In this document: positions 1 through 64,000 of the stretch, one piece after another
Position numbering within the stretch: the first letter of the stretch is position 1
Layout of the letters: each line of letters opens with the position of its first letter
Assembly: GCF_036053395.1 (NCBI RefSeq)
Contig: NZ_CP107942.1
Coordinates: forward strand, 2,322,501 to 2,386,500
From: Actinoplanes sp. NBC_00393
Lineage (GTDB): Bacteria; Actinomycetota; Actinomycetes; Mycobacteriales; Micromonosporaceae
Direction: 5' to 3'
Length of the DNA: 64,000 nucleotides
Program-made: the position numbers and the translations under genes
Notes under the pieces: generated by a model
What the model was told of the DNA's origin: nothing
The model's input: the letters and a program-made list of their open reading frames with translations, nothing else
The model's database searches: none

Positions 1-1
1 C

Positions 2-226
2 CGCGCGATCACCTACAACAAGGAGGAACGCAACCTCGACGTCACCCCCTTCACCGATCAGGTCACCGAGAAGACGACGTTCCTGTTCCCGGTGACCACC
101 AACGCCGCCGACATCACCGCGCTGCTGGTCCCGCGGCTCGACGCCGTCTACCTCGGCGAGGAGCCGGTGTCGTCGCTCACCACGCTCAACGACCAGCTCA
201 ACGCCCTGTTCGAGGTAGCCCAGTGA
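2..226 (+). CDS. C-terminal end of a probable ABC sugar-binding protein (partial)
   Basis: A frame open from the left edge runs to a TGA at 224-226 and gives the last 74 residues of a protein that starts outside the window. Its closing helix (TTLNDQLNALFEVAQ) resembles the C-terminal helix of family 1 extracellular solute-binding proteins. That would fit the alpha-galactosidase next to it, as such proteins often sit in oligosaccharide uptake operons. The stop overlaps the GTG start of the next gene by 3 bases, so the two are probably translationally coupled. No diagnostic motif lies in the visible part, so the family is inferred from fold-like features and context. Confidence 0.45.
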   Translation, partial: RAITYNKEERNLDVTPFTDQVTEKTTFLFPVTTNAADITALLVPRLDAVYLGEEPVSSLTTLNDQLNALFEVAQ

Positions 227-2340
227 AGCCGCTGCACTGGCGGGCCGCCGGGGTCAGCCTGGTGCTGGACTGCGCCGGGCCCCGGCTGCCCCGGGTGCTG
301 CACTGGGGCGCCGATCTGGGCGCCGCCGGCGATCTGACCGGCCTGGCGGTCACCGCGATCCCGCAGCCGGCCGCCAACACCACCGACGAGGTCGTGCCGG
401 TGAGCCTGCTGCCGGAACAGTCGGCGGGCTGGCTCGGCACGCCCGGGCTGACCGGGCACCGCGACGGCGCGGCGTTCTCCACGTGCTTCACCGTCTTCGA
501 CGTGACTGAGCCGGCGGCCCGGCGGCTGACGGTGACCGCTCGTGACAGCGCGGCCGCGCTCTCCCTGCTGCTGGACGTGGAGATGACGGAATCCGGGCTG
601 ATCCGGCAGCGGGCCACGCTCACCAACGACGATCCGGCCTCCCTCTTCACGCTCGACGGGCTGCTGCCCACCCTGCCGGTGCCGGCCGAGGCCACCGAAC
701 TGCTCGACTTCACCGGCCGCCACCTGCGCGAACGCATTCCGCAACGGCAGCCGTTCAGCGTCGGCACCCGGCTGCGCGACAACCGGCGCGGCCGCACCGG
801 CGCCGACGCGACCATCATCCTGGCTGCCGGAACCCCCGGCTTCAGCTTCGGCGCCGACGAGGTGTGGGGCGTCCATGTGGGATGGAGCGGCAATCACCGT
901 ACGCTCGCCGAGCGCACCCCCACCGGAGTGTCGCTGCTCGGCGGCGGCGAACTCCTGCTGGCCGGGGAGGTCCGGTTGCCGCCCGGCGGCACCTACCGGA
1001 CCCCGTGGCTGTACGGCTCCTACGGCCACGGCCTCGACGAATTGTCCGCCCGGTTCCACCGCTACCTGCGCGCGCGGCCACAGCACCCGCGCTCACCGCG
1101 CCCGGTCATCATCAACACGTGGGAGGCCGTCTACTTCGACCACGACCTGACCAAGCTGACCGCCCTGGCCGACGCCGCCGCGCAGGTCGGCGTCGAGCGG
1201 TTCGTCCTCGACGACGGCTGGTTCCGGCACCGCCGCAACGACCACGCCGGGCTCGGCGACTGGTACACCGACGACACGGTCTGGCCGAAGGGCCTGCACC
1301 CGCTCGTCGACCACGTGCGCCGGCTCGGCATGCAGTTCGGCCTCTGGGTCGAGCCGGAGATGGTCAACCCGGACTCGGACCTGGCCCGCGCCCACCCCGA
1401 CTGGATCATGGCGACCGGCGGTCGCCGCCCACCGGAGGCCCGCCACCAGCAGGTTCTGGACCTCGGGCACGAGCCGGCCTACGAATATCTGCTCACCCGG
1501 CTGGACGCGCTGCTGTCCGAGTACGACATCGCGTACCTGAAGTGGGACCACAACCGCGACCTGATCGAGGCCGGTCACTCGCCCGGCGGTGAGGCCGGTG
1601 TGCACAGCCAGACCCGGCAGCTCTACCGGCTCCTGGACGAACTGCGCGACCGGCACCCCGGCGTGGAGATCGAGTCCTGCGCGTCCGGCGGCTCCCGGGT
1701 CGACCTGGGCATCCTGGAACGCACCGACCGGGTCTGGACCAGTGACTGCAACGACGCGCTGGAACGCCAGGCCATCCAGCGCTGGACCGGCATGCTGCTG
1801 CCACCGGAGATGATCGGCGCGCACGTCGGGCCGACCGTCGCGCACACCACCGGCCGCACGCACACCCTCGACTTCCGGGCCGGGACCGCGCTGTTCGGCC
1901 ACTTCGGCATCGAATGGGACCTGACCGCGGCGAGCGCGGCCGACCGCGACCGGCTGGCCGCCTGGATCCGGCTCTACCAGCAGCTGCGCGGGCTGCTGCA
2001 CAGCGGCACGGTGGTGCGCGGCGATCACCCGGATTCGTCGCTGTGGGTGCACGGGGTGGTCGCCGAGGACCGCTCGGAGGCCGTGTACGCCCTGGTCAGC
2101 GTGGCCACCGGGGTGTGGTCGCCGCCCGGGCGGGTACGCCTGCCCGGCCTCGAGCCGGGCGCCACGTACCGGATCGCCCCGTTGCCGCCGGGCGATCAGG
2201 TGCACGGCCCCACCCTTTCCCCGCTGCCGTGGTGGGCCGATGGCGCCGAGCTGACCGGGCGCACCCTCGAGGTCGCCGGCGTGCATGCCCCGGCGCTGTT
2301 CCCGGAGCGGCTGGTGCTGGTGCGGGCCACCCGGCGCTGA
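223..2340 (+). CDS. Alpha-galactosidase, glycoside hydrolase family 36
   Basis: A 705-residue cytoplasmic-type enzyme (no signal peptide) that should remove terminal alpha-1,6-galactose from raffinose-family sugars or galactomannan fragments. The N-terminal half (about 1-300) is the beta-supersandwich of GH36. The barrel carries VLDDGWF, GLWVEPEMVNPDSDL and YLKWDHNRD, where D442 is the nucleophile. CASGGSRVD and WTSDCND follow, with D508 as acid/base. Length is normal for bacterial GH36. The GTG start overlaps the upstream stop, so it is the distal gene of a sugar-uptake operon. The stop codon sits in the loop of a strong hairpin shared with the convergent cellulase gene. Substrate beyond alpha-galactosides cannot be read from sequence. 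Confidence 0.93.
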   Translation: MKPLHWRAAGVSLVLDCAGPRLPRVLHWGADLGAAGDLTGLAVTAIPQPAANTTDEVVPVSLLPEQSAGWLGTPGLTGHRDGAAFSTCFTVFDVTEPAARRLTVTARDSAAALSLLLDVEMTESGLIRQRATLTNDDPASLFTLDGLLPTLPVPAEATELLDFTGRHLRERIPQRQPFSVGTRLRDNRRGRTGADATIILAAGTPGFSFGADEVWGVHVGWSGNHRTLAERTPTGVSLLGGGELLLAGEVRLPPGGTYRTPWLYGSYGHGLDELSARFHRYLRARPQHPRSPRPVIINTWEAVYFDHDLTKLTALADAAAQVGVERFVLDDGWFRHRRNDHAGLGDWYTDDTVWPKGLHPLVDHVRRLGMQFGLWVEPEMVNPDSDLARAHPDWIMATGGRRPPEARHQQVLDLGHEPAYEYLLTRLDALLSEYDIAYLKWDHNRDLIEAGHSPGGEAGVHSQTRQLYRLLDELRDRHPGVEIESCASGGSRVDLGILERTDRVWTSDCNDALERQAIQRWTGMLLPPEMIGAHVGPTVAHTTGRTHTLDFRAGTALFGHFGIEWDLTAASAADRDRLAAWIRLYQQLRGLLHSGTVVRGDHPDSSLWVHGVVAEDRSEAVYALVSVATGVWSPPGRVRLPGLEPGATYRIAPLPPGDQVHGPTLSPLPWWADGAELTGRTLEVAGVHAPALFPERLVLVRATRR

Positions 2341-2353
2341 CGCCGGGTGGCCC
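2324..2353. terminator. Bidirectional hairpin terminator
   Basis: A perfect 13-bp stem (arm GGGCCACCCGGCG) with loop CTGA lies between the convergent alpha-galactosidase and GH5 genes. The alpha-galactosidase TGA stop is in the loop. There is no long T-run on either strand, as is common for high-GC actinomycete terminators. Confidence 0.7.
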
Positions 2354-2359
2354 GCCGGG

Positions 2360-4408
2360 TCAGCCCGCGGTGCCGGTCACCGTGGTGCCGGCCCGGGTGA
2401 TGGCGTACGTGAGCTTCGCGCCGCTCCAGAAGTGGAAGGTGAGCGTCACCGGCCCGTCGTTGACCTCGGCGAAGAACTCCGGCTTCAGGATGATCGTGCC
2501 GGCGGTGTAGTCGGGCTGGAAGTGCGTCCAGAACTCCTTGTACGACGTCCAGCTCGCCGGCCCGGCGTTGCTGCCGTCGGCGTACTTGGCTTCCATGGTG
2601 GCCAGCTGGTCACCGCGGAACTGGGTGGGGATGGCGAACGAGCTGGTGGTGCCGGTGGTGTTCGCCTGGGCCGGGGGGTCGGAGCTGATGATGCTGATCG
2701 GCCACGGCACCCCGGCGGAGAACCGGGCCTCCAGGGTGGCGTTGACCCCGTACGCCCGGTCGCCGGCCAGCCGCGTCACGGCCGCCGCGGTCAGGGTGAG
2801 CGTGCTGCCGGACACCGTGTAGTCGCTGCCCTGGACCAACCGGGTGCCGCCCTGCCACAGGCCCTCGAACGTGGTGCCGTTGAGATTCAGGGTCAGCGTC
2901 TTCGCGGTGATCGCGCCGGTACGCGGCACGTACACCTGGTCGGAGGACGCGGTGCCGGAGCGGGTCGTCCAGCCGGCCTTCATCATGGCGAACACGCCCG
3001 GGTCCCGCTGCTGCAGCGTGCTGCGGTTGAGGAACTGGCCGGCGTCCCAGACCATCGTGGTCAGGTCCCGGATCCGGGCGTGGTAGCTGAACGCCTCGAT
3101 GAACTTGAGGAACTCGCCGCGCTCGATCACCCCGGGCCGGTTGTGGTCCCAGTTGAGCAGCGCCCATTCGCCGACGATGACCGGGATGCCGCGCTCCACG
3201 AAACTGTCGTGCACCCGGTCGAAGGTGCTGATCAGGTCCTGCTCGACCTCGGCGTTGTACCGGGTGCCGCCGGCGATGTTGACGCTGAACGGCCAGAACC
3301 CGTAGAAGTGCACGGTCGCGGCCAGATTCGGGTCGTCCAGCTCGTCGAAGGTGGCGTTCAGCGCGTCCAGCCGGCCCTGGTCGGCGTTGGTGTACAGGGT
3401 CGGCAGCACCAGCAGCCGGGTGGCGTTGGCGCCGCCGGAAGAGCGCACCATCCGTACGAAAGAGGTGTTCAATTCGTCGAGCAGCCGGTAGTTCTCCGCG
3501 TCGTCGGCGGTGCCGGTGAACGTCGGCTCGTTGATGCTCTCGAACACCAGCTTCGGCGAGTGATCGCGGAACGTGCTGCTGAGCTGGGTCCACAGCTTCG
3601 TGTAGCGGTTCGCCACCGTGGTCCGGTCGGTGGGGTACGTGTTGATCCACTGCCAGGAGTCGTGATGCAGATTGATCATCACGTAGAAGCCCTCGGCCAG
3701 GGACCAGTCGACGATCTGCTTGACCCGGTTCAGCCAGGCCGCGTCGATCGTGTAGTCCGGCGCCGGGCCGTGGTGGTTGCTCCAGGTGACCGGCAGCCGG
3801 ATGCTGTTGTAGCCCTGCGAGCGCACGTGCCGCAGCAGCGCCTGGGTGGTCAGCGGGTTGCCCCAGGCGGTCTCGTCGGGGATCGCGTCGAGCGTGTTGC
3901 CCAGGTTCCAGCCGGGCTGCATCGCGGCCACGGTCGCCGCGGCGTCGGCCGGCGGCACCGAGGTCGACGGGGACGGCGACGGCGAGGTGGGCACTGTTCC
4001 GGTGCAGGCGGTGCCGTTGAGGGCGAACGAATCCGGCACCGGGTTGCTGCCCGACCAGGACCCGTTGAAGCCGAAGGACACGCTCGCGCCGGTCGCGATC
4101 GCCGCGTTGTAGCTCGCGTTGGTGGCGGTGACCCGGTGCCCGGTCGCGGTGGCCGTCGCGTTCCAGGCCTGGGTGACCTTCTGGCCGGCCGGGAACGTCC
4201 ACTCCAGCCGCCAGCCGTTGACCGCGTCGCCGAGGTTGGCGACGGTGACGTTCGCGGTGAAGCCACCCTGCCACTGCGCGGCGACGGTGTACGTCACCCG
4301 GCACCCGGCCGCCGCGTACGCGCTGATCGCGGTCATCATCCAGGCCACCAGCAGGGCGGCCACGCCGCCCGCGACCAGGGCGGATCGTCGTGGTATCTGT
4401 CGCATCAT
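2360..4408 (-). CDS. Secreted multidomain endoglucanase CBM2-GH5-X2-CBM46
   Basis: 682 residues. A signal peptide (about 1-33, hydrophobic core then AYAAAG) precedes a CBM2 cellulose-binding domain (about 35-135), a short Ser/Pro/Thr linker (about 140-155) and a GH5 barrel (about 156-480). E294 in SINEP is the acid/base and E414 in VIVGEWALLN the nucleophile. The remaining 200 residues (about 490-680) match the X2-like immunoglobulin module plus CBM46 seen after GH5 subfamily 4 enzymes such as Bacillus halodurans Cel5B. Expected role is extracellular cleavage of beta-1,4-glucans, possibly xyloglucan or mixed-linkage glucan. It starts 15 bp after the LPMO gene on the same strand, so the two form an operon. 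An oxidative and a hydrolytic cellulose enzyme are thus co-expressed. Confidence 0.92.
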   Translation of the reverse strand: MMRQIPRRSALVAGGVAALLVAWMMTAISAYAAAGCRVTYTVAAQWQGGFTANVTVANLGDAVNGWRLEWTFPAGQKVTQAWNATATATGHRVTATNASYNAAIATGASVSFGFNGSWSGSNPVPDSFALNGTACTGTVPTSPSPSPSTSVPPADAAATVAAMQPGWNLGNTLDAIPDETAWGNPLTTQALLRHVRSQGYNSIRLPVTWSNHHGPAPDYTIDAAWLNRVKQIVDWSLAEGFYVMINLHHDSWQWINTYPTDRTTVANRYTKLWTQLSSTFRDHSPKLVFESINEPTFTGTADDAENYRLLDELNTSFVRMVRSSGGANATRLLVLPTLYTNADQGRLDALNATFDELDDPNLAATVHFYGFWPFSVNIAGGTRYNAEVEQDLISTFDRVHDSFVERGIPVIVGEWALLNWDHNRPGVIERGEFLKFIEAFSYHARIRDLTTMVWDAGQFLNRSTLQQRDPGVFAMMKAGWTTRSGTASSDQVYVPRTGAITAKTLTLNLNGTTFEGLWQGGTRLVQGSDYTVSGSTLTLTAAAVTRLAGDRAYGVNATLEARFSAGVPWPISIISSDPPAQANTTGTTSSFAIPTQFRGDQLATMEAKYADGSNAGPASWTSYKEFWTHFQPDYTAGTIILKPEFFAEVNDGPVTLTFHFWSGAKLTYAITRAGTTVTGTAG

Positions 4409-4423
4409 CGGTACGGGCTCCTT

Positions 4424-5461
4424 CTACCGGGCGGTTGCGGTGCAGCTGAGGGCGGGTGCGCCGTTGACGCCGAGCCAGGTGCCCATCACCCCGAAGGAGG
4501 CTGTGGCACCGGCGGCGAGGTCGCCGTTGTAGCCGACGTTGCGGGCGGTCACCCGTGGACCGTCCGAGGTGACCTGGGCGTTCCACGACTGGCCGACGGT
4601 CTGCCCGTCCGGGAACACCAGCGTCACTGTCCAACCGCGGATCGCGGCCTGACCGGCGGTCACCGTGACGTCGCCCTGGAAGCCGCCGGCCCACTGCCCG
4701 GCGGCCGACCAGCGGGCCGTGCAGCCGTCGTTCTCGCCCGGCGGCGGGGGCGGGGGCGTCGTCGGGTCCGGGGTCCCGCCGGGGAATCGGACGTCGGAGC
4801 ACATGTAGTAGTTCTGGTCGGCGTGGCCGGCGCGCCAGACGGCGAACACGATGTGCCGGCCGGTGCGGCCGGGGGCGCTGATCTCGTACGAGTAGGAGAC
4901 GCCGTTCAGGATCGGGTCGGTCGTGGTCGGGCCCTCGGCCGGGAACGGGCCGGTGTCCTTGACCAGTTCCAGGTCGCTCCAGCGCAGCCGCTGGGTCAGC
5001 GGGTCGAAGCCCTGCTTGGACACGTAGATGCGGACGTACGCGGCGCCGTGCCGGGCCTGGTCGTGCATCGTCCAGGTGAAGGTGTTCGCCACGTCCCGGG
5101 CCCGCCACCGGCCCGGGGTGTCCAGGGCGGCGTAGGTCGGGTCGCCACCGCCGCACAGCTGCCCGTCCGGGACCCGCGCCGGGTGATCGTCGCGGACGTT
5201 GTCCTGGATGAGACCGTTCCAGGTCCACATCGCGGCCGGGTTGCCCTGCCAGGCCTGCCAGCACATCGGATCCTGGGTGGCCATGATCGGGTTCTGCCAG
5301 TCGGTGTCCCACCGGCGGGCGCACTCGTAGTGACGCGACGGCGGGTCGATCGCCGATCCATGCGCCTCGGCGGGCCGGGCGTCGATCAGCAGGAAGGTGA
5401 GCAGGGACAGGGCGATGGCCGCGATGGTGATTCGCCTTCGCGGCGTGGCTAATGAGGACAC
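4424..5461 (-). CDS. Secreted lytic polysaccharide monooxygenase AA10 with CBM2
   Basis: 345 residues. The signal peptide ends in AEA and cleavage exposes H34 (HGSAIDPPSRHY), the N-terminal histidine of the copper histidine brace. The second brace histidine is H138 in HDQARHGAAYVRIYVSK. The AA10 domain spans about 34-227. A Pro/Thr linker with a run of seven prolines leads to a C-terminal CBM2 (about 243-345). The order and the DQNYYMCSDVRF motif match cellulose-active actinomycete AA10 enzymes. The axial copper position appears to be Tyr (Y218) where most AA10 enzymes have Phe. It is first gene of an operon with the GH5 endoglucanase and divergent from the GH43 gene, with xylan-operator-like boxes in between. 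Confidence 0.93.
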   Translation of the reverse strand: MSSLATPRRRITIAAIALSLLTFLLIDARPAEAHGSAIDPPSRHYECARRWDTDWQNPIMATQDPMCWQAWQGNPAAMWTWNGLIQDNVRDDHPARVPDGQLCGGGDPTYAALDTPGRWRARDVANTFTWTMHDQARHGAAYVRIYVSKQGFDPLTQRLRWSDLELVKDTGPFPAEGPTTTDPILNGVSYSYEISAPGRTGRHIVFAVWRAGHADQNYYMCSDVRFPGGTPDPTTPPPPPPGENDGCTARWSAAGQWAGGFQGDVTVTAGQAAIRGWTVTLVFPDGQTVGQSWNAQVTSDGPRVTARNVGYNGDLAAGATASFGVMGTWLGVNGAPALSCTATAR

Positions 5462-5548
5462 GGAGCCTCCAGCACTCGGTGCGGGTGTGTGGGTGCGGAT
5501 GCTTGCCTCGGCATCCGCGGAAACGCTGCGCGGCTCCTCGCAACGCTT

Positions 5549-5558
5549 CGAAACTTTC
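5549..5558. promoter_or_regulatory. Putative LacI-type operator, box 1 (CGAAACTTTC)
   Basis: CGAAACTTTC matches 10 of 11 bases of CGAAACTTTCG, the palindromic element described upstream of actinomycete xylan-degradation genes and bound by LacI-family repressors. It lies 88 bp before the LPMO start and is repeated as GAAACTTTC at 5649-5657. The LacI regulator two genes downstream is the obvious candidate ligand sensor. Binding is inferred. Confidence 0.5.
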
Positions 5559-5588
5559 TGGGCGGGACACTACGTGTTTCGAAGACGG

Positions 5589-5610
5589 CAGTCAATGAAA
5601 GCATTGACTG
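5589..5610. promoter_or_regulatory. Perfect 9-bp inverted repeat between LPMO and GH43 genes
   Basis: Arms CAGTCAATG and CATTGACTG are separated by AAAG. The pair lies between the two GAAACTTTC boxes in the divergent LPMO/GH43 promoter region. It is AT-richer than its surroundings, which suits a protein-binding site better than a terminator. The binding protein is unknown. Confidence 0.45.
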
Positions 5611-5648
5611 AGGTGGACGAATGCGCATACGGTCCGACAACGTCACCT

Positions 5649-5657
5649 GAAACTTTC
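5649..5657. promoter_or_regulatory. Putative LacI-type operator, box 2 (GAAACTTTC)
   Basis: Second copy of GAAACTTTC, ending 3 nt before the GGAGG ribosome-binding site (5661-5665) of the GH43 gene. A repressor here would block transcription of the GH43-lacI pair. Confidence 0.5.
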
Positions 5658-5672
5658 TTCGGAGGCTCGACG

Positions 5673-7118
5673 TTGGCCAGCCCTGTACTGCCCGGCTTCT
5701 ATCCGGACCCGAGCATCTGCCGGGTGGGCGAGGACTACTACCTCGTCTGCTCCAGCTTCGAGTACTTTCCCGGTCTGCCGGTCTTCCACAGCCGCGACCT
5801 GCTGAACTGGACGCAGCTCGGCAACGCCCTCGACCGGCCGGAGCAGCTGCGCCTGCCGGCGGGCACGACGTCGTCCGGCGGGCTCTACGCGCCGACGCTG
5901 CGGCATCACGACGGCCGCTTCCACCTGATCGTCACGAACGTCAACGACGGTGGCAACAAGCTCTACACCGCCACCGACCCGGCTGGCCCGTGGTCCGACC
6001 CGATCCCGCTGCGGGGAGTGCCCGGCATCGACCCGGACCTGGCGTGGGACGAGGACGGCAACTGTTACTGCACCGTCGCCGGGGTCAGCCAGGTGCGCCT
6101 CGATCCCCGCACGGGCGAGACGCTCGGTTCCCCGTACCCCATCTGGTCCGGATCCCCGGCGGCCAAGGCGCCCGAGGCGCCGCACCTGTACCGCATCGGT
6201 GAGTACTGGTATCTGGTGATCGCCGAAGGCGGCACCGAACGCTGCCACAGCGTCGCGGTCGCGCGCGGCCGCACCCCGGCCGGGCCGTTCGAGCCGTGCC
6301 CGGCCAACCCGATCCTGACCCACCGCGGCACCGACCACCCGGTCCAGAACACCGGGCACGCCGACCTGGTCCAGGCCCCGGACGGCTCGTGGTGGATGGT
6401 GCTGCTCGGCGCGCGGCCGCGCGGTGGCACGCCCGGCTGGCACGTGCTCGGCCGCGAGACGTTCCTGGCGCCGGTCACCTGGGTCGATGACTGGCCGGTC
6501 GTCGGAGAGCTCACCGCATCAAAACCCGGCATCGGTACGCGCAGCCACGACGACTTCGACACCGCCGACCTGCACCCGCGCTGGATCTCGCCGCGGCACC
6601 GGCCCGTCGAGCGGTACACCACCAAGGACCGCAGCGGGTGGCTGACCCTGCACGCCGGGCCCGGCACCCTCGACGACCTGGACGTCACCTTCCTCGGGCT
6701 GCGGCAGCAGGATCACACCTGCCGGATCCGGGTCCGTCTCGACGCCTCCGAAGGCCGTGGTGGGCTGGCTGTCCGGCTCGACGAACGCCACCACTACGAG
6801 GTGGAGGCGGCCGCGGGCCACGTCGCGGCGCGGGCCCGGATCGGGCCGCTCAGATCTGTCGCCGGCGACCGGGAAGTGCCCGACGGCCCGGTCGTCCTGC
6901 GGATCGACATCACCCCCGCACCTGTGCAGGATCCGCGGGACGGCCCGGACACGGTCGTTCTCGGCGTCGAGGGGCCGGACGGCGTGTTCCACGTGCTCGC
7001 CGAGCTCGACGGCCGCTACCTGTCGACCGAGGTCGCCGGCGGATTCACCGGGCGGGTGATCGGCATGTACGCGGTCTCCGGCACGGTGCACTTCGACTGG
7101 CTGGACTACACGTCGTGA
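5673..7118 (+). CDS. GH43 beta-xylosidase / alpha-L-arabinofuranosidase
   Basis: I place the start at TTG 5673, 7 nt after GGAGG, giving 481 residues beginning MASPVLPGFYPDPS. The open frame extends further upstream but would read through the promoter. The five-blade propeller (about 1-310) has the GH43 base D12 in FYPDPS, the pKa-tuning Asp in GIDPDLAWDEDG and the acid Glu in APEAPHLY. The C-terminal 170 residues form the beta-sandwich of GH43 subfamilies 11/12. There is no signal peptide, so it should act inside the cell on imported xylo- or arabino-oligosaccharides. It is coupled by a GTGA overlap to a LacI regulator. Xylosidase versus arabinofuranosidase cannot be decided by eye. Confidence 0.88.
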   Translation: MASPVLPGFYPDPSICRVGEDYYLVCSSFEYFPGLPVFHSRDLLNWTQLGNALDRPEQLRLPAGTTSSGGLYAPTLRHHDGRFHLIVTNVNDGGNKLYTATDPAGPWSDPIPLRGVPGIDPDLAWDEDGNCYCTVAGVSQVRLDPRTGETLGSPYPIWSGSPAAKAPEAPHLYRIGEYWYLVIAEGGTERCHSVAVARGRTPAGPFEPCPANPILTHRGTDHPVQNTGHADLVQAPDGSWWMVLLGARPRGGTPGWHVLGRETFLAPVTWVDDWPVVGELTASKPGIGTRSHDDFDTADLHPRWISPRHRPVERYTTKDRSGWLTLHAGPGTLDDLDVTFLGLRQQDHTCRIRVRLDASEGRGGLAVRLDERHHYEVEAAAGHVAARARIGPLRSVAGDREVPDGPVVLRIDITPAPVQDPRDGPDTVVLGVEGPDGVFHVLAELDGRYLSTEVAGGFTGRVIGMYAVSGTVHFDWLDYTS

Positions 7119-8128
7119 GTGCGGGCGACCCGTCCCGGCCGGTGACGATCTCCTACATCGCGGAGACGGCCGGCGTCTCGGTGCCGACCGTCTCCAAGGT
7201 GATCAACGGGCGGTCCGGGGTGGCGGCGGACACCCGGGCCCGGGTCGAGGCGCTGATCAGCGCGTACGGCTACCGCAAATCCACCCCGCCGGCCCGCAGC
7301 AACACGCTCGAACTGGTCTTCGAGCAGATCGAAAGCCTGTGGGGCGTCGAGATCATCCGCGGGGTGCAGCAGGCCGCCCGCCGGCACCGGCTGGGCGTCG
7401 TGCTGTCCGAGTTCGGGCCGGACGGCAGCACCATCCGCTACTGGATCGACGGGGCGGTGTCGCGCCGGCCGGTGTGCGTGGTGACCGTCGCCCAGCTGTC
7501 CCGGCAGGAACGCGACCAGCTGCGGGCGCAGGGCATCCCGTTCGTGGTCTTCGACCCGACCTCCGAGCTGCCGGACGACGTGCCGTTCGTCGGGGCGACG
7601 AACTGGTCCGGCGGGCGGGCGGCCACCCGGCACCTGATCGACCTGGGGCACCGGCGGATCGCGATGGTCGGCGGGCCGGACCGGGTGTTGTTCTGCAGTG
7701 CGCGGTTCGACGGGTATCGGTCGGCGCTGGAGGCGGCGGGGCTCTCGGTGGATCCGGCGCTCGTCGTGCGTACCGATCTGACTCAGGAAGGCGGCCGGGA
7801 GGCTGCGCGTGACCTGCTTGCCCGGCCGGACCGGCCGACCGCCGTCTTTGCCTGCAACGACCTGCAGGCGCTGGGTGTCTATCAGGCGGCGCGGGAGGTG
7901 GGGCTGCGGATTCCGGACGAGCTGAGCGTGGTCGGGTTCGATGATCTGCCGGTGACCGAGCTGGTGGATCCGCCGTTGACCACGGTTCACCAGCCGCTTG
8001 CCGAGATGGCGGTGGCGGCCACCGAGATGGCGCTCGCCCTGGGGCGGGGGGAGAGCCCGGCGCAGATCGGGGTGGAACTGGCGACCACCCTCACCGTTCG
8101 GTCAAGTACGGGGCCGCCGGCACGGTAG
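7115..8128 (+). CDS. LacI-family transcriptional regulator of the GH43 operon
   Basis: GTG 7115 overlaps the GH43 stop by 4 bases and gives 337 residues. The N-terminal helix-turn-helix (VTISYIAETAGVSVPTVSKV, about 9-28) is followed by a hinge (ALISAYGYRKS) and a periplasmic-binding-like effector domain to the C-terminus (VVGFDDLPVTE, LTTVHQP typical). It is probably a sugar-responsive repressor of its own operon and perhaps of the divergent LPMO-GH5 pair, through the GAAACTTTC boxes upstream of GH43. The inducer is likely a xylose- or arabinose-containing sugar given the neighbour. That link is inferred from context. Confidence 0.9.
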   Translation: MSAGDPSRPVTISYIAETAGVSVPTVSKVINGRSGVAADTRARVEALISAYGYRKSTPPARSNTLELVFEQIESLWGVEIIRGVQQAARRHRLGVVLSEFGPDGSTIRYWIDGAVSRRPVCVVTVAQLSRQERDQLRAQGIPFVVFDPTSELPDDVPFVGATNWSGGRAATRHLIDLGHRRIAMVGGPDRVLFCSARFDGYRSALEAAGLSVDPALVVRTDLTQEGGREAARDLLARPDRPTAVFACNDLQALGVYQAAREVGLRIPDELSVVGFDDLPVTELVDPPLTTVHQPLAEMAVAATEMALALGRGESPAQIGVELATTLTVRSSTGPPAR

Positions 8129-8205
8129 GGAGCTTTCGGGGCCGGGGTCTCGCCGTCGTCCGTTTGTTCCAGAGCCGGCAGCCGACCGCTGCCGAATGCG
8201 GCCAT

Positions 8206-8275
8206 GCCCGCTGCGGGTGTTCCGGCGAAAGCGGCCACACCCGCAGCGGGTGTGCTTACACCCGCTGCGGGTGTG
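8206..8275. repeat. Cluster of three CACCCGC/GCGGGTG palindromes (REP-like), locus 1
   Basis: Three consecutive palindromes. The first is partial (CCCGC-T-GCGGG, 8207-8217). The second is CACACCCGC-A-GCGGGTGTG (8236-8254, 9-bp arms). The third is ACACCCGC-T-GCGGGTGT (8258-8274). The last two are joined by a 2-3 nt spacer. The same double unit recurs at 40,762-40,801 with the same spacing, so this is a dispersed element and not a unique operator. Confidence 0.7.
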
Positions 8276-8410
8276 CTGCCGTTTCGCAAACCATGCGACT
8301 CACGGGCAGCCGTAACTCCTCGCCGAACCCCCACGACCCGTTCGCAGACGCCGATACAGCGCCGGCGCCGGGCCGGTCACCGCTCGGCCCGGACCCGGCA
8401 TTCGCGATCT

Positions 8411-8448
8411 TGTGGACTTCCGGCACACCGTCATCGTGGAAGTCCACA
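8411..8448. promoter_or_regulatory. 11-bp inverted repeat upstream of chitinase
   Basis: Perfect arms TGTGGACTTCC and GGAAGTCCACA are separated by 16 nt, ending 55 bp before the chitinase ATG. A second weaker repeat, TTTAC-7 nt-GTAAA (8469-8485), lies closer to the gene. Either could be an operator. The first could also be the terminator of the lacI operon, but it has no T-run. Confidence 0.45.
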
Positions 8449-8503
8449 CCAACGCTGAGCGTCATCTATTTACATCTTCAGTAAACAGTCCTAATAATTG
8501 GCC

Positions 8504-9916
8504 ATGCGTCGATCCGCGATCCTTGCCGCGGCGGCTGCCCTGGCCGCCGCATGCTCACTTGTCTATGTCGCCACCATGGCGAGCGCCGCCGCGGCCTGCG
8601 CTTCCGCCTGGAGCGCGTCCGCCGTCTACGTCAAGGACAACGTCGTCTCCAAGGGCGGCAACAACTACACCGCGAAGTGGTGGACCCAGGGTGAGGACCC
8701 GGTCCTGAAGAGCGGCCAGTGGGACGTCTGGATCAACAACGGCGCGTGCGGTGGCACGACGAACCCGTCGCCGTCCCCGTCCCGCTCGTCCGCGTCACCG
8801 TCGCCTTCACCGTCCGCGTCGCCGAGCGTGAGCCCGAGCCCGAGCACCAGCCCGAGCACCAGCCCGAGCACCCCGATCCCGGTCGGTGGCCTGCCCAAGC
8901 ACGCGCTCATCGGCTACCTGCACTCCAGCTTCGCCAACGGCTCCGGCTACCTGCGGATGGCCGACGTGCCCGCCGACTGGGACATCATCAACCTGGCCTT
9001 CGGTGAGCCGACCACGGCGACCTCCGGCGACATCCGGTTCAGCCTCTGCCCGGCCACCGAGTGCCCGGGCGTGGAGACCGAGGCCGAGTTCATCGCGGCG
9101 ATCAAGGCCAAGCGCGCCGCCGGCAAGAAGGTGCTGCTCTCCATCGGCGGCGCGAACGGCCAGGTCCAGCTGACCACCACCGCAGCGCGCGACAAGTTCG
9201 TCAGCTCGGTCAGCGCGATCATCGACAAGTACGGCCTGGACGGCGTCGACATCGACTTCGAGGGTCACTCGCTCTCGCTGAACACCGGCGACACCGACTT
9301 CAAGAACCCGACCACCCCGGTGATCGTCAACTTGATCAACGCGGTGAAGAGCCTGAAGGCCCGCTACGGCGCCGGCTTCGTGCTCACCATGGCCCCGGAG
9401 ACGTTCTTCGTCCAGCTCGGCTACCAGTACTACGGCTCCGGGCCGTGGGGTGGCCAGGACCCGCGCGCCGGCTCGTACCTGCCGGTGATCCACGCCCTGC
9501 GCAACGACATCACCGTGCTGCACGTCCAGGACTACAACTCCGGTTCGATCATGGGCCTGGACAACCAGTACCACTCGATGGGCGGCGCCGACTTCCACAT
9601 CGCGATGACCGACATGCTGCTCGCCGGCTTCCCGGTGGCCGGCAACACGGCCAACGTGTTCCCCGCGCTGCGCGAGGACCAGATCGCGTTCGGCGCGCCC
9701 AGCTCGGTCAGCGCCGGCAACGGCTACGTCTCGCCGCCCGGCGTCCAGCAGGCGGTGAACTGCCTGGTCAAGGGCACGAACTGCGGCAGCTACACCCCGC
9801 GCAGCGGCACCAACCCGAACTTCCGTGGACTGATGACCTGGTCGATCAACTGGGACAAATTCTACGGATGGGAGTTCCGGAACAGTCACGAGCCGTTCCT
9901 GAACGCCCTGGGCTGA
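8504..9916 (+). CDS. Secreted chitinase, CBM5/12 plus GH18
   Basis: 470 residues from ATG 8504; TTG 8498 is a possible alternative. The signal peptide (1-28, ending ATMASAAAA) is followed by a chitin-binding CBM5/12 domain (about 33-82, with AKWWTQGEDP and GQWDVW), a Ser/Pro/Thr linker of SPS repeats (about 88-126) and a GH18 barrel (about 130-470). The catalytic motif is DGVDIDFEG, with E253 as proton donor and SIGG upstream. It should cut chitin outside the cell, probably fungal wall or arthropod chitin. A strong terminator follows immediately. No clear ribosome-binding site precedes either start. Confidence 0.93.
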   Translation: MRRSAILAAAAALAAACSLVYVATMASAAAACASAWSASAVYVKDNVVSKGGNNYTAKWWTQGEDPVLKSGQWDVWINNGACGGTTNPSPSPSRSSASPSPSPSASPSVSPSPSTSPSTSPSTPIPVGGLPKHALIGYLHSSFANGSGYLRMADVPADWDIINLAFGEPTTATSGDIRFSLCPATECPGVETEAEFIAAIKAKRAAGKKVLLSIGGANGQVQLTTTAARDKFVSSVSAIIDKYGLDGVDIDFEGHSLSLNTGDTDFKNPTTPVIVNLINAVKSLKARYGAGFVLTMAPETFFVQLGYQYYGSGPWGGQDPRAGSYLPVIHALRNDITVLHVQDYNSGSIMGLDNQYHSMGGADFHIAMTDMLLAGFPVAGNTANVFPALREDQIAFGAPSSVSAGNGYVSPPGVQQAVNCLVKGTNCGSYTPRSGTNPNFRGLMTWSINWDKFYGWEFRNSHEPFLNALG

Positions 9917-9923
9917 GCCCGAC

Positions 9924-9951
9924 CCGGGGGCCCGGCTCACCGGGCCCCCGG
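9924..9951. terminator. Bidirectional hairpin terminator after chitinase
   Basis: Perfect 12-bp stem (CCGGGGGCCCGG / CCGGGCCCCCGG) with loop CTCA, between the convergent chitinase and GyrI-like genes. Confidence 0.75.
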
Positions 9952-9954
9952 TTG

Positions 9955-10422
9955 TCACGCCAGCCGGATCGCCAGCTCGATCTGCCAGCGGGTCTTCATC
10001 CGCTCGGTGCGGGGATCGGTGAGGTACTCCTCGTAGCGGCAGCCGAACCGGTCGCCGGACGGGTCCTCCACGACGTCCATCGTCAGGCCCTGCGCCCGGA
10101 TCCACTCCAGCAACGTGCGGTTCGCCCGCCGCCCGTGGCCTACGTAGACCATCCGCGCGTACCGGCCGGCCGGGAGCACCCCCGCGGTGATCCGGCCGTC
10201 AGCCTGCACCGGCTCGCCGGTGAGCGCGCCGACCTCGACCTCCATCGGCCCGGCCATGTCGATCACGTGCAGCCGGAAGAAGAGGTTGCCGGGCCGGTCG
10301 TACAGCTCCTTCATCAGCTGGTCGCGGACGGCGAACATTCCGCGGAACGGCGTCACCGTACGAATACCCGCGTAGTGCCGCTCATCCTTGGTGACGACCG
10401 CCGGCGCCTCGATGATCTCCAT
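9955..10422 (-). CDS. GyrI-like / AraC effector-binding domain protein
   Basis: 155 residues from ATG 10422, preceded by AGAGGA 10 nt upstream. The sequence (EAPAVVTKDERHYAGIRTVT, then VLPAGRYARMVYVGH) matches stand-alone GyrI-like or SOUL-related small-molecule-binding domains found at the end of AraC/MerR regulators. It has no DNA-binding part, so it may bind or hydrolyse a small ligand. Divergent GNAT gene 59 bp away. Function not known. Confidence 0.7.
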   Translation of the reverse strand: MEIIEAPAVVTKDERHYAGIRTVTPFRGMFAVRDQLMKELYDRPGNLFFRLHVIDMAGPMEVEVGALTGEPVQADGRITAGVLPAGRYARMVYVGHGRRANRTLLEWIRAQGLTMDVVEDPSGDRFGCRYEEYLTDPRTERMKTRWQIELAIRLA

Positions 10423-10467
10423 GACGATCGATCCTCTAATTTTCAGCGCCATCCGGCTACCCCGGCG

Positions 10468-10473
10468 TACCCT
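10468..10473 (+). promoter_or_regulatory. Leaderless -10 element (TACCCT) of the GNAT gene
   Basis: TACCCT sits 8 nt before ATG 10482 and no ribosome-binding site is present, so the mRNA probably begins at or next to the start codon. Confidence 0.4.
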
Positions 10474-10481
10474 CGCCCGGC

Positions 10482-11156
10482 ATGGAAGTGTTGACGCCGC
10501 GCCTGCGGCTGGTGCCGGTCGGTCCGGCGAACGCCGCTGATCTGTGGCTCGTGCACGCCGACGATGAGGTGTGGCGCTGGTATGAGGGCGCGAAGCCGAC
10601 CCTGGAGCAGGCCCGGCAGCGCGCGGCGGAGATGGGTGAATCGTGGCGCCTGCACGGCGTACACAAATGGATCGCCTATGACCGGGTGACCGGCGAGGTC
10701 GTCGGGCGTGGTGGGCTGTCGCGCACGCCGGTCGACGACGATTGGGGGCGGATCTACGCCTTCCTTCCGGATTTTCCCTGGGTCCGTGCCGTTCATGAGA
10801 GCCGGGATCCCTTTCCTGCGCACGCGGACTGGGTCGAGCTCGGCTGGGCGCTGCGCCACGAGTTCTGGGGGCGCGGTTACGCGGCGGAGATCGGCCAGGC
10901 CGGTCTGGCGTATGCCTTCGACGTCCTCCGCGCCCAGGCCGTGGTCTCGTGCGCGGAGCGGGACAACGTGCGGTCGCGCGCCGTGATGCAGCGGATCGGC
11001 ATGCGGTACGCAGGCGAGATCGACCCCTACGCGGTGTCCGTCCTGCTGCGGGCCGAGTGGACCGCGGCGCCGACGCGGGCGAGTGCCAGCGCGCAGGCGA
11101 GCACGATGACCGCCACGATGGACCAGCCGATGTCCGGCGTCCACAACAGGGCCTGA
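10482..11156 (+). CDS. GNAT-family N-acetyltransferase (RimJ/RimL type)
   Basis: 224 residues. LTPRLRLVPV at the N-terminus and HEFWGRGYAAEIGQAGLAYA (acetyl-CoA pyrophosphate-binding motif, about 125-145) plus NVRSRAVMQRIGM mark the RimJ/RimL branch, which acetylates N-termini or small amines using acetyl-CoA. The substrate is unknown. The fold should end near LLRAEW (about residue 194). The last 30 residues are Thr/Ala/Ser-rich and lie in the 130-bp antisense overlap with the convergent serine hydrolase gene, so the tail may be a by-product of that gene's sequence. Confidence 0.85.
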   Translation: MEVLTPRLRLVPVGPANAADLWLVHADDEVWRWYEGAKPTLEQARQRAAEMGESWRLHGVHKWIAYDRVTGEVVGRGGLSRTPVDDDWGRIYAFLPDFPWVRAVHESRDPFPAHADWVELGWALRHEFWGRGYAAEIGQAGLAYAFDVLRAQAVVSCAERDNVRSRAVMQRIGMRYAGEIDPYAVSVLLRAEWTAAPTRASASAQASTMTATMDQPMSGVHNRA

Positions 11157-12385
11157 CCGAGGTCGCCGCCCAGCATGCCGGGTATCGCCGCGACACCGCC
11201 GGCGACAACCGCGCAACCCGCGACCACCATGATGACCCGGCTGCGGCGCACTCGTCCCCGCGGCCGGACCAGCCGGACCACTGACCACACGACGCCTCCC
11301 AGCAGCATCGCTGCCACCGCGAGCAGCGCGTAGGGCGCCCCGTCGAGCAGCGGATCGCCGCCGGGGGCCGGCATCGGTGCGGCGCCGAGCGTGAGGCGGG
11401 CGAGGTCGAACGCCGCGGCGGCGAGCCGCCCGTCCATGCCCAAGCTGTAGCTGTTGGCCAGGACGATCACCGCGATGCCGGAGTCGGGCACCAGCACGAG
11501 GTGGGCGAAATAGCCCGGAGTCGCGCCGGCATGCCAGACGAGGCGATCACCGGTGCCGTCGAGGCGGCTCGTGCGCCAGCCGAGGCCGTACTGCCCGCCG
11601 TTGCCCGTGTCGACCAGGCCCTCCGGCGGCGGGAGCCGGAGCTGGGCCGCAGCGAACCGGCTCATGTCTTCCAGGCTCGCCGCGAGGTATCCGTACGGCA
11701 CGCCCGAGGTGTCATACCCGGCGTCGAACCGGCGCGGCTGCCCGAACCAGTACCTATGCCCGGCAGGCAGCCCGACCCGCGATGCCTCCTCCGCCGTGGT
11801 CGCCGAGTGCGTCATGCCGAGCGGATCCAGCACCTCCCGATGCAGGAAGTCGCCGAACGACTGACCGCTGACCTCCTCGACCAGCGCGCCGAGAACCATG
11901 TAGTTGGCGTCGCTGTACTCGTGCGCCGTACCCGGCACGCTCTTCGGCCGCACGGAAGCGAGATCGCGCACCGAGCGGGCGAGCCCGTCGGCGCTGTTGT
12001 CGAAGCGGTCGGTGCGCGAGGCCCACTGCGCCAGGCCGCTGGTGTGGGTGAGCAGGTGCCGCACCGTGACGCCGTCGGCGCCGCCGGCGAGCTGGAACCA
12101 GGGCAGATGCTGGCGGACCAGATCGTCGAGCCCGACGCGGCCCGCCTCCACCAGCCGCATCACCGCCGTCGCGGTGACCGGTTTGGAGACCGAGCCGATC
12201 AGGAACGGGGTCTGCGCGGTCACCTCGCCCAGGGTCGCCTGCGAGATCACCCCGTCGCGGCCGACGACCGCGTACGCCAGCCCGGGGATCCGGTTGGCGA
12301 CGCGATACTCCCGCATGTAGGTGTCGATGTCGGCGGTGGGCACCTGGGGCGTCACTGCCATGAGGATCGCTACCAGCCACTTCAT
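11027..12385 (-). CDS. Serine hydrolase (class C beta-lactamase family) with C-terminal membrane helices
   Basis: ATG 12385 with GGAGG 7 nt upstream gives 452 residues. After a signal-like N-terminus (MKWLVAILMAVTPQVPTA), the beta-lactamase/D-Ala-D-Ala-peptidase fold shows S65-V-S-K68, the second motif as Y157-S-D (usually Y-S-N or Y-A-N) and WHAGATPGY as the third-motif region. Two hydrophobic segments near the C-terminus (about 365-385, 400-450) suggest a membrane anchor with the catalytic domain outside. The substrate could be an ester, peptide or beta-lactam and cannot be told from sequence. It diverges from a TetR gene across a perfect palindrome, which suggests TetR control. Confidence 0.85.
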   Translation of the reverse strand: MKWLVAILMAVTPQVPTADIDTYMREYRVANRIPGLAYAVVGRDGVISQATLGEVTAQTPFLIGSVSKPVTATAVMRLVEAGRVGLDDLVRQHLPWFQLAGGADGVTVRHLLTHTSGLAQWASRTDRFDNSADGLARSVRDLASVRPKSVPGTAHEYSDANYMVLGALVEEVSGQSFGDFLHREVLDPLGMTHSATTAEEASRVGLPAGHRYWFGQPRRFDAGYDTSGVPYGYLAASLEDMSRFAAAQLRLPPPEGLVDTGNGGQYGLGWRTSRLDGTGDRLVWHAGATPGYFAHLVLVPDSGIAVIVLANSYSLGMDGRLAAAAFDLARLTLGAAPMPAPGGDPLLDGAPYALLAVAAMLLGGVVWSVVRLVRPRGRVRRSRVIMVVAGCAVVAGGVAAIPGMLGGDLGQALLWTPDIGWSIVAVIVLACALALARVGAAVHSARSRTDTA

Positions 12386-12399
12386 CCACGGGCCTCCAA

Positions 12400-12448
12400 A
12401 ACCATATGGCGATACGATTATCGAGATATACCGTACCGGTATATGGTT
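12400..12448. promoter_or_regulatory. TetR operator region with nested palindromes
   Basis: A perfect 8-bp inverted repeat ATATACCG-TAC-CGGTATAT (12426-12444) lies 9 nt before the tetR ATG. An outer pair AACCATAT (12400-12407) and ATATGGTT (12441-12448) brackets it. TATGGT (12442-12447), 6 nt before ATG 12454, could serve as a leaderless -10. The layout suits an autorepressor that also controls the divergent serine hydrolase gene. Confidence 0.65.
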
Positions 12449-12453
12449 ATGCA

Positions 12454-13095
12454 ATGGCTCGCACCGCCGATCACGAAGCCCGCCGCCGCCAGGTCGCCGC
12501 CGCGGTCGAACACCTCGTCGCCACCGACGGCTTCGGCGCGGTCACCGTGGCCCGCACCGCCGCCGAGGCCGGCATCTCGGTCGGGCTGGTGCAGCACTAC
12601 TTCCCGACCAAGGACGACATGCTGCTGCACGCGTTCACGCAGCTCCGGGCCCGGATCGAGGAGCGGGTCCTGGCCGACGCGGACAGCGCCGACAAGGCCG
12701 GCGCCCGGATCGAGCAGATCCTGCTCGGCGTCCTGACCGAACTGCTGCCGCTCGACGAGCGCCGGCGACGCGAGTGCCGGGTCGAGCTCGCCTACACCGG
12801 CCGGACCGTGGACAACCCGCGGCTGGCCGAGGCGCTGGGGCAGAGCAACGCCCAGGTCCGGGCCCGTCTTGCGCAGGCGGTCCACAACGGCAAGGAGTGC
12901 GGCGAGGTGGAGCCCGGCGTCGACGAGCAGGCTGCGGCGGCGGGGCTGCTCGCCATGGTCGACGGGCTCAAGCTGCATGCGTACAGCGAGCCGGCCGCGA
13001 TCACCGAGCAGGCCGCCCGGTCCGCGCTGGCCGGCCAGCTCGCCGGGATCTTCACCGGCACGTGCCATCACCGGCGGAGCGGTCGCGACGGATGA
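12454..13095 (+). CDS. TetR-family transcriptional regulator
   Basis: 213 residues from ATG 12454. The helix-turn-helix lies at about 28-50 (ARTAAEAGISVGLVQHYFPT), with the standard TetR ending YFPTKDDMLLHAF. The C-terminal TetR_C domain is uncharacterised. It likely represses itself and the divergent serine hydrolase via the palindrome in their shared promoter. Its 3' end overlaps the convergent MFS gene by 44 bp. Confidence 0.9.
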   Translation: MARTADHEARRRQVAAAVEHLVATDGFGAVTVARTAAEAGISVGLVQHYFPTKDDMLLHAFTQLRARIEERVLADADSADKAGARIEQILLGVLTELLPLDERRRRECRVELAYTGRTVDNPRLAEALGQSNAQVRARLAQAVHNGKECGEVEPGVDEQAAAAGLLAMVDGLKLHAYSEPAAITEQAARSALAGQLAGIFTGTCHHRRSGRDG

Positions 13096-14227
13096 GCACG
13101 AACGCCGGGAGCATCACGACCGCGGTGAGCAGAAACGCCGCGGGGTATCCGGCCGATGCGGCGACCAGCCCGGCGCCCAGTGCCCCGGCGGCCATTCCCA
13201 GGTCGTAGGCGGCGTTCCAGATCGCGCTCACCGCGCCCTCGCCGCCGTCCGCGGCATGCGCGTACATCAGGGTCAGCGTCGCGTTCTGCAGCACCCCGAA
13301 GCCGGCGCCGAAGACCAGCGCGCCACCGATCACCGCGGCCGGCACGCTGGTGCAGGCCAGCGCGGCCATGCCGGTCGCGGCCAGGAGCAGGCCGGGGGCG
13401 AGTTGGCGCGCGTTGCCGTATCGATCACCGAGGCGCCCGGCGACCCACCGGGCCAGGGTGGCAGCCGCGGGCTGGGCCAGCAGCGCGGCCACGGCCACGC
13501 AGGCCGAGGCGCCGCCGACGGCCAGCGGCAGGAAGGTGACCAGGACTCCGGCTGCCGCCGTCGAGACTGCAAAGATCAAACTCGGGCGTACGAGCATCGC
13601 GTTCCTGAGTCCTGCGATCACACTCTGACCGCTCCCGGTCGTGACCGGCGCCGCGAATCGCGGCAGTCCGGGCACGCACAGAACGGCTCCTAACGGAACC
13701 GCTGCCGCCACGGCGAACACCGGCGCGAACCCCCAGTGCGTGGCCACCCAGACGCCGGCCGGCAGGGCGAGCAGGTTCGGCAGCCCGCAGACCACCCCGG
13801 CGAGCGCGAGTCCCTCACCGCGCCGATCGGCCGGGATGAGCTTCGCCGTGATCGCGTTCGTGATGACCGCGCAGATCGCGAACCCGGCACCGCGGACCAC
13901 GCTCACCGCGATGATCACCGCGGTGCTGTCACTGACCGTCAGGGCGATCGTCGGGGCGCCGAGCAGAACCAGCCCGATGCCCAGCGCCGAGCGGTATCCG
14001 ACCCGGGACACCAGCCGTGGCGTTGCCAGTCCGGCAGCGACGGTGGCCAGCAACAGCGCGACCGTCGCCAGGCCGGCGTTGCCCGCGCCCGCCGAGCCGC
14101 TCTGCTCCGCGAGCATCGGCACCACCGACAGCGGCAGGTAGAAGGCGATTGCCGAGGCCGCGATCGCGGCGAAGCACCGCAGCAGGGCGGGGGAGAGCAA
14201 CTGAGGGGTACGCACGTCGGTGGTCAT
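13052..14227 (-). CDS. MFS transporter (drug efflux type)
   Basis: 391 residues with about 12 hydrophobic segments and no signal peptide. The segment between helices 2 and 3 (PRLVSRVGYRSALGIG) resembles the MFS loop 2-3 motif, and AGRLGDRYGNAR repeats it in the second half. This supports an export-type MFS protein with unknown substrate. It is divergent from a MocR-type regulator whose inverted-repeat operator lies between them, so regulation by a pyridoxal-related or amino-compound signal is possible. It overlaps the tetR 3' end antisense. Confidence 0.87.
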   Translation of the reverse strand: MTTDVRTPQLLSPALLRCFAAIAASAIAFYLPLSVVPMLAEQSGSAGAGNAGLATVALLLATVAAGLATPRLVSRVGYRSALGIGLVLLGAPTIALTVSDSTAVIIAVSVVRGAGFAICAVITNAITAKLIPADRRGEGLALAGVVCGLPNLLALPAGVWVATHWGFAPVFAVAAAVPLGAVLCVPGLPRFAAPVTTGSGQSVIAGLRNAMLVRPSLIFAVSTAAAGVLVTFLPLAVGGASACVAVAALLAQPAAATLARWVAGRLGDRYGNARQLAPGLLLAATGMAALACTSVPAAVIGGALVFGAGFGVLQNATLTLMYAHAADGGEGAVSAIWNAAYDLGMAAGALGAGLVAASAGYPAAFLLTAVVMLPAFVLIRRDRSAGDGTCR

Positions 14228-14246
14228 GACTTCGACGCTAGGAGCG

Positions 14247-14272
14247 AACCGGACCCCTGATAAGGTCCGGTT
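14247..14272. promoter_or_regulatory. MocR-type operator overlapping a leaderless -10
   Basis: Perfect 9-bp arms AACCGGACC and GGTCCGGTT are separated by 8 nt in the MFS/mocR divergent promoter. TAAGGT (14261-14266) overlaps the right arm and lies 8 nt before ATG 14275, so a protein bound here would cover the promoter of the regulator gene. Confidence 0.6.
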
Positions 14273-14274
14273 TC

Positions 14275-15663
14275 ATGCCTGTGGAGTGGGCCGGTTCGAG
14301 CCCCGAGCTGCTCGTGACGATCGATCGCGACGGTCGTACCGGGCTTCGGTCGCAGCTCGAGAATCAGTTGCGTGACGCCATCCGCACCGGCCGCCTCGCC
14401 GCCGGCGAGCGGTTGCCCTCCTCCCGGGAGCTGGCCCGCACGCTGGGCCTGTCCCGCGGCTTGGTCCAGGACTGCTACGCGCAGTTGCAGGCCGAGGGCT
14501 ACCTGACCAGCCGTCCCGGATCCGCCACCCGGGTGGCCGCGGTCACCCGGCCGGAGGCGCCCCCGCCCGCGCCGGCCGCCGCGCCGCCGGCCCGGATGAT
14601 CGCCGACTTCCGGCACGGCGTGCCCGACCTGCGGCTCGCACCCCGCGAGGACTGGGCGTGGGCGGTCCGCGAGGTCTGCCGGACCGCGCCGAACACCGCC
14701 TTCGACTACGGCGACCCGCTCGGCGACCCCGGCGCCCGCGAGGTGATCGCCGCCTACCTGCGCCGGGTCCGGGCCGTCACCGCCACCGCCGACCAGGTGG
14801 TCCTCTGCTCCGGCATGGCTCAGGGCCTCGGCCTGGTCCTGCGCGTGCTCGCCGGGCGCGGCATCGACACCGTCGCCTACGAGGACCCGGGCACCGCCCC
14901 GGCAACGGCCGCCGTGCCCGTACCGGTGCCGGTCGACGCGGACGGCCTCGACGTCGCCGCCCTCGACCGCACCCCGGCCCGCGCCGTCGTCGTCACCCCG
15001 GCCCATCAGTGGCCCACCGGGGTGGCGCTGGCCGGACCCCGCCGCCAACAGCTGATCGCCTGGGCCCGCCGCCGCGACGGCGTGATCATCGAGGACGACT
15101 ACGACGCCGAGTTCCGCTACGACCGCGACCCGGTCGGCTCACTGCAGGGCCTGGCCCCGGACCACGTCGTCTCGCTGGGCACGGTCAGCAAATCCCTGGC
15201 CCCGGCCCTGCGCCTCGGCTGGCTGGTCGCCCCGCCGCCGCTGCTCCCCGCCCTGGCCCGGGCCAAGCACCTGGCCGACCGCGGCGGCCCGACCCTGGAC
15301 CAGATGGCGCTCGGCCTGCTCATCGAATCCGGCCGCTACGACCGCAGCCTGCGGCGAGCCCGCACCGAGTACGCCGCCCGCCGCGCCGTCCTGCTCGACG
15401 CCCTGATTCGGCACGTGCCCGGACTGCCGGTGACCGGGCTGGCCGCCGGCTTCCACGCCGTCCTGCACCTGCCGGGCGGCACCGATGAGCGGCAGGTCAT
15501 CGACGAGGCCCGGCGGCGCGGGGTCGGCCTCTACGGGATGGCCGGTATGCGCCACGGCACCCGCGCCGCCGCCCCGCAACTCGTCCTCGGCTTCGGCGAC
15601 ACACCGCGACACGCCATTGAACCCGGCGTCGCCGCCATCGCGGACCTTCTCCTATCGGAGTAA
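14275..15663 (+). CDS. MocR/PdxR-type regulator (GntR HTH fused to aminotransferase-like domain)
   Basis: 462 residues. A winged helix of the GntR family (about 22-85, RLPSSRELARTLGLSRGLVQ) is fused to a fold-type I PLP domain (about 105-462). DDYDAEFRYDR and LGTVSKSLAPALRLGW mark the PLP site, with the Lys in VSKS. Such proteins (PdxR, GabR, TauR) sense PLP adducts and often control a neighbouring gene. Here that would be the divergent MFS transporter. There is no Shine-Dalgarno and the start is probably leaderless. The stop codon overlaps the first of two palindromes that precede chrB. Confidence 0.88.
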   Translation: MPVEWAGSSPELLVTIDRDGRTGLRSQLENQLRDAIRTGRLAAGERLPSSRELARTLGLSRGLVQDCYAQLQAEGYLTSRPGSATRVAAVTRPEAPPPAPAAAPPARMIADFRHGVPDLRLAPREDWAWAVREVCRTAPNTAFDYGDPLGDPGAREVIAAYLRRVRAVTATADQVVLCSGMAQGLGLVLRVLAGRGIDTVAYEDPGTAPATAAVPVPVPVDADGLDVAALDRTPARAVVVTPAHQWPTGVALAGPRRQQLIAWARRRDGVIIEDDYDAEFRYDRDPVGSLQGLAPDHVVSLGTVSKSLAPALRLGWLVAPPPLLPALARAKHLADRGGPTLDQMALGLLIESGRYDRSLRRARTEYAARRAVLLDALIRHVPGLPVTGLAAGFHAVLHLPGGTDERQVIDEARRRGVGLYGMAGMRHGTRAAAPQLVLGFGDTPRHAIEPGVAAIADLLLSE

Positions 15664-15702
15664 CCGTGGTTACATGAGGGCCGTCGGAGGAACCATGGTT
15701 AC
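15660..15702. promoter_or_regulatory. Twin palindromes spanning the chrB start codon
   Basis: GTAACCGTGGTTAC (15660-15673) and AACCATGGTTAC (15691-15702) are near-identical sites 29 bp centre to centre. The second contains the chrB ATG (15695-15697), with GGAGG just upstream. Binding by ChrB, known elsewhere as a chromate-responsive repressor, would block its own promoter and start. This is inference from position. Confidence 0.5.
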
Positions 15703-16237
15703 AGGCGGGTGGTGTGCCTTGGACAAACCAGGCCAATGGGTCCTCCTGGCGTACCGGATGCCCCGCGAGCCGTCCCGCCCGCGCATCGCGGTGTGGCGCA
15801 AACTGGAGCGCCTCGGCGTCGCCCGGCTCGGCGACGGCCTGGTTGCGCTGCCGGCCGACGCGCGGACCCGCGAGCAGCTCGACTGGCTCGCCGACGAGAT
15901 CGGTGAGGCGGACGGCTCGGCCACCGTCTGGCTGGCCACCGCGTCCACACTTGCGCAGGAACAGCAGATCGCCGCCGGGATGCAGCAGGCCCGCGCCGAC
16001 GAGTACCGGGCGGTCATCGACGAGGCGGCCGCAGCCCGCGACGGCTCGCACGCCGACCAGGCCCGGGCACTGCGGCGCCTGCGCAGCGAGCTGCACCGCA
16101 TCGGGCGGCGCGACTTCTTTCCACCGCGCGAACGTGAGGCGGCCCGTGCGGCCGTGCAAACCCTGGCCGAGCCCGACCCGGCCGACATCGCCAAGCCCTC
16201 CGACCCGGCCGAGATCGCCAACTGGGAGCAGTCATGA
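15695..16237 (+). CDS. chrB: Chromate resistance protein ChrB, N-terminal half
   Basis: 180 residues from ATG 15695, with GGAGG 4 nt upstream. WVLLAYRMPREPSRPRIAVW followed by RKLERLGVARLGDGLVALP matches the N-terminal domain of ChrB, the chromate-sensing regulator of chr operons. In the classical protein this domain is fused to a C-terminal domain of about 140 residues. Here that domain is a separate gene starting in an ATGA overlap in another frame. The split is clean, with intact ends on both parts, and the genes are followed by chrA. Expected role is repression of the operon until chromate is present. Confidence 0.82.
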   Translation: MVTGGWCALDKPGQWVLLAYRMPREPSRPRIAVWRKLERLGVARLGDGLVALPADARTREQLDWLADEIGEADGSATVWLATASTLAQEQQIAAGMQQARADEYRAVIDEAAAARDGSHADQARALRRLRSELHRIGRRDFFPPREREAARAAVQTLAEPDPADIAKPSDPAEIANWEQS

Positions 16238-16665
16238 AATGGGCCACCCGTGCCGGAGTGCACATCGACCGGGCCGCGTGCGCCTGGCTGGTCCGCCGCC
16301 ACGTCGACCCCGGCGCCGAGTTCGTGTTCGTCGCCGACCCGGCCGCGGTCCCCGCCGACGCCACCCCGTTCGACATGCGCGGCGTCGACCTGGGCCACCA
16401 CGGCGGCGACTGCACCTTCGAGACGATCCTGCGCCGCTACGAGCTGCACGACCCGGTGCTGTGGAAGATCGCCGAGATCGTCCACGAGGCCGACATCGAC
16501 GACGAGCGGTTCGACGCCCCGGAGGCGCCCGGCTTCGACGTCATCCTGCGCGGCCTGTCCATGGTCTGCGACGATGAACAGGTCCTTTCGCTCACCGGCC
16601 CGATCTTCGACGGCCTGTACGAGCACCAGCGCCGCGCCCTCCTCCTGAACCGGCCGCCCGCATGA
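16234..16665 (+). CDS. chrB: ChrB C-terminal domain protein
   Basis: 143 residues. WATRAGVHIDRAACAWLVRR, FDMRGVDLGHHGGDCTFETI and HEADIDD are the signature of the ChrB C-terminal domain. It carries conserved His, Cys and Asp residues that could bind metal or oxyanion. It is coupled by ATGA overlaps to chrB-N upstream and chrA downstream. Stand-alone versions of this domain exist in other chr operons, so it may work in trans with ChrB-N. Confidence 0.85.
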   Translation: MKWATRAGVHIDRAACAWLVRRHVDPGAEFVFVADPAAVPADATPFDMRGVDLGHHGGDCTFETILRRYELHDPVLWKIAEIVHEADIDDERFDAPEAPGFDVILRGLSMVCDDEQVLSLTGPIFDGLYEHQRRALLLNRPPA

Positions 16666-18038
16666 CCGCCACCCCCGAGGTGCGGCGCGACGTCGTACCG
16701 TTCCGTGACGCGGTCCGCGCCTGGTTCGCGATCTCCCTGCAAACCTTCGGCGGCCCCGCCGGCCAGATCGCGGTCATGCAGCGGCACCTGGTCGACGAGC
16801 GCCGCTGGATCGGCCAGAAACGCTTCCTGCACGCCCTGAACTACTGCATGCTGCTGCCCGGCCCGGAGGCTCAACAGCTGGCTATCTACGTCGGCTGGCT
16901 GCTCAACGGCCTGCGCGGCGGCCTGGTCGCCGGCACCCTGTTCGTGCTGCCCGGCATGGTCGCGCTGCTGGCCCTGTCAGCCATCTACGCCGGGTACGGC
17001 GACACCCGCCTGGTCACCGCGCTCTTCGCCGGCCTGGCGCCCGCGGTCGTGGCGATCGTCGCCCAGGCGGTGTGGCGCGTCGGCAGCCGGGCTCTGAACA
17101 GTCCGCTGCTGATCGGCTTCGCGGTGGCAGCGTTCGTGGCCCTGGCCGTCTTCGGCGTACCGTTCCCGATCGTCATCGCCCTGGCCGCCCTCGCCGGCTG
17201 GGCACTGCACCGCTGGCGCCCGCAGCTGGTGACCAGCGGCGGCGGTCACGGCGGCGGCTCCGACGGCCCGGAGCCGCTGATCTCCGACGACGCCCTGCAC
17301 CACGACCGCCCGTCGACCCGCCGCGCAGCGACGATCCTCATCGTCGGCCTGGTGGTGTGGTTGCTGCCGGTGGCGCTGTTCGCCCTGACCACCGGGACCG
17401 GCAGTGTCTACACCCAACAGGGCCTGTTCTTCTCCGGCACAGCGGTGGTCACCTTCGGCGGCGCGTACGCGGTGCTCGCCTTCGTAGCCCAGCGCGCGGT
17501 GGAACACTACGCCTGGCTCTCCGCGGGCGACATGGTGCGCGGCCTGGCCCTGGCCGAGACCACCCCCGGCCCGCTCATCATGGTCGTACAGTTCGTCGCC
17601 TTCCTGGGCGCCTTCCACAACCCCGGCGCACTGTCCCCGTGGGTGGCCGGCGTGGTGGCATCGTTGCTGACCACGTGGGTGACGTTCGTACCGTGCTTCC
17701 TGTTCATCCTGCTGGGCGCCCCATATGTGGAACGGCTCCGCGGCAACCACGCCCTGTCCGCAGCCTTGACCGGCATCACCGCCGCCGTGGTCGGCGTGAT
17801 CGCCAACCTGGGCCTCTACTTCGCCATGCACACCCTGTTCAGCTCAACCCAGACGATCACCGCCGGCCCCCTCAACTTGCAGCTGCCACAGCTGGACACC
17901 ATCCGCTGGACCCCGGTAGCCATCGCCATCATCGCCGCCGCACTGATCTTCAAGGCAAAATGGTCGGTCCTGCGTGTGCTGGGCGTCTGCGCAGTGCTGG
18001 GCCTGCTCGCCGGCCTGGCCGGCCTACCCGGCATCTGA
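16662..18038 (+). CDS. chrA: Chromate efflux transporter ChrA
   Basis: 458 residues, the length of the long (two-domain) CHR family. The two homologous membrane halves both start near FGGPAGQIAVM / FGGAYAVLAF and carry the PGPEAQQLA / TTPGPLIM motifs. They are joined by a His/Gly/Ser-rich cytoplasmic linker (about 185-225, GGGHGGGSDG). About 10-12 membrane helices are visible. The protein exports chromate, or possibly sulfate, across the plasma membrane. It is last gene of the chrB-N/chrB-C/chrA operon and overlaps the preceding stop by 4 bases. A long non-coding repeat region follows. Confidence 0.93.
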   Translation: MTATPEVRRDVVPFRDAVRAWFAISLQTFGGPAGQIAVMQRHLVDERRWIGQKRFLHALNYCMLLPGPEAQQLAIYVGWLLNGLRGGLVAGTLFVLPGMVALLALSAIYAGYGDTRLVTALFAGLAPAVVAIVAQAVWRVGSRALNSPLLIGFAVAAFVALAVFGVPFPIVIALAALAGWALHRWRPQLVTSGGGHGGGSDGPEPLISDDALHHDRPSTRRAATILIVGLVVWLLPVALFALTTGTGSVYTQQGLFFSGTAVVTFGGAYAVLAFVAQRAVEHYAWLSAGDMVRGLALAETTPGPLIMVVQFVAFLGAFHNPGALSPWVAGVVASLLTTWVTFVPCFLFILLGAPYVERLRGNHALSAALTGITAAVVGVIANLGLYFAMHTLFSSTQTITAGPLNLQLPQLDTIRWTPVAIAIIAAALIFKAKWSVLRVLGVCAVLGLLAGLAGLPGI

Positions 18039-18050
18039 CCCCCCGACCCC

Positions 18051-18145
18051 GCCCCGCCGGTCGCGGCCCGCCCCGCCGGTCGCGGCCCGCCCCGCCGGTC
18101 GCGGCCCGCCCCGCCGGTCGCGGCCCGCCCCGCCGGTCGCGGGTC
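18051..18145. repeat. 19-bp GC-rich tandem repeat, 5 copies
   Basis: The unit CGCCCCGCCGGTCGCGGCC repeats with an exact 19-bp period (CCGG at 18057, 18076, 18095, 18114, 18133), starting 13 bp after the chrA stop. There is no coding potential. Confidence 0.9.
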
Positions 18146-18234
18146 CAGCTCCGGCGGCGGACCGGCGCTCGCAACGGGCCGCTCAGTGGCCAGTCAGGGT
18201 CATCAACGGCCCCACCGGCGCGCGTCCTGCCGCA

Positions 18235-18900
18235 GACGGGCACCCGCGCCGCCTGGCTGACGGCGGATGCTGCCTCAGCCCGCGGGAAGCAGCATCTGCC
18301 GTCAGCCGGATTGCTCGGCTGACGGCTGCTGCTGTCTCGGCACACGGGAGGCGACGCTGACCGTCAGCTGAGTTGGCTGGCTGACCGCTAGTGCTGCTTC
18401 AGGTCGCGGGAGGTGACGCTGGGTGTCAGCTGGGTTGGCTGGCTGACCGGTGGTGCTGCTTCAGGCTGCGGGAGGTGACGCTGGGTGTCAGCTGGGTTGG
18501 CTGGCTGACCGGTGGTGCTGCTTCCGGCTGCGGGAGGTGACGCTGGGTGTCAGCTGGGTTGGCTGGCTGACCGGTGGTGCTGCTTCAGGCTGCGGGAGGT
18601 GACGCTGGGTGTCAGCTGGGTTGGCTGGCTGACCGGTGGTGCTGCTTCAGGCTGCGGGAGGTGACGCTGGGTGTCAGCTGGGTTGGCTGGCTGACCGGTG
18701 GTGCTGCTTCAGGCTGCGGGAGGTGACGCTGGGTGTCAGCTGGGTTGGCTGGCTGACCGGTGGCGCTGCTTCCGGCTGCGGGAGGTGACGCTGGGTGTCA
18801 GCTGGGTTGGCTGGCTGACCGGTGGCGCTGCTTCCGGCCGCGGGAGGCGACGCTGGGTGTCAGCTGGGTTGGCTGGCTGACGGCTGGTGCGGTTTTGGGT
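18235..18900. repeat. 62-bp tandem repeat array, about 10 copies
   Basis: An exact 62-bp period is visible: GGGTGTCAGC recurs at 18421, 18483, 18545, 18607, 18669, 18731, 18793 and 18855. Two to three diverged copies precede these. Central copies are almost identical, differing mainly at TTCAGG/TTCCGG and GTGGTG/GTGGCG. Each unit holds a GTCAGC...GCTGAC inverted repeat. Since 62 is not a multiple of 3, the array is not a protein repeat. The 18,039-19,024 interval contains no gene I can support. Confidence 0.93.
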
Positions 18901-19024
18901 TGCGGGACGATTCTGGCCGCCGTGCAAGCGGCATGTTGCCGGGCACGGGCGGTCGGCCGGCTAGATCGTCATGCGGGTCGTGCCGCCGGAGCCGCTGTAA
19001 CAATTGGTCACTAGCTTGTTGATC

Positions 19025-19804
19025 ATGACCTGGCAGGCCGGGATCACCGGGTTCCTCGCCGGGCTGGTGATCTCCATCGTCACCACGCCCGTCGGGGTGT
19101 CCGGCGCGGTGTTCCTGCTGCCTGTCCAGCTCAGCGTGCTGCACGTGCCCAGCCCGGCGGTCACCCCCACGAACCTGCTGTACAACGTGGTCGCCGGGCC
19201 GGGCGCGCTGCTCCGCTACCGCCGCAACGGCCAGCTCACCGGCCCACTCGCCCGGCTGCTGATCGCCGGCACGGTGCCCGGCGTGATCCTCGGCGCGATC
19301 ATCCGGGTCTTCGCCATCCCCGGCGCCCAGGTCTTCCGCCTGGTCGCCGCCGCTGTCCTGCTCCCGCTCGGCGCCTGGCTCTGCGCCCGCGCGCTGCGGC
19401 CCGGCATCCCGGATCGGCCGCCGCTGTCGTCGCGCACCATCCTCGGGCTGAGCCTCATCACCGGTACGGTCGGCGGCATCTACGGCATCGGCGGCGGCTC
19501 CATTCTCGGCCCGATCCTGGCCGGGCGCGGCACCCCGATGACCCAGGTCGCACCGGCCGCGCTGGCCTCGACGTTCCTGGCCTCGATCGTCGGCGCCGCC
19601 ACCTACGGCGTCCTGTCGCTGACCGCGCCCGGCGACATCGCCCCGTACTGGACGCTCGGCCTGCTCTGTGGTCTCGGCGGGCTCGTCGGCGGCTACCTCG
19701 GCGCCCGGCTGCAACCGTTTCTGCCCGAGCGCGGCCTGCGCCTGCTGCTGGGCGCGGTGGCCACCGCGCTCGGCGGGCTCTACGTGATCCAGGCCGTCAG
19801 CTGA
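19025..19804 (+). CDS. TauE/SafE-family membrane permease
   Basis: 259 residues from ATG 19025; TTG 19004 would add seven. About 7-8 membrane helices are seen with the family hallmarks: GVSGAVFLLPVQLSVL near the N-terminus and GGIYGIGGGSILGPIL near the middle. The family exports sulfite, sulfoacetate or other organosulfur anions. The substrate here is unknown. It stands alone between the 62-bp array and a convergent lipoprotein gene. No strong ribosome-binding site is visible. Confidence 0.85.
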   Translation: MTWQAGITGFLAGLVISIVTTPVGVSGAVFLLPVQLSVLHVPSPAVTPTNLLYNVVAGPGALLRYRRNGQLTGPLARLLIAGTVPGVILGAIIRVFAIPGAQVFRLVAAAVLLPLGAWLCARALRPGIPDRPPLSSRTILGLSLITGTVGGIYGIGGGSILGPILAGRGTPMTQVAPAALASTFLASIVGAATYGVLSLTAPGDIAPYWTLGLLCGLGGLVGGYLGARLQPFLPERGLRLLLGAVATALGGLYVIQAVS

Positions 19805-19811
19805 CGAACGA

Positions 19812-20927
19812 TCAGGGCGTCCAGATCCAGGCGTCGGCAACAACGGCCGGGGTGGGATCCCATCGGGCTCCACCGAAGACCATCATGCGTACGCCGGCCG
19901 CGACGACCGTTCGTCCGGTGACATCGTCGCCGGGAATGGCGGGGACTGGCTGCCAGGCGCCGGTTGTCATGTCGAGCACGAAGCCATGATTGCCGAGGTA
20001 GACCGCCGTCGTGCCGGTGCGCGCGCCCGCGGCGGTCGAGGTGCCGGCGGGTGGGTTCGGCAGCGGTGACCAGACGCCGGTCGAGGGGGCGACGCTTCCG
20101 CCGTACGGATAAATCCGTCCCCAGTTGTTGACCTTGCCCCCGTCCTCGCCGCCGAGCGTCGGATTGATCAGCTGGTCGCCTGCGGTGAGCCACGGGCCGG
20201 TGCCCAGGATGGTGGAGTCGGGCAGCCGCCGCCATGATCCGGTCGTGAGGTTCAGTGCGGCGGCCCGGGTGAGCGACGGCTTCTCGGAGCCGGGGTTCGG
20301 GACCGTCTCGTGGTCGAAAAGGACGAGTTCACTGCCGGTCCAGGCCATCGTCCGGAGGTAGGCGGCGCTCAGCGGATCGGGTGGCAGCTCGGACCACGTC
20401 GCCGTCCGGGGGTCGAAGAGGTAGTCCTTGCCGCGGCGGGTCTCGTCGGAGTTCTGGTAGGCCACGAGCCGGTCGCCTGCGGCAAGCAGCTGATAGCCGC
20501 CGCTCGACGGCAGCGGCACCCGCGTCCACTCGTCATGATCGACCTGGTAGACGAGGAGTTGCTCGGCCCCCGCATCCGGCAGGATGTAGGCCGCCGAACC
20601 GATGACCACGCCCTGCCCGAAGGCCAACGGCACGGGCGAGTCGGCGATCTTGCGCCAGCGGTTGGTGGCCGGATCGAAGGCGGCTCCGTCGGTGAGCGGC
20701 GGAGGACCTTTGACGCAGGAGGCAGCGGGTGGGCAGGGCCGCCCGTTGCTGCCGCCGATGAGCAGCACCTCGCTTCCCGTCCACAGGCCGAGCGCCGCAT
20801 CGCGCGGGCCCAACGGCGAATCCGGGAGCGCCAGCCATCCGGACGGGGTGGTCGCTGCCGGTACGACGGTCTGCCCGCAGGCAGCGAGGAGGCCCGCCAG
20901 CACGAATGCCACTGCTCCGCGTCTCAT
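19812..20927 (-). CDS. Kelch-type beta-propeller lipoprotein
   Basis: 371 residues. The signal peptide ends with a lipobox (LLAAC-G, Cys 17), so the protein should be lipid-anchored outside the membrane. The mature part shows about six kelch-like blades (GLWTGSEVLLIGGSNG, TWSELPP, GSWRRLPDS, GVWSPLPNP, GAWQPVPA, MMVFGGARWDP). Function is unknown; propellers of this kind bind ligands or partners. GGAG precedes the ATG by 10 nt. It is convergent with the SafE-like gene and divergent from the methyltransferase. Confidence 0.82.
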   Translation of the reverse strand: MRRGAVAFVLAGLLAACGQTVVPAATTPSGWLALPDSPLGPRDAALGLWTGSEVLLIGGSNGRPCPPAASCVKGPPPLTDGAAFDPATNRWRKIADSPVPLAFGQGVVIGSAAYILPDAGAEQLLVYQVDHDEWTRVPLPSSGGYQLLAAGDRLVAYQNSDETRRGKDYLFDPRTATWSELPPDPLSAAYLRTMAWTGSELVLFDHETVPNPGSEKPSLTRAAALNLTTGSWRRLPDSTILGTGPWLTAGDQLINPTLGGEDGGKVNNWGRIYPYGGSVAPSTGVWSPLPNPPAGTSTAAGARTGTTAVYLGNHGFVLDMTTGAWQPVPAIPGDDVTGRTVVAAGVRMMVFGGARWDPTPAVVADAWIWTP

Positions 20928-21016
20928 GACGGTTGGACTCCGGGCGACCCGCCGTGGTTCCTCCAGGACCCCATATTTACACAGTGGACAGTATGATCCT
21001 GGCGGAGGTGGCCCGA

Positions 21017-21808
21017 ATGAGTGGTTCCAACCCTGACCTGCAGGCGCGGCTCAACGCCGATCAGCCGCACAGCGCACGGATCTGGAACTACTGGCTCGGC
21101 GGCAAGGACAACTTCGCCGCCGACCGTGCCGTCGGCGACCAGGTCAAGGACGTGTATCCCGAGGTCGTACAGGTCGCGCGGGCCTCGCGGGACTTCCTCG
21201 GCCGGGCCGTGCGGTTCCTGGCGGGTGAGGCCGGCATCCGGCAGTTCCTCGATCTCGGCACGGGCCTGCCCAGTGCCGGGAACACCCACGAGATCGCCCA
21301 GGCCATCGCGCCGGATGCCAGGGTGGTGTACGTCGACAACGACCCGCTCGTGCTGGTTCACGCCCGCGCCCTGCTGGTCGGGTCGGGCGTCACCGACTAC
21401 GTCGACGCGGACGTGCGCGACCCCGCGGCCATTCTCCAGGCCGCAGCGAAGACCCTGGACTTCGAGCGCCCGATCGCTGTCATGATGCTCGGCATTCTCG
21501 GCAACGTTGCCGACACCGACGTGCCCGGTCCCGCAGAGATCGTCGCGCAGTTCCTCGCCGCCGTGCCGTCCGGCAGCCACCTGGTCGTCAACGACAGCGT
21601 CGTGACCGCCGAGACGGCCGAGGCGGTCCGCACCGCGCGCAGCAGCGGCGCCGACTACCACTTGCGTACGGTCGAGGAGATCAACAGCTTCTTCACCGGC
21701 CTCGACGTCGTCGAGCCGGGCGTCGTGCCGACGCCGCTGTGGCGACCCGCCCCTGCGGCCACCCCGGAAGCGCTCAACGTGTACTGCGGTGTCGCCCGCA
21801 AGCGATGA
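21017..21808 (+). CDS. SAM-dependent methyltransferase (Methyltransf_19 family)
   Basis: 263 residues from ATG 21017, with GGAGG 8 nt upstream and TATGAT (20990-20995) as a plausible -10. QPHSARIWNYWLGGKDNF and FLDLGTGLPSAGNTHEIAQ are characteristic of the actinomycete-specific family formerly DUF574. VVYVDNDPLV is the SAM-binding acidic loop. The substrate is unknown; relatives occur in secondary metabolism and as orphans. The stop overlaps the start of a 91-residue partner gene by 4 bases. Confidence 0.9.
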   Translation: MSGSNPDLQARLNADQPHSARIWNYWLGGKDNFAADRAVGDQVKDVYPEVVQVARASRDFLGRAVRFLAGEAGIRQFLDLGTGLPSAGNTHEIAQAIAPDARVVYVDNDPLVLVHARALLVGSGVTDYVDADVRDPAAILQAAAKTLDFERPIAVMMLGILGNVADTDVPGPAEIVAQFLAAVPSGSHLVVNDSVVTAETAEAVRTARSSGADYHLRTVEEINSFFTGLDVVEPGVVPTPLWRPAPAATPEALNVYCGVARKR

Positions 21809-22080
21809 ATGACCTTGCCAGTGTGCTCAACGACGTCGTGAACGCTGACTTCACTGCGGCCGGCACCGCGGAAGCCGTCCTGTCCCATGCGGATCGGTTC
21901 GTCAACGTGCGCGACGTGGACGGGTCCTACCTGCTGTCGTTCCACGGAAACGGCCGGCAGCGGGCACTTGGCCAGACCCGCGACATCTATCTGGCTGCCG
22001 ACGCCGCCTGCCGATGGGTCGCGGGCTCTCGCCCGGAGGCGATTGCCACCGTCCATCCCTTTGTTGAGTTCGGTGAGTGA
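21805..22080 (+). CDS. Small protein of unknown function coupled to the methyltransferase
   Basis: 91 residues starting in the ATGA overlap with the methyltransferase stop. No family recognised. No signal peptide or membrane segment. The middle (LLSFHGNGRQRALGQTRDIY) could form a small alpha/beta fold. Tight coupling suggests it assists or is modified by the methyltransferase. Confidence 0.55.
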   Translation: MNDLASVLNDVVNADFTAAGTAEAVLSHADRFVNVRDVDGSYLLSFHGNGRQRALGQTRDIYLAADAACRWVAGSRPEAIATVHPFVEFGE

Positions 22081-22134
22081 TCGGTGCGCCCGGTCCACGG
22101 ACTTCAGCGGACACGCTGACAGGGCGCGGGAGGG

Positions 22135-23070
22135 TCAGTCTCGAGGCAGGTTCAGCCACTCAAGAATCGCCTGGTTCGTTTCTTCCGGCTTTTCCTGCTG
22201 GATCCAATGACCGCAATCCAGATTGACCACGTCCGCATTGGGCACGAAATCAGTGAGTCTTTCAGACTTCGCGACCAGGTCACGGTCACCGTAGATCATG
22301 AGCGTGGGCTGCTGGATGATCGGGTTCGCGTCCGCCAGCAGGTGCCAGTTGCGGTCGAGGTTTCTGTACCAGTTCAGGCTGCCCGTGAACCCGGTCGATG
22401 CGAAGGCGGCGACGAAAACGGCCAGCTCGCTGTCGCTCATCACCGGCTCGCCGAGCGGCGTTTCTGCTGTCGCGAGGTCGATCAACGGCTGGGGCGCTCT
22501 GAGGGGTTCGTTCTTGCGGTACAGGTTGCGCAGGAACTGGAAGGTGTTCTCGTCGAACACGGCGTCCGCGACGCCTGGCTGCCGATTGAAGTGGACGAAA
22601 TAGAAGTCGCTGCCGAGCACCTCTTCCATGACCTCGATCCAGGGCTTCTCGCCGCGCTCCTGGTAGGGCAGGCTCAGGTTGATCACCTTGTTCACGCGGT
22701 CGGGATGCAGCAGGGTCAGGCCCCAGACGACCATTGCCCCCCAGTCATGACCGACGAAGGTGGCGTCTTCGTATCCGTAATGATCGAGAAGCGCGACGAG
22801 ATCACCGGACAGGTGCTCGATGTCGTATTCCGTCACTTCGGCCGGACGGGATGAATTGCCGTAACCCCGCTGGTTCGGGACGATGACGTGATAGCCCGCT
22901 GCGGCGAGGGCGGGCACCTGGTGGCGCCACGAAAAGGCATGCTCCGGCCAGCCGTGACAGAGCACAATGGGGTTTCCCGCATTCTCCCGGCCGGCTTCGA
23001 AGACTTCCAGTTCCACTCCGTTGACCGAAATAAGGGTCGGCTGGGGAAACAAACTCGTTGCTGAGGTCAT
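22135..23070 (-). CDS. Alpha/beta hydrolase, epoxide hydrolase type
   Basis: 311 residues. HGWPE (39-43) is the HGxP oxyanion motif of epoxide hydrolases and haloalkane dehalogenases. The nucleophile is D109 in GHDWGAM. The cap region contains NWYRNLDRNW, whose Tyr resembles the ring-opening tyrosine of epoxide hydrolases. The late catalytic His is in CGHWIQQEKP. The most likely reaction is hydrolysis of an epoxide to a diol; dehalogenase is the alternative. It diverges from a WYL-domain regulator across two inverted repeats. Confidence 0.85.
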   Translation of the reverse strand: MTSATSLFPQPTLISVNGVELEVFEAGRENAGNPIVLCHGWPEHAFSWRHQVPALAAAGYHVIVPNQRGYGNSSRPAEVTEYDIEHLSGDLVALLDHYGYEDATFVGHDWGAMVVWGLTLLHPDRVNKVINLSLPYQERGEKPWIEVMEEVLGSDFYFVHFNRQPGVADAVFDENTFQFLRNLYRKNEPLRAPQPLIDLATAETPLGEPVMSDSELAVFVAAFASTGFTGSLNWYRNLDRNWHLLADANPIIQQPTLMIYGDRDLVAKSERLTDFVPNADVVNLDCGHWIQQEKPEETNQAILEWLNLPRD

Positions 23071-23108
23071 GTCGGCATCCTGCCGACCGAAACAGGTCAC
23101 CTCCTGAC
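23071..23108. promoter_or_regulatory. Operator palindromes between epoxide hydrolase and WYL regulator
   Basis: GTCGGCA-TCC-TGCCGAC (23071-23087, perfect 7-bp arms) directly precedes the hydrolase ATG. GGTCA-CCTCC-TGACC (23096-23110 region, 5-bp arms) lies closer to the regulator. Both suit binding by the divergent regulator. Confidence 0.55.
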
Positions 23109-23133
23109 CGGTTTTCCCGGAAGTATCAACGGG

Positions 23134-24096
23134 GTGCGAGCCGACCGACTGATGGCCATCCTTCTCCTGCTGCAACACCGTGAGCAGGTGACCGCAGCGG
23201 AGGTCGCCCGCGAGCTGGAGATCTCCGAGCGCACCGCCCGCCGCGACCTCGACGCCCTGGCCATGGCCGGGGTGCCCGTGTACTCCCTGCAGGGCCGGGG
23301 CGGTGGCTGGCGTCTCGTGGGCGGCGCCCGTACCGATCTGTCCGGGCTGACCGCGAGTGAGGCCCGGGCCCTCTTCCTGGTCGCCGGTCCGGCCTCGGCG
23401 GCGACGCCGGCCGTGAAGGCGGCGCTGCGCAAGCTGGTCCGGGCTTTGCCGGAGCCCTTCCGGGTGCAGGCCGAGGCGGCTGCGTCGTCGTTGGTCGTGG
23501 ACCCGCAACGATGGGGGTCGGGCCGGGCCGAACGCCGGCCACCCCGCTTCCTCGACCCGCTCCAGGACGCGGTGATCCGCGGCGTTCAGGTGCGGCTCGG
23601 CTACGTCGACCGCACCGGCGCCGAGACGGAGAGGACCGTCCACCCGCTGGGCATCGTCGCCAAAGGTCGGTCGTGGTACCTCGTCGCCGGCACCGAGTCA
23701 GGTCGGCGGACCTTCCGGATCGACCGCGTGTCCTCTGCCGACCCGACCGGTGATCCCGTGCACCGGCCCGTGGACTTCGACCTTGCCGGGAGCTGGCGCG
23801 AGATCGCCGACGAGGTCGACCGCAGGCGAATGCCCCTCGAGGCCCGGGCGCTATGCGTGCCCGACGGGATAGGCGTGCTCCGGATGGGGTTCGGCGGCCG
23901 GCTCGAGGTGGGAGGTTCCACGGCCGACGGCCGTATCGAGGTCGTGATCCGCGGCAACGACGAGCACACGCTCGCCGGAGAGCTTGCCGGGCTGGTCGAA
24001 TGGCTCGAGGTGACGGGCCCGCCGGGTGTGCGCGACCATCTGGCCTCGATCGGCAACGTGCTCGCCGAGCGATACGGGGCGGTTCGGCGGCGCTGA
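23134..24096 (+). CDS. WYL-domain transcriptional regulator (DeoR-like HTH)
   Basis: 320 residues from GTG 23134. An N-terminal winged helix (about 5-55, VTAAEVARELEISERTARRD) is followed by a WYL sensor domain (about 135-225; GRSWYLVAG and FRIDRVSSA) and a C-terminal WCX extension. WYL proteins sense nucleic acids or small ligands. Here it probably controls the divergent hydrolase. Its stop codon lies in the loop of a terminator shared with the convergent GH2 gene. Confidence 0.9.
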   Translation: MRADRLMAILLLLQHREQVTAAEVARELEISERTARRDLDALAMAGVPVYSLQGRGGGWRLVGGARTDLSGLTASEARALFLVAGPASAATPAVKAALRKLVRALPEPFRVQAEAAASSLVVDPQRWGSGRAERRPPRFLDPLQDAVIRGVQVRLGYVDRTGAETERTVHPLGIVAKGRSWYLVAGTESGRRTFRIDRVSSADPTGDPVHRPVDFDLAGSWREIADEVDRRRMPLEARALCVPDGIGVLRMGFGGRLEVGGSTADGRIEVVIRGNDEHTLAGELAGLVEWLEVTGPPGVRDHLASIGNVLAERYGAVRRR

Positions 24097-24109
24097 GCCG
24101 CCGAACCGC
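24079..24109. terminator. Bidirectional hairpin terminator
   Basis: 13-bp perfect stem (GCGGTTCGGCGGC and its complement) with loop GCTGA between the convergent WYL regulator and GH2 genes. The regulator's TGA stop is in the loop. Confidence 0.75.
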
Positions 24110-24121
24110 ATCGCTGTCAGA

Positions 24122-26473
24122 TCACGGCGCCCACGGGGCGACCACGTTCCAGACGGTGTCGTTGGGGAACAGGTTCGGGGTGTTCCAGGCGGCGCCGCCG
24201 GAACCGGTGGAGCGCCACACCTCCGCGTTGTAGTGCCGCATGTAGGAGCCGGCGAAGTTGTACGACTCCAGGGAGACCCCGGACCCGGTCTGGCCCTGGC
24301 GTGCGCACCAGGTGGCGTCACCGTTGAAGACGGTTCCGGAGCCCGAGGCGATCCGTACGCGTGAGTCCGCATGCCGCAGGAAGTTGCCCGCGACGTTGAC
24401 CGCCTCGAACGAGTAGCAGGACGGATCGGCCAGGCCCTGCCGCACCACGAACGTGGCGTCGTTCTTGGTCAGCGCATCACTGGAAGCGGTCACCGGGTCG
24501 GTGCGGACCAGCGAGTTCTGGTGCCGCAGATACCGGCTGGACACGTTCTGCGCCTGCAGCGAGACCCGTGAGCCGACCTGCAGCCCGACGCGGGGCAGGG
24601 GCGCCTGACCCGCCTGGGTGAACAGGTTCTGGTGCGCTGCGCGTACCCTCGCCTGGTCCATCTTGGCGACCCTGCGGTCGTAGGTGAGGAAGCCGTTGAC
24701 CTCGCCCTCCACGTCGGTGATCTCGGTGTAGACGGTGGCGCTGAGCCCGCCGTTGCGCACCATTTGGGCGGACGCGTTCACCAGCTGGACGTAGCGGTCG
24801 GTCAGCGCTGTCGAAGAGCCGGCCATTTCGTACGCCTGGAAGTTCCCGTTCGGGCTGTATTCATTGCCCGGGGCGCGCAGCCCGACCCCGCCGAACTCGC
24901 CGAGCGCCGACCACCGCGTGCTGGTCGCCCGGGGCGCTTCCGGCCCGGTGTAGTAGTGCCAGTCGGCCAGGTCGCCGTTGCCGGGGTCGCCGTTGGACTG
25001 GCAGCAGTTGAAGCCGCTGTGCGTGTTCATGTACCGGGTCGGGTCGTACGCCTTCAGCTCGTTGCCGACCCGCGTCGTGGTGGCCAGGTTGAGCTCGCCC
25101 CAGCCCTCGTTGTACGGCGTGTACAGCACCACCGCGGGCGAGAAGCGGTGCTCGTCGATGATCTCGCGGGCCTCGGTCTCCCACTGCGCCTGCTGCGCCG
25201 CGTTGGCGTTGACCCCGGCGTCCGCGGTCATCGACGGGATGTCCTGCCAGACGAGCAGGCCGAGGCGGTCGGCGTGGTAGTACCAGCGGGCCGGTTCCAC
25301 CTTGATGTGCTTGCGGACCATGTTGAAGCCCAGGTCCTTGTGCCGCTGCAGGTCCGAGGCGAGCGCCGCGTCGGTGGGCGCGGTGTAGAGGCCGTCCGGC
25401 CAGTAGCCCTGGTCCAGGGTGCCGACGTGCGGGACGAACTGGCCGTTGAGGGTGGGCCGGCGGATGCCGTTGACGGTCGCGGCGCCGACCTCACGCATGC
25501 CGAAGTAGTGCATGGTCCGGTCGACATTGGCCCCGGCCGCGTTGCGCAGGGTGACGCGCAGGTTGTAGAGGAACGGGTCGTTCGGTGACCAGCGGCGGGC
25601 GTTGGGCACCGGCACCGAGAAGTCGGTGAAGGCGCCGGTCGCGGACCCGACCACGGTGGTGCCGTTCATGGCTTCGGCCAGCACCGAGTGACCGGAGACG
25701 TTTCCCCTGGTGAAGACGCGTACGCGCAGGGTGTTGTTGGACAGGTTCGGGTAGTAGTCGACGCTGAAGATCGACGAGGTGGGGGTGGGTTCCATCCAGA
25801 CGGTCTGCCAGATGCCGGAACTCGGGGTGTAGAAGATGCCGCCGGGCGTCTTGGTCTGCTTGCCGACGGCCTGGACCATGCCGTTCTGCTCGGAGTCGGT
25901 GGGGTCCCAGACCTTCACCACGAGTTCGTTGGTGCCGCCGTTGAGCGCCGGGGTGATGTCGAACTCGAAACGGTCGTAGCCGCCGCGGTGCGTACCCATC
26001 TGCTGGCCGTTGACCCAGACCGTGGTCTCCCAGTCGGCCGCGCCGAAGTGCAGCTGCACCCGGCGGCCGGACCAGTTCGCGGGCACCGTGAAGGTGCGGC
26101 GGTAGAACAGGTAGTGCCGGTTGTCGTTGGCCGCGCGCATGATGCCGGACAGGGCTGACTCCACCGGGTACGGGACGTTGACGCGGTCCGGCAGGTTCAC
26201 GCCGAACTGTGGCGCGTCGTTGGTGGCGGACTGGCGCAGCTGCCATTCGCCGTTGAGGTTCTGCCAGTCGGGGCGGGTCATCTGCGGTCGCGGGTACTCC
26301 GGCAGCGGCGCGGCCGGGTTGACCTGGCTGGTCCACGGGGTGGTCAGCGGCGGTGTCTTGATCGGTGCGGCCGCGGCGGGGGAGACGGTGGCGATGACGG
26401 CGGTGGCGGCCATCAACGCTGCGGCGAGGCGGGTGCGGAGGCGGTGGGAACGGGACGGGGTGCGTCGGAACAT
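24122..26473 (-). CDS. Secreted GH2 glycosidase with C-terminal AbfB (CBM42) domain
   Basis: 783 residues from ATG 26473, with GGAGG 4 nt upstream. A Sec signal peptide (1-36, VSPAAAA) precedes the GH2 sugar-binding sandwich (about 65-230; YLFYRRTFTVP, VWVNGQQMGTHRGGYDRF), an Ig-like domain and the barrel. E456 in YNEGWGE is the acid/base and E526 in LGEFGG the nucleophile. The last 150 residues (about 636-783) hold three RYLRH / NFLRHADSRV / SYMRHYNAEV motifs of the AbfB arabinofuranose-binding trefoil. Likely a beta-galactosidase-like enzyme acting on arabinose-decorated polymer such as arabinogalactan. GH2 specificity is not decided by these motifs. Two TCGAACA direct repeats lie in its upstream region (26,590-26,625). 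Confidence 0.88.
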   Translation of the reverse strand: MFRRTPSRSHRLRTRLAAALMAATAVIATVSPAAAAPIKTPPLTTPWTSQVNPAAPLPEYPRPQMTRPDWQNLNGEWQLRQSATNDAPQFGVNLPDRVNVPYPVESALSGIMRAANDNRHYLFYRRTFTVPANWSGRRVQLHFGAADWETTVWVNGQQMGTHRGGYDRFEFDITPALNGGTNELVVKVWDPTDSEQNGMVQAVGKQTKTPGGIFYTPSSGIWQTVWMEPTPTSSIFSVDYYPNLSNNTLRVRVFTRGNVSGHSVLAEAMNGTTVVGSATGAFTDFSVPVPNARRWSPNDPFLYNLRVTLRNAAGANVDRTMHYFGMREVGAATVNGIRRPTLNGQFVPHVGTLDQGYWPDGLYTAPTDAALASDLQRHKDLGFNMVRKHIKVEPARWYYHADRLGLLVWQDIPSMTADAGVNANAAQQAQWETEAREIIDEHRFSPAVVLYTPYNEGWGELNLATTTRVGNELKAYDPTRYMNTHSGFNCCQSNGDPGNGDLADWHYYTGPEAPRATSTRWSALGEFGGVGLRAPGNEYSPNGNFQAYEMAGSSTALTDRYVQLVNASAQMVRNGGLSATVYTEITDVEGEVNGFLTYDRRVAKMDQARVRAAHQNLFTQAGQAPLPRVGLQVGSRVSLQAQNVSSRYLRHQNSLVRTDPVTASSDALTKNDATFVVRQGLADPSCYSFEAVNVAGNFLRHADSRVRIASGSGTVFNGDATWCARQGQTGSGVSLESYNFAGSYMRHYNAEVWRSTGSGGAAWNTPNLFPNDTVWNVVAPWAP

Positions 26474-26689
26474 GCGCCCTCCTTGGGCGTCGGCAGGCGG
26501 ACCGCGAGGACGGCGCGGCCACATGCGACGGGGGGTGAGACGTACGCCACGACAACGTGACACAGTCCTAACAGAAGGCGCAAGAGTTGAACCGATTCGA
26601 ACACGCAGCAACTTGGATCGAACAAATAGGAACGCCGGCGGCGAGTCGGTCTGCATCGCTTGCGCACAGCCGGGCGCCGGCCGGGGGGT

Positions 26690-28435
26690 TCACCAGCTGA
26701 ACTCGCGGCCCCGGATGGTTCCGCCGGGCAGCAGCGGCCGGCCGGTGTACTCCCACTTCTGCACGACGACATAGGAGCGCCCGCGCGGCGCCTTCAGTTC
26801 GCCCGGGCCGCAGCTGTGCTTGATGGCGAAGTCGGTGAACATCAGCCCCCGGCACCGGTACGGGCCGGCGACGATCTCGTCGGTCTCCGCGTCGTGCAAC
26901 GCCAGGGAGATGTCGGCCTGGACGCCGGGCGCCGCCTCCATCTCGCCCTGCACCCGGACAGCCGGCCCCAGCGCGTGGCAGGCCTGGGCCAGGACCGGGT
27001 GGCCGAGGTCCCAGCTGTACTTCTCGCCGCACTGCCAGGGCCCGAACTCGACCGTGCCGCCGACCTGGCCCGGGCCCACGGTGGCGCCGATGCGGCCCGG
27101 CCCGGCGGTGACCCCGACCTGCGCCGCGCCGGATCTGCCGGCCGCGGGCGGCGCCACGGACCGGACGTCACCGCCGTCAACGCCGGCACCGACGCCGGCG
27201 GCGGCTGCGAGGGCCGGGGGCGCGGACGGGGTGGTCTGCGCGGACGGCAGGGGCTGCGGTGGCGTACTCAGGATGGGTTTCGCCTCGGTGTTCTGCCCCG
27301 GAACCTGCGCGGTGGCGGGCGCCGGTGTGCGCTGCGCATCGCGCAGCTGCCACGCGTTGTAACCGCCCCACCCGGCCGCCGCCAGCGACCCCGAGACCAG
27401 GGCGATCACCAGGCCGTGCCGGCTCCAGAACCAGCTGCGCGGGCCGTTGCGGTGCGGTCGGCGGGCGGGTCGCGGCGGCGCCGGTTTCGGCAGGTCCGTG
27501 GCGAGTCCGCGGGGTTCGGTGACCACGGTGCCGGCCGTTACCGGAAGGGCCGGGACGCCCGCGGTGCGGCGGGCGAGCTTGCGCAGCGTGTCCTGCAGAT
27601 CGGCGGCGGTGGGGCGCCGGGCCGGGTCCTTGTCGAGGCACTCCTCGATCACCGACCACACCTCGTCGGGCAGCCCGGCCGGGCGCGCCGGCACGTCGTT
27701 GAGGTGGCCCTGCAGCACCCCGAGCGGCTCCCCGGTGTACGGCGTGTGCCCGCAGACCAGCTCGTAGAGCGTGACGCCGAGCGCGTAGACGTCGGCCGAC
27801 GGGGCGGCCTCACCACCGCTGATCGTCTCCGGCGCCATGTAGTGCGGGGTGCCGATGATCGCGTGCGGGGTGGTGAGGCCCGCGGTGTCCAGCACCCGGG
27901 CGATGCCGAAGTCGGTCAGGCGTACCTCGGCGTCCTGGCCCGCGTCGCTGAGCAGGATGTTGTCCGGCTTGACGTCGCGGTGCACCACGCCCAGCGCGTG
28001 CGTCTCGGTCAGCGCGGCCGCGACCTGCGCCAGCAGGCGCGCGGCGTCGGCGGGCGGCAGCGTGCCGGCCGCCCGCAGCCGGTCGCGCAGGCTGCCGCCG
28101 GCCACGAAGTCCATGACCAGGCCGATGGACTCGCCGACGCTGAACAGGTCGCGGACGCCGACGATGTTCTCGTGCCGGACCATCAGCAGGATGGTGCGTT
28201 CCTGCACGAAGCGGGTGACCAGCTTGGGCTGGCGCAGCAGACCCTCGTGCAGCAGCTTGACGGCGACCGGCTCGCCGGTGGAGCGGTCCACACCACGCCA
28301 GACCGTGCCGGTGGCGCCCTGCCCGACCGGGCAGACCAGGACGTACGAGTTGCCGACGCAGCGGTTGCTCAGATCGACGGTGGCGGGCTGTTCGAGCCCG
28401 GAGCCGGAAACGGAGGGGGAGAGGGACGACCGCAC
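26690..28435 (-). CDS. Transmembrane Ser/Thr protein kinase with extracellular domain
   Basis: From GTG 28435 the protein has 581 residues. The open frame extends upstream to 28627, and the region before GTG reads as low-complexity, so the start is uncertain. The kinase domain (about 30-290) is complete: glycine loop GQGATG, K60 in VAVKLL, HRDVKPDN with D154, DFG 175-177 and MAPE. A single membrane helix (about 341-358) leads to a Pro/Ala-rich stretch and an extracellular domain (about 450-581) with two to four Cys and mixed beta character. This domain is not a PASTA repeat and I do not recognise it. Expected role is sensing outside and phosphorylating inside. Confidence 0.88.
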   Translation of the reverse strand: MRSSLSPSVSGSGLEQPATVDLSNRCVGNSYVLVCPVGQGATGTVWRGVDRSTGEPVAVKLLHEGLLRQPKLVTRFVQERTILLMVRHENIVGVRDLFSVGESIGLVMDFVAGGSLRDRLRAAGTLPPADAARLLAQVAAALTETHALGVVHRDVKPDNILLSDAGQDAEVRLTDFGIARVLDTAGLTTPHAIIGTPHYMAPETISGGEAAPSADVYALGVTLYELVCGHTPYTGEPLGVLQGHLNDVPARPAGLPDEVWSVIEECLDKDPARRPTAADLQDTLRKLARRTAGVPALPVTAGTVVTEPRGLATDLPKPAPPRPARRPHRNGPRSWFWSRHGLVIALVSGSLAAAGWGGYNAWQLRDAQRTPAPATAQVPGQNTEAKPILSTPPQPLPSAQTTPSAPPALAAAAGVGAGVDGGDVRSVAPPAAGRSGAAQVGVTAGPGRIGATVGPGQVGGTVEFGPWQCGEKYSWDLGHPVLAQACHALGPAVRVQGEMEAAPGVQADISLALHDAETDEIVAGPYRCRGLMFTDFAIKHSCGPGELKAPRGRSYVVVQKWEYTGRPLLPGGTIRGREFSW

Positions 28436-28781
28436 GTTTGCGCCGAGTCCTTTCTGTGCCGGGAGAAGCGGGACGACGGGGATCGAAGCGACGCCGATCG
28501 TCACGGCACCCACCGCGGTTGGCAACGCTGCGGCGCCCGAATGACCACGAAGCGCGAGCCTCGCCGGTCGATCGTCACCGGGGCCGAACCGGCTCGTTGA
28601 ATCCCTCAAGTCCGACGCGCCGCCCACCGCGAGCGTGCCTGCTCAGCGCGGCCAGGGCCACCTCCACCGGGCAGTCCGGCGCCGGCCGGTCCGTGCGGCC
28701 GGCCTCGTCGCGGACCAGCTCCGGGTCCCAGCCGGCACTTTCCGTTTGGTGAGTCACGGCTGCCTGGGCTTCGCTGTTCTC
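28436..28781. other. Divergent intergenic region between kinase and SnoaL-like gene
   Basis: About 350 bp if the kinase starts at 28435. No strong palindrome, terminator or recognisable promoter is seen. Part of it may be kinase coding sequence if a more upstream start is used. Confidence 0.4.
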
Positions 28782-29168
28782 ATGACCGACCATGAACCCA
28801 TCCTCACCGATGCCGCCCAGCTGCCGGCCGCCTTCGCCGCCGCCTTCAACAGTGGCGACCCGGCCGCCGTCGACGCCCTCTACGAGCCGGACGCTGTCCT
28901 GGTGCCCGGCCCCGGCCGGCCCGTCACCGGTGAGTCGCGGGCCGCGGCGAACGGCAAGTTCATGGGCCTCGGCCTGCCGATCCGGGTCAGCCTGCGGCAC
29001 GTCTACACCACCGGCGACATCGCTCTGCTGATCGCCGACTGGTCGATCGACGGCGCCGGGCCCGACGGCAACCCGGTGCACATCGAGGGCACCGCCACCG
29101 ACATCGCCCGGCGTGGCGACGACGGCAGGTGGCGCTACGTCATCGACAACCCGTTCGGCGCGGCCTGA
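28782..29168 (+). CDS. NTF2-like protein (SnoaL/DUF4440 type)
   Basis: 128 residues from ATG 28782. The N-terminal helix AAFAAAFNSGDPAAVDALYEPDAVLVPGPG... and C-terminal RRGDDGRWRYVIDNPFG match the cone-shaped NTF2-like fold of ketosteroid-isomerase-related proteins. Such proteins act as cyclases, isomerases or ligand binders; none of the catalytic sets is clear here. No ribosome-binding site is obvious. It is convergent with the patatin gene over a hairpin. Confidence 0.75.
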   Translation: MTDHEPILTDAAQLPAAFAAAFNSGDPAAVDALYEPDAVLVPGPGRPVTGESRAAANGKFMGLGLPIRVSLRHVYTTGDIALLIADWSIDGAGPDGNPVHIEGTATDIARRGDDGRWRYVIDNPFGAA

Positions 29169-29189
29169 CCGGTCACGTCCAGGCCGCGC
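29158..29189. terminator. Bidirectional hairpin terminator
   Basis: 10-bp stem (GCGCGGCCTG / CAGGCCGCGC) with a 12-nt loop covering the stops of the convergent SnoaL-like and patatin genes. Confidence 0.6.
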
Positions 29190-30012
29190 GTACCCGGTCC
29201 GCCACCGCGGCTGCCTGCGCCCGCCCGGCCTCCGCGGCGGGCCGACGCCGTGCCGGGTCCAGCACGTTGCGGCCGATCGCGGCGCGCGCGGCCGCGTCCG
29301 GCGACACCACCACGCTGCGCACCTGCGGTCCGAGCGCGGCGACCTGCGCGGCCGGCCGGCCGGAACGCCGGGGCGACATGGTCACCGGCGCCAGCACCAC
29401 CACGTGACGGCTGCCCGCGGCCAGGTCGGCGTTGGCGACCGAGCGCACCCCACCGTCGATGTAGCGTTTGCCGCCGATCGTCACCGGCGGCCACGTCAGC
29501 GGCACCGCGCAGCTGGCGGCCACGGCGTCGATCAGCGGGACATCGCTGGCCGCGTCGAATACGCGTACCTCTCCGGTCTCGGCCTCGACCGCGGTGATCA
29601 GCAACCGGGTCGCGGGCCAGCCGGCATCGCCGATGCGGCGCGCGATCACCGCCCGGCGCTCGGCCTCCGGCATCGTCCGGGCGCGCAGCGCCTGACGGCC
29701 CAGCCAGGCGCGGCCGCGCACCGGATCGCCCGGCCGCAGGCCGGCGACCACGAACTTCAGCAGGCTGCCGGGGCTCATCCGGGCGGCGACCTCACCGCCG
29801 GCATCGGCGAGCTGCGCGCCATAAAGATCTTGGAGGGGTACGCCGGACAGCACCTGAGCCGCCACCGACGACCCGGCCGACGTGCCGATCACCAGCCCCG
29901 CATCGATCAGGTCGACGCCGTGTTCGGCCAGGCCGTGCAGCAGGCCGATCTCCCACGCGACGCCCGTGACGCCGCCACCGCCGAGCACCAGAGCCTTGCC
30001 GTCGACACCCAT
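29173..30012 (-). CDS. Patatin-like phospholipase
   Basis: 279 residues from ATG 30012. The oxyanion glycine stretch LVLGGGGVTGVAWEIG, the nucleophile S45 in GTSAGS and the dyad Asp D186 in YIDGGVRS are all present, so it should be an active lipid acyl hydrolase. There is no signal peptide and no membrane helix. The divergent partner is a LURP-one/scramblase-like gene 37 bp away, another membrane-lipid-related fold. Confidence 0.9.
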   Translation of the reverse strand: MGVDGKALVLGGGGVTGVAWEIGLLHGLAEHGVDLIDAGLVIGTSAGSSVAAQVLSGVPLQDLYGAQLADAGGEVAARMSPGSLLKFVVAGLRPGDPVRGRAWLGRQALRARTMPEAERRAVIARRIGDAGWPATRLLITAVEAETGEVRVFDAASDVPLIDAVAASCAVPLTWPPVTIGGKRYIDGGVRSVANADLAAGSRHVVVLAPVTMSPRRSGRPAAQVAALGPQVRSVVVSPDAAARAAIGRNVLDPARRRPAAEAGRAQAAAVADRVRAAWT

Positions 30013-30049
30013 GCACGGATCCAAGCGAGTCTTGTGCGCAGCGGCAAGT

Positions 30050-30538
30050 ATGGGAGGCATGTATCTGATCCGGGAGCGCTTCTTCGACATCGGCAACGAC
30101 TTCGACATCACCGACGAGGACGGTCGGAAGGTTCTGCACGTCGACGGCAAGGTGCTGACCCTGCGGAACCGGCTGATCATCCGGGACCTCGAGGGGCAGG
30201 AGCTGGCGCAGGTGCACCGGCATCTGGTGGCGCTGCGCCCGACGTACGAGATCACCATCGGCGGCGAGAAGGCCGCGGAGCTGCGCAAGAAGGTGTTCAC
30301 CGCGTTCCGGGAGAAGTTCACGATCGACGTTCCCGGGCCGAATGACCTGGAGGTCCGCGGCAATCTGCTGGATCACGAGTTCACGATCGAGCGGGACGGC
30401 GTGGAGGTGGCGTCGGTCTCCAAGAAGTGGTTCAGCATCCGTGACACCTATGGCGTACGCATCGCCGAGGGCCAGGATCACCTGCTGATCCTGGCGTCGG
30501 TGCTGGCGGTCGACGTGGCGATGTCCCGGGACGCGTGA
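30050..30538 (+). CDS. LURP-one-related / scramblase-like protein
   Basis: 162 residues from ATG 30050. ATG 30059 is in frame, but its GGGAGG lies too close to act as its own ribosome-binding site. The sequence MYLIRERFFDIGNDFDITDE, KVLTLRNRLIIRDLEGQEL and YGVRIAEGQDHLLILASVLAVD matches the LURP-one-related (DUF567, Tubby-like) barrel. The family may bind membrane lipids; the bacterial role is unknown. Short divergent promoter shared with the patatin gene. Confidence 0.8.
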   Translation: MGGMYLIRERFFDIGNDFDITDEDGRKVLHVDGKVLTLRNRLIIRDLEGQELAQVHRHLVALRPTYEITIGGEKAAELRKKVFTAFREKFTIDVPGPNDLEVRGNLLDHEFTIERDGVEVASVSKKWFSIRDTYGVRIAEGQDHLLILASVLAVDVAMSRDA

Positions 30539-30572
30539 GGAGTTCCACAGCCGGCCGGGCAGTCGGATTCGG

Positions 30573-30621
30573 TACTGTCACGCGGGTGATCAAGCAGCTC
30601 CCGCGGAAGATGGCCAGGTGA
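30573..30621 (+). promoter_or_regulatory. Leaderless promoter and 11-codon leader ORF before hydrolase
   Basis: TACTGT (30573-30578) lies 7 nt before a GTG (30586) that opens an 11-codon frame (VIKQLPRKMAR). Its TGA (30619-30621) overlaps the GTG start of the hydrolase gene at 30618. The arrangement suggests a leaderless transcript in which translation of the leader peptide feeds the main gene. Confidence 0.4.
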
Positions 30622-31412
30622 CCGACCCCGGCGCGCCACTGGTGCTGATCTCCCCGGCCATGGGCATCGGCTCGCGGTACTACCGGCCGCTCGTCGAGGC
30701 GTTCGAGGCGCGCGGCTGGGCGGCCCGGGCGCTGCCACGACGCGGCTTCGAGCCCGGCGAGCCGGCGGCCTCGCGTCAGCACGACTGGTCGTACGGCGAC
30801 GAGATCGACGACACGGCCCGGGCGGTGGCTGCCGCGCGCGCCGAGGCGCCCGGCCGCCCGGTGATCGTGCTCGGTCACAGCCTGGGCGGGCAGCTCGCGG
30901 TGGGGCACCAGCTCAACCGGGCGCCGGCCGACGGGATCGTCACGGTGGGCACCTGCCTGCCGTATCACCGCGACTACCCGTACCGTGGTCTGCCCCTCGC
31001 CCTGATGGGTGGCGTGATCGTGCCGGCGCTGACCGCCCTTTTCGGCCATCTGCCCAAGCCGGCTTTCGGTGGGCCCGGGGCGCGCACCCTGATGCGGGAG
31101 TGGGGGCGGATGGCGGTCACCGGGCGCACCCCGTTCCCGGCTGCCGCGCCCGTGGAGACGCCCGCGCTGGTGGTCGCGCTGCAGGGCGACCGGCTGGCGC
31201 CGCCGGCGGCCGTCGACCGGTTCGCCGGCCGGCTGTTCGCCGCGGGGAGCCTGACCAGGTGGCTCTACCGGCGCGAGGACGTGCCGGAGGGCGCCAGCAA
31301 CGATCACATCTACTGGGTGCGGTCGCCCGGACCGGTGGTCGACAAGATCCTCAGCTGGTGGGCCGCGTCCGCGGATCAGACCTCGTCGGTGAAGACCGCG
31401 GACGGGTCGTAG
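30618..31412 (+). CDS. Alpha/beta hydrolase
   Basis: 264 residues from GTG 30618. The nucleophile elbow is GHSLGG (S88). Asp (QGDRLAPP) and His (SNDHIYW) candidates follow at about 193 and 236. The N-terminus LISPAMGIGSRYYRPLVEAF resembles lysophospholipase or YheT-like hydrolases. No signal peptide. The substrate is unknown. The last 37 bp overlap the convergent FAD oxidoreductase gene. Confidence 0.82.
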   Translation: MTDPGAPLVLISPAMGIGSRYYRPLVEAFEARGWAARALPRRGFEPGEPAASRQHDWSYGDEIDDTARAVAAARAEAPGRPVIVLGHSLGGQLAVGHQLNRAPADGIVTVGTCLPYHRDYPYRGLPLALMGGVIVPALTALFGHLPKPAFGGPGARTLMREWGRMAVTGRTPFPAAAPVETPALVVALQGDRLAPPAAVDRFAGRLFAAGSLTRWLYRREDVPEGASNDHIYWVRSPGPVVDKILSWWAASADQTSSVKTADGS

Positions 31413-32569
31413 GCGGCCCTCAGCCGCCGCAGCCGTGCGGTGTTCCCGAGGTGGTAGGCCTCGGCGGGCAGGCCCGGTTCCGGGAAGTTCGGGTAGGCGC
31501 CGCCGGTGCCGAACGGGTGCATGAGCGCGTAGGACTCGTCCAGCCAGGGGCTCGGCTGCGCACCGGGCGCCACCGTGGCGGTCTGCTTGAGCAGGAACCG
31601 GGCGTCGCGGTGCGGGAACGCGGTCGCGTCCGCCGGAACCCGGTTGTAGGCGCCGCCCCACGGTGAGAAGTCGAGCTCCCGCTCCTCACCGGGCCGGCGG
31701 TCGTCGAGCAGGCGGGCGATGAGCTCCGCTGCCGGCACCGGCGAGCGGAAGTACTCGGAATGCAGGTAGGCGAACCGGTCGTCCGGGACGTCTTCGCCGG
31801 CCAGCCACCGTTTGGTCTCGCGATGCGTGCCGGCCTGCCGGTCGTCGGACACCGGCGCTACGCCGAGGCGCCTGATCAGGTCGTCCACCGCGGCGCTGTT
31901 CGGTGCCGCCCCGAAGACGGACACGTCCAGGTCCGGCGCAGCGGTGACCACCAGGCTGGGGGCCAGGGCGTCGTCGAGGGCCGGCAGGGCGTGCTGCCAG
32001 GCGTCGACGATGTCGGTGGCCGCGGCGGCCGGGAACCGCAGCCGGAACGCGGTCGAGTCCGGCGCCGGCACGGTGGTGAAGGTCAGCGAGCAGACCACGC
32101 CGGGAGCGCCCCCGCCGCGCAGCATCCACAGCAGGTCGTCGCCGGCCTCGAGCACCCGGCCGTCGGCGAGCACCAGGCGGGCGGCGACGAGGCTGTCGCA
32201 GGTCAGACCGTACCGGCGGCCGAGGATGCCGAGGCCGCCGCCGAGAGTCAGCCCGGCGATGCCGACGGTCGGCCCGCAACCCGCCGGAATCGTACGGCCG
32301 GCGGCGGCAAGCGCGTCGTACACCTCGGCGAGACGGGTGCCCGCGCCGATCACGGCCCGGTCGCCGTCGATCTCGACACCGCTCATCGGGCTCGTGTCGA
32401 TCACGAACCCGGTGCCGGTGGACCGGCCGGCGAAGCAATGGCCGCCGCCGCGTACGGCCACCGGGTGCCCGCCGTCGCGGGCTTTGCCGAGTGCGGCCGC
32501 GACCTCGGCCGGGGTGGCGCAGGGCAGTACCGCGAACGGCCGGATGGCGGCGAACCGGGGGAGAACCAT
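31376..32569 (-). CDS. FAD-binding oxidoreductase, berberine-bridge-enzyme type
   Basis: 397 residues from ATG 32569. The PCMH FAD domain (about 10-180) has VRGGGHCFAG with H44 as the expected 8-alpha-histidyl flavin site, and GPTVGIAGLTLGGGLGILGR. The second covalent Cys of bicovalent BBE enzymes is not in its usual place (here GCGPTVG). The C-terminal BBE segment (YPNFPEPGLPAEAYHLGNTA...) is present. It probably oxidises a sugar or alcohol with O2. No signal peptide. Partner genes give no further clue. Confidence 0.87.
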   Translation of the reverse strand: MVLPRFAAIRPFAVLPCATPAEVAAALGKARDGGHPVAVRGGGHCFAGRSTGTGFVIDTSPMSGVEIDGDRAVIGAGTRLAEVYDALAAAGRTIPAGCGPTVGIAGLTLGGGLGILGRRYGLTCDSLVAARLVLADGRVLEAGDDLLWMLRGGGAPGVVCSLTFTTVPAPDSTAFRLRFPAAAATDIVDAWQHALPALDDALAPSLVVTAAPDLDVSVFGAAPNSAAVDDLIRRLGVAPVSDDRQAGTHRETKRWLAGEDVPDDRFAYLHSEYFRSPVPAAELIARLLDDRRPGEERELDFSPWGGAYNRVPADATAFPHRDARFLLKQTATVAPGAQPSPWLDESYALMHPFGTGGAYPNFPEPGLPAEAYHLGNTARLRRLRAAYDPSAVFTDEV

Positions 32570-32604
32570 CGATCCACCGTACTGATGCGCCTGCTGAAAC
32601 GAGG

Positions 32605-34362
32605 TCAGCGGCGGGTCGCCTCGCGAACATTGACCAGCAGCACCAGCAGCGCCGCGGCGAAGAAGGTGAAAGTGACGACGTAGCGCCCGTCGTACCAGAG
32701 CACCACCAGCGCGAGGATCGCGACGCAGGCCAGCAGTAGGCGTACCAGCACGGCCAGGAACTTCTTCCGGACCAGACCCTCCACGATCAGCAGCACCAGC
32801 AACAGGACCAGGGCGGTCTCCTGCCCGGCGATCGGCAGCGGGGACAGCACCGCCCCGATCGCCCACAGGATCAGCGGGGTGCTGAGCACCGCCCACCACG
32901 ACCGGGCCCGGCCCAGGAACCCGGCGGAGGCCTCCATCGGCACCCGCCGGTGCAGCAGATGAGCGTGCGGATGCCGCGGCAACGGCCCGGCCACGGCACT
33001 GCGGTGCAACTCGTCGGCCAGCCGGGTGCGTTCCATCCGCAGGCCCAGCAACTGCTGCTCCTGGCCGAGCAGGGCCCGAACCTCCGGGTCACCGGCGGGC
33101 AGGCCCGCCGCCGCCACCGTCAGTTCGTGCCGCAGTTCAGCGATCTGCTGGTCCAGCTCGGCGATCCGGTCACGATCCCGCTGGGTACGCGCCTCAGCGA
33201 GCTTGCGTTCGGTGGCCGCATCGGGCACGACCTTGGCCAGGCCCGCCCAGCCGACCGGATCCGCCCACGCCGGGCGTACCGTGCCGTCCCGCCGGTAGCG
33301 AGGGCCGGCCGGGCCGCGCTCGCCGCCCAGCCGGTCATGGGTGTCACGGCCCCACAAGCCGCGGAAGTCCCGTACCCAAGCGGTGTCGTCGTCGATCACC
33401 ACCGGATGCCAGGCCTCGTCGCGGCCCGGGCCGACCGCCCGGCCGTCGCCGCGGGCATAGTCGACGTACGGGATGCCGAGACTGCGCTGATCCTCCGCCG
33501 ACCAGGGTGCGAGCAGCCGCCCCGACCAGCGCAGCGCATTGACCAGACCGCGCAGGCGCGGCGGCCGCACCGTGATCAGGTAGTCGCCCGGAAGGTACGC
33601 GCCGGAATGCGAGCCGGCGCCCACGAAGACCACCGGATGCCGGCCGTCGACCACGGTCAGGTCCGGGTCGTCCCAGCGCCGCCGCAGGTCGTCGCCGGTC
33701 TCCTCGTGCGCCGAGAACACCACCCACGCCGGCTTCGGCAGCCCGTCCGGCCCGGGCGGACCGGCCGCGTCGAGGTAGACCGTCACCTGTTCCCAGTCGG
33801 CCTCGTGCTCGTTGACCCCGCCGAACGCCGAACGCCAGTTGTTGAAGCTGTAGAAGAACCAGTACTGGCAGACGATCCACGGGTCGTCGCGCACCACCCG
33901 CCCGTAGTAGGTGGGCCGCCCCGGCCCGAGGTGATCGCGCTGCAGCAGGAACGAGCGGGCCGCGCTGCCACCCGGGACGCTGCCGCGGAACAGCAGCGAG
34001 AACCGGTTCAGCGTGTCGATCAGCCGGGCGGTGAGCCCGACCGACGCCAGCCGGCTCGACCGGGCCAGGTGCGGTGGGCGGTCCCGCAGCGGGATGTGCG
34101 CGGGCAGATGCGTCTCGTCGCCGTCGATGCCCGACAGCGAATATCCGAGCCCGAGCTCAGCACCGCCGGCCGCGGCGAGGGTGTCCAGGCTCAGTTCGCC
34201 CGGCGTGGCGACCTGGACCGGGCGTTCCCCGGGCTCGGAGCGCCACAGCCCGGCGCGGCTGACGTACCGGTCGACCGGGACCGGAAAGAAGTACTCACCC
34301 TCGGTGAACCGGGCCACCGGCTCGTAGGCGCGCAGCAGATGCAGGTCTTCCTCGTTGCCCAC
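32605..34362 (-). CDS. Vps62-like protein with C-terminal membrane segments
   Basis: 585 residues from GTG 34362, with AGGAGAGGAA upstream. The N-terminal 330 residues carry the Vps62-related signature (YWFFYSFNNW, NEHEADWEQVTVYL, VVFVGAGSHSGAYLPGDY) with conserved His/Glu that could hold a metal. A helical coiled-coil region (about 375-450, rich in R/E/Q) leads to four hydrophobic helices (about 490-580). It probably sits in the membrane with its main domain in the cytoplasm, as no signal peptide is seen. Function is unknown in bacteria. Confidence 0.75.
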   Translation of the reverse strand: MGNEEDLHLLRAYEPVARFTEGEYFFPVPVDRYVSRAGLWRSEPGERPVQVATPGELSLDTLAAAGGAELGLGYSLSGIDGDETHLPAHIPLRDRPPHLARSSRLASVGLTARLIDTLNRFSLLFRGSVPGGSAARSFLLQRDHLGPGRPTYYGRVVRDDPWIVCQYWFFYSFNNWRSAFGGVNEHEADWEQVTVYLDAAGPPGPDGLPKPAWVVFSAHEETGDDLRRRWDDPDLTVVDGRHPVVFVGAGSHSGAYLPGDYLITVRPPRLRGLVNALRWSGRLLAPWSAEDQRSLGIPYVDYARGDGRAVGPGRDEAWHPVVIDDDTAWVRDFRGLWGRDTHDRLGGERGPAGPRYRRDGTVRPAWADPVGWAGLAKVVPDAATERKLAEARTQRDRDRIAELDQQIAELRHELTVAAAGLPAGDPEVRALLGQEQQLLGLRMERTRLADELHRSAVAGPLPRHPHAHLLHRRVPMEASAGFLGRARSWWAVLSTPLILWAIGAVLSPLPIAGQETALVLLLVLLIVEGLVRKKFLAVLVRLLLACVAILALVVLWYDGRYVVTFTFFAAALLVLLVNVREATRR

Positions 34363-34467
34363 TGCCTGTTGGTTCCTCTCCTGCTGACGTGCCGCAGGCT
34401 GAGGTTATCCGGAGGGCGGGGGTTGGTTGCATTGCCTCCTCTCGCATTCACCTATATGAATGGCCGC

Positions 34468-35205
34468 ATGAGTATTTCCGGAAAGCTCGCCGCAGCGTTG
34501 ATCACGCTGTCGACGGCGATCACCGCCACCCTTGCGGTCACCGCGACACCCGCTGCGGCCGCCGCCACGCCCGGCATCGACGTGTCGCGCTACCAGGGAA
34601 CGATCAACTGGACGAGCGTACGCAACGCGGGCATCCAGTTCGCCTACATCAAGGCCACCGAGGGGGTGAGCTATCGGGACCCCAATTTCGGTACGAACTA
34701 CGTCGGGGCGTACAACGCCGGAGTGATCCGGGGCGCCTACCATTTCGCCCTGCCCGACCGTTCCAGCGGCGCGGTGCAGGCCAACTACCTGGCCAGCAGC
34801 GGCGGCGCCTGGTCGGCCGACAGCCGGACCCTTCCCGCCGCGCTGGACATCGAGTTCAACCCGTACGGCGCCACCTGCTACGGCCTGAGCCAGGCCGCGA
34901 TGCGCACCTGGATCTCGGGCTTCCTGGCCACCTACCGCAACCGCACCGGCCGGTACGCGGTCATCTACACGACGACGAGCTGGTGGACGAGCTGCACCGG
35001 CAACTGGAGCGGCCCGTGGGCCAACCACCCGCTGTGGATCGCCCGCTGGGCCACGACGCCGGGCACGCTGCCGGCGGGCGCGCCGTACTACAGCTTCTGG
35101 CAGTACACCGCGAGCGGCGCGGTCCCCGGCATCAGCGGCGCGGTCGACCGCAACTACTTCAACGGCGACCGCAGCCGCCTGATCGCGCTGGCCAACAACA
35201 CCTGA
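34468..35205 (+). CDS. Secreted GH25 lysozyme (muramidase)
   Basis: 245 residues from ATG 34468; ATG 34456 is an in-frame alternative. The signal peptide ends ATPAAAAA. The GH25 barrel follows with PGIDVSRYQGTINW (D38), AYIKATEG, GAYHFALP and the catalytic ALDIE (D127, E129). It ends near the C-terminus without an added binding domain. It should cut the MurNAc-GlcNAc bond of peptidoglycan outside the cell, for feeding on other bacteria or for its own wall turnover. A clear terminator follows. Confidence 0.93.
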   Translation: MSISGKLAAALITLSTAITATLAVTATPAAAAATPGIDVSRYQGTINWTSVRNAGIQFAYIKATEGVSYRDPNFGTNYVGAYNAGVIRGAYHFALPDRSSGAVQANYLASSGGAWSADSRTLPAALDIEFNPYGATCYGLSQAAMRTWISGFLATYRNRTGRYAVIYTTTSWWTSCTGNWSGPWANHPLWIARWATTPGTLPAGAPYYSFWQYTASGAVPGISGAVDRNYFNGDRSRLIALANNT

Positions 35206-35227
35206 GCCGCTTGAGGTCGTTCCATCA

Positions 35228-35249
35228 GGGGTGCCGGGCCCGGCACCCC
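35228..35249 (+). terminator. Intrinsic terminator after lysozyme gene
   Basis: A perfect 11-bp palindromic stem (GGGGTGCCGGG and complement) is followed by CTTTTG, 22 bp after the lysozyme stop. Confidence 0.85.
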
Positions 35250-35270
35250 CTTTTGCGCGGCGTTCCCGGC

Positions 35271-35276
35271 TACCCT
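35271..35276 (+). promoter_or_regulatory. Leaderless -10 element (TACCCT) of VOC gene
   Basis: TACCCT lies 7 nt before ATG 35284 with no ribosome-binding site. It is the same hexamer and nearly the same spacing as at 10468. Confidence 0.4.
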
Positions 35277-35283
35277 CCCATTC

Positions 35284-35670
35284 ATGACCGCCATCTCCGT
35301 CATGCTCGCGGTGCCGGACGCCGCAGCAGCTTCCGCTTGGTATCAGCGAGCCCTCGGCGCCACTGAGCTGTGGAACCTCGGCTCGGTCGTCGGCCTGGAA
35401 CTCCAGGGGGCGCCGTTCTTCGTCGCGGAGCCCGCTAACAACGGGTGGGAAAGCCCGAAGGCGCTCGGCAGCACCACAGCCCGGATCGAGGTGTTCGTCG
35501 ATGACCCGGACTCCGTCGTCGGCGGCGCCGCGGAGGCCGGAGCTGACTACCACGATCCGGTGCGCGACCATTCCGCACCGTGGGGCACGCACCGCCAAGG
35601 TGGTTTCTTCGATCCGTACGGTCATCTCTGGCTCGTGGGAGACAAGTCACCGCTACAGCGTCATCGGTAA
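35284..35670 (+). CDS. VOC-family (glyoxalase/bleomycin-resistance-like) protein
   Basis: 128 residues made of two beta-alpha-beta-beta-beta modules. SAWYQRALGATELW opens the first and FVDDPDSVVGGAAEAGA the second. GFFDPYGHLWLVGD at the end is typical of the YCII/PhnB-like branch. Metal ligands are not obvious, so it may be a binding rather than catalytic member. Confidence 0.82.
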   Translation: MTAISVMLAVPDAAAASAWYQRALGATELWNLGSVVGLELQGAPFFVAEPANNGWESPKALGSTTARIEVFVDDPDSVVGGAAEAGADYHDPVRDHSAPWGTHRQGGFFDPYGHLWLVGDKSPLQRHR

Positions 35671-35719
35671 CCGTCAGCCTGCGACGTAACGAACACCTGC
35701 TCGCGTTCGTTGGATCGCT

Positions 35720-36362
35720 ATGCGGCGTCGGCTGGTGGCAGTGGTGTCCTGGATCGTGGTTCTTGCCGGCGGGGCCGCACCTGCGGCGCGACCGTCAGCC
35801 GACGCGCAGGGTCGATTCTTTGACGGCCGGGACCCGCCGGTTCGAGTTGAACGAGTACGCGTATCTGCGTTTGCGGCAGGCGGGAGTCATCGATCCGCCG
35901 GTGAAGCCCGACGATGTGGATGCCCTCAACGAATGCAGGGCCGTGTACGACTACAAGCCGTACTTCGATATCGATCCACCCGCCGGCGCGTACGAGCTCA
36001 CCGCCTTCCATGACCTGCTGGAGCCGATCGATCGCGACCCCACGGTCGTCGAGGCGTGGCGGGGGTACGACGGTTGTATGAAGGACCGTCACGGCTATGT
36101 CGTCGGCGCGGATCGCTCCGAATTCCTGTTCGCGAGCAGGCTGAACGGCGTACCGCGTAGCCCGGAATGGCGTCGCGGTCTGGCCGAGATGAAAGCAGTC
36201 TTCGCTGCCGATGTGGACTGCCGGCGTCCCGCCTACCTCGCCGCCATGCGGCTGGTCGACCAGCGACTCGACGCCTGGGTGGAGAAGCACCGTGCGGATC
36301 TGCTCGCCATCCGGCGCGAGTGGCGGGGCCGAGTGGCCGCGGCGGCGAACCTGCCACGTTAG
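35720..36362 (+). pseudogene. Secreted protein gene with apparent frameshift after the signal peptide
   Basis: ATG 35720 opens a good signal peptide (MRRRLVAVVSWIVVLAGG then APAARPSADA), but that frame degenerates after about 35,815. The plausible mature domain (FELNEYAYLRLRQAGVIDP to VAAAANLPR) is in another frame, with no reasonable start of its own; only TTG 35820 is near. The mature part has several Tyr/Trp/Asp and two or three Cys. I do not recognise a family. A single-base indel near 35,815-35,835 would join the two. Sequencing error, true pseudogene, or frame-shifted translation remain open. Confidence 0.55.
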
Positions 36363-36409
36363 CGGCGGCCGCTGGCATCGGGGTGGAGCCGCTCCCTCAC
36401 ACTGGCGCC

Positions 36410-36679
36410 ATGGTGATTGTCGTGGGGGCGTTGCTGCTGGTCGGCGTCGTGGTTCTGGTCGTTTGGAATATCAACATCAACCGGAACAACCCGGTGCGCA
36501 AGGCGCTCAAGAAGGCTCAAGCCGAGGCGAAGGTCGGGCGCCGCAAGCGCAGGTCGGGCTCGGGGAACGACGGCACCTACTCGTCAAGCGGGGACAGCCA
36601 TGACGGTGGCGGTTCCTGGTGGGACGGCGGCGGTGACAGTGGGGGCGGCGACAGCGGCGGCGGAGGCGGCGGGGACTGA
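36410..36679 (+). CDS. Small single-span membrane protein with Gly-rich tail
   Basis: 89 residues. One membrane helix (MVIVVGALLLVGVVVLVVWN, 1-20) is followed by a basic segment (KALKKAQAEAKVGRRKRR) and a Ser/Asp/Gly-rich tail that ends with a run of six Gly and Asp. The positive-inside rule puts the tail in the cytoplasm. No family recognised. Confidence 0.6.
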   Translation: MVIVVGALLLVGVVVLVVWNININRNNPVRKALKKAQAEAKVGRRKRRSGSGNDGTYSSSGDSHDGGGSWWDGGGDSGGGDSGGGGGGD

Positions 36680-36687
36680 GGTGGGCC

Positions 36688-36717
36688 GGCTGCCGCCGCC
36701 GATCGGCGGCGGCAGCC
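36688..36717. terminator. Bidirectional hairpin terminator
   Basis: 13-bp perfect stem (GGCTGCCGCCGCC and complement) around GATC, between the convergent small membrane protein and DUF3455 genes. Confidence 0.75.
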
Positions 36718-36727
36718 CGGGTGCCGG

Positions 36728-37288
36728 TCAGACGCCGGGGGCGTCCCAGAAGACATAGACCGATCCGTACGCGACGCTGGCCGTCTGGCCCGTGGTGCAG
36801 GTGCCGGTGGGCGCCACGCCGCCGGAGGTGCGCAGCCGGTTGATGTAGTCGGAGCGGCTGAGCACCCCGTTGCCGGTGCGGGTGGTCACCTTGAGCAGCA
36901 GCTCCGGGATGGTGCCGGGGCGCGGCGAGCCCTCCACCCGGGCCGCGGTCACCAGCGAGCCGTCGCTGACCGACTGCCAGCTCGGGCCGCCGAAGTGGTG
37001 CAGCCAGCCGCCGGTGCCGAACAGCTTGGCCTCCGGAACGGACGCGCCGGTGTACGCGCCGGTGGTGGCGCCGGCCGGGACGACGCACGTGTAAGTCTGG
37101 GTCCCCTTCGTGACCACGTAGGCGCCGACCAGCTTGGAGCCGGCCGGCGGCTGGATGATGTCCGGGATGAGCGGGGTGGTCTGGGCGGCGGCCGAGCCGG
37201 CGGTGGAGACGGTGAGGACCGCGGTGGCGGCCACGGCCAGGCCCACGGCGGCGAGCGCGCGGATCCGGGACCGGGTTGTGCTGAGCAT
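36728..37288 (-). CDS. Secreted DUF3455-like protein
   Basis: 186 residues from ATG 37288, with GGGGGA 4 nt upstream. The signal peptide ends AGSAAAQT. The mature protein (IQPPAGSKLVGAYVVTKGTQ, TYTCV, GGWLHHFGGPSWQSVSDGS, LLLKVTTRTGNGVLS) matches the DUF3455 family of small exported beta proteins in bacteria and fungi, of unknown function. Two Cys could form a disulfide. A strong hairpin lies in its 5' untranslated region. Confidence 0.8.
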   Translation of the reverse strand: MLSTTRSRIRALAAVGLAVAATAVLTVSTAGSAAAQTTPLIPDIIQPPAGSKLVGAYVVTKGTQTYTCVVPAGATTGAYTGASVPEAKLFGTGGWLHHFGGPSWQSVSDGSLVTAARVEGSPRPGTIPELLLKVTTRTGNGVLSRSDYINRLRTSGGVAPTGTCTTGQTASVAYGSVYVFWDAPGV

Positions 37289-37304
37289 TCGTTCCCCCTG
37301 CGTC

Positions 37305-37334
37305 GAGACGGTAGGCGCAGCTGCCTACCGTCTC
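37305..37334. promoter_or_regulatory. 12-bp inverted repeat upstream of the DUF3455 gene
   Basis: Arms GAGACGGTAGGC and GCCTACCGTCTC with a 6-nt centre lie 17-46 nt before the start codon. It could be an operator or, if transcribed, a leader hairpin just before the ribosome-binding site. Confidence 0.55.
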
Positions 37335-37427
37335 CACACACGGATGCTCATCGATGCGAGTTCTAGATCATCGCAAGCACGGTCCGTTCGGTCCGGCTTA
37401 CCTCGGGTGATCGTACAAAAAGGATGG

Positions 37428-39722
<2,295 letters not shown>

Positions 39723-39725
39723 TCA

Positions 39726-39848
39726 GGGGTACGGGCTATGCCGCCCCGCCGCAGTCGTGGCCGTTCCCGCCGTTCCGCGCGAGCCTGCCGCGGGGGCACG
39801 GCAGCCGGCGCGACCGCCGGGCTCATCCTGTTGGTCACGCTCAAACCC
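39726..39848 (+). repeat. Dispersed repeat, copy A
   Basis: Starts GGGGTACGGGCTATGCCG and ends near TTGGTCACGCTC. Clearly related along its whole length to the reverse complement of 40,237-40,357, with substitutions spread throughout. Frames of both copies begin RGTGYA, but stops and shifts differ, so it is more likely a non-coding element or gene remnant. Confidence 0.6.
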
Positions 39849-39854
39849 CAGCAG

Positions 39855-39955
39855 CCGGCCACCGAACAGCAGCCGGCCACCGAACAGCATCCCCGGCCAC
39901 CGAACAGCAGCCGGCCAGCGAACAGCATCCCCGGCCGCCGAACAGCAGCCGACCG
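39855..39955. repeat. 38-bp composite tandem repeat, about 2.5 copies
   Basis: CCGGCCACCGAACAGCAG (18 bp) alternates with a 20-bp variant ending CAGCATCC; CCGG recurs at 39855, 39873, 39893, 39911 and 39931. Confidence 0.8.
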
Positions 39956-40236
39956 GTCGGCTGCAGGCAGCGCTAACGCACGGCCGGGCCCGCTTTTGGA
40001 GGCTGTTCGATCACTGGGCCGCGCATCAGTGCTGTCTGCCGGGCAGTGAGACAGCGCCGTCGCAGGGCCCGGTGATCAACAAGGCCGAAAACACCGCCTC
40101 AGCCGCCCGCTGGCGACGTCACCCAACCCCCGGCGCCGGTCGGGCTGGGCGAAGCGCAGTTTGCCTTTCCGGCTGGGCGTGGAGAGCGGTTCGCGCGGCC
40201 GGGGGCAGCGCTCAGAACAGGCGGAGGGCGATCCGC

Positions 40237-40357
40237 GGGTGCAGCGTGAGGATCAGGGTGAGCCCGGCAGCCGCGCTCGGGGCCGTGACGCGATGCCTGG
40301 ATCGCGCGGCACGGCAGAACGGACACGACTTCGGCGCGACGGCGTAGCCCGTACCCC
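40237..40357 (-). repeat. Dispersed repeat, copy B (inverted relative to A)
   Basis: The reverse strand starts GGGGTACGGGCTACGCCG and runs to a segment matching TCACGCTC of copy A. With copy A it flanks about 390 bp that hold no gene. Confidence 0.6.
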
Positions 40358-40761
40358 GCAAAGGCCGAAACCGACAAGCAGACCCTGACCCGCGAAGGCT
40401 CATAGACCGGTTGCGGCTCGAGGCCTGCCCGCCGGATAGCGCCGGTCTCGGTACAACCCGGCCCGCCGCACGGGCAGACCCCGGTCCGGCTGGCCCTCAG
40501 GGTTGTTTCCCGCCCGCGCAAACAGCCCTGACAGCCAGCCGGGTTGTTCGGCGCTCGCTCGGGGTTGTTCGCGTGTCATCGAAGGCGTTGCCTGCATCCG
40601 GGCGCCATGTGACGCCGGATCAGCGCGCGGGGCGGTGACCAGCGTTGGTGGATCAAGCCGCGACTCCCAGCTGAGGGGTCCGCGGGGCCGGCGTCCGCCT
40701 TCGGCGCCGCCTGGCGGCCAGGTACGGCGGTCCCGGTGACGTATGGGTTCCCGAACGCTGG

Positions 40762-40801
40762 CACACCCGTTGCGGGTGTGGGTACACCCGCTTTGGGTGT
40801 G
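40762..40801. repeat. Paired palindrome element (REP-like), locus 2
   Basis: CACACCCG-TTG-CGGGTGTG (40762-40780), a 2-nt spacer, then TACACCCGCTTTGGGTGTG. This has the same order and spacing as the pair at 8236-8275. Both copies are followed by a GCCGTTT word. Confidence 0.7.
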
Positions 40802-40936
40802 GCCGTTTATTCGGAAGGTCTCCCGCCGCAGAGCGCCGGCCGCCGCGCGAACGGTGCTCTGCCAGCCGTGCGGGTCCGGCTGGATGGAAAGAGAGGGCGG
40901 GCTGGTGCGCGCCTGCACCGCGACCCGGCCAGCCCT

Positions 40937-41587
40937 TTAGTCGGGCAGGTTGTTCTCGTAGGCGTACACCACGATCTGCACCCGGTCGCGCAGCTCGAGT
41001 TTGCTCAGCAGCCGGCCGACGTGCGCTTTCACGGTGGCCTCGGACAGGTGCAGGTCCGCGGCGATCTCGGTGTTCGACAGACCGCGCGCCACCAGGCGCA
41101 GCACCTCGCGTTCGCGCGACGTCAGCCGCTGCAGCCGCACGTCCTCGACGGCCGGGCCGGGCAGCAGCGGCACCACTGTGTCGAGCAGCCGGCGGGTGAC
41201 CGCCGGCGCGACCACCGCATGTCCGCCGGCGACGGCGCGGATGGCGCTGACCAGGTCGGCCGGCGGCACGTCCTTCAGCAGGAAGCCGCTGGCTCCGGCA
41301 CGCAGCGCGGCGTACACGTATTCGTCCAGGTCGAAGGTGGTCAGCACCAGGATCCGGGCCGGGCTGCCGGCGCCGACGATCTCCCGGGTGGCCTCGATGC
41401 CGTCGAGGACCGGCATGCGTACGTCCATCAGCACCACGTCCGGCCGCAGCGCCCGGGTCATCGTGACCGCCTGCGCGCCGTTGCCCGCCTCGCCGACCAC
41501 GGTGATGTCCGGCTGGGCCTCCAGGACGAGCCGGAATCCGAGCGACAGCAGCGGCTGGTCGTCGGCGAGCAGCACCGAGACGCTCAT
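40937..41587 (-). CDS. NarL/LuxR-type response regulator
   Basis: 216 residues. Receiver domain with D9-D10, phosphoacceptor D55 in LMDVRMP, T82/T83 and K105 in FLLKD. C-terminal LuxR helix-turn-helix (about 150-210, LTSREREVLRLVARGLSNTE and ATVKAHVGRLLSKL). It starts in a GTGA/ATGA-type overlap with the histidine kinase gene (41584-41587), so the two form a cognate pair. It is last gene of the ABC-permease-kinase-regulator operon that lies back to back with the pls-like gene. Confidence 0.93.
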   Translation of the reverse strand: MSVSVLLADDQPLLSLGFRLVLEAQPDITVVGEAGNGAQAVTMTRALRPDVVLMDVRMPVLDGIEATREIVGAGSPARILVLTTFDLDEYVYAALRAGASGFLLKDVPPADLVSAIRAVAGGHAVVAPAVTRRLLDTVVPLLPGPAVEDVRLQRLTSREREVLRLVARGLSNTEIAADLHLSEATVKAHVGRLLSKLELRDRVQIVVYAYENNLPD

Positions 41588-42735
41588 GCGCGGGTTCCGG
41601 CCCGGTCGAAGGTGAGCGTCGCGTGCACCTGCCAGCCCGGCCCGTCGCGGGGACCTGCGCCGACGCGGCCACCGTATGCGGCGGCGCGTTCCAGCATGCC
41701 GGCCAGCCCGTGCCGGCCGTCGGGCGCCGGCTGCCGGGCGGCCCGGCCGGCGCCGTCGTCGACGACCGACACGTCAGCCCCGTCCGCGAGGTAGCGCACC
41801 GTGACCTCGGCGGTGGCCCGCGGCCCGGCGTGTTTGAGGGTGTTGGTCAGCGCCTCCTGCACGATCCGGTAGACGACCAGTCCGGCGCCCGGACCCCACG
41901 GACCCGGTGTGCCCTCGCGGCGCACGATGACCCGTACTCCGGCCGCCCGGATCCGGTCGACCAGCGCGTCGATGTCGTCGAATCCGGGCTGCGGCGCGCG
42001 GGTGCTCTCGCCCGGCTCGGACGTGCCGCGCAGCAGGCCGACCAGCCGGCGCATCTCGCCCAGGGCCTGGCGTCCGGTGGCGGAGACCTGGCCCATCACG
42101 TCGGCGGCGCGTTGCGGCGCGCCGGGCGCGGTGGCCGCCGCGCCGTCGGAGAGCGCGACCATGACGGCCAGGTGGTGGGCGACGACGTCGTGCATCTCGC
42201 GGGCGATCCGCGCCCGTTCCTCGGCGACCGCGAGCCGGGCGCGGTCCTCCAGGGCGCTCAGGTACGCCGCACGCGTGCGCTGGTTCATGCCGATCAGGAC
42301 GACGGCGACCGTCACCGCCGCCAGCGCGGCGAAGGCGCCCCACGCCCGGGCCGGCTCCAGCCGGTTGTCGAACCCGACGAGTACGGCCAGCGCGGCGGTC
42401 GGCCACGCGAACCGGGCCGGACGGTATCGGGCTACGGCGTGCAGAGCGGTCAGGCTGACCACGAACGCGGCCGGGGACTGCGCGCCGGCCGCGTTGGATG
42501 CCCAGAACAGCGCGGTCACGGCGCAGAAGACCAGCACGGGTGCGTCGCGGCGCCAGATCAGCGGGATCGGCGACAGGACCACGGTCGCCCAGTCCAGGGC
42601 GGTGGCGGGCTCGACGGTCGCACCGGTCCGGCCGGTCAGCACCAGGCCGCAGCCGAGCGCGACCAGCCCGGCGATGCCGGCGTCGACCACGTGGGGGTGC
42701 TGTTGAGCCGTGACGCGCCATCCGTGCACGTTCAT
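41584..42735 (-). CDS. Sensor histidine kinase (HisKA_3 type)
   Basis: 383 residues. Four to five membrane helices fill the first 150 residues with almost no extracellular loop, as in intramembrane-sensing kinases that detect membrane damage or peptide antibiotics via a transporter. The dimerisation helix has REMHDVVAHH with H182 as the phosphorylated histidine. The ATPase domain shows VVYRIVQEALTNTLKHA, VVDDGAGR and GRHGLAGMLERAAA. Its start lies 30 bp after the ABC permease gene, supporting one transcript and functional linkage. Confidence 0.92.
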   Translation of the reverse strand: MNVHGWRVTAQQHPHVVDAGIAGLVALGCGLVLTGRTGATVEPATALDWATVVLSPIPLIWRRDAPVLVFCAVTALFWASNAAGAQSPAAFVVSLTALHAVARYRPARFAWPTAALAVLVGFDNRLEPARAWGAFAALAAVTVAVVLIGMNQRTRAAYLSALEDRARLAVAEERARIAREMHDVVAHHLAVMVALSDGAAATAPGAPQRAADVMGQVSATGRQALGEMRRLVGLLRGTSEPGESTRAPQPGFDDIDALVDRIRAAGVRVIVRREGTPGPWGPGAGLVVYRIVQEALTNTLKHAGPRATAEVTVRYLADGADVSVVDDGAGRAARQPAPDGRHGLAGMLERAAAYGGRVGAGPRDGPGWQVHATLTFDRAGTRA

Positions 42736-42764
42736 CCGCCCATTGTGGCCGGAACCGGCGGGGC

Positions 42765-43538
42765 TCACGGGTCGCGGCGCCACACGGCGAGGCTGCCGGC
42801 GGCCAGGGCGAGCAGCACCCAGCCGGCGACGGTCAGCGCGGCCAGGCCGGGCGCCAGCATCTCGAAGGGGTTGGTGGAGTCGACCGCGTACAGCGCCTGG
42901 GTGGCCGCGACCGGGACGAAACGCAGCACGTCGTCGGCGATCCGGTCCGGGAGCGCCGGTTGCACCAGGGCCGGGAGCACCAGCAGGACGAGCACGTAGA
43001 CGGTGATGGCGGCGGCGGTGTGCCGCATGACGGCGCCGAAGCCGAGCCCGATCAGCGCCGAGGCCACCGGCGCGACGGCCGCGCCGAGCAGTGCCCGCAC
43101 CGGAAGGTCGCCGAGCGGGACGCCGGGGCCGACGATCAGCGCGGCGGCAGCCAGGGAGAACACGCAGACCAGAAGCATCAGCGGCCACGCCGTGAGGACG
43201 AGGACGGCTGCCTTCGCCCACAGCACCGGCACCCGGCGGGGGACCGCGGCGAACGTCGCCCGGATCAGCCCGGAGCCGTACTCCCCGGTGACCATCAAGA
43301 TGCCGAAGACGCCGAGGACCAGCGAGATGACGTCGATGCCGAGGTAGGTCTGCGCGATCAGCGCGCCGGGAGAGACCTCGGCGTTCGGGTCGCGGTAGAC
43401 GTTCCAGTTGATCGCCGTGGCCAGCCCGACGGTGATCAGCGCGGCCGCTGACAGGACCACCCAGGTGGAGCGCAGGGTGGTCAGCTTCCCCCACTCTGCG
43501 TGCGTCACCCGAGAGAAGGTGACCCGGTACGCGTTCAC
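42765..43538 (-). CDS. ABC-2 type transporter permease
   Basis: 257 residues with six membrane helices; the N-terminus RVTHAEWGKLTTLRSTW is the usual start of actinomycete ABC-2 permeases. It overlaps the ATPase stop by 4 bases (43535-43538). With the ATPase it should form an exporter for a peptide, lipid or drug. The adjacent kinase/regulator pair probably controls it. Confidence 0.9.
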   Translation of the reverse strand: MNAYRVTFSRVTHAEWGKLTTLRSTWVVLSAAALITVGLATAINWNVYRDPNAEVSPGALIAQTYLGIDVISLVLGVFGILMVTGEYGSGLIRATFAAVPRRVPVLWAKAAVLVLTAWPLMLLVCVFSLAAAALIVGPGVPLGDLPVRALLGAAVAPVASALIGLGFGAVMRHTAAAITVYVLVLLVLPALVQPALPDRIADDVLRFVPVAATQALYAVDSTNPFEMLAPGLAALTVAGWVLLALAAGSLAVWRRDP

Positions 43539-44446
43539 GCCGCCACCTCCTCGCGGAACCGGACGGCACCCCGGGTGAGTTCCATGTACGCCTGCTCCAG
43601 GGAGGCCCGGTGCGGGGTGAGCTCGTACAGGACCAGCCGGTTCGCGGCCGCTGCCGTACCGATCGCTTCGGGGTCCAGACCCTGCACTTCGAGGGTTCCC
43701 GGCTCCGCGCTGGTCACCGTCGCTCCGGCGGCGAGCAGCACGTCACGCAGGGCGCTCGCGTCCGGCGACCGCACCAGGCACCGGGTCGTTCCGGCCCGGG
43801 CGATCAGCTCGTCGAGGCTCAGATCCGCGAGCAGCCGGCCCGCACCGATGATCAGCAGATGGTCGGCGGTCACCGCGGTCTCGCTCATCAGATGGCTGGA
43901 GACCAGCACGGTACGGCCCTGCGCCGCCAGATCCTTGAGCAGCGTGCGGATCCACAGCACCCCGTCCGGGTCGAGCCCGTTCACCGGCTCGTCGAGGATC
44001 ACCACCGCCGGGTCGCCGAGCAGCGCGGACGCCACCCCGAGCCGCTGGCTCATGCCGAGCGAGAACCCACCGGCCCGCTGCCCGGCCACGTCGGTGAGGC
44101 CGACCATCGCCAGCACCTCGGCGACCCGGCGGGCCGGCATCCCGTGCGTACGCGCCAGCCCCAGCAGGTGTTCGCGAGCGGTCCGGCCGCGGTGCACCGC
44201 CCGCCCCTCCAGCAGCGCTCCCACCGCGCACAGCGGCGCCGGATGCGCCCGGTACGGCCGCCCGCCGACGGTCGCCGTCCCCGCGTCCGGCCGGTCCAGA
44301 CCGATGATCATGCGCATCGTGGTCGACTTGCCCGCGCCATTGGGCCCGAGGAACCCGGTCACCCGCCCCGGCTTCACCGTGAACGACAGCCCGTCGACCG
44401 CCGTCGTCGCGCCGAAGCGTTTCGTCAATTCCCGCACTTCAATCAT
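43535..44446 (-). CDS. ABC transporter ATP-binding protein (drug/peptide export type)
   Basis: 303 residues. Walker A GPNGAGKST (about 34-42), signature SLGMSQRLGVASALLGDP, Walker B VVILDEP and switch His in LVSSHL are all intact. The C-terminal 80 residues are the extension typical of BcrA/DrrA-like export ATPases. It is first gene of the operon and its start lies 213 bp from the divergent pls-like gene. Export or resistance linked to that product is a reasonable inference. Confidence 0.92.
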   Translation of the reverse strand: MIEVRELTKRFGATTAVDGLSFTVKPGRVTGFLGPNGAGKSTTMRMIIGLDRPDAGTATVGGRPYRAHPAPLCAVGALLEGRAVHRGRTAREHLLGLARTHGMPARRVAEVLAMVGLTDVAGQRAGGFSLGMSQRLGVASALLGDPAVVILDEPVNGLDPDGVLWIRTLLKDLAAQGRTVLVSSHLMSETAVTADHLLIIGAGRLLADLSLDELIARAGTTRCLVRSPDASALRDVLLAAGATVTSAEPGTLEVQGLDPEAIGTAAAANRLVLYELTPHRASLEQAYMELTRGAVRFREEVAA

Positions 44447-44659
44447 GGTGCGACGCTATGGCCGCGCACCCCGGCCGCAGGAGCGCCCACGGTCTCGTTC
44501 GCGCCGCCGCCGGCTACGACCGGGGTAGGGGCCGGCTCGTGTGTGTCTCGACACGAATCTGACAACTCGGCGTCATTTCGCGATTTCCGCCCGTAGCTTT
44601 GACTGTCGCCCCGGGCGGTTCAGCGCTGTGCCCCTGGCCGACGTTGACGTTCGAGGTGG

Positions 44660-47600
44660 ATGGAGCACGACCCGGTGACCGTGATGACCGACCTGCGACT
44701 GATCGACCTACCCGCGATCGAGCTCGCAGCAGAGGCGCCGGCGGTGTTCCGGTCCCCGTCCGCCCCGATCCGCCGCACGCTGATCGACATCCTCGACGCG
44801 ACGGTGCACGCCCATCCCGGTGCCCTGGCGATCGACGCCGGCGCGACCGCGCTCACCTACCGCGAGCTGGCCGACGAGGTCGAGGGGCTGCGGGCGACGC
44901 TGGCCGGGCACGGGATCGGCGCCGGCGACCGGGTGGGCGTACGGATCTCGTCCGGCTCGGCGGAGCTCTACCTGGCGATCCTCGGCGTGCTGGCCGCGGG
45001 CGCTGCCTACGTGCCGGTGGACGCCGACGACCCCGAGGAACGCGCCGAACTCGTCTTCGCCGAAGCGGACGTCTGCGCCGTCCTCGGCGACGGTCTGACC
45101 GTTTCGCTCAGGCGTACCCCGCAAGGGCGGACCGGCCGGCCCGAGCCGGCCGACGACGCCTGGATCATCTTCACCTCCGGATCCACCGGCACCCCGAAGG
45201 GGGTGGCGGTCTCGCACGGCGCCGCCGCCGCGTTCGTGGACGCCGAAGCCCAGCTGTTCCTCGCCGACGACGGCGCGGAGCCGCTCGGCCCGCACGACCG
45301 GGTCCTGGCCGGGCTGTCGGTGGCCTTCGACGCCTCCTGCGAGGAGATGTGGCTGGCCTGGCGGTACGGCGCCTGCCTGGTGCCGGCCGCGCGCTCGCTG
45401 GTGCGCAGCGGCGTCGACCTGGGCCCGTGGCTGGCCGAGCAGCGCATCACCGTCGTGTCGACGGTGCCCACGCTGGCCGCGCTGTGGCCGGCCGCGGCGC
45501 TCGACGAGGTCCGGCTGCTGATCTTCGGTGGCGAGGCGTGCCCGCCGGAACTCGCCGAGCGCCTGGCCGTCGAGGGCCGCGAGGTGTGGAACACGTACGG
45601 CCCGACCGAGGCGACCGTGGTCGCCTGTGCCGCCCGGATGACCGGCGAGGGTCCGGTGCGTATCGGGTTGCCGCTGGCCGGCTGGGAGCTGGCCGTGGTC
45701 GACGCGGCCGGTGAGCCGGTCGCGATGGGTGAGACCGGCGAGCTGGTGATCGGCGGGGTGGGCCTGGCCCGCTACCTCGACGCCGCCAAGGACGCCGAGA
45801 AGTTCGCGCCGCTGCCAGCGCTCGACTGGCGGCGCGCGTACCGCAGCGGCGACATCGTGCGCGCCGAACCCGAGGGGCTGCTGTTCCTCGGGCGCGGCGA
45901 TGAACAGGTCAAACTCGGTGGGCGCCGGATCGAGCTGGGCGAGGTGGACGCCGCGCTGCAGGCGCTGCCCGGAGTCGCCGGCGCGGCCGCCGCGGTGAAG
46001 AAGACCGCCGCCGGCAACCAGCTGCTGGTCGGCTATCTGGTGCCGCACGACGGCGAGGGCTTCGATGCCGCGGCCGCGGCGCTGCGCATCCGCGAGCAGC
46101 TGCCGGCCGCGCTGGTTCCGCTGCTGGCCGTCGTCGACGCGCTGCCGACGCGGACGTCCGGCAAGGTGGACCGGGCGGCGCTGCCGTGGCCGCTGGCCAC
46201 CGTCGCCGCGGAGGCCGCCGAACTGAGCGAGACCGAGGCGTGGCTGGCCGGCGGCTGGGAGGAGATTCTCGGGGTACGCCCGACCGAGCCCAGCGCCGAC
46301 TTCTTCAGCAGCGGTGGGAGCAGCCTGAACGCCGCGCAACTGGTCGCCTGGATCCGCGACCGGCACCCGCAGGTGTCCGTCGCCGACATCTACCAGCAGC
46401 CCCGGCTGTCCCAGATGGCCGCCGTCGTCGACGCGCTGGGCACCACCGCGACGACCCGGCGCGAGATCCGGCCCACCCCGCGACGGGCCGGGTTCGCTCA
46501 GGCCGTACTGATGCTCCCGATGCTCGCCCTGGTGGGACTGCGCTGGCTGACCGTGCTCGCCGCGCTCGGCAACGTGCTGTCCCTGATCGCGCCGGCGCCC
46601 TGGGCGCCGCAGGTGTCCTGGTGGTGGATCGCGGCCGGCTGGGCGCTGCTGCTGAGCCCGGCCGGGCGGATCGCCGTGTCCGCGGCCGGCGCCCGGCTGC
46701 TGCTGCGCGGCGTGCGACCCGGCGCCTATCCGCGTGGCGGCAGCGTGCACCTGCGGCTGTGGGCGGCCGAGCGGCTCGCCGAGCTGACCGGCGCGACCGG
46801 CGTCGCCGGCGCCGGCTGGATGATCACGTACGCGAAGGCGCTCGGCGCCCAGATCGGCCCGGACGTCGACCTGCACTCCGCGCCGCCGGTCACCGGCCTG
46901 CTCAAGCTCGGCCGCGGCGCCGCGATCGAACCCGAGGCCGACCTGTCCGGCCACTGGGTCGACGGCGACGTGGTGCGGATCGGCCGGGTGCGTGTCGGTG
47001 CGGGCGCCCGGGTCGGCTCCCGCAGCACGCTGATGCCCGGCGCCCGGATCGGCAAGGGCGCGAAGATCGCCGCCGGTTCCACCGTGACCGGCGCGGTCCC
47101 GGCCAACCAGCGCTGGGCCGGCTCACCGGCCGTGCCCGCCGCCGCCAAGGACGCCGCGCCCTGGCCGGCCCAGCGTCCCGAACGTTCGCGGGCGCGCTCC
47201 CGTTTCTGGGTGGCCGCGTACAGCCTGACCGCGCAACTGCTCGGCCTGGTCCCGGTGCTGGCCGCGCTGCCGGCACTCGCCCTGCTCGGCTGGACGGTCG
47301 CCGACAAGCCGGCGCTGAGCTCCGCGCTGATCGCCGTCCCGGCTGCCACTCTCGCCTACCTCGCCGGCTACGCCCTGCTGGTCCTCGTCGCCGTCCGCGC
47401 GCTCAGCATCGGCATGCGAGCCGGCTTCTACCCGGTCCACAGCCGGGTCGCCTGGCAGGTGTGGACCACCGAACGCCTGATGGGGATGGCCCGCATCGGG
47501 CTGTTCCCGATGTACGCCAGCCTGTTCACCCCGGTCTGGCTGCGCCTGCTCGGCGCCAAGGTCGGCCGCGGTGTGGAGGCCTCCACCGTGCTCGCGCTGC

Positions 47601-48571
47601 CCGCGATGACAACCGTCGACGACGGCGCGTTCCTGGCCGACGACACCATGGTCGCCACCTACGAGCTCAGCCACGGCTGGCTGCGGGTCGCCCCGGCCCG
47701 GATCGGCAAGCAGGCGTTCCTCGGCAACTCCGGGATGGCCGCGCCCGGCCGCTCGGTGCCCAAGCGGGGCCTGGTCGGGGTGCTGTCGTCCGCGCCGCGC
47801 AAGGCGAAGAAGGGCTCGTCGTGGCTCGGCGCCCCGCCGATGCCGCTGCGCCGCACCGTCGAGGCCGCCGACACCAGCCGCACCTTCGCGCCGCCGCTGC
47901 GGCTCAAGCTGGCCCGCGCCGCGATCGAACTGTGCCGTGTCATCCCGGTGATGTGCGCCGGCGCGCTGGCCGTGCTCGTGCTCGCCGCGCTGGCCCTGAT
48001 CTGGAACTCCGCCGGTGGCTGGGTGGCCGCGCTGGCCGCCGGACCGGTGCTGTTCGCCGCCGCGATCGGCGCCGCGCTGACCGCGGCGGCCGCGAAGTGG
48101 CTGCTGGTGGGCCGCTTCCGGGTCACCGACCGGGCGCTGTGGACGTCGTTCGTCTGGCGCAACGAGCTCGCCGACACGTTCGTCGAGGTGCTCGCCGCGC
48201 CGTGGCTGTTCAGCTTCGCCACCGGCACGCCGCTGCTGAGCATGTGGCTGCGCACGCTCGGCGCCCGGATCGGCCGCGGTGTCTGGCTGGAGACCTTCTG
48301 GCTGCCTGAGTACGATCTGGTGCGGCTCGGTGCGGGCGCCACCGTGAACCGGGGGTGCGTGGTGCAGACCCACCTGTTCCATGATCGGATCATGAGCATG
48401 GACGAGGTCACTCTGGGCGCGGGCGCCACACTCGGCCCGCACGGCATCGTGCTGCCCGGCGCCAGCATCGGCGCGCGCACCACTGTCGGTCCCGGCTCAC
48501 TGATCACCCGCGGTGACGCGGTGCCCGAGGACAGCCGGTGGCTCGGCAACCCCATCGCGGCGTGGAGATGA
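44660..48571 (+). CDS. Pls/PosA-type single-module NRPS, candidate poly-lysine synthetase
   Basis: 1303 residues. Adenylation domain about 35-510: FTSGSTGTPKG, FDASCEEMW, NTYGPTEATVV, YRSGD, LGRGDEQVKLGGRRIELGE and K502. Carrier domain about 520-590: FFSSGGSSLNAAQL with S555 as phosphopantetheine site. Three soluble left-handed beta-helix domains (hexapeptide runs near 790-840, about 1000-1030 and 1215-1290) follow, separated by membrane helix pairs (about 612-665, 865-940, 1115-1180). There is no condensation or thioesterase domain. This is the architecture and length of epsilon-poly-L-lysine synthetase (about 1319 residues). Pocket residues read D224 A225 E228 S267 I288 G290 T312 V320 V321 K502, close to the lysine code DAESIGSVAK of bacitracin synthetase. 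ATG 44684 is an alternative start. Confidence 0.9.
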   Translation: MEHDPVTVMTDLRLIDLPAIELAAEAPAVFRSPSAPIRRTLIDILDATVHAHPGALAIDAGATALTYRELADEVEGLRATLAGHGIGAGDRVGVRISSGSAELYLAILGVLAAGAAYVPVDADDPEERAELVFAEADVCAVLGDGLTVSLRRTPQGRTGRPEPADDAWIIFTSGSTGTPKGVAVSHGAAAAFVDAEAQLFLADDGAEPLGPHDRVLAGLSVAFDASCEEMWLAWRYGACLVPAARSLVRSGVDLGPWLAEQRITVVSTVPTLAALWPAAALDEVRLLIFGGEACPPELAERLAVEGREVWNTYGPTEATVVACAARMTGEGPVRIGLPLAGWELAVVDAAGEPVAMGETGELVIGGVGLARYLDAAKDAEKFAPLPALDWRRAYRSGDIVRAEPEGLLFLGRGDEQVKLGGRRIELGEVDAALQALPGVAGAAAAVKKTAAGNQLLVGYLVPHDGEGFDAAAAALRIREQLPAALVPLLAVVDALPTRTSGKVDRAALPWPLATVAAEAAELSETEAWLAGGWEEILGVRPTEPSADFFSSGGSSLNAAQLVAWIRDRHPQVSVADIYQQPRLSQMAAVVDALGTTATTRREIRPTPRRAGFAQAVLMLPMLALVGLRWLTVLAALGNVLSLIAPAPWAPQVSWWWIAAGWALLLSPAGRIAVSAAGARLLLRGVRPGAYPRGGSVHLRLWAAERLAELTGATGVAGAGWMITYAKALGAQIGPDVDLHSAPPVTGLLKLGRGAAIEPEADLSGHWVDGDVVRIGRVRVGAGARVGSRSTLMPGARIGKGAKIAAGSTVTGAVPANQRWAGSPAVPAAAKDAAPWPAQRPERSRARSRFWVAAYSLTAQLLGLVPVLAALPALALLGWTVADKPALSSALIAVPAATLAYLAGYALLVLVAVRALSIGMRAGFYPVHSRVAWQVWTTERLMGMARIGLFPMYASLFTPVWLRLLGAKVGRGVEASTVLALPAMTTVDDGAFLADDTMVATYELSHGWLRVAPARIGKQAFLGNSGMAAPGRSVPKRGLVGVLSSAPRKAKKGSSWLGAPPMPLRRTVEAADTSRTFAPPLRLKLARAAIELCRVIPVMCAGALAVLVLAALALIWNSAGGWVAALAAGPVLFAAAIGAALTAAAAKWLLVGRFRVTDRALWTSFVWRNELADTFVEVLAAPWLFSFATGTPLLSMWLRTLGARIGRGVWLETFWLPEYDLVRLGAGATVNRGCVVQTHLFHDRIMSMDEVTLGAGATLGPHGIVLPGASIGARTTVGPGSLITRGDAVPEDSRWLGNPIAAWR

Positions 48572-49890
48572 CCGCTGCCGCGACGCCCGGCGCCGATCAC
48601 TCCACCGACTCCTACCTGCCCGCGCACGGCAACGGCGGGTACCGAGTGCTGCACTACGACCTCGAGCTCGACTACCGGGTGGTGTCGAACCGGCTGGGCG
48701 GCAAGGCGGTCATCACCGCGCGTGCCGTCCAGTCGCTGTCACGCTTCAGCCTCGACCTCGGCCAGTTCCGGGTGCAGGACGTCCGGGTCGACGGACGCCC
48801 GGCCAAGTTCACCCACGGTCGCGGCAAACTGCGGATCAAACCGGAACGGCCGATCGGGTACGGCGCCACCTTCAAGACCGAGATCCGGTACGCCGGAACA
48901 CCCGTGCCGATCGCCGGCCGCTGGGGCGACATCGGCTGGGACGAGCTGACCGACGGGGTGCTCGTCGCCAGCCAGCCGAACGGGGCGCCGTCCTGGTTCC
49001 CGTGCAACGACCGGCCCGACGACAAGGCGAGTTTCCTGGTCACCTTGACCACCGCGTCGGCGTACACCGTCCTAGCCACCGGCGACCTGGTCTCCCGCCG
49101 CCGCCGGGCCGGCACCACCACCTGGGTGTACGAGCGCAACGAACCCACCGCCCCGTACCTGATGGGCATCCAGATCGGGCGCTACGAGCACGTCGACCTG
49201 GCCGCCGGGGGAGCGGTGGCGCAGCGGGCCGCGATCCCGCCGCGGCTGCGCACGCTGTTCCGGCACGACTTCGGCCGGCACGGCGAGATCATGGCGAGCT
49301 TCGAGGGGCTGTTCGGGCCGTACCCGTTCCGCGAGTACGTCGTGGTGGTCACCGACGACGACCTGGACGACCCGGTCGAGGCGCAGGGCATGGCCGTGTT
49401 CGGGCGCAACCACGTCGACGGGCGGCGCACCCACGAGCGGCTGGTCGCCCACGAGCTCGCCCACCAGTGGTTCGGCAACAGTCTGACGGTCGCGGACTGG
49501 CGGCACATCTGGCTCAACGAGGGCTTTGCGACGTACGCCGAATGGTTGTGGTCCGGGGTTTCCGGCGGCCCTTCGGTTGCCGCCCACGCCGCCCAGTGGC
49601 ATGCCTGGGTGGCCACGCACCGGCCGCAGGTCGCGATCGCGAACCCCGGCGTGGACCGGATGTTCGACCCGCTGGTCTACAAGCGTGGCGCGCTGACCCT
49701 GCACGCCCTGCGGCTGCGGCTCGGTGACACGGCATTCTTCGCGCTGCTGCGCTCCTGGTCCGCCGAGCACCAGCATCAGATCGTGACGACCGAGCAGTTC
49801 CGCGCGCACGCCCAGCGCTTCGCGCCCCGGTCGCTGAACGATCTCTTCACCGCGTGGCTGGACCGCCCGGCGCTGCCCCGGCTGGGGTGA
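48568..49890 (+). CDS. M1-family metallopeptidase coupled to the Pls-like synthetase
   Basis: 440 residues, starting in an ATGA overlap with the synthetase stop. The M1 N-terminal beta domain (about 25-205) and thermolysin-like domain are present, with zinc motif HELAHQWFGN (H295, E296, H299) and third ligand E318 in NEGFATYAEW. The exopeptidase motif GxMEN, which binds the free N-terminus, reads QGMAVF (273-278), so the key Glu is missing. The protein is short: the large C-terminal helical domain of aminopeptidase N is absent. There is no signal peptide. Coupling suggests it trims, degrades or protects against the polymer; M1-type enzymes degrade epsilon-poly-lysine in producers. Confidence 0.88.
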   Translation: MTAAATPGADHSTDSYLPAHGNGGYRVLHYDLELDYRVVSNRLGGKAVITARAVQSLSRFSLDLGQFRVQDVRVDGRPAKFTHGRGKLRIKPERPIGYGATFKTEIRYAGTPVPIAGRWGDIGWDELTDGVLVASQPNGAPSWFPCNDRPDDKASFLVTLTTASAYTVLATGDLVSRRRRAGTTTWVYERNEPTAPYLMGIQIGRYEHVDLAAGGAVAQRAAIPPRLRTLFRHDFGRHGEIMASFEGLFGPYPFREYVVVVTDDDLDDPVEAQGMAVFGRNHVDGRRTHERLVAHELAHQWFGNSLTVADWRHIWLNEGFATYAEWLWSGVSGGPSVAAHAAQWHAWVATHRPQVAIANPGVDRMFDPLVYKRGALTLHALRLRLGDTAFFALLRSWSAEHQHQIVTTEQFRAHAQRFAPRSLNDLFTAWLDRPALPRLG

Positions 49891-50188
49891 CCCCGTTGGC
49901 GTAGTCCGCCGCGCCGCGCACCGAGTCGACGGCGAAGGTGACGTGCCCGACCGGCACCCGGCCGGCGACGGCGGCGCTCACCGCGGCGGCCGCGGGCAGC
50001 GAGAACCCTCCGCACAGCTCGATCAAGGTCACGCCCTCGGCGATCAGGTCCTGCGCCACCTGTGCGGCCTGCGCCGGATCCGGCACGGGGACGAGCACGG
50101 TCCGCTGCCCACCCCGGTCGATGACCCGGCGGTCCATCACCGGGTCGGTCTCCGGGTGTTCGTAGATGTATGCCCACGTCACAGTCAT
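49847..50188 (-). CDS. Small DUF6506-like protein
   Basis: 113 residues from ATG 50188. WAYIYEHPETDPVMDRRVID, TVLVPVPDPAQAAQVAQDLI and GVTLIELCGGF resemble small conserved proteins labelled DUF6506. No function known. The last 44 bp overlap the 3' end of the metallopeptidase gene antisense. The C-terminal Gly/Ala/Pro tail lies in that overlap. Confidence 0.7.
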   Translation of the reverse strand: MTVTWAYIYEHPETDPVMDRRVIDRGGQRTVLVPVPDPAQAAQVAQDLIAEGVTLIELCGGFSLPAAAAVSAAVAGRVPVGHVTFAVDSVRGAADYANGVTPAGAAPGGPATR

Positions 50189-50222
50189 GGCGCCGACGCT
50201 AGGTCCTGAAGCGAGGTTGAGG

Positions 50223-50831
<609 letters not shown>

Positions 50832-50906
50832 CGGACACCTCCTGCACTGATGGGTGGGCCATCGTTTCGGAGGTAAGACCGTGCAGCGTGCGGAACTGTG
50901 ACGCGT

Positions 50907-51143
50907 TTAGTTCGGCGGGGTGAAGGGGTGGCGAAGGCGGTGCATGGCCTCCTTGCCGCGGTCAGACGGTGTCTTCTTCTCCTCATCGGCGGTGCGTGGC
51001 TCATCGGCGGTGCGTGGCTCATCGGCGGTGCGTGGCTCGTCGGCGGTGCGTGGCTCGTCGGCGGTGCGCGGCTCGTCGGCGTTGCGCGGCGCCAGGAAGG
51101 GGGTCTCAAGAGCCGCCCGGGGTGGATCGGTGCTCGTGGTCAA
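50907..51143 (-). CDS. Small disordered protein with DEPRTA repeats, downstream of cspA
   Basis: 78 residues from TTG 51143, chosen because GAAAGGA lies 5 nt upstream. Residues 24-55 are a run of five DEPRTA-type hexapeptides encoded by an 18-bp DNA repeat, followed by a basic tail (KKTPSDRGKEAMHRLRHP). No hydrophobic core, so it is probably unstructured. It follows cspA after a terminator-like hairpin. The opposite strand is also open over the repeat, so the call rests on the ribosome-binding site and orientation. Confidence 0.45.
   Translation of the reverse strand: MTTSTDPPRAALETPFLAPRNADEPRTADEPRTADEPRTADEPRTADEPRTADEEKKTPSDRGKEAMHRLRHPFTPPN
50981..51090. repeat. 18-bp tandem repeat, five to six copies
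   Basis: GGCGGTGCGTGGCTCRTC repeats in register with codons of the small minus-strand frame (DEPRTA). The last copy is diverged. Confidence 0.88.
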
Positions 51144-51166
51144 GCTGTTCCTTTCGAAAGGTGCGC

Positions 51167-51202
51167 CACAGGCGGCCCGCTGCATCAGCCGAGCCGCCTG
51201 TG
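51167..51202 (-). terminator. Hairpin after cspA
   Basis: 10-bp arms CACAGGCGGC / GCCGCCTGTG with a 16-nt loop, starting 15 nt after the cspA stop. No T-run. It could be a terminator or an mRNA-stabilising structure before the small downstream gene. Confidence 0.5.
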
Positions 51203-51216
51203 ACAGAAACCGTGGA

Positions 51217-51420
51217 TCAGAGCGGGCGGATGTTCTCCGCCTGCGGGCCCTTCTGGCCCTGGGTGATGTCGAACTCCACCCGCTGGTTCTCATCGAGGTT
51301 GCGGAAGCCGCTCGCCGAGATCGCCGAGTAGTGGGCGAAGACGTCGGCGCCGCCGCCGTCCTGCGCGATGAAGCCGAAACCCTTGTCGCCGTTGAACCAT
51401 TTCACGGTACCGGTAGCCAT
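51217..51420 (-). CDS. cspA: Cold shock protein
   Basis: 67 residues, the normal CSD length. RNP1 KGFGFI and RNP2 VFAHY are intact, starting [16 protein letters not shown]. It binds single-stranded RNA/DNA and acts as RNA chaperone. AAGGAG lies 6 nt before ATG 51420. The leader is long (about 165 nt from the predicted start site) and contains a terminator-like hairpin, which suggests regulation in the 5' untranslated region. Confidence 0.95.
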
Positions 51421-51511
51421 TGTCTGCTCCTTCGCAGGCTGGTCGAGAACGCACGGTGCGCACTCTTGCGCCGCCGCGTTGATCACCCGCGTCGAACCGA
51501 CACGACAAACG

Positions 51512-51552
51512 AAAAAAGCGCCTCGATAGGTTTCAGATAACCCATCAGGCGC
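51512..51552 (-). promoter_or_regulatory. Terminator-like hairpin in the cspA leader
   Basis: On the minus strand, GCGCCT (51552-51547) pairs with AGGCGC (51523-51518), with an inner GGTT/AACC pairing, followed at once by six T. It begins about 30 nt after the predicted start site. This is one of the few hairpins with a true U-run in the window, placed ahead of the gene and not behind it. Confidence 0.6.
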
Positions 51553-51589
51553 CGAAAACGTCTACGGAAATCAAAACTGCAACGGGGAA

Positions 51590-51595
51590 ACTCTA
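51590..51595 (-). promoter_or_regulatory. Extended -10 of cspA (TGC-TAGAGT)
   Basis: TAGAGT is preceded by TGC on the minus strand, giving an extended -10 in a locally AT-rich stretch. The start site should be near 51583. Confidence 0.45.
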
Positions 51596-51703
51596 GCACA
51601 GAATTTTCCGGGCCTCGCGGAAACGCTGTACGCGGCCTTTCCGGCGTAGAATTCATGGCGGATTCAGCCGGGCGCCACCGACACCTCCAGGAGAGCCACC
51701 TCA

Positions 51704-51958
51704 GTGCCAACAACTCGCGAGCCCGGCAAGACCCTCCGCGAGCGCGGAGCAGACAGCTTTCAGGCGGCCCTCGCCGCGGTGCTGGCCGCCGCGCTGGAGG
51801 AAGCGCTCACCGCGGGCGATCATGCGAGAGCGATCAGGTTGATCAACCGCGGCTTCGCTGAGGGCAGCCCGCAGTTGGGGTGCGAGCTGCTCTGCCGGGC
51901 CAGCGCGGTCGTCGGGACAGCCCGGACGTGGACTGTGCAGCTCACGCCTTCCAGCTGA
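51704..51958 (+). CDS. Small helical protein of unknown function
   Basis: 84 residues from GTG 51704, with GGAGAG 8 nt upstream. FQAALAAVLAAALEEALTAGDHARAIRLINRG suggests two amphipathic helices. No family recognised. The 3' end overlaps the convergent LLM oxidoreductase gene by 17 bp. Confidence 0.5.
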   Translation: MPTTREPGKTLRERGADSFQAALAAVLAAALEEALTAGDHARAIRLINRGFAEGSPQLGCELLCRASAVVGTARTWTVQLTPSS

Positions 51959-52832
51959 GCGGCACGACTTCGGACATGAAGCGCTCCAGCTGGTCGTGCG
52001 GATCCGCGAGCGGCCAGATGAAGACGTGGTCGATGCCGGCCCCGGCGTAGGCGCGCAGGGTGGCCGCGCACTCCTGCGCCGGCCCGATGAGGACCTGATG
52101 TCTGAGCTGATCCGGCGGCCGGTTCAGCATCTCGCCGAGCCTGTTCAGGTGGGCCTCGCTCGTCGGGCGATCATCGGTCACATAGGTCCACATCGTGGCC
52201 AGCGCGCACGGAAACCCGTCCCCGAGCTTCAGCCGGGCCGCAGCGACCTGGGCAGGCGAGGTGTTGTAGGCGGAGGCGAGCCAGCCGTCACCCAGCCGCG
52301 CCACCCGCCGCAGGCCGGCCGCCGAACCCCAGCTGCCGATCCAGATCGGCGGTCCGGCGGCGGGCCGGGGTTGCAGCGCCGCGTCCGCGCTGTAGAAACG
52401 GCCGTCGAACGCCGGGCCGCTGCCCAGGTACGTGCGCAGCGCCCGGATCGACTCGTCCAGCCGCGGCCAGCGCTCATCGAACTCGACGCCGGCGAGCCGG
52501 TAGTCGCTCGCCGACGAACCCGGCCCGACCCCGAGAATCAGCCGTCCACCGGAGACGATGTCCAGCGCGGCCGCCGCCTTCGCCAGCGCTGCCGGGCCGC
52601 GCAGCACCGGCAGCGAGACGGTCGTCGCCAGGCTCATGTCGCCGCTGCGCTCGACAACGCTCGCCAGCGCCACGATCCCGTCCAGCCAGGGCCGCTGGAA
52701 CACGAAGTGGTCATTGGCCGCAATCGCCGCGTACCCGAGTCGGCAGGCAACCTCGACGTAGGACCCCAGCTCACCCGGCAGCCAGCCCCGCCCGTCGAAG
52801 TCGACAAGCGGCAGATGGACGCCGAACCGCAT
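51942..52832 (-). CDS. LLM-class (luciferase-like, probably F420-dependent) oxidoreductase
   Basis: 296 residues from ATG 52832. The TIM barrel has FGVHLPLVDFDGRG, LATTVSLPVLRGPAALAKAA, LDIVSGGRLILGVGPG and PPIWIGSWG, typical of the actinomycete LLM family that uses F420 (some use FMN). The substrate is unknown. It diverges from the GT2 gene over 78 bp. Confidence 0.87.
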   Translation of the reverse strand: MRFGVHLPLVDFDGRGWLPGELGSYVEVACRLGYAAIAANDHFVFQRPWLDGIVALASVVERSGDMSLATTVSLPVLRGPAALAKAAAALDIVSGGRLILGVGPGSSASDYRLAGVEFDERWPRLDESIRALRTYLGSGPAFDGRFYSADAALQPRPAAGPPIWIGSWGSAAGLRRVARLGDGWLASAYNTSPAQVAAARLKLGDGFPCALATMWTYVTDDRPTSEAHLNRLGEMLNRPPDQLRHQVLIGPAQECAATLRAYAGAGIDHVFIWPLADPHDQLERFMSEVVPLSWKA

Positions 52833-52910
52833 GACCGTGACCCTATCGGTGATGCTTCGGCGCTCGAATCGGGTAAGGACGGTCTGCCCGCAACACGTGA
52901 AGGAGAACCG

Positions 52911-53630
52911 GTGAGCAGCGAGCGCCCCTATCCCGAGTCCGTCATCCTGCTCCCGGTGCACCGCCCCAGTGTTCACCTGGACGAACTCATCACCGGTCTG
53001 CTCACCGACGGCGCCGACGCCGGCCGGATCGTGGTGGTCGACGACGGCAGCGGCCCGCAGGCAAGGCCGATCCTCTCGGCCGCCCGCAGCCGGGGTTGCG
53101 CGGTGCTGCACCATCCGGCCAACCGCGGCAAGGGCATCGCATTGAAAACCGGTTTCCGGTACGCCCAGCAGCACCACCCCGGCCTGAACGTGATCAGCGC
53201 CGACGCCGACGGCCAGCACAGCCCCGCCGACATCCGCCGGGTTGCCTCGCGCGCGGCCCCCGGCCGAATCGTCCTCGGCGTGCGCCGTTTCGAGCTGATG
53301 CCGCCGCGCAGCCGCTTCGGCAACACGGTGACCCGCTCACTCTTTCGAGCCGCCACCGGCCGCAGCGTCTCCGACACCCAGACCGGCTTACGTGGTTACC
53401 CGGCCGAGTCACTCGACCACCTGTGCGGCATCGAGGGCGAACGCTTCGAATACGAGATGAACGTCCTGCTGGACGCCGCGGCCTGCGGCCGCCCGATCGA
53501 GGAGGTAGCCATCGAAACCACCTACCTGAACGGCAACGCCGCCTCCAACTTCAGCAGCGTCACCGACTCCTGGCAGGTCTACGGCCCTCTGCTGCGCTTC
53601 ACCCTCGCTTCGCTGCCGGCCCGCGCTTGA
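52911..53630 (+). CDS. Glycosyltransferase family 2
   Basis: 239 residues from GTG 52911, with GAAGGAG 5 nt upstream. VVVDDGSG is the nucleotide-sugar site, ANRGKGIALKTGFRYA follows, and SADADGQH is the metal-binding DxD. The layout resembles polyprenyl-phosphate mannosyl/glucosyltransferases (DPM-like) without membrane helices. It probably loads a sugar onto a lipid carrier or a wall polymer. Strong match to family, acceptor unknown. Confidence 0.88.
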   Translation: MSSERPYPESVILLPVHRPSVHLDELITGLLTDGADAGRIVVVDDGSGPQARPILSAARSRGCAVLHHPANRGKGIALKTGFRYAQQHHPGLNVISADADGQHSPADIRRVASRAAPGRIVLGVRRFELMPPRSRFGNTVTRSLFRAATGRSVSDTQTGLRGYPAESLDHLCGIEGERFEYEMNVLLDAAACGRPIEEVAIETTYLNGNAASNFSSVTDSWQVYGPLLRFTLASLPARA

Positions 53631-54216
53631 CCAGATCCACACCGGCCACGCCGCTACCGGCCCGCACCTGTCCTCGGCTTGCCACCGCTTGCGTCGCTGC
53701 CCGCTCGTACCTTGACCCCGGCCCTCCACCGGCTCCGCCGCTGTCCGCCCCGCCTCTGTCTCTCCACTGGCTGCTCTGCTGCTTGAGCGCCCGGACCTTG
53801 GCCGTCCGGCGGCTGTGCCTCTGTCCGCCCCGCCCCTCTCCACCAGCCGCTCTGCTGCTCGAGCGCATGTGACGCCCTGGCCGTCCATTGGCTGCGCCGC
53901 TGTCCGTCGGAGCTCGCTGCTCTTCGGCGCAAGTAGCGCTGAACGAGGGATGGCTGCGTTGCTGCGGGCGGTCCGGATGATCTCGCTCGCCCGCCGGACA
54001 CTCCAGCAGTCCCGGTGGGCGCTGCATCCGACCGCGGACCGGCCATCGTGCCGCATGGGAAAGCCCTGGTCGCTGCGCTGTGCGTCCCGGCTGCCAACCT
54101 CTGTGGACGAGCCCTTTGAAATCTGATCGATGACATTCGGTGGATGATCGAACCGCACAGGGTTGCCACGCGTACCACTCACCGAGCGTGTCGGGGTGGC
54201 AGCAGGGAGACATGGC
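53631..54216. other. Gene-poor region with degenerate 76-bp repeats
   Basis: No credible gene. From about 53,720 to 53,915 a degenerate tandem repeat is seen: CTCTCCAC at 53760 and 53836 with GCTCTGCTGCT following each (76-bp period). The last 60 bp hold the promoter of the next gene. Confidence 0.6.
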
Positions 54217-55530
54217 GTGGAACGGCTTCCGTCGGACGGCGACCGGACTCTGCGGGTCGGGGGCTATATCACCCGCTGCGTGAAAGGCAGAGAGACCGCG
54301 GCCGCCGCTGATGCGCGCGCAGCGGGGATCAATTGGCCGAACATCTCGGACTACTGGCCGGACGCGCACCGGCGGGATGCCGCTGCCACACCTGCTGAGG
54401 CGGAGTCGCCGGACCGGCTTGGGTCGGCGACGCCCGATGGAAAGGGCTCAGCGCGCCCTGCCGGGGCAGAGGGGCCTGCGGGCCCTGCCGGGGCAGAGGG
54501 GCCTGCGCGCCGGATCGGGGCGGATGGCTCAGCGCGCCGGATGATCGGAGGAGAAGGTTCCAGGCCTCGGGTGATCGGCGGAGAGGACGCCGCGCTCGGG
54601 ATGATCGAGGTAGAGGGCCCCGCGCCTCGCATGATCGGGGACGCTCCGGTGAGCCCGCGCCGGCGGCGGCTGCGGACGGCGCTGGGTGGGCTGGTTGCGG
54701 TGCTGACGGTGACGGCGTGCGGGGTCATCGTTGCGCAGCTGGCGAACCAGCCTGCGGGGCCGGCCGATCTCGCGGCGGGAACACCGCCGCCGGCGGCTGC
54801 GGCGCCGAGCGCGGTGCTGCCCGCTGCGCCGGCAACGGTGGCGCCGTCGGCGTCGGCACCAGCTGAAGCTGGGGCCGCACCGAGCCGCACGCCGGAGGCG
54901 ACCCGGCCGCCGTCACGGAAGCCACCGGCGCCGGCCGCACCGGCTGCGCCACCGCCGCCGCAGAACGTGGCGTTCGAGATGGTTGACGGTGTCACCGAGC
55001 TGTCCGTGCGCACCACGGAGCTGGACCAAACGTTCAAGGTCAGCACCCCGCACGACTCCGGGCTCAAGGTTCGCCCGAGCTTCGAGGACGGGCTGCTGCG
55101 GGTGCGGGCGACGTCGACCGGGGACGGCGGCAACGGCCGGGTGCAGGTGCTGCTCAGCGACGACCTCAGCTGGCGGCTGAGGATGACCGGGGGAGTGGCG
55201 CGGGCGTCATTCGATCTGGCCGCGCACACCGTACGCCGTATTGATCTGGTCGGCGGCGCCGCGGAGATCAACATGGAGTTGGGCCGGCAGGGCGCGACCG
55301 TGCCGATCCGGATGTCCGGCGGGGTGAGCGCCTGGAACATCCGGACGTCGGCCCAGCTGCCGGTGCGCGTTGTGGCTGGGCGCGGTGGCAGCCGGGTCGA
55401 CCTTTACGGGCACGTCACCGAGGGCCTGGTCGCCGGCACGACGGTGCGTTCCGGCGACCTGGACGATGGCCGCGGCCTGGACCTCGACGCGGAGGGCGGG
55501 TTCAGCGCCTTGACGGTCACTGAGGATTGA
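54217..55530 (+). CDS. Membrane-anchored protein with external beta domain (DUF4097-like)
   Basis: 437 residues from GTG 54217, with GGGAG 7 nt upstream; TTG 54163 is possible. The cytoplasmic part (1-145) ends in low-complexity repeats (PAGAEGPAG, RMIGGEG, RVIGGED). A single helix (LGGLVAVLTVTACGVIVAQLA, about 156-176) is followed by an Ala/Pro-rich stalk and a beta domain of about 190 residues. Its repeated strands (GVTELSVRTTELDQTF, GGAAEINMELG, GGVSAWNIRT) resemble right-handed beta-solenoid DUF4097-type adhesin domains. Function unknown. Its stop overlaps paaZ by 14 bp. Confidence 0.65.
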   Translation: MERLPSDGDRTLRVGGYITRCVKGRETAAAADARAAGINWPNISDYWPDAHRRDAAATPAEAESPDRLGSATPDGKGSARPAGAEGPAGPAGAEGPARRIGADGSARRMIGGEGSRPRVIGGEDAALGMIEVEGPAPRMIGDAPVSPRRRRLRTALGGLVAVLTVTACGVIVAQLANQPAGPADLAAGTPPPAAAAPSAVLPAAPATVAPSASAPAEAGAAPSRTPEATRPPSRKPPAPAAPAAPPPPQNVAFEMVDGVTELSVRTTELDQTFKVSTPHDSGLKVRPSFEDGLLRVRATSTGDGGNGRVQVLLSDDLSWRLRMTGGVARASFDLAAHTVRRIDLVGGAAEINMELGRQGATVPIRMSGGVSAWNIRTSAQLPVRVVAGRGGSRVDLYGHVTEGLVAGTTVRSGDLDDGRGLDLDAEGGFSALTVTED

Positions 55531-57562
55531 GCGGCCAGGTCTTGGCGACGAGGGTGAGCACGTCGTAGGTGGCGACCGGCTGGCCGTCCTGGTTGGTGAC
55601 CAGGGCATCCCAGCGCACCTCGCCGTAGTCGGCGCTGTTGCGTGGCTTGATCTGCTTGACGGTCAGGGTGACCGCGATGGTGTCGTCGGCCTTGACCGGG
55701 GTGAGGAACCGCAGGTTGTCGACGCCGTAGTTGGCCAGCACCGGCCCCGGTGACGGCTCGACGAACAGGCCGGCGGCCAGCGAGACGACCAGGTAGCCGT
55801 GGGCGACGATGCCGCCGAACAGAGGGTTGCGGGCCGCCGCCTCGGCGTCGGTGTGCGCATAGAACGTGTCGCCGGTGAACTCGGCGAAGTGCTCGATGTC
55901 GGCGAGGCTGACAGTGCGCTCGGCGGACTTGATCGTGTCGCCGATCCGCAGCTCGGCGAGGCTCTTACGGAACGGGTGCACGCCGTCCTCGCGGCGGGCC
56001 GCGCCGGTGGTCCACTGCCCGGTGACCGCGGTCAGCAGGTCGGGGGAAGCCTGGATCGCGGTGCGCTGCATGTGGCCGAGGACCGCGCGCACGCCGCCGA
56101 GCTCCTCGCCGCCGCCAGCTCGCCCCGGGCCGCCGTGCACCAGCATCGGCAGTGGGGAGCCGTGGCCGGTGGACTCCTTGGCGTCGTCGCGGTCGAGCAG
56201 CAGCACCCGGCCGTGCCATGGGGCAAGCCCGAGCACGATCGAGCGGGCGACGCCCGGGTCATGGGTGGCGACCGACGCGACCAGGCTGCCCTTGCCGCGG
56301 GCGGCGAGCGTGACGGCTTCGTCGACGCTGTCGTAGGTGAGCACGGTGCTGACCGGCCCGAACGGCTCGACGTTGTGTGGCTCGGTGGCGCCGGGGTTGG
56401 CCCGCAGCAGAAGCGGGGTGAGGAACGCGCCGCGCTCGGCGTCGCCGTCGAGCAGCGGGCCGCCGTCGGGATCGCCGACGACCACCTCGGCGCTGGCCCG
56501 CAGCGACTCGACCGCCTTGCGGACCTCGTCACGCTGGCCGAGGCTCGCGAGGGCGCCCATCCGCACGTCGGGGTTGCGGGGGTCGCCGACGGTGATCTTC
56601 GACAGCCGCTCGGCGAGGGCGTCGACGACCTGCCCGGCGATCGCATCGGGCACGATGACCCGGCGGATCGCGGTGCATTTCTGGCCGGCCTTGACCGTCA
56701 TCTCGGCGACCACACCCTTGACGAACAGGTCGAACTCGGGGTCGCCGGCCCGCACGTCGGGGCCCAGGATCGAGCAGTTCAGCGAGTCGGCCTCGACGCC
56801 GAGGCGCACGCCGCCGTCGACGACGTTGGGGTGGCGGCGCAGGATGCCGGCGGTGTGCGCGGAGCCGGTGAACGCCACCGAGTCCTGCATGGTCAGCTCG
56901 TCGAGCAGGCTGCCGGCGCTGCCGGAGATCAGCTGAAGGCTGCCTTCCGGCAGCAGCCCGGACTCGATGATGCGCCGGACCACCAGCTCGGTCAGGTAGG
57001 CGGTCTGGCTGGCCGGTTTGACGATGGTCGGCAGTCCGGCCAGGAACGCCGGTGCCAGCTTCTCCAACATCCCCCAGACCGGGAAATTGAAGGCATTGAT
57101 CTGTACGGCTACGCCCGGCCGCGACGTGAAGATGTGCTGCCCGACGAACGTGCCGCCCTTGCCGAGCACCTCGACGGCGCCGTCCAGCACGATCGTGTCG
57201 TTGGGTAGCTCACGGGTGCCCTTGCTGGCGAAGCTGAACAGCGTCCCGATGCCGCCGTCGACGTCCACGGCGGTGTCGCGGCTGGTCGCGCCGGTGCGCA
57301 CGGACAGCGCGTAGAACTCGTCCTTGCCGGTGAGCAGGTGCTTCGCGAGGGCCTTGAGTGCGGCGGCACGCTCGTGGAAGGTCAGCGCCCGCAGCGCCGG
57401 ACCACCGGTCTCCCGCGCGTGGCCGACCATCGCGCCGATGTCCAGGCCGCGGTTGGAGATGCGGGCGACCTCCTCACCGGTGGCGGCGTCCAGCAGCGGT
57501 GCGCCCTCGTCGGCGGCCCGGAACCAGCGCCCGGCGGCGTAGCTCTCCAGCAGCGTGCTCAC
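55517..57562 (-). CDS. paaZ: Bifunctional oxepin-CoA hydrolase / semialdehyde dehydrogenase PaaZ
   Basis: 681 residues from GTG 57562, with AGGAGG 7 nt upstream. The N-terminal aldehyde dehydrogenase (about 1-520) has C296 in GQKCTAIRR and E257 in LGVEADSLN, nearly the same numbers as E. coli PaaZ. The C-terminal MaoC-like hydratase (about 535-681) has FAEFTGDTFYAHTD and NPLFGGIVAHGYL. It opens the oxepin ring and oxidises the aldehyde to 3-oxo-5,6-dehydrosuberyl-CoA in phenylacetate breakdown. It diverges from paaA over a 22-bp palindrome. Confidence 0.96.
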   Translation of the reverse strand: MSTLLESYAAGRWFRAADEGAPLLDAATGEEVARISNRGLDIGAMVGHARETGGPALRALTFHERAAALKALAKHLLTGKDEFYALSVRTGATSRDTAVDVDGGIGTLFSFASKGTRELPNDTIVLDGAVEVLGKGGTFVGQHIFTSRPGVAVQINAFNFPVWGMLEKLAPAFLAGLPTIVKPASQTAYLTELVVRRIIESGLLPEGSLQLISGSAGSLLDELTMQDSVAFTGSAHTAGILRRHPNVVDGGVRLGVEADSLNCSILGPDVRAGDPEFDLFVKGVVAEMTVKAGQKCTAIRRVIVPDAIAGQVVDALAERLSKITVGDPRNPDVRMGALASLGQRDEVRKAVESLRASAEVVVGDPDGGPLLDGDAERGAFLTPLLLRANPGATEPHNVEPFGPVSTVLTYDSVDEAVTLAARGKGSLVASVATHDPGVARSIVLGLAPWHGRVLLLDRDDAKESTGHGSPLPMLVHGGPGRAGGGEELGGVRAVLGHMQRTAIQASPDLLTAVTGQWTTGAARREDGVHPFRKSLAELRIGDTIKSAERTVSLADIEHFAEFTGDTFYAHTDAEAAARNPLFGGIVAHGYLVVSLAAGLFVEPSPGPVLANYGVDNLRFLTPVKADDTIAVTLTVKQIKPRNSADYGEVRWDALVTNQDGQPVATYDVLTLVAKTWPLNPQ

Positions 57563-57617
57563 GCTTACTCCTCCTACGGCTGATGGTTGCGCGAAGCGGC
57601 GGACTCGTGTCACCGTA

Positions 57618-57639
57618 TTACAGACCGATCGTTAAGTAA
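57618..57639. promoter_or_regulatory. 22-bp palindromic operator between paaZ and paaA
   Basis: An imperfect palindrome from TTAC to GTAA centred on CGATCG, with ACCGATCGTT inside. It resembles TetR-type PaaR sites of Gram-positive paa clusters (ACCG...CGGT core). It lies 16 nt before the paaA ATG and 56 nt before the paaZ start, so it could control both arms. No paaR gene is in the window. Confidence 0.55.
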
Positions 57640-57655
57640 ATGCGCGGAGGTGCCA

Positions 57656-58582
57656 ATGACGGACGCACAGCTACAAGCAGCGTTCGACGCCACGATCGCG
57701 CACCACGACCGGATCGAGCCACGCGACTGGATGCCCGAGGGCTATCGCAAGACGCTCATCCGGCAGATCGCGCAGCACGCCCACTCGGAGATCATCGGCA
57801 TGCAGCCGGAGGGCAACTGGATCAGCCGGGCGCCGTCGCTGCGCCGCAAGGCGATCCTGCTGGCCAAGGTGCAGGACGAGGCCGGCCACGGGCTCTATCT
57901 CTACTCGGCCTGCGAGACCCTCGGCATCTCCCGCGCCGAGCTCGTCGAGATGCTGCTGTCCGGCCGGCAGAAATACTCCTCGATCTTCAACTACCCGACG
58001 CTGTCGTATGCCGACGTCGGCACCATCGGCTGGCTCGTCGACGGCGCCGCCATCTGCAACCAGGTGCCGCTGTGCCGCACCTCCTACGGGCCGTACGGGC
58101 GGGCCATGATCCGCATCTGCAAGGAGGAGTCCTTCCATCAGCGGCAGGGCTACGAGCTGCTGATGACGATGATGCGCGGCACCGATGAGCAGCGCGCCAT
58201 GGTGCAGGAGTCGGTGGACCGGTTCTGGTGGCCGTCGCTGATGATGTTCGGCCCACCCGACGACAAGTCGCCCAACAGCGAGCAGTCGATGGCCTGGGGC
58301 ATCAAGCGCAACTCCAACGACGAGCTGCGCCAGAAGTTCGTCGACATGACTGTGCCGCAGGCCGAGGCGCTCGGCGTCACCCTGCCCGACCCACAGTTGC
58401 GGTGGAACGCCGAGCGTGGCCACCACGACTTCGGCGAGCCCGACTGGGCCGAGCTGACCGCGGTGATCAAGGGCAACGGGCCGTGCAACGCCCAGCGCAT
58501 GGCACACCGCCGCGCCGCCCACGAGGACGGCGCCTGGGTCCGCGAGGCCGCGACCGCGTTCGCCGAGAAGGCCGCCCGATGA
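57656..58582 (+). CDS. paaA: Phenylacetyl-CoA epoxidase subunit PaaA (catalytic)
   Basis: 308 residues from ATG 57656, with GGAGG 5 nt upstream. The ferritin-like di-iron fold shows the ligand pattern: [34 protein letters not shown], and [13 protein letters not shown]. Length and sequence match PaaA closely. With PaaC, B and E it epoxidises the ring of phenylacetyl-CoA using O2. First gene of the paaABCDE arm; its stop overlaps paaB by 4 bases. Confidence 0.97.
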
Positions 58583-58872
58583 GCGCCGGCCGGCGGGACT
58601 GGCCGCTGTACGAGGTGTTCGTCCGCGGCAAGCGGGGCCTCAACCACGTGCACGTCGGCTCACTGCACGCCCCCGACGACGCCTTCGCGCTCGCTCATGC
58701 CCGCGACGTCTACACCCGCCGCAACGAGGGCGTCAGCATCTGGGTGGTGCGCGCCGACGCGATCACCGCGTCCAGCCCCGACGAGAAGGACCCGCTGTTC
58801 GCCCCGAGCGGCGACAAGGTCTACCGGCACCCCACGTTCTACGAGATCCCCGCCGACGTTCCGCACATGTGA
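58579..58872 (+). CDS. paaB: Phenylacetyl-CoA epoxidase subunit PaaB
   Basis: 97 residues. [26 protein letters not shown] and [16 protein letters not shown] motifs mark PaaB, the small subunit that bridges PaaAC cores. Starts in the paaA stop (ATGA). Confidence 0.96.
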
Positions 58873-58883
58873 GGAGGCCCGTG

Positions 58884-59786
58884 ATGAATGACGAAAGCGT
58901 CTACGACGGCCTGCTCGGCGGCGACTCGTCGCAGTGGGCGTTCGGCACCGACTTCGAGGACCCGCTGGCCGGTGTCGACACCACCGTGCCGGCCGGCGTC
59001 GACGGCGCCGAGCTGGCCACCTACTGCCTGATGCTGGGCGACGACACCCTGGTGCTGTCCCAGCGCCTCGCCGAGTGGTGCAGCCGCGCTCCCGAGCTCG
59101 AGGAGGACATCGCCCTGGCGAACTTCGCGCTCGACCTGCTCGGGCAGGCCCGGCTGCTGCTCGCCCGGGCCGCGGCCGCCGACCCGGCGTGCGTGCCACC
59201 GCTGCCGGAGGGATCACCGGTGCCCGCCGAGGACGCCCTGGCGTTCTTCCGCGACGCCGGGCAGTTCCGCAACGTCCGGCTTGCCGAGGTGCCCAACGGC
59301 GATTTCGCGCACGTGGTCGTACGCCTGCTGTTGTTCTCGATCGCCCGGCTGGCGATCCTGCAGCCGCTGCGCGGCAGCGGCGACGCGGTGCTCGCCGCGG
59401 TCGCCGGCAAAGGCGTCAAGGAGCTCACGTATCACCGTGATTGGGCCGGGCGCTGGTTCGTCACGCTCGCTCAGGGCACCGAGGAGTCCCGGCGCCGGCT
59501 GCTGGCCGCCCTGGAGGAGCTCTGGCCATTGCACGCCGAGCTGCTGGTGGCGCACCCCATCGAACGCTCGCCGGCCGTCGCCGTGGATCCCAGCACGGTT
59601 CGCGGCGAGTTCGACGCCGTGCTCGACCAGGTCCTCGCCGTCGCCGAGGTGGACCGACCGCAGCGCGCCCCGCTGGCCGGCGTCGGCGGCCGCACCGGCC
59701 GCGACGGGCTGCACACCGAGCACCTGAGCCGGATGCTCGCCGAGATGCAGGTCGTCGCCCGAGCGCACCCGATGGGCCTGTGGTGA
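58884..59786 (+). CDS. paaC: Phenylacetyl-CoA epoxidase subunit PaaC (structural)
   Basis: 300 residues from ATG 58884, with GAGGAGG 6 nt upstream; GTG 58881 is adjacent. LGDDTLVLSQRLAEWCSRAPELEEDIALANFALDLLGQ-type helices and ELTYHRDWAGRWFV fit PaaC, the ferritin-fold partner of PaaA that lacks a functional metal site. Its stop overlaps paaD by 4 bases. Confidence 0.95.
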   Translation: MNDESVYDGLLGGDSSQWAFGTDFEDPLAGVDTTVPAGVDGAELATYCLMLGDDTLVLSQRLAEWCSRAPELEEDIALANFALDLLGQARLLLARAAAADPACVPPLPEGSPVPAEDALAFFRDAGQFRNVRLAEVPNGDFAHVVVRLLLFSIARLAILQPLRGSGDAVLAAVAGKGVKELTYHRDWAGRWFVTLAQGTEESRRRLLAALEELWPLHAELLVAHPIERSPAVAVDPSTVRGEFDAVLDQVLAVAEVDRPQRAPLAGVGGRTGRDGLHTEHLSRMLAEMQVVARAHPMGLW

Positions 59787-60391
59787 GCGTGCGGGGAGCG
59801 GTCACCGCCGGCGCAGAGAAGCTGACGCCGGCTGGCCCCGGCATGCCGCGGGAGCGCGCCGGCACCGAGACGCTGACGCCGGCCGGCCCCGGCACGCTAC
59901 GGGAGCGCGCCGCTGCCGTTGCAGGTGCGGTTCGCGACCCCGAGATGCCGATGCTGACGCTTGCTGATCTCGGTGTGCTGCGCGACGTGCAGGTCGACGA
60001 GGACGGCGTCGTCGTCGCCTCGATCACGCCGACCTACTCCGGTTGCCCCGCCATGGCCACCATGCGCGACGACCTCGTGCACCGGCTCACCGACGCCGGT
60101 TTCGGCCGCGTCGAGGTGCGGGTCGTCCTGGAGCCGGCCTGGACCAGCGATTGGATCACCGAGCACGGGCGGGCCGCGTTGCGCGACGCCGGTCTCTCCC
60201 CGCCGGGCCCGGCACCTCGCCGGGACGGCCCGGTGCCGCTCACCCTCGGGGTGACCCGGCGGGCGCTGAGCTGCCCGCGGTGCGGCTCATCGCGTACCGA
60301 GAAGGTTTCCGAATTCGGCGCCACCGCCTGCAAGGCCCTGTACCGCTGCGCGGACTGTCTCGAACCGTTCGACCACGTCAAGGAGCTGTGA
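59783..60391 (+). CDS. paaD: PaaD, maturation factor of the epoxidase
   Basis: 202 residues from GTG 59783. The DUF59 (MIP18-like) domain lies at about 45-135, with VRDPEMPMLTLADLGVLRDV and YSGCPAM (conserved Cys). The C-terminal zinc-ribbon-like part has CPRCGS and CADC. PaaD helps assemble the iron centre. The first 45 residues are unusual: they consist of two copies of a 17-residue sequence from a 51-bp tandem duplication. The domain would otherwise start near RAAAVAGAVRDPE. Confidence 0.93.
   Translation: MSVRGAVTAGAEKLTPAGPGMPRERAGTETLTPAGPGTLRERAAAVAGAVRDPEMPMLTLADLGVLRDVQVDEDGVVVASITPTYSGCPAMATMRDDLVHRLTDAGFGRVEVRVVLEPAWTSDWITEHGRAALRDAGLSPPGPAPRRDGPVPLTLGVTRRALSCPRCGSSRTEKVSEFGATACKALYRCADCLEPFDHVKEL
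59816..59917 (+). repeat. 51-bp tandem duplication in the 5' end of paaD
   Basis: GAGAAGCTGACGCCGG at 59816 and GAGACGCTGACGCCGG at 59867 start two in-frame copies. They encode EKLTPAGPGMPRERAGT and ETLTPAGPGTLRERAAA. Confidence 0.9.
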
Positions 60392-61444
60392 GTGTCCGCC
60401 TTCAACTCGCTGCGGGTCGCCGGCGTCGAGCGCCTGTGCGACGACGCGGTCGCGGTGACCTTCGCGGTGCCCGATGAGCTGCGGGAGGCGTATGCGTTCC
60501 GGGCCGGCCAGTCGCTCACCCTGCGCCGCATGATCGACGGCCGCGAGGAGCGCCGCTCCTACTCGATCTGCGCCCCGGTCGGTGCCGCGCCACGCATTGG
60601 CGTCCGCGAGATTCCGGACGGCCTGTTCTCGTCCTGGCTGGTCCACGACGTGACGCCCGGCACGACCATCGAGGTGCAGACGCCCACCGGCGCCTGGGAC
60701 GCCGACCCCGCCGGTGGCGAGCGGCATCTGCTCATCGCCGCCGGCTCCGGGATCACCCCGCTGCTGTCCATCGCGGCCACCGTCCTGGCCCACCCGGACG
60801 CGCAGGTCTCGCTGCTCTACGGCAACCGCAGCAGCAACACGGTGATGTTCGCCGAGGAGATCGGCGACCTGAAGAACCGGTACGGTCCACGCCTGCAGGT
60901 CGCCCACGTGCTGTCCCGTGAGCCCCGCGACGTCGAGCTGTTCTCCGGCCGCCTCGACCGTGACCGGCTGCGCCGCCTGCTGACCGACGTGATCCCGGCC
61001 GAAACCTTCGACCACGTCTGGCTCTGCGGGCCGCTGCCGATGATCGAGGACGCGCGGACCGTGCTCACCGACCTCGGCGTGCCGGCCGGCCGGGTCCACG
61101 TGGAGTTGTTCTACGTCGACGAGCCACCACCGCAGCCACGCCGCGCCGTCGCCGAGATCGCCGGCGCCACCACCGCGCTGACCACCGTGCTCGACGGGCG
61201 CAAGGCCACCGCGACGGTGCCGCAGGACCTGACGATCCTCGACGGCGCCCAGGTGAGCCGTGCCGACCTGCCGTTCGCCTGCAAGGGCGGGGTCTGCGGC
61301 ACCTGCCGGGCGCTGGTTCGCGACGGCGAGGTGGACATGCGCCGCAACTACGCTCTGGAGCCGGGCGAGATCGAGGCCGGTTTCGTGCTCACCTGCCAGA
61401 GTTTCCCGGTCAGCGACACCGTCACCGTCGACTACGACGCTTAG
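60392..61444 (+). CDS. paaE: Phenylacetyl-CoA epoxidase reductase PaaE
   Basis: 350 residues from GTG 60392, directly after the paaD stop. FAD domain RRSYSICAP (RxYS), NAD-binding LIAAGSGITPLLSI and LCGPLPMIED, then a plant-type 2Fe-2S domain with CKGGVCGTCRA and C in LTCQSFP. It passes electrons from NADPH to PaaA. Confidence 0.96.
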   Translation: MSAFNSLRVAGVERLCDDAVAVTFAVPDELREAYAFRAGQSLTLRRMIDGREERRSYSICAPVGAAPRIGVREIPDGLFSSWLVHDVTPGTTIEVQTPTGAWDADPAGGERHLLIAAGSGITPLLSIAATVLAHPDAQVSLLYGNRSSNTVMFAEEIGDLKNRYGPRLQVAHVLSREPRDVELFSGRLDRDRLRRLLTDVIPAETFDHVWLCGPLPMIEDARTVLTDLGVPAGRVHVELFYVDEPPPQPRRAVAEIAGATTALTTVLDGRKATATVPQDLTILDGAQVSRADLPFACKGGVCGTCRALVRDGEVDMRRNYALEPGEIEAGFVLTCQSFPVSDTVTVDYDA

Positions 61445-61457
61445 GAGGAGTTCCGCG

Positions 61458-62626
<1,169 letters not shown>

Positions 62627-62630
<4 letters not shown>

Positions 62631-63448
62631 CGCTTCCCGCGACGGTCGGCGTCGTCGGTGGCGGACGGATGGGCGCCGGGATCGCGTATGCGTTCCTCGC
62701 CGCGGGCAGCGAGGTGATCGTCGTCGAGAGCAGCGCGCAGACCGTCGAGGCGGCACGCGAGCGGGTGCAGCGGTCCCTAAACCGGGGTGCGGTGCCGTCA
62801 ACCGCGGCGCAGCGGCTGCGGGTGATGACGGAGCCGTCCGCGCTGGGCGGTTGCGACCTGGTCGTGGAGGCCGTTCCGGAGGACCCGGCTCTCAAGGCCG
62901 AGGTGCTGGCCGGCGTCGAGAAACACGCGCCGGGCGCCGTGCTGGCCACCAACACCAGCAGCCTGTCCATCGACGCCCTGGCCGCCGGGCTGGACGCCCC
63001 GGAGCGTTTCCTCGGGCTGCATTTCTTCAACCCGGTTCCGGTCAGCGACCTGGTGGAGATCGTGGTCGGCGCCCGCACCGCGCCTGATCTGGTCGATCGG
63101 GCCCGCGGCTGGGTCGAGGCGCTCGGCAAGAGCCCGATCGTCGTGCATGACACCCCGGGGTTCGCCAGCAGCCGGCTCGGCGTGCACCTCGCGCTGGAGG
63201 CGATGCGCATGCTCGAGGAGGGCGTGGCGTCCGCCGCCGACATCGACACCGCGATGACGCTGGGCTACCGGCATCCGACCGGGCCGCTGCGCACCACCGA
63301 CCTGGTCGGCCTGGACGTGCGGCTGGCCATCGCCGAGCATCTGGCCCGCGAGCTCGGGCCCCGCTTCGAGCCACCGGCCATCCTGCGTGACCTGGTCGCC
63401 GCCGGGCACCTCGGCCGCAAGAGCGGGCAGGGGTTCTTCACGTGGTGA
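62627..63448 (+). CDS. paaH: 3-hydroxyacyl-CoA dehydrogenase (3-hydroxyadipyl-CoA)
   Basis: 273 residues from GTG 62627. Rossmann motif VGVVGGGRMGAGIAYAF, then EAVPEDPALKAE, TNTSSLSI, LGLHFFNPVP (catalytic His) and GRKSGQGFFTW at the end. The single NAD and C-terminal helical domain fit PaaH-type enzymes. Coupled to paaJ and paaI. Confidence 0.93.
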
Positions 63449-63864
63449 GCGTGGCCGGCGACGACATCGCCCGGCGCAGCGCCGAGATCATGCTGGCCGG
63501 CGATGCCGCCAGCCGCTCGCTGGGCATCACCCTGGAGCACGTCGGTCCGGGCACCGCCGAGGTCGCGATGACGGTACGGGCGGACATGACCAACGGCTGG
63601 GACCTGTGCCAGGGCGGGCTGATCGCGGCGCTGGCCGACGCGGCGTTCGCGGTTGCCTGCAACACCTACGGCGAGGTGACGGTCGCTGCCGGGTTCGACA
63701 TCACGTTCCTGGAGTCCGCGCGCGCCGGCGACCAGCTGCGGGCGCGAGCCGTCGAGCGGGCCCGACGCGGCCGGTCCGGCATCTACGACGTCACGGTGCT
63801 GCGGGCCGACACGGTCATCGCGGAGTTCCGGGGAAGGAGCCGCTCACTGGGCCGGCCGATCTAA
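63445..63864 (+). CDS. paaI: Acyl-CoA thioesterase PaaI
   Basis: 139 residues from GTG 63445, which overlaps the paaH stop; GTG 63442 is adjacent. Hotdog fold with NGWDLCQGGLIAALADAAFA (catalytic D65) and FDITFLESARAGDQLRARA. It rescues CoA from dead-end intermediates such as ring-hydroxylated phenylacetyl-CoA. Last gene of the visible paa operon. Confidence 0.94.
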   Translation: MSVAGDDIARRSAEIMLAGDAASRSLGITLEHVGPGTAEVAMTVRADMTNGWDLCQGGLIAALADAAFAVACNTYGEVTVAAGFDITFLESARAGDQLRARAVERARRGRSGIYDVTVLRADTVIAEFRGRSRSLGRPI

Positions 63865-63869
63865 GGGCG

Positions 63870-63966
63870 CCGCGCGATCGGAGGGACCGCGCGATCGGAG
63901 GGGCCGCGCGAAAGGAGAGGCCGCGCGATCTGAGGAGCCCCCACTGGGGCCGGCCGATCTGAGGGG
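63870..63966. repeat. 17-bp tandem repeat and duplicated paaI 3' end
   Basis: CCGCGCGATCGGAGGGG recurs at 63870, 63887, 63904 and 63921. Next, CACTGGGGCCGGCCGATCTGAG (63942 on) copies the paaI end CACTGGGCCGGCCGATCTAAG (63845 on). The rest of the window to 64,000 shows no gene. Confidence 0.85.
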
Positions 63967-64000
63967 CCGCCTACTGGGCAGCCTGATTTGCGGGCCCCGC

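Follow-up and report, generated by a model that had tools for sequence, protein, structure and literature searches.

The pls locus and its overlapping peptidase gene

The window (the whole stretch of DNA analysed, 64,000 nt, from Actinoplanes sp. NBC_00393) contains a long open reading frame, pls, followed directly by a gene for an M1 metallopeptidase (Table 1). The coordinates and frame given for pls in the first-pass annotation are exact; the gene starts with ATG and runs uninterrupted through 1303 codons. Long ORFs antisense to pls (e.g. 44708-46954, minus strand) were judged by eye to be high-GC artefacts. No tRNA or Rfam family was found within the window. A scan around the operon with a sigma-70 consensus gave neither promoter-like nor terminator-like sites, a result that says little for an actinomycete.

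Table 1. Features of the pls locus, in window coordinates
Feature	Coordinates	Strand	Evidence
pls, predicted epsilon-poly-L-lysine synthetase (Pls/PosA family), 1303 aa	44660..48571	+	ORF; TIGR02353, 711 bits; top PDB match 7WEW
Adenylation domain, residues 25-513, pocket DAESIGTVVK	44732..46198	+	HMMER alignment to 7wew_A, 672 bits; pocket by script
Thiolation (carrier) domain, residues 528-589	46241..46426	+	PF00550, 41.7 bits; DFFSSGGSS motif at residue 547
Membrane C-terminal region, residues 613-1299	46496..48556	+	TIGR02353 match 613-1299; hydropathy peaks; AlphaFold2 model, pLDDT 90.9
Beta-helix unit 1, ~residues 730-824, limits by eye	46847..47131	+	Model; PF00132 hexapeptide repeat 777-811
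Beta-helix unit 2, ~residues 965-1064, limits by eye	47552..47851	+	Model
Beta-helix unit 3, ~residues 1202-1303, limits by eye	48263..48568	+	Model; QTHLFHDR motif at residue 1236
ATGA, peptidase start codon overlapping pls stop codon	48568..48571	+	Sequence
pldII-like M1 metallopeptidase, 440 aa	48568..49890	+	PF01433, 96 bits, and PF17900; zinc motif HELAH-X18-E at residue 295

Pfam gives the pls ORF five matches, which cover AMP-binding (residues 46-371), PP-binding (528-589) and hexapeptide repeats; condensation and thioesterase families are absent from them. The A domain has all of the core motifs A3, A5, A7, A8 and A10. NCBIfam model TIGR02353 ('Pls/PosA family NRPS') matches the ORF with 711 bits (cut-off 423; E 1.5e-213), which excludes a chance match. 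The protein thus has the organisation of a Pls: a single A-T module, neither C nor TE domain, and a TIGR02353 membrane region made up of three domains in tandem. The first-pass annotation had described the latter as three membrane-flanked beta-helix domains, and Pfam, TIGR02353 and the structure model bear this out. In the AlphaFold2 model of residues 605-1303 (mean pLDDT 90.9, pTM 0.91), long helices are followed by a beta-helix, and this unit is repeated three times in succession. The three predicted units are taken as the C1-C3 domains and transmembrane segments of the literature. Foldseek matches to the C-terminal model are mostly hexapeptide-repeat acetyltransferases at the top; they are of a general hexapeptide type and have low TM-scores. 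The THLFHDR motif in unit 3 is conserved: 96 of the 100 locus ORFs have it, and the other four are two which are cut by a contig end (L084 and L086) and two with other pocket codes (L136 and L137).

The M1 gene lies directly downstream, and its overlap with the pls stop codon suggests that the two genes are translationally coupled. Among the 87 loci which have the peptidase, 68 show the form [ATG]TGA at the end of pls. The HELAH-X18-E zinc motif is intact in the window enzyme and in all 87 relatives. (Pfam was run on a longer version of the ORF, from 48538.) The window peptidase is 44% identical, over 436 aa, to the M1 peptidase beside the Streptomyces albulus-like pls of L039. The M1 gene is missing at four Kitasatospora loci and at three other loci with enough sequence. 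Kitasatospora is a genus with known ε-poly-lysine (ε-PL) producers; the peptidase is therefore not needed for ε-PL. The gene product resembles PldII, an ε-PL hydrolase encoded beside pls in S. albulus (PMC9223678), and may likewise hydrolyse ε-PL. According to a review, inactivation of Pld and PldII in Streptomyces leaves the amount and chain length of ε-PL unchanged (PMC8506220), whereas repression of pldII is described as altering the size distributions of the polymer (PMC9223678). These accounts disagree, so the role of PldII-type peptidases is unsettled.

Pocket code, phylogeny and substrate

The best PDB match to pls, with a lead of ~300 bits, is 7WEW, the crystallised ε-poly-L-lysine synthetase of S. 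albulus. Aligned to 7WEW, pls has the pocket code DAESIGTVVK, the very string read by eye in the first-pass annotation. This code is identical to that of 7WEW at 10/10 positions, and 331 of 478 aligned A-domain positions are identical (69%). The pocket had earlier been compared with DAESIGSVAK, which we take to be the lysine-module code of bacitracin synthetase. The agreement of 8/10 is correct arithmetic if that code holds, but the closer reference, 7WEW, was overlooked. Motifs and the GrsA positions served to place the pocket columns. These columns recover the first nine of the ten PosA letters printed in PMC10522769, the tenth lying outside the PosA segment used, which bears out the placement.

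At the same columns PosA, a δ-poly-L-ornithine synthetase, has DMEHNGTVS- and diaminobutyrate-type rows have DFEY[VLM]GTVTK. Both differ from pls at positions 2, 4, 5 and 9. Alanine at position 2 is described for lysine enzymes, and a change from Met to Ala there raises lysine use nearly 10-fold; phenylalanine marks poly-diaminobutyrate and poly-diaminopropionate synthetases (PMC10522769). In pls this position is alanine, neither the methionine of PosA nor the phenylalanine. It should be noted that pocket codes are fallible: β-lysine was predicted for an enzyme preferring diaminopropionate (PMC4668381).

In the A-domain tree, lysine-code rows form one clade of 36 rows (SH-aLRT 100), and the window A domain is inside it. 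The clade includes 7WEW and two loci from Kitasatospora aureofaciens, for which a Pls has been characterised; it also includes L083, despite a single pocket change. The 12 DFEY-type rows, PosA and L136 are all outside. The tree was built by a quick ML method, with no bootstraps, and came with a long-branch warning for PosA, L136 and the outgroup. It took in no PddA or PDAP reference sequences, and P0201, a DFEY row from Streptomyces celluloflavus, is presumed to be PldA; this species has a characterised poly-diaminobutyrate synthetase (PMC8117764). ε-poly-β-lysine synthetases are reported as a separate branch within the group holding the PDAP/PDAB enzymes (PMC10522769). Two of the 7WEW peptide patterns used to gather the 80 named loci lie at the pocket, so the shared code of these loci is partly by construction. 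Relatives were also fetched by the C-terminal family model rather than by the pocket; 18/20 carry the lysine code, and the other two were fetched as weaker second copies.

Use of another diamino acid (L-ornithine, diaminobutyrate, diaminopropionate or β-lysine), which would give a different cationic homopolymer, is very unlikely. A class III aminotransferase is encoded 5.3 kb upstream of pls (37428-39350, minus strand), and class III is the fold of diaminobutyrate transaminase. However, it scores 218 bits against a cut-off of 402 for the diaminobutyrate model, many class III models fit it better, and a homologue is present at 0/17 genus loci and 1/80 named loci. Apart from this gene, the partial Pfam annotation of 19 neighbouring ORFs names no diamino-acid biosynthesis gene. 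The family itself does leave room for other substrates. Enzymes of the same architecture make such polymers (PMC8117764, PMC10522769), the relatives L136 and L137 exceed the TIGR02353 cut-off with non-lysine codes, and the family's A domains can be permissive: PosA was crystallised with lysine (PMC10522769). Against this, a peptidase operon is described as the context of Pls and not of the other three synthetases (PMC8117764), and L136 and L137 have no peptidase. The tree, suggested in the first-pass annotation as a check, shows no clustering of pls with homologues for other substrates. Pocket and clade thus support a lysine homopolymer, as first proposed, as the best reading. L-lysine is much more likely as the substrate than ornithine, diaminobutyrate or β-lysine, the alternatives offered earlier, which are disfavoured by other pocket codes and separate tree branches.

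The pls gene very probably encodes an ε-poly-L-lysine synthetase, with a coupled PldII-type M1 peptidase that would hydrolyse the polymer. Characterised relatives are the guide to substrate, linkage, export and peptidase role. By analogy with them, the A domain would convert lysine to lysyl-AMP, and the lysine would be held as a thioester on the carrier domain. The three membrane-anchored beta-helix units would form side-chain amides between lysines, and the product, a cationic ε-linked homopolymer, would leave the cell. It would be hydrolysed by the coupled peptidase, perhaps for self-protection or recycling.

Conservation of the gene pair in Actinoplanes

The synthetase is present in 63 of the 67 Actinoplanes genomes examined, and in all 63 it is followed by a close orthologue of the peptidase (at least 71% identity). 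The same four genomes lack both genes. The pair is standard for Actinoplanes and is not a new pathway. Ten window neighbours were compared; none is found at more than 1/17 genus loci, where pls and the peptidase are found at 17/17, and a wider local gene cluster was rejected on this basis. A recently acquired oddity was also considered for pls and rejected: in the tree it groups most closely with orthologues from the same genus, and the named proteins most like it also come from Actinoplanes. The first-pass annotation placed the pathway outside the classic Streptomyces producers. This is true, but it is not unusual, given the distribution in the genus, the coryneform Pls (PMC8117764) and a published Actinoplanes cluster (PMC11626248).

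A silent or remnant operon which produces no polymer is highly improbable. The frame is intact, the core and zinc motifs are present, and retention of the pair across the genus implies selection. For Corynebacterium variabile, Pls is described as undetected in the proteome and ε-PL as unseen in culture, and ε-PL was undetectable in Corynebacterium glutamicum expressing this Pls (PMC8117764); the Actinoplanes pathway may thus be silent too. Searches of open-access literature, including the accessible text of PMC11626248 and PMC11004387, found no report of ε-PL from Actinoplanes. However, silence under a single set of culture conditions does not amount to loss of function.

Taken alone, the locus is one further predicted ε-poly-lysine operon, in a family for which crystal structures, assays and an antiSMASH class already exist. 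The useful part is the distribution: in a non-model actinomycete genus, the synthetase and a hydrolase-type gene are retained as a strict pair. In Actinoplanes the natural role of ε-poly-lysine, which is unsettled, can thus be put to the test. What would be a make-and-degrade pair persists in 63/67 species although the genes around it differ. As roles for the polymer, the envelope, the spore, counter-ion balance or stress can be suggested. That ε-poly-lysine is a conserved product of the genus, with a physiological role and controlled turnover, rather than a sporadic antibiotic, is a tentative and somewhat doubtful proposal.

Comparison with known systems

The S. albulus Pls resembles the window enzyme in pocket, A domain and domain order, and its gene is likewise coupled to an M1 peptidase gene (PMC9223678). 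The two have nevertheless diverged: between the window Pls and L039, whose A domain is 92% identical to 7WEW, the membrane parts share 52% identity. Closer to hand, a NAPAA cluster of Actinoplanes sp. SE50/110 has been published as ε-poly-L-lysine, 100% by antiSMASH; the accessible text of that paper reports no ε-PL from the strain (PMC11626248). The pls region of G023 (3672225-3674273) lies inside this cluster (3,655,404-3,689,309). P0060, from Actinoplanes sp. SE50, is 84% identical to the window Pls and is apparently a direct orthologue at species-level divergence.

The C. variabile Pls, likened here by its published description, is also from outside Streptomyces and has a peptidase operon; it produces ε-PL when expressed in S. 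coelicolor (PMC8117764). Acinetobacter baumannii PosA (PDB 8G95) has the same kind of architecture, but its gene is described as a single-gene operon (PMC10522769), whereas the window pls is paired with a peptidase. Its pocket is DMEHNGTVS(K) and it lies outside the lysine clade; the window Pls, with DAESIGTVVK, lies inside. P0201 is also listed as Pls/PosA family and is presumably the characterised poly-diaminobutyrate enzyme; it has the pocket DFEYVGTVTK and belongs to a clade separate from the window Pls.

Synthetase gene and substrate pocket

The placement of pls proposed in the first-pass annotation is borne out, and the gene encodes a protein of 1303 aa. The annotation had also described the arrangement of an ε-poly-L-lysine synthetase, with three membrane-flanked beta-helix domains. 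This architecture is correct: the NCBIfam model TIGR02353 ('Pls/PosA family non-ribosomal peptide synthetase') matches residues 613-1299 with 711 bits, and the AlphaFold2 prediction for residues 605-1303, built from 42 aligned sequences (mean pLDDT 90.9), has three repeats in which a beta-helix comes after long helices. Foldseek searches with this model returned mostly hexapeptide acetyltransferases.

Coordinates of pls and neighbouring genes in the window
Feature	Coordinates	Strand	Position
Class III aminotransferase	37428-39350	-	5.3 kb upstream of pls
pls	44660-48571	+	
pldII-like M1 metallopeptidase	48568-49890	+	immediately 3' of pls
TMEM175-type potassium channel	50223-50831	-	downstream of operon, convergent

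The top solved relative is PDB 7WEW, the A domain of the S. albulus ε-poly-L-lysine synthetase (672 bits; runner-up 363), and 331 of 478 aligned A-domain positions are identical. Scripted alignment reproduced the pocket string previously read by eye, DAESIGTVVK, and gave the same string for 7WEW. This code is present in 98 of 102 aligned rows (7WEW, the window and 100 loci); L083 has one change, L136 and L137 have other codes, and L061, whose best ORF is a 641-aa fragment, is unreadable. Eighty named loci are a non-independent sample, since they were retrieved with 7WEW-derived patterns, two of these at the pocket; 20 further loci were selected via the C-terminal family model, and 18 carry the lysine code. 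In contrast, the δ-poly-L-ornithine synthetase PosA has DMEHNGTVS- at the same columns. Pocket position 2 has been tied to substrate chain length, with Phe for diaminopropionate or diaminobutyrate, Met for ornithine and Ala for lysine (PMC10522769, excerpt). L137 and eleven proteins picked from 120 listed have DFEY[VLM]GTVTK. One of them, P0201, is from Streptomyces celluloflavus, a poly-diaminobutyrate maker (PMC8117764), and is presumably the enzyme characterised from that species.

Fifty-three A domains were placed in a quick maximum-likelihood tree (SH-aLRT support, without bootstraps): 34 of the 97 lysine-code loci (96 exact plus L083), the window, 7WEW, a PosA segment, L136, L137, the eleven listed proteins and, from the same genome, three ordinary NRPS domains. 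The program flagged PosA, L136 and the outgroup as long-branched. A branch with SH-aLRT 100 separates all 36 lysine-code rows from the other rows, and another (also 100) holds the 12 DFEY rows. The window A domain lies inside the lysine-code group, where it is surrounded by orthologues from the genus and by named loci of Actinoplanes and Paractinoplanes. It does not cluster with homologues of other substrates, the outcome that the first-pass annotation had named as refuting its reading. Judged from sequence, the product is very probably an L-lysine polymer. By homology, the A domain would form lysyl-AMP and load lysine onto the carrier domain; the membrane units would form ε-amides iteratively, the polymer would be exported, and the peptidase would hydrolyse it. 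What the analysis demonstrates directly is confined to sequence features; activity, linkage, chain length and the peptidase role we infer from relatives.

The peptidase partner

The peptidase ATG shares bases with the pls stop in an ATGA overlap. The encoded protein and 87 of 87 relatives keep an intact HEXXH-X18-E zinc motif, and the protein is 44% identical to the M1 peptidase adjoining an S. albulus-like pls in L039. Excerpted accounts describe the pls-peptidase operon as a context absent from the other three synthetases (PMC8117764), and pldII as translationally coupled to pls; in S. albulus its product is reported to be the principal ε-PL hydrolase (PMC9223678). Inactivation of Pld and PldII left both the amount and the chain length of ε-PL unchanged (PMC8506220, excerpt), which counts against a strong peptidase role; in contrast, repression of pldII altered ε-PL sizes (PMC9223678, excerpt).

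The peptidase is present in 69 of the 80 named loci. Four of the other 11 (L041, L084, L086, L091) have less than 700 bases of downstream sequence; it was not found downstream in L045, L048, L049, L054, L067, L083 and L098, four of which are Kitasatospora. An [ATG]TGA overlap occurs at the pls stop in 68 of 87 peptidase-bearing loci. L048 (Kitasatospora aureofaciens) and L098 (Streptomyces sp. MJM8645) have a lysine-code pls with GTGA at the stop, but no M1 gene was found after it; a different gene may therefore be coupled to pls at these loci.

The window's genome has three more M1 peptidases (G000:C1:2647936-2649252, 9207504-9208784 and 10050199-10051527), with 40-43% identity to the pldII-like protein. 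These are possibly second ε-PL hydrolases or ordinary aminopeptidases.

Distribution in the genus and family

The window's genome is a single contig of 11.43 Mb. TIGR02353 is above cut-off in 63 of 67 genus genomes (G032 only by summing pieces of a frame), and the same 63 have an M1 match of at least 71% identity; G030, G196, G241 and G244, which do not have the pair, contain M1 proteins only at about 38-40%. The peptidase is 3' of the synthetase on the same strand in all 63, with a gap from the family match of at most 235 bases in 62 and 1409 in G019. Pockets were read in 17 of the 63 besides the window, and all 17 have the lysine code.

Across 17 genus loci the genes flanking the pair, the class III aminotransferase included, are not conserved, and the potassium channel gene was not found near pls. 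The aminotransferase is generic by NCBIfam, falls under the cut-off of each model shown and reaches that of no diaminobutyrate transaminase model; its true start is probably internal, because the match starts at residue 225-236. Given this constant order amid non-conserved neighbours, the pair is, by sequence comparison, a two-gene unit retained by nearly the whole genus. As a gene pls is ordinary; its core-gene status is the sole mildly surprising aspect.

As a control, TIGR02353 was above cut-off in one of 14 well-known genomes, Corynebacterium glutamicum. At family level, 101 of 200 genomes (at least 95% completeness) were above it; of seven of these whose pockets were read, six differ from the lysine code and one (L145) has it.

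Other Pls-family copies and known clusters

Pls-family synthetases with a DFECLSVV[TS]K pocket occur in two genera of the same family, g37 (L139, L140, L143) and g51 (L141, L142, L144). The C-terminus of L139 and L140 is extended by ~300 aa and contains WTLKEAFAR, a motif typical of phosphopantetheinyl transferases of the Sfp type; L143 is extended in a similar way and has a related motif. In L139, no Sfp-type domain was named by Pfam or among the best 25 NCBIfam matches. The code is absent among those named in the excerpt of PMC10522769, and these synthetases look more novel than the window pls.

Two genomes of the genus, G013 and G022, each have two high-scoring Pls-family matches. L136 is the second copy in G005, which also belongs to the genus; no M1 neighbour was found beside it. 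Its code, DGESVSVVNK, is close to the DGESISVVNK reported for a Methylomarinum enzyme, whose substrate is given as unknown (PMC10522769, excerpt).

The closest named proteins to pls are from Actinoplanes, and many orthologues are already named Pls/PosA family synthetase by NCBI. A NAPAA cluster with 100% similarity to ε-poly-L-lysine is listed for an Amycolatopsis (PMC11004387, excerpt). One of the same kind, likewise with 100% similarity, is given for Actinoplanes sp. SE50/110 at 3,655,404-3,689,309 (PMC11626248, excerpt); the family match in G023, apparently Actinoplanes sp. SE50, is at 3,672,225-3,674,273.
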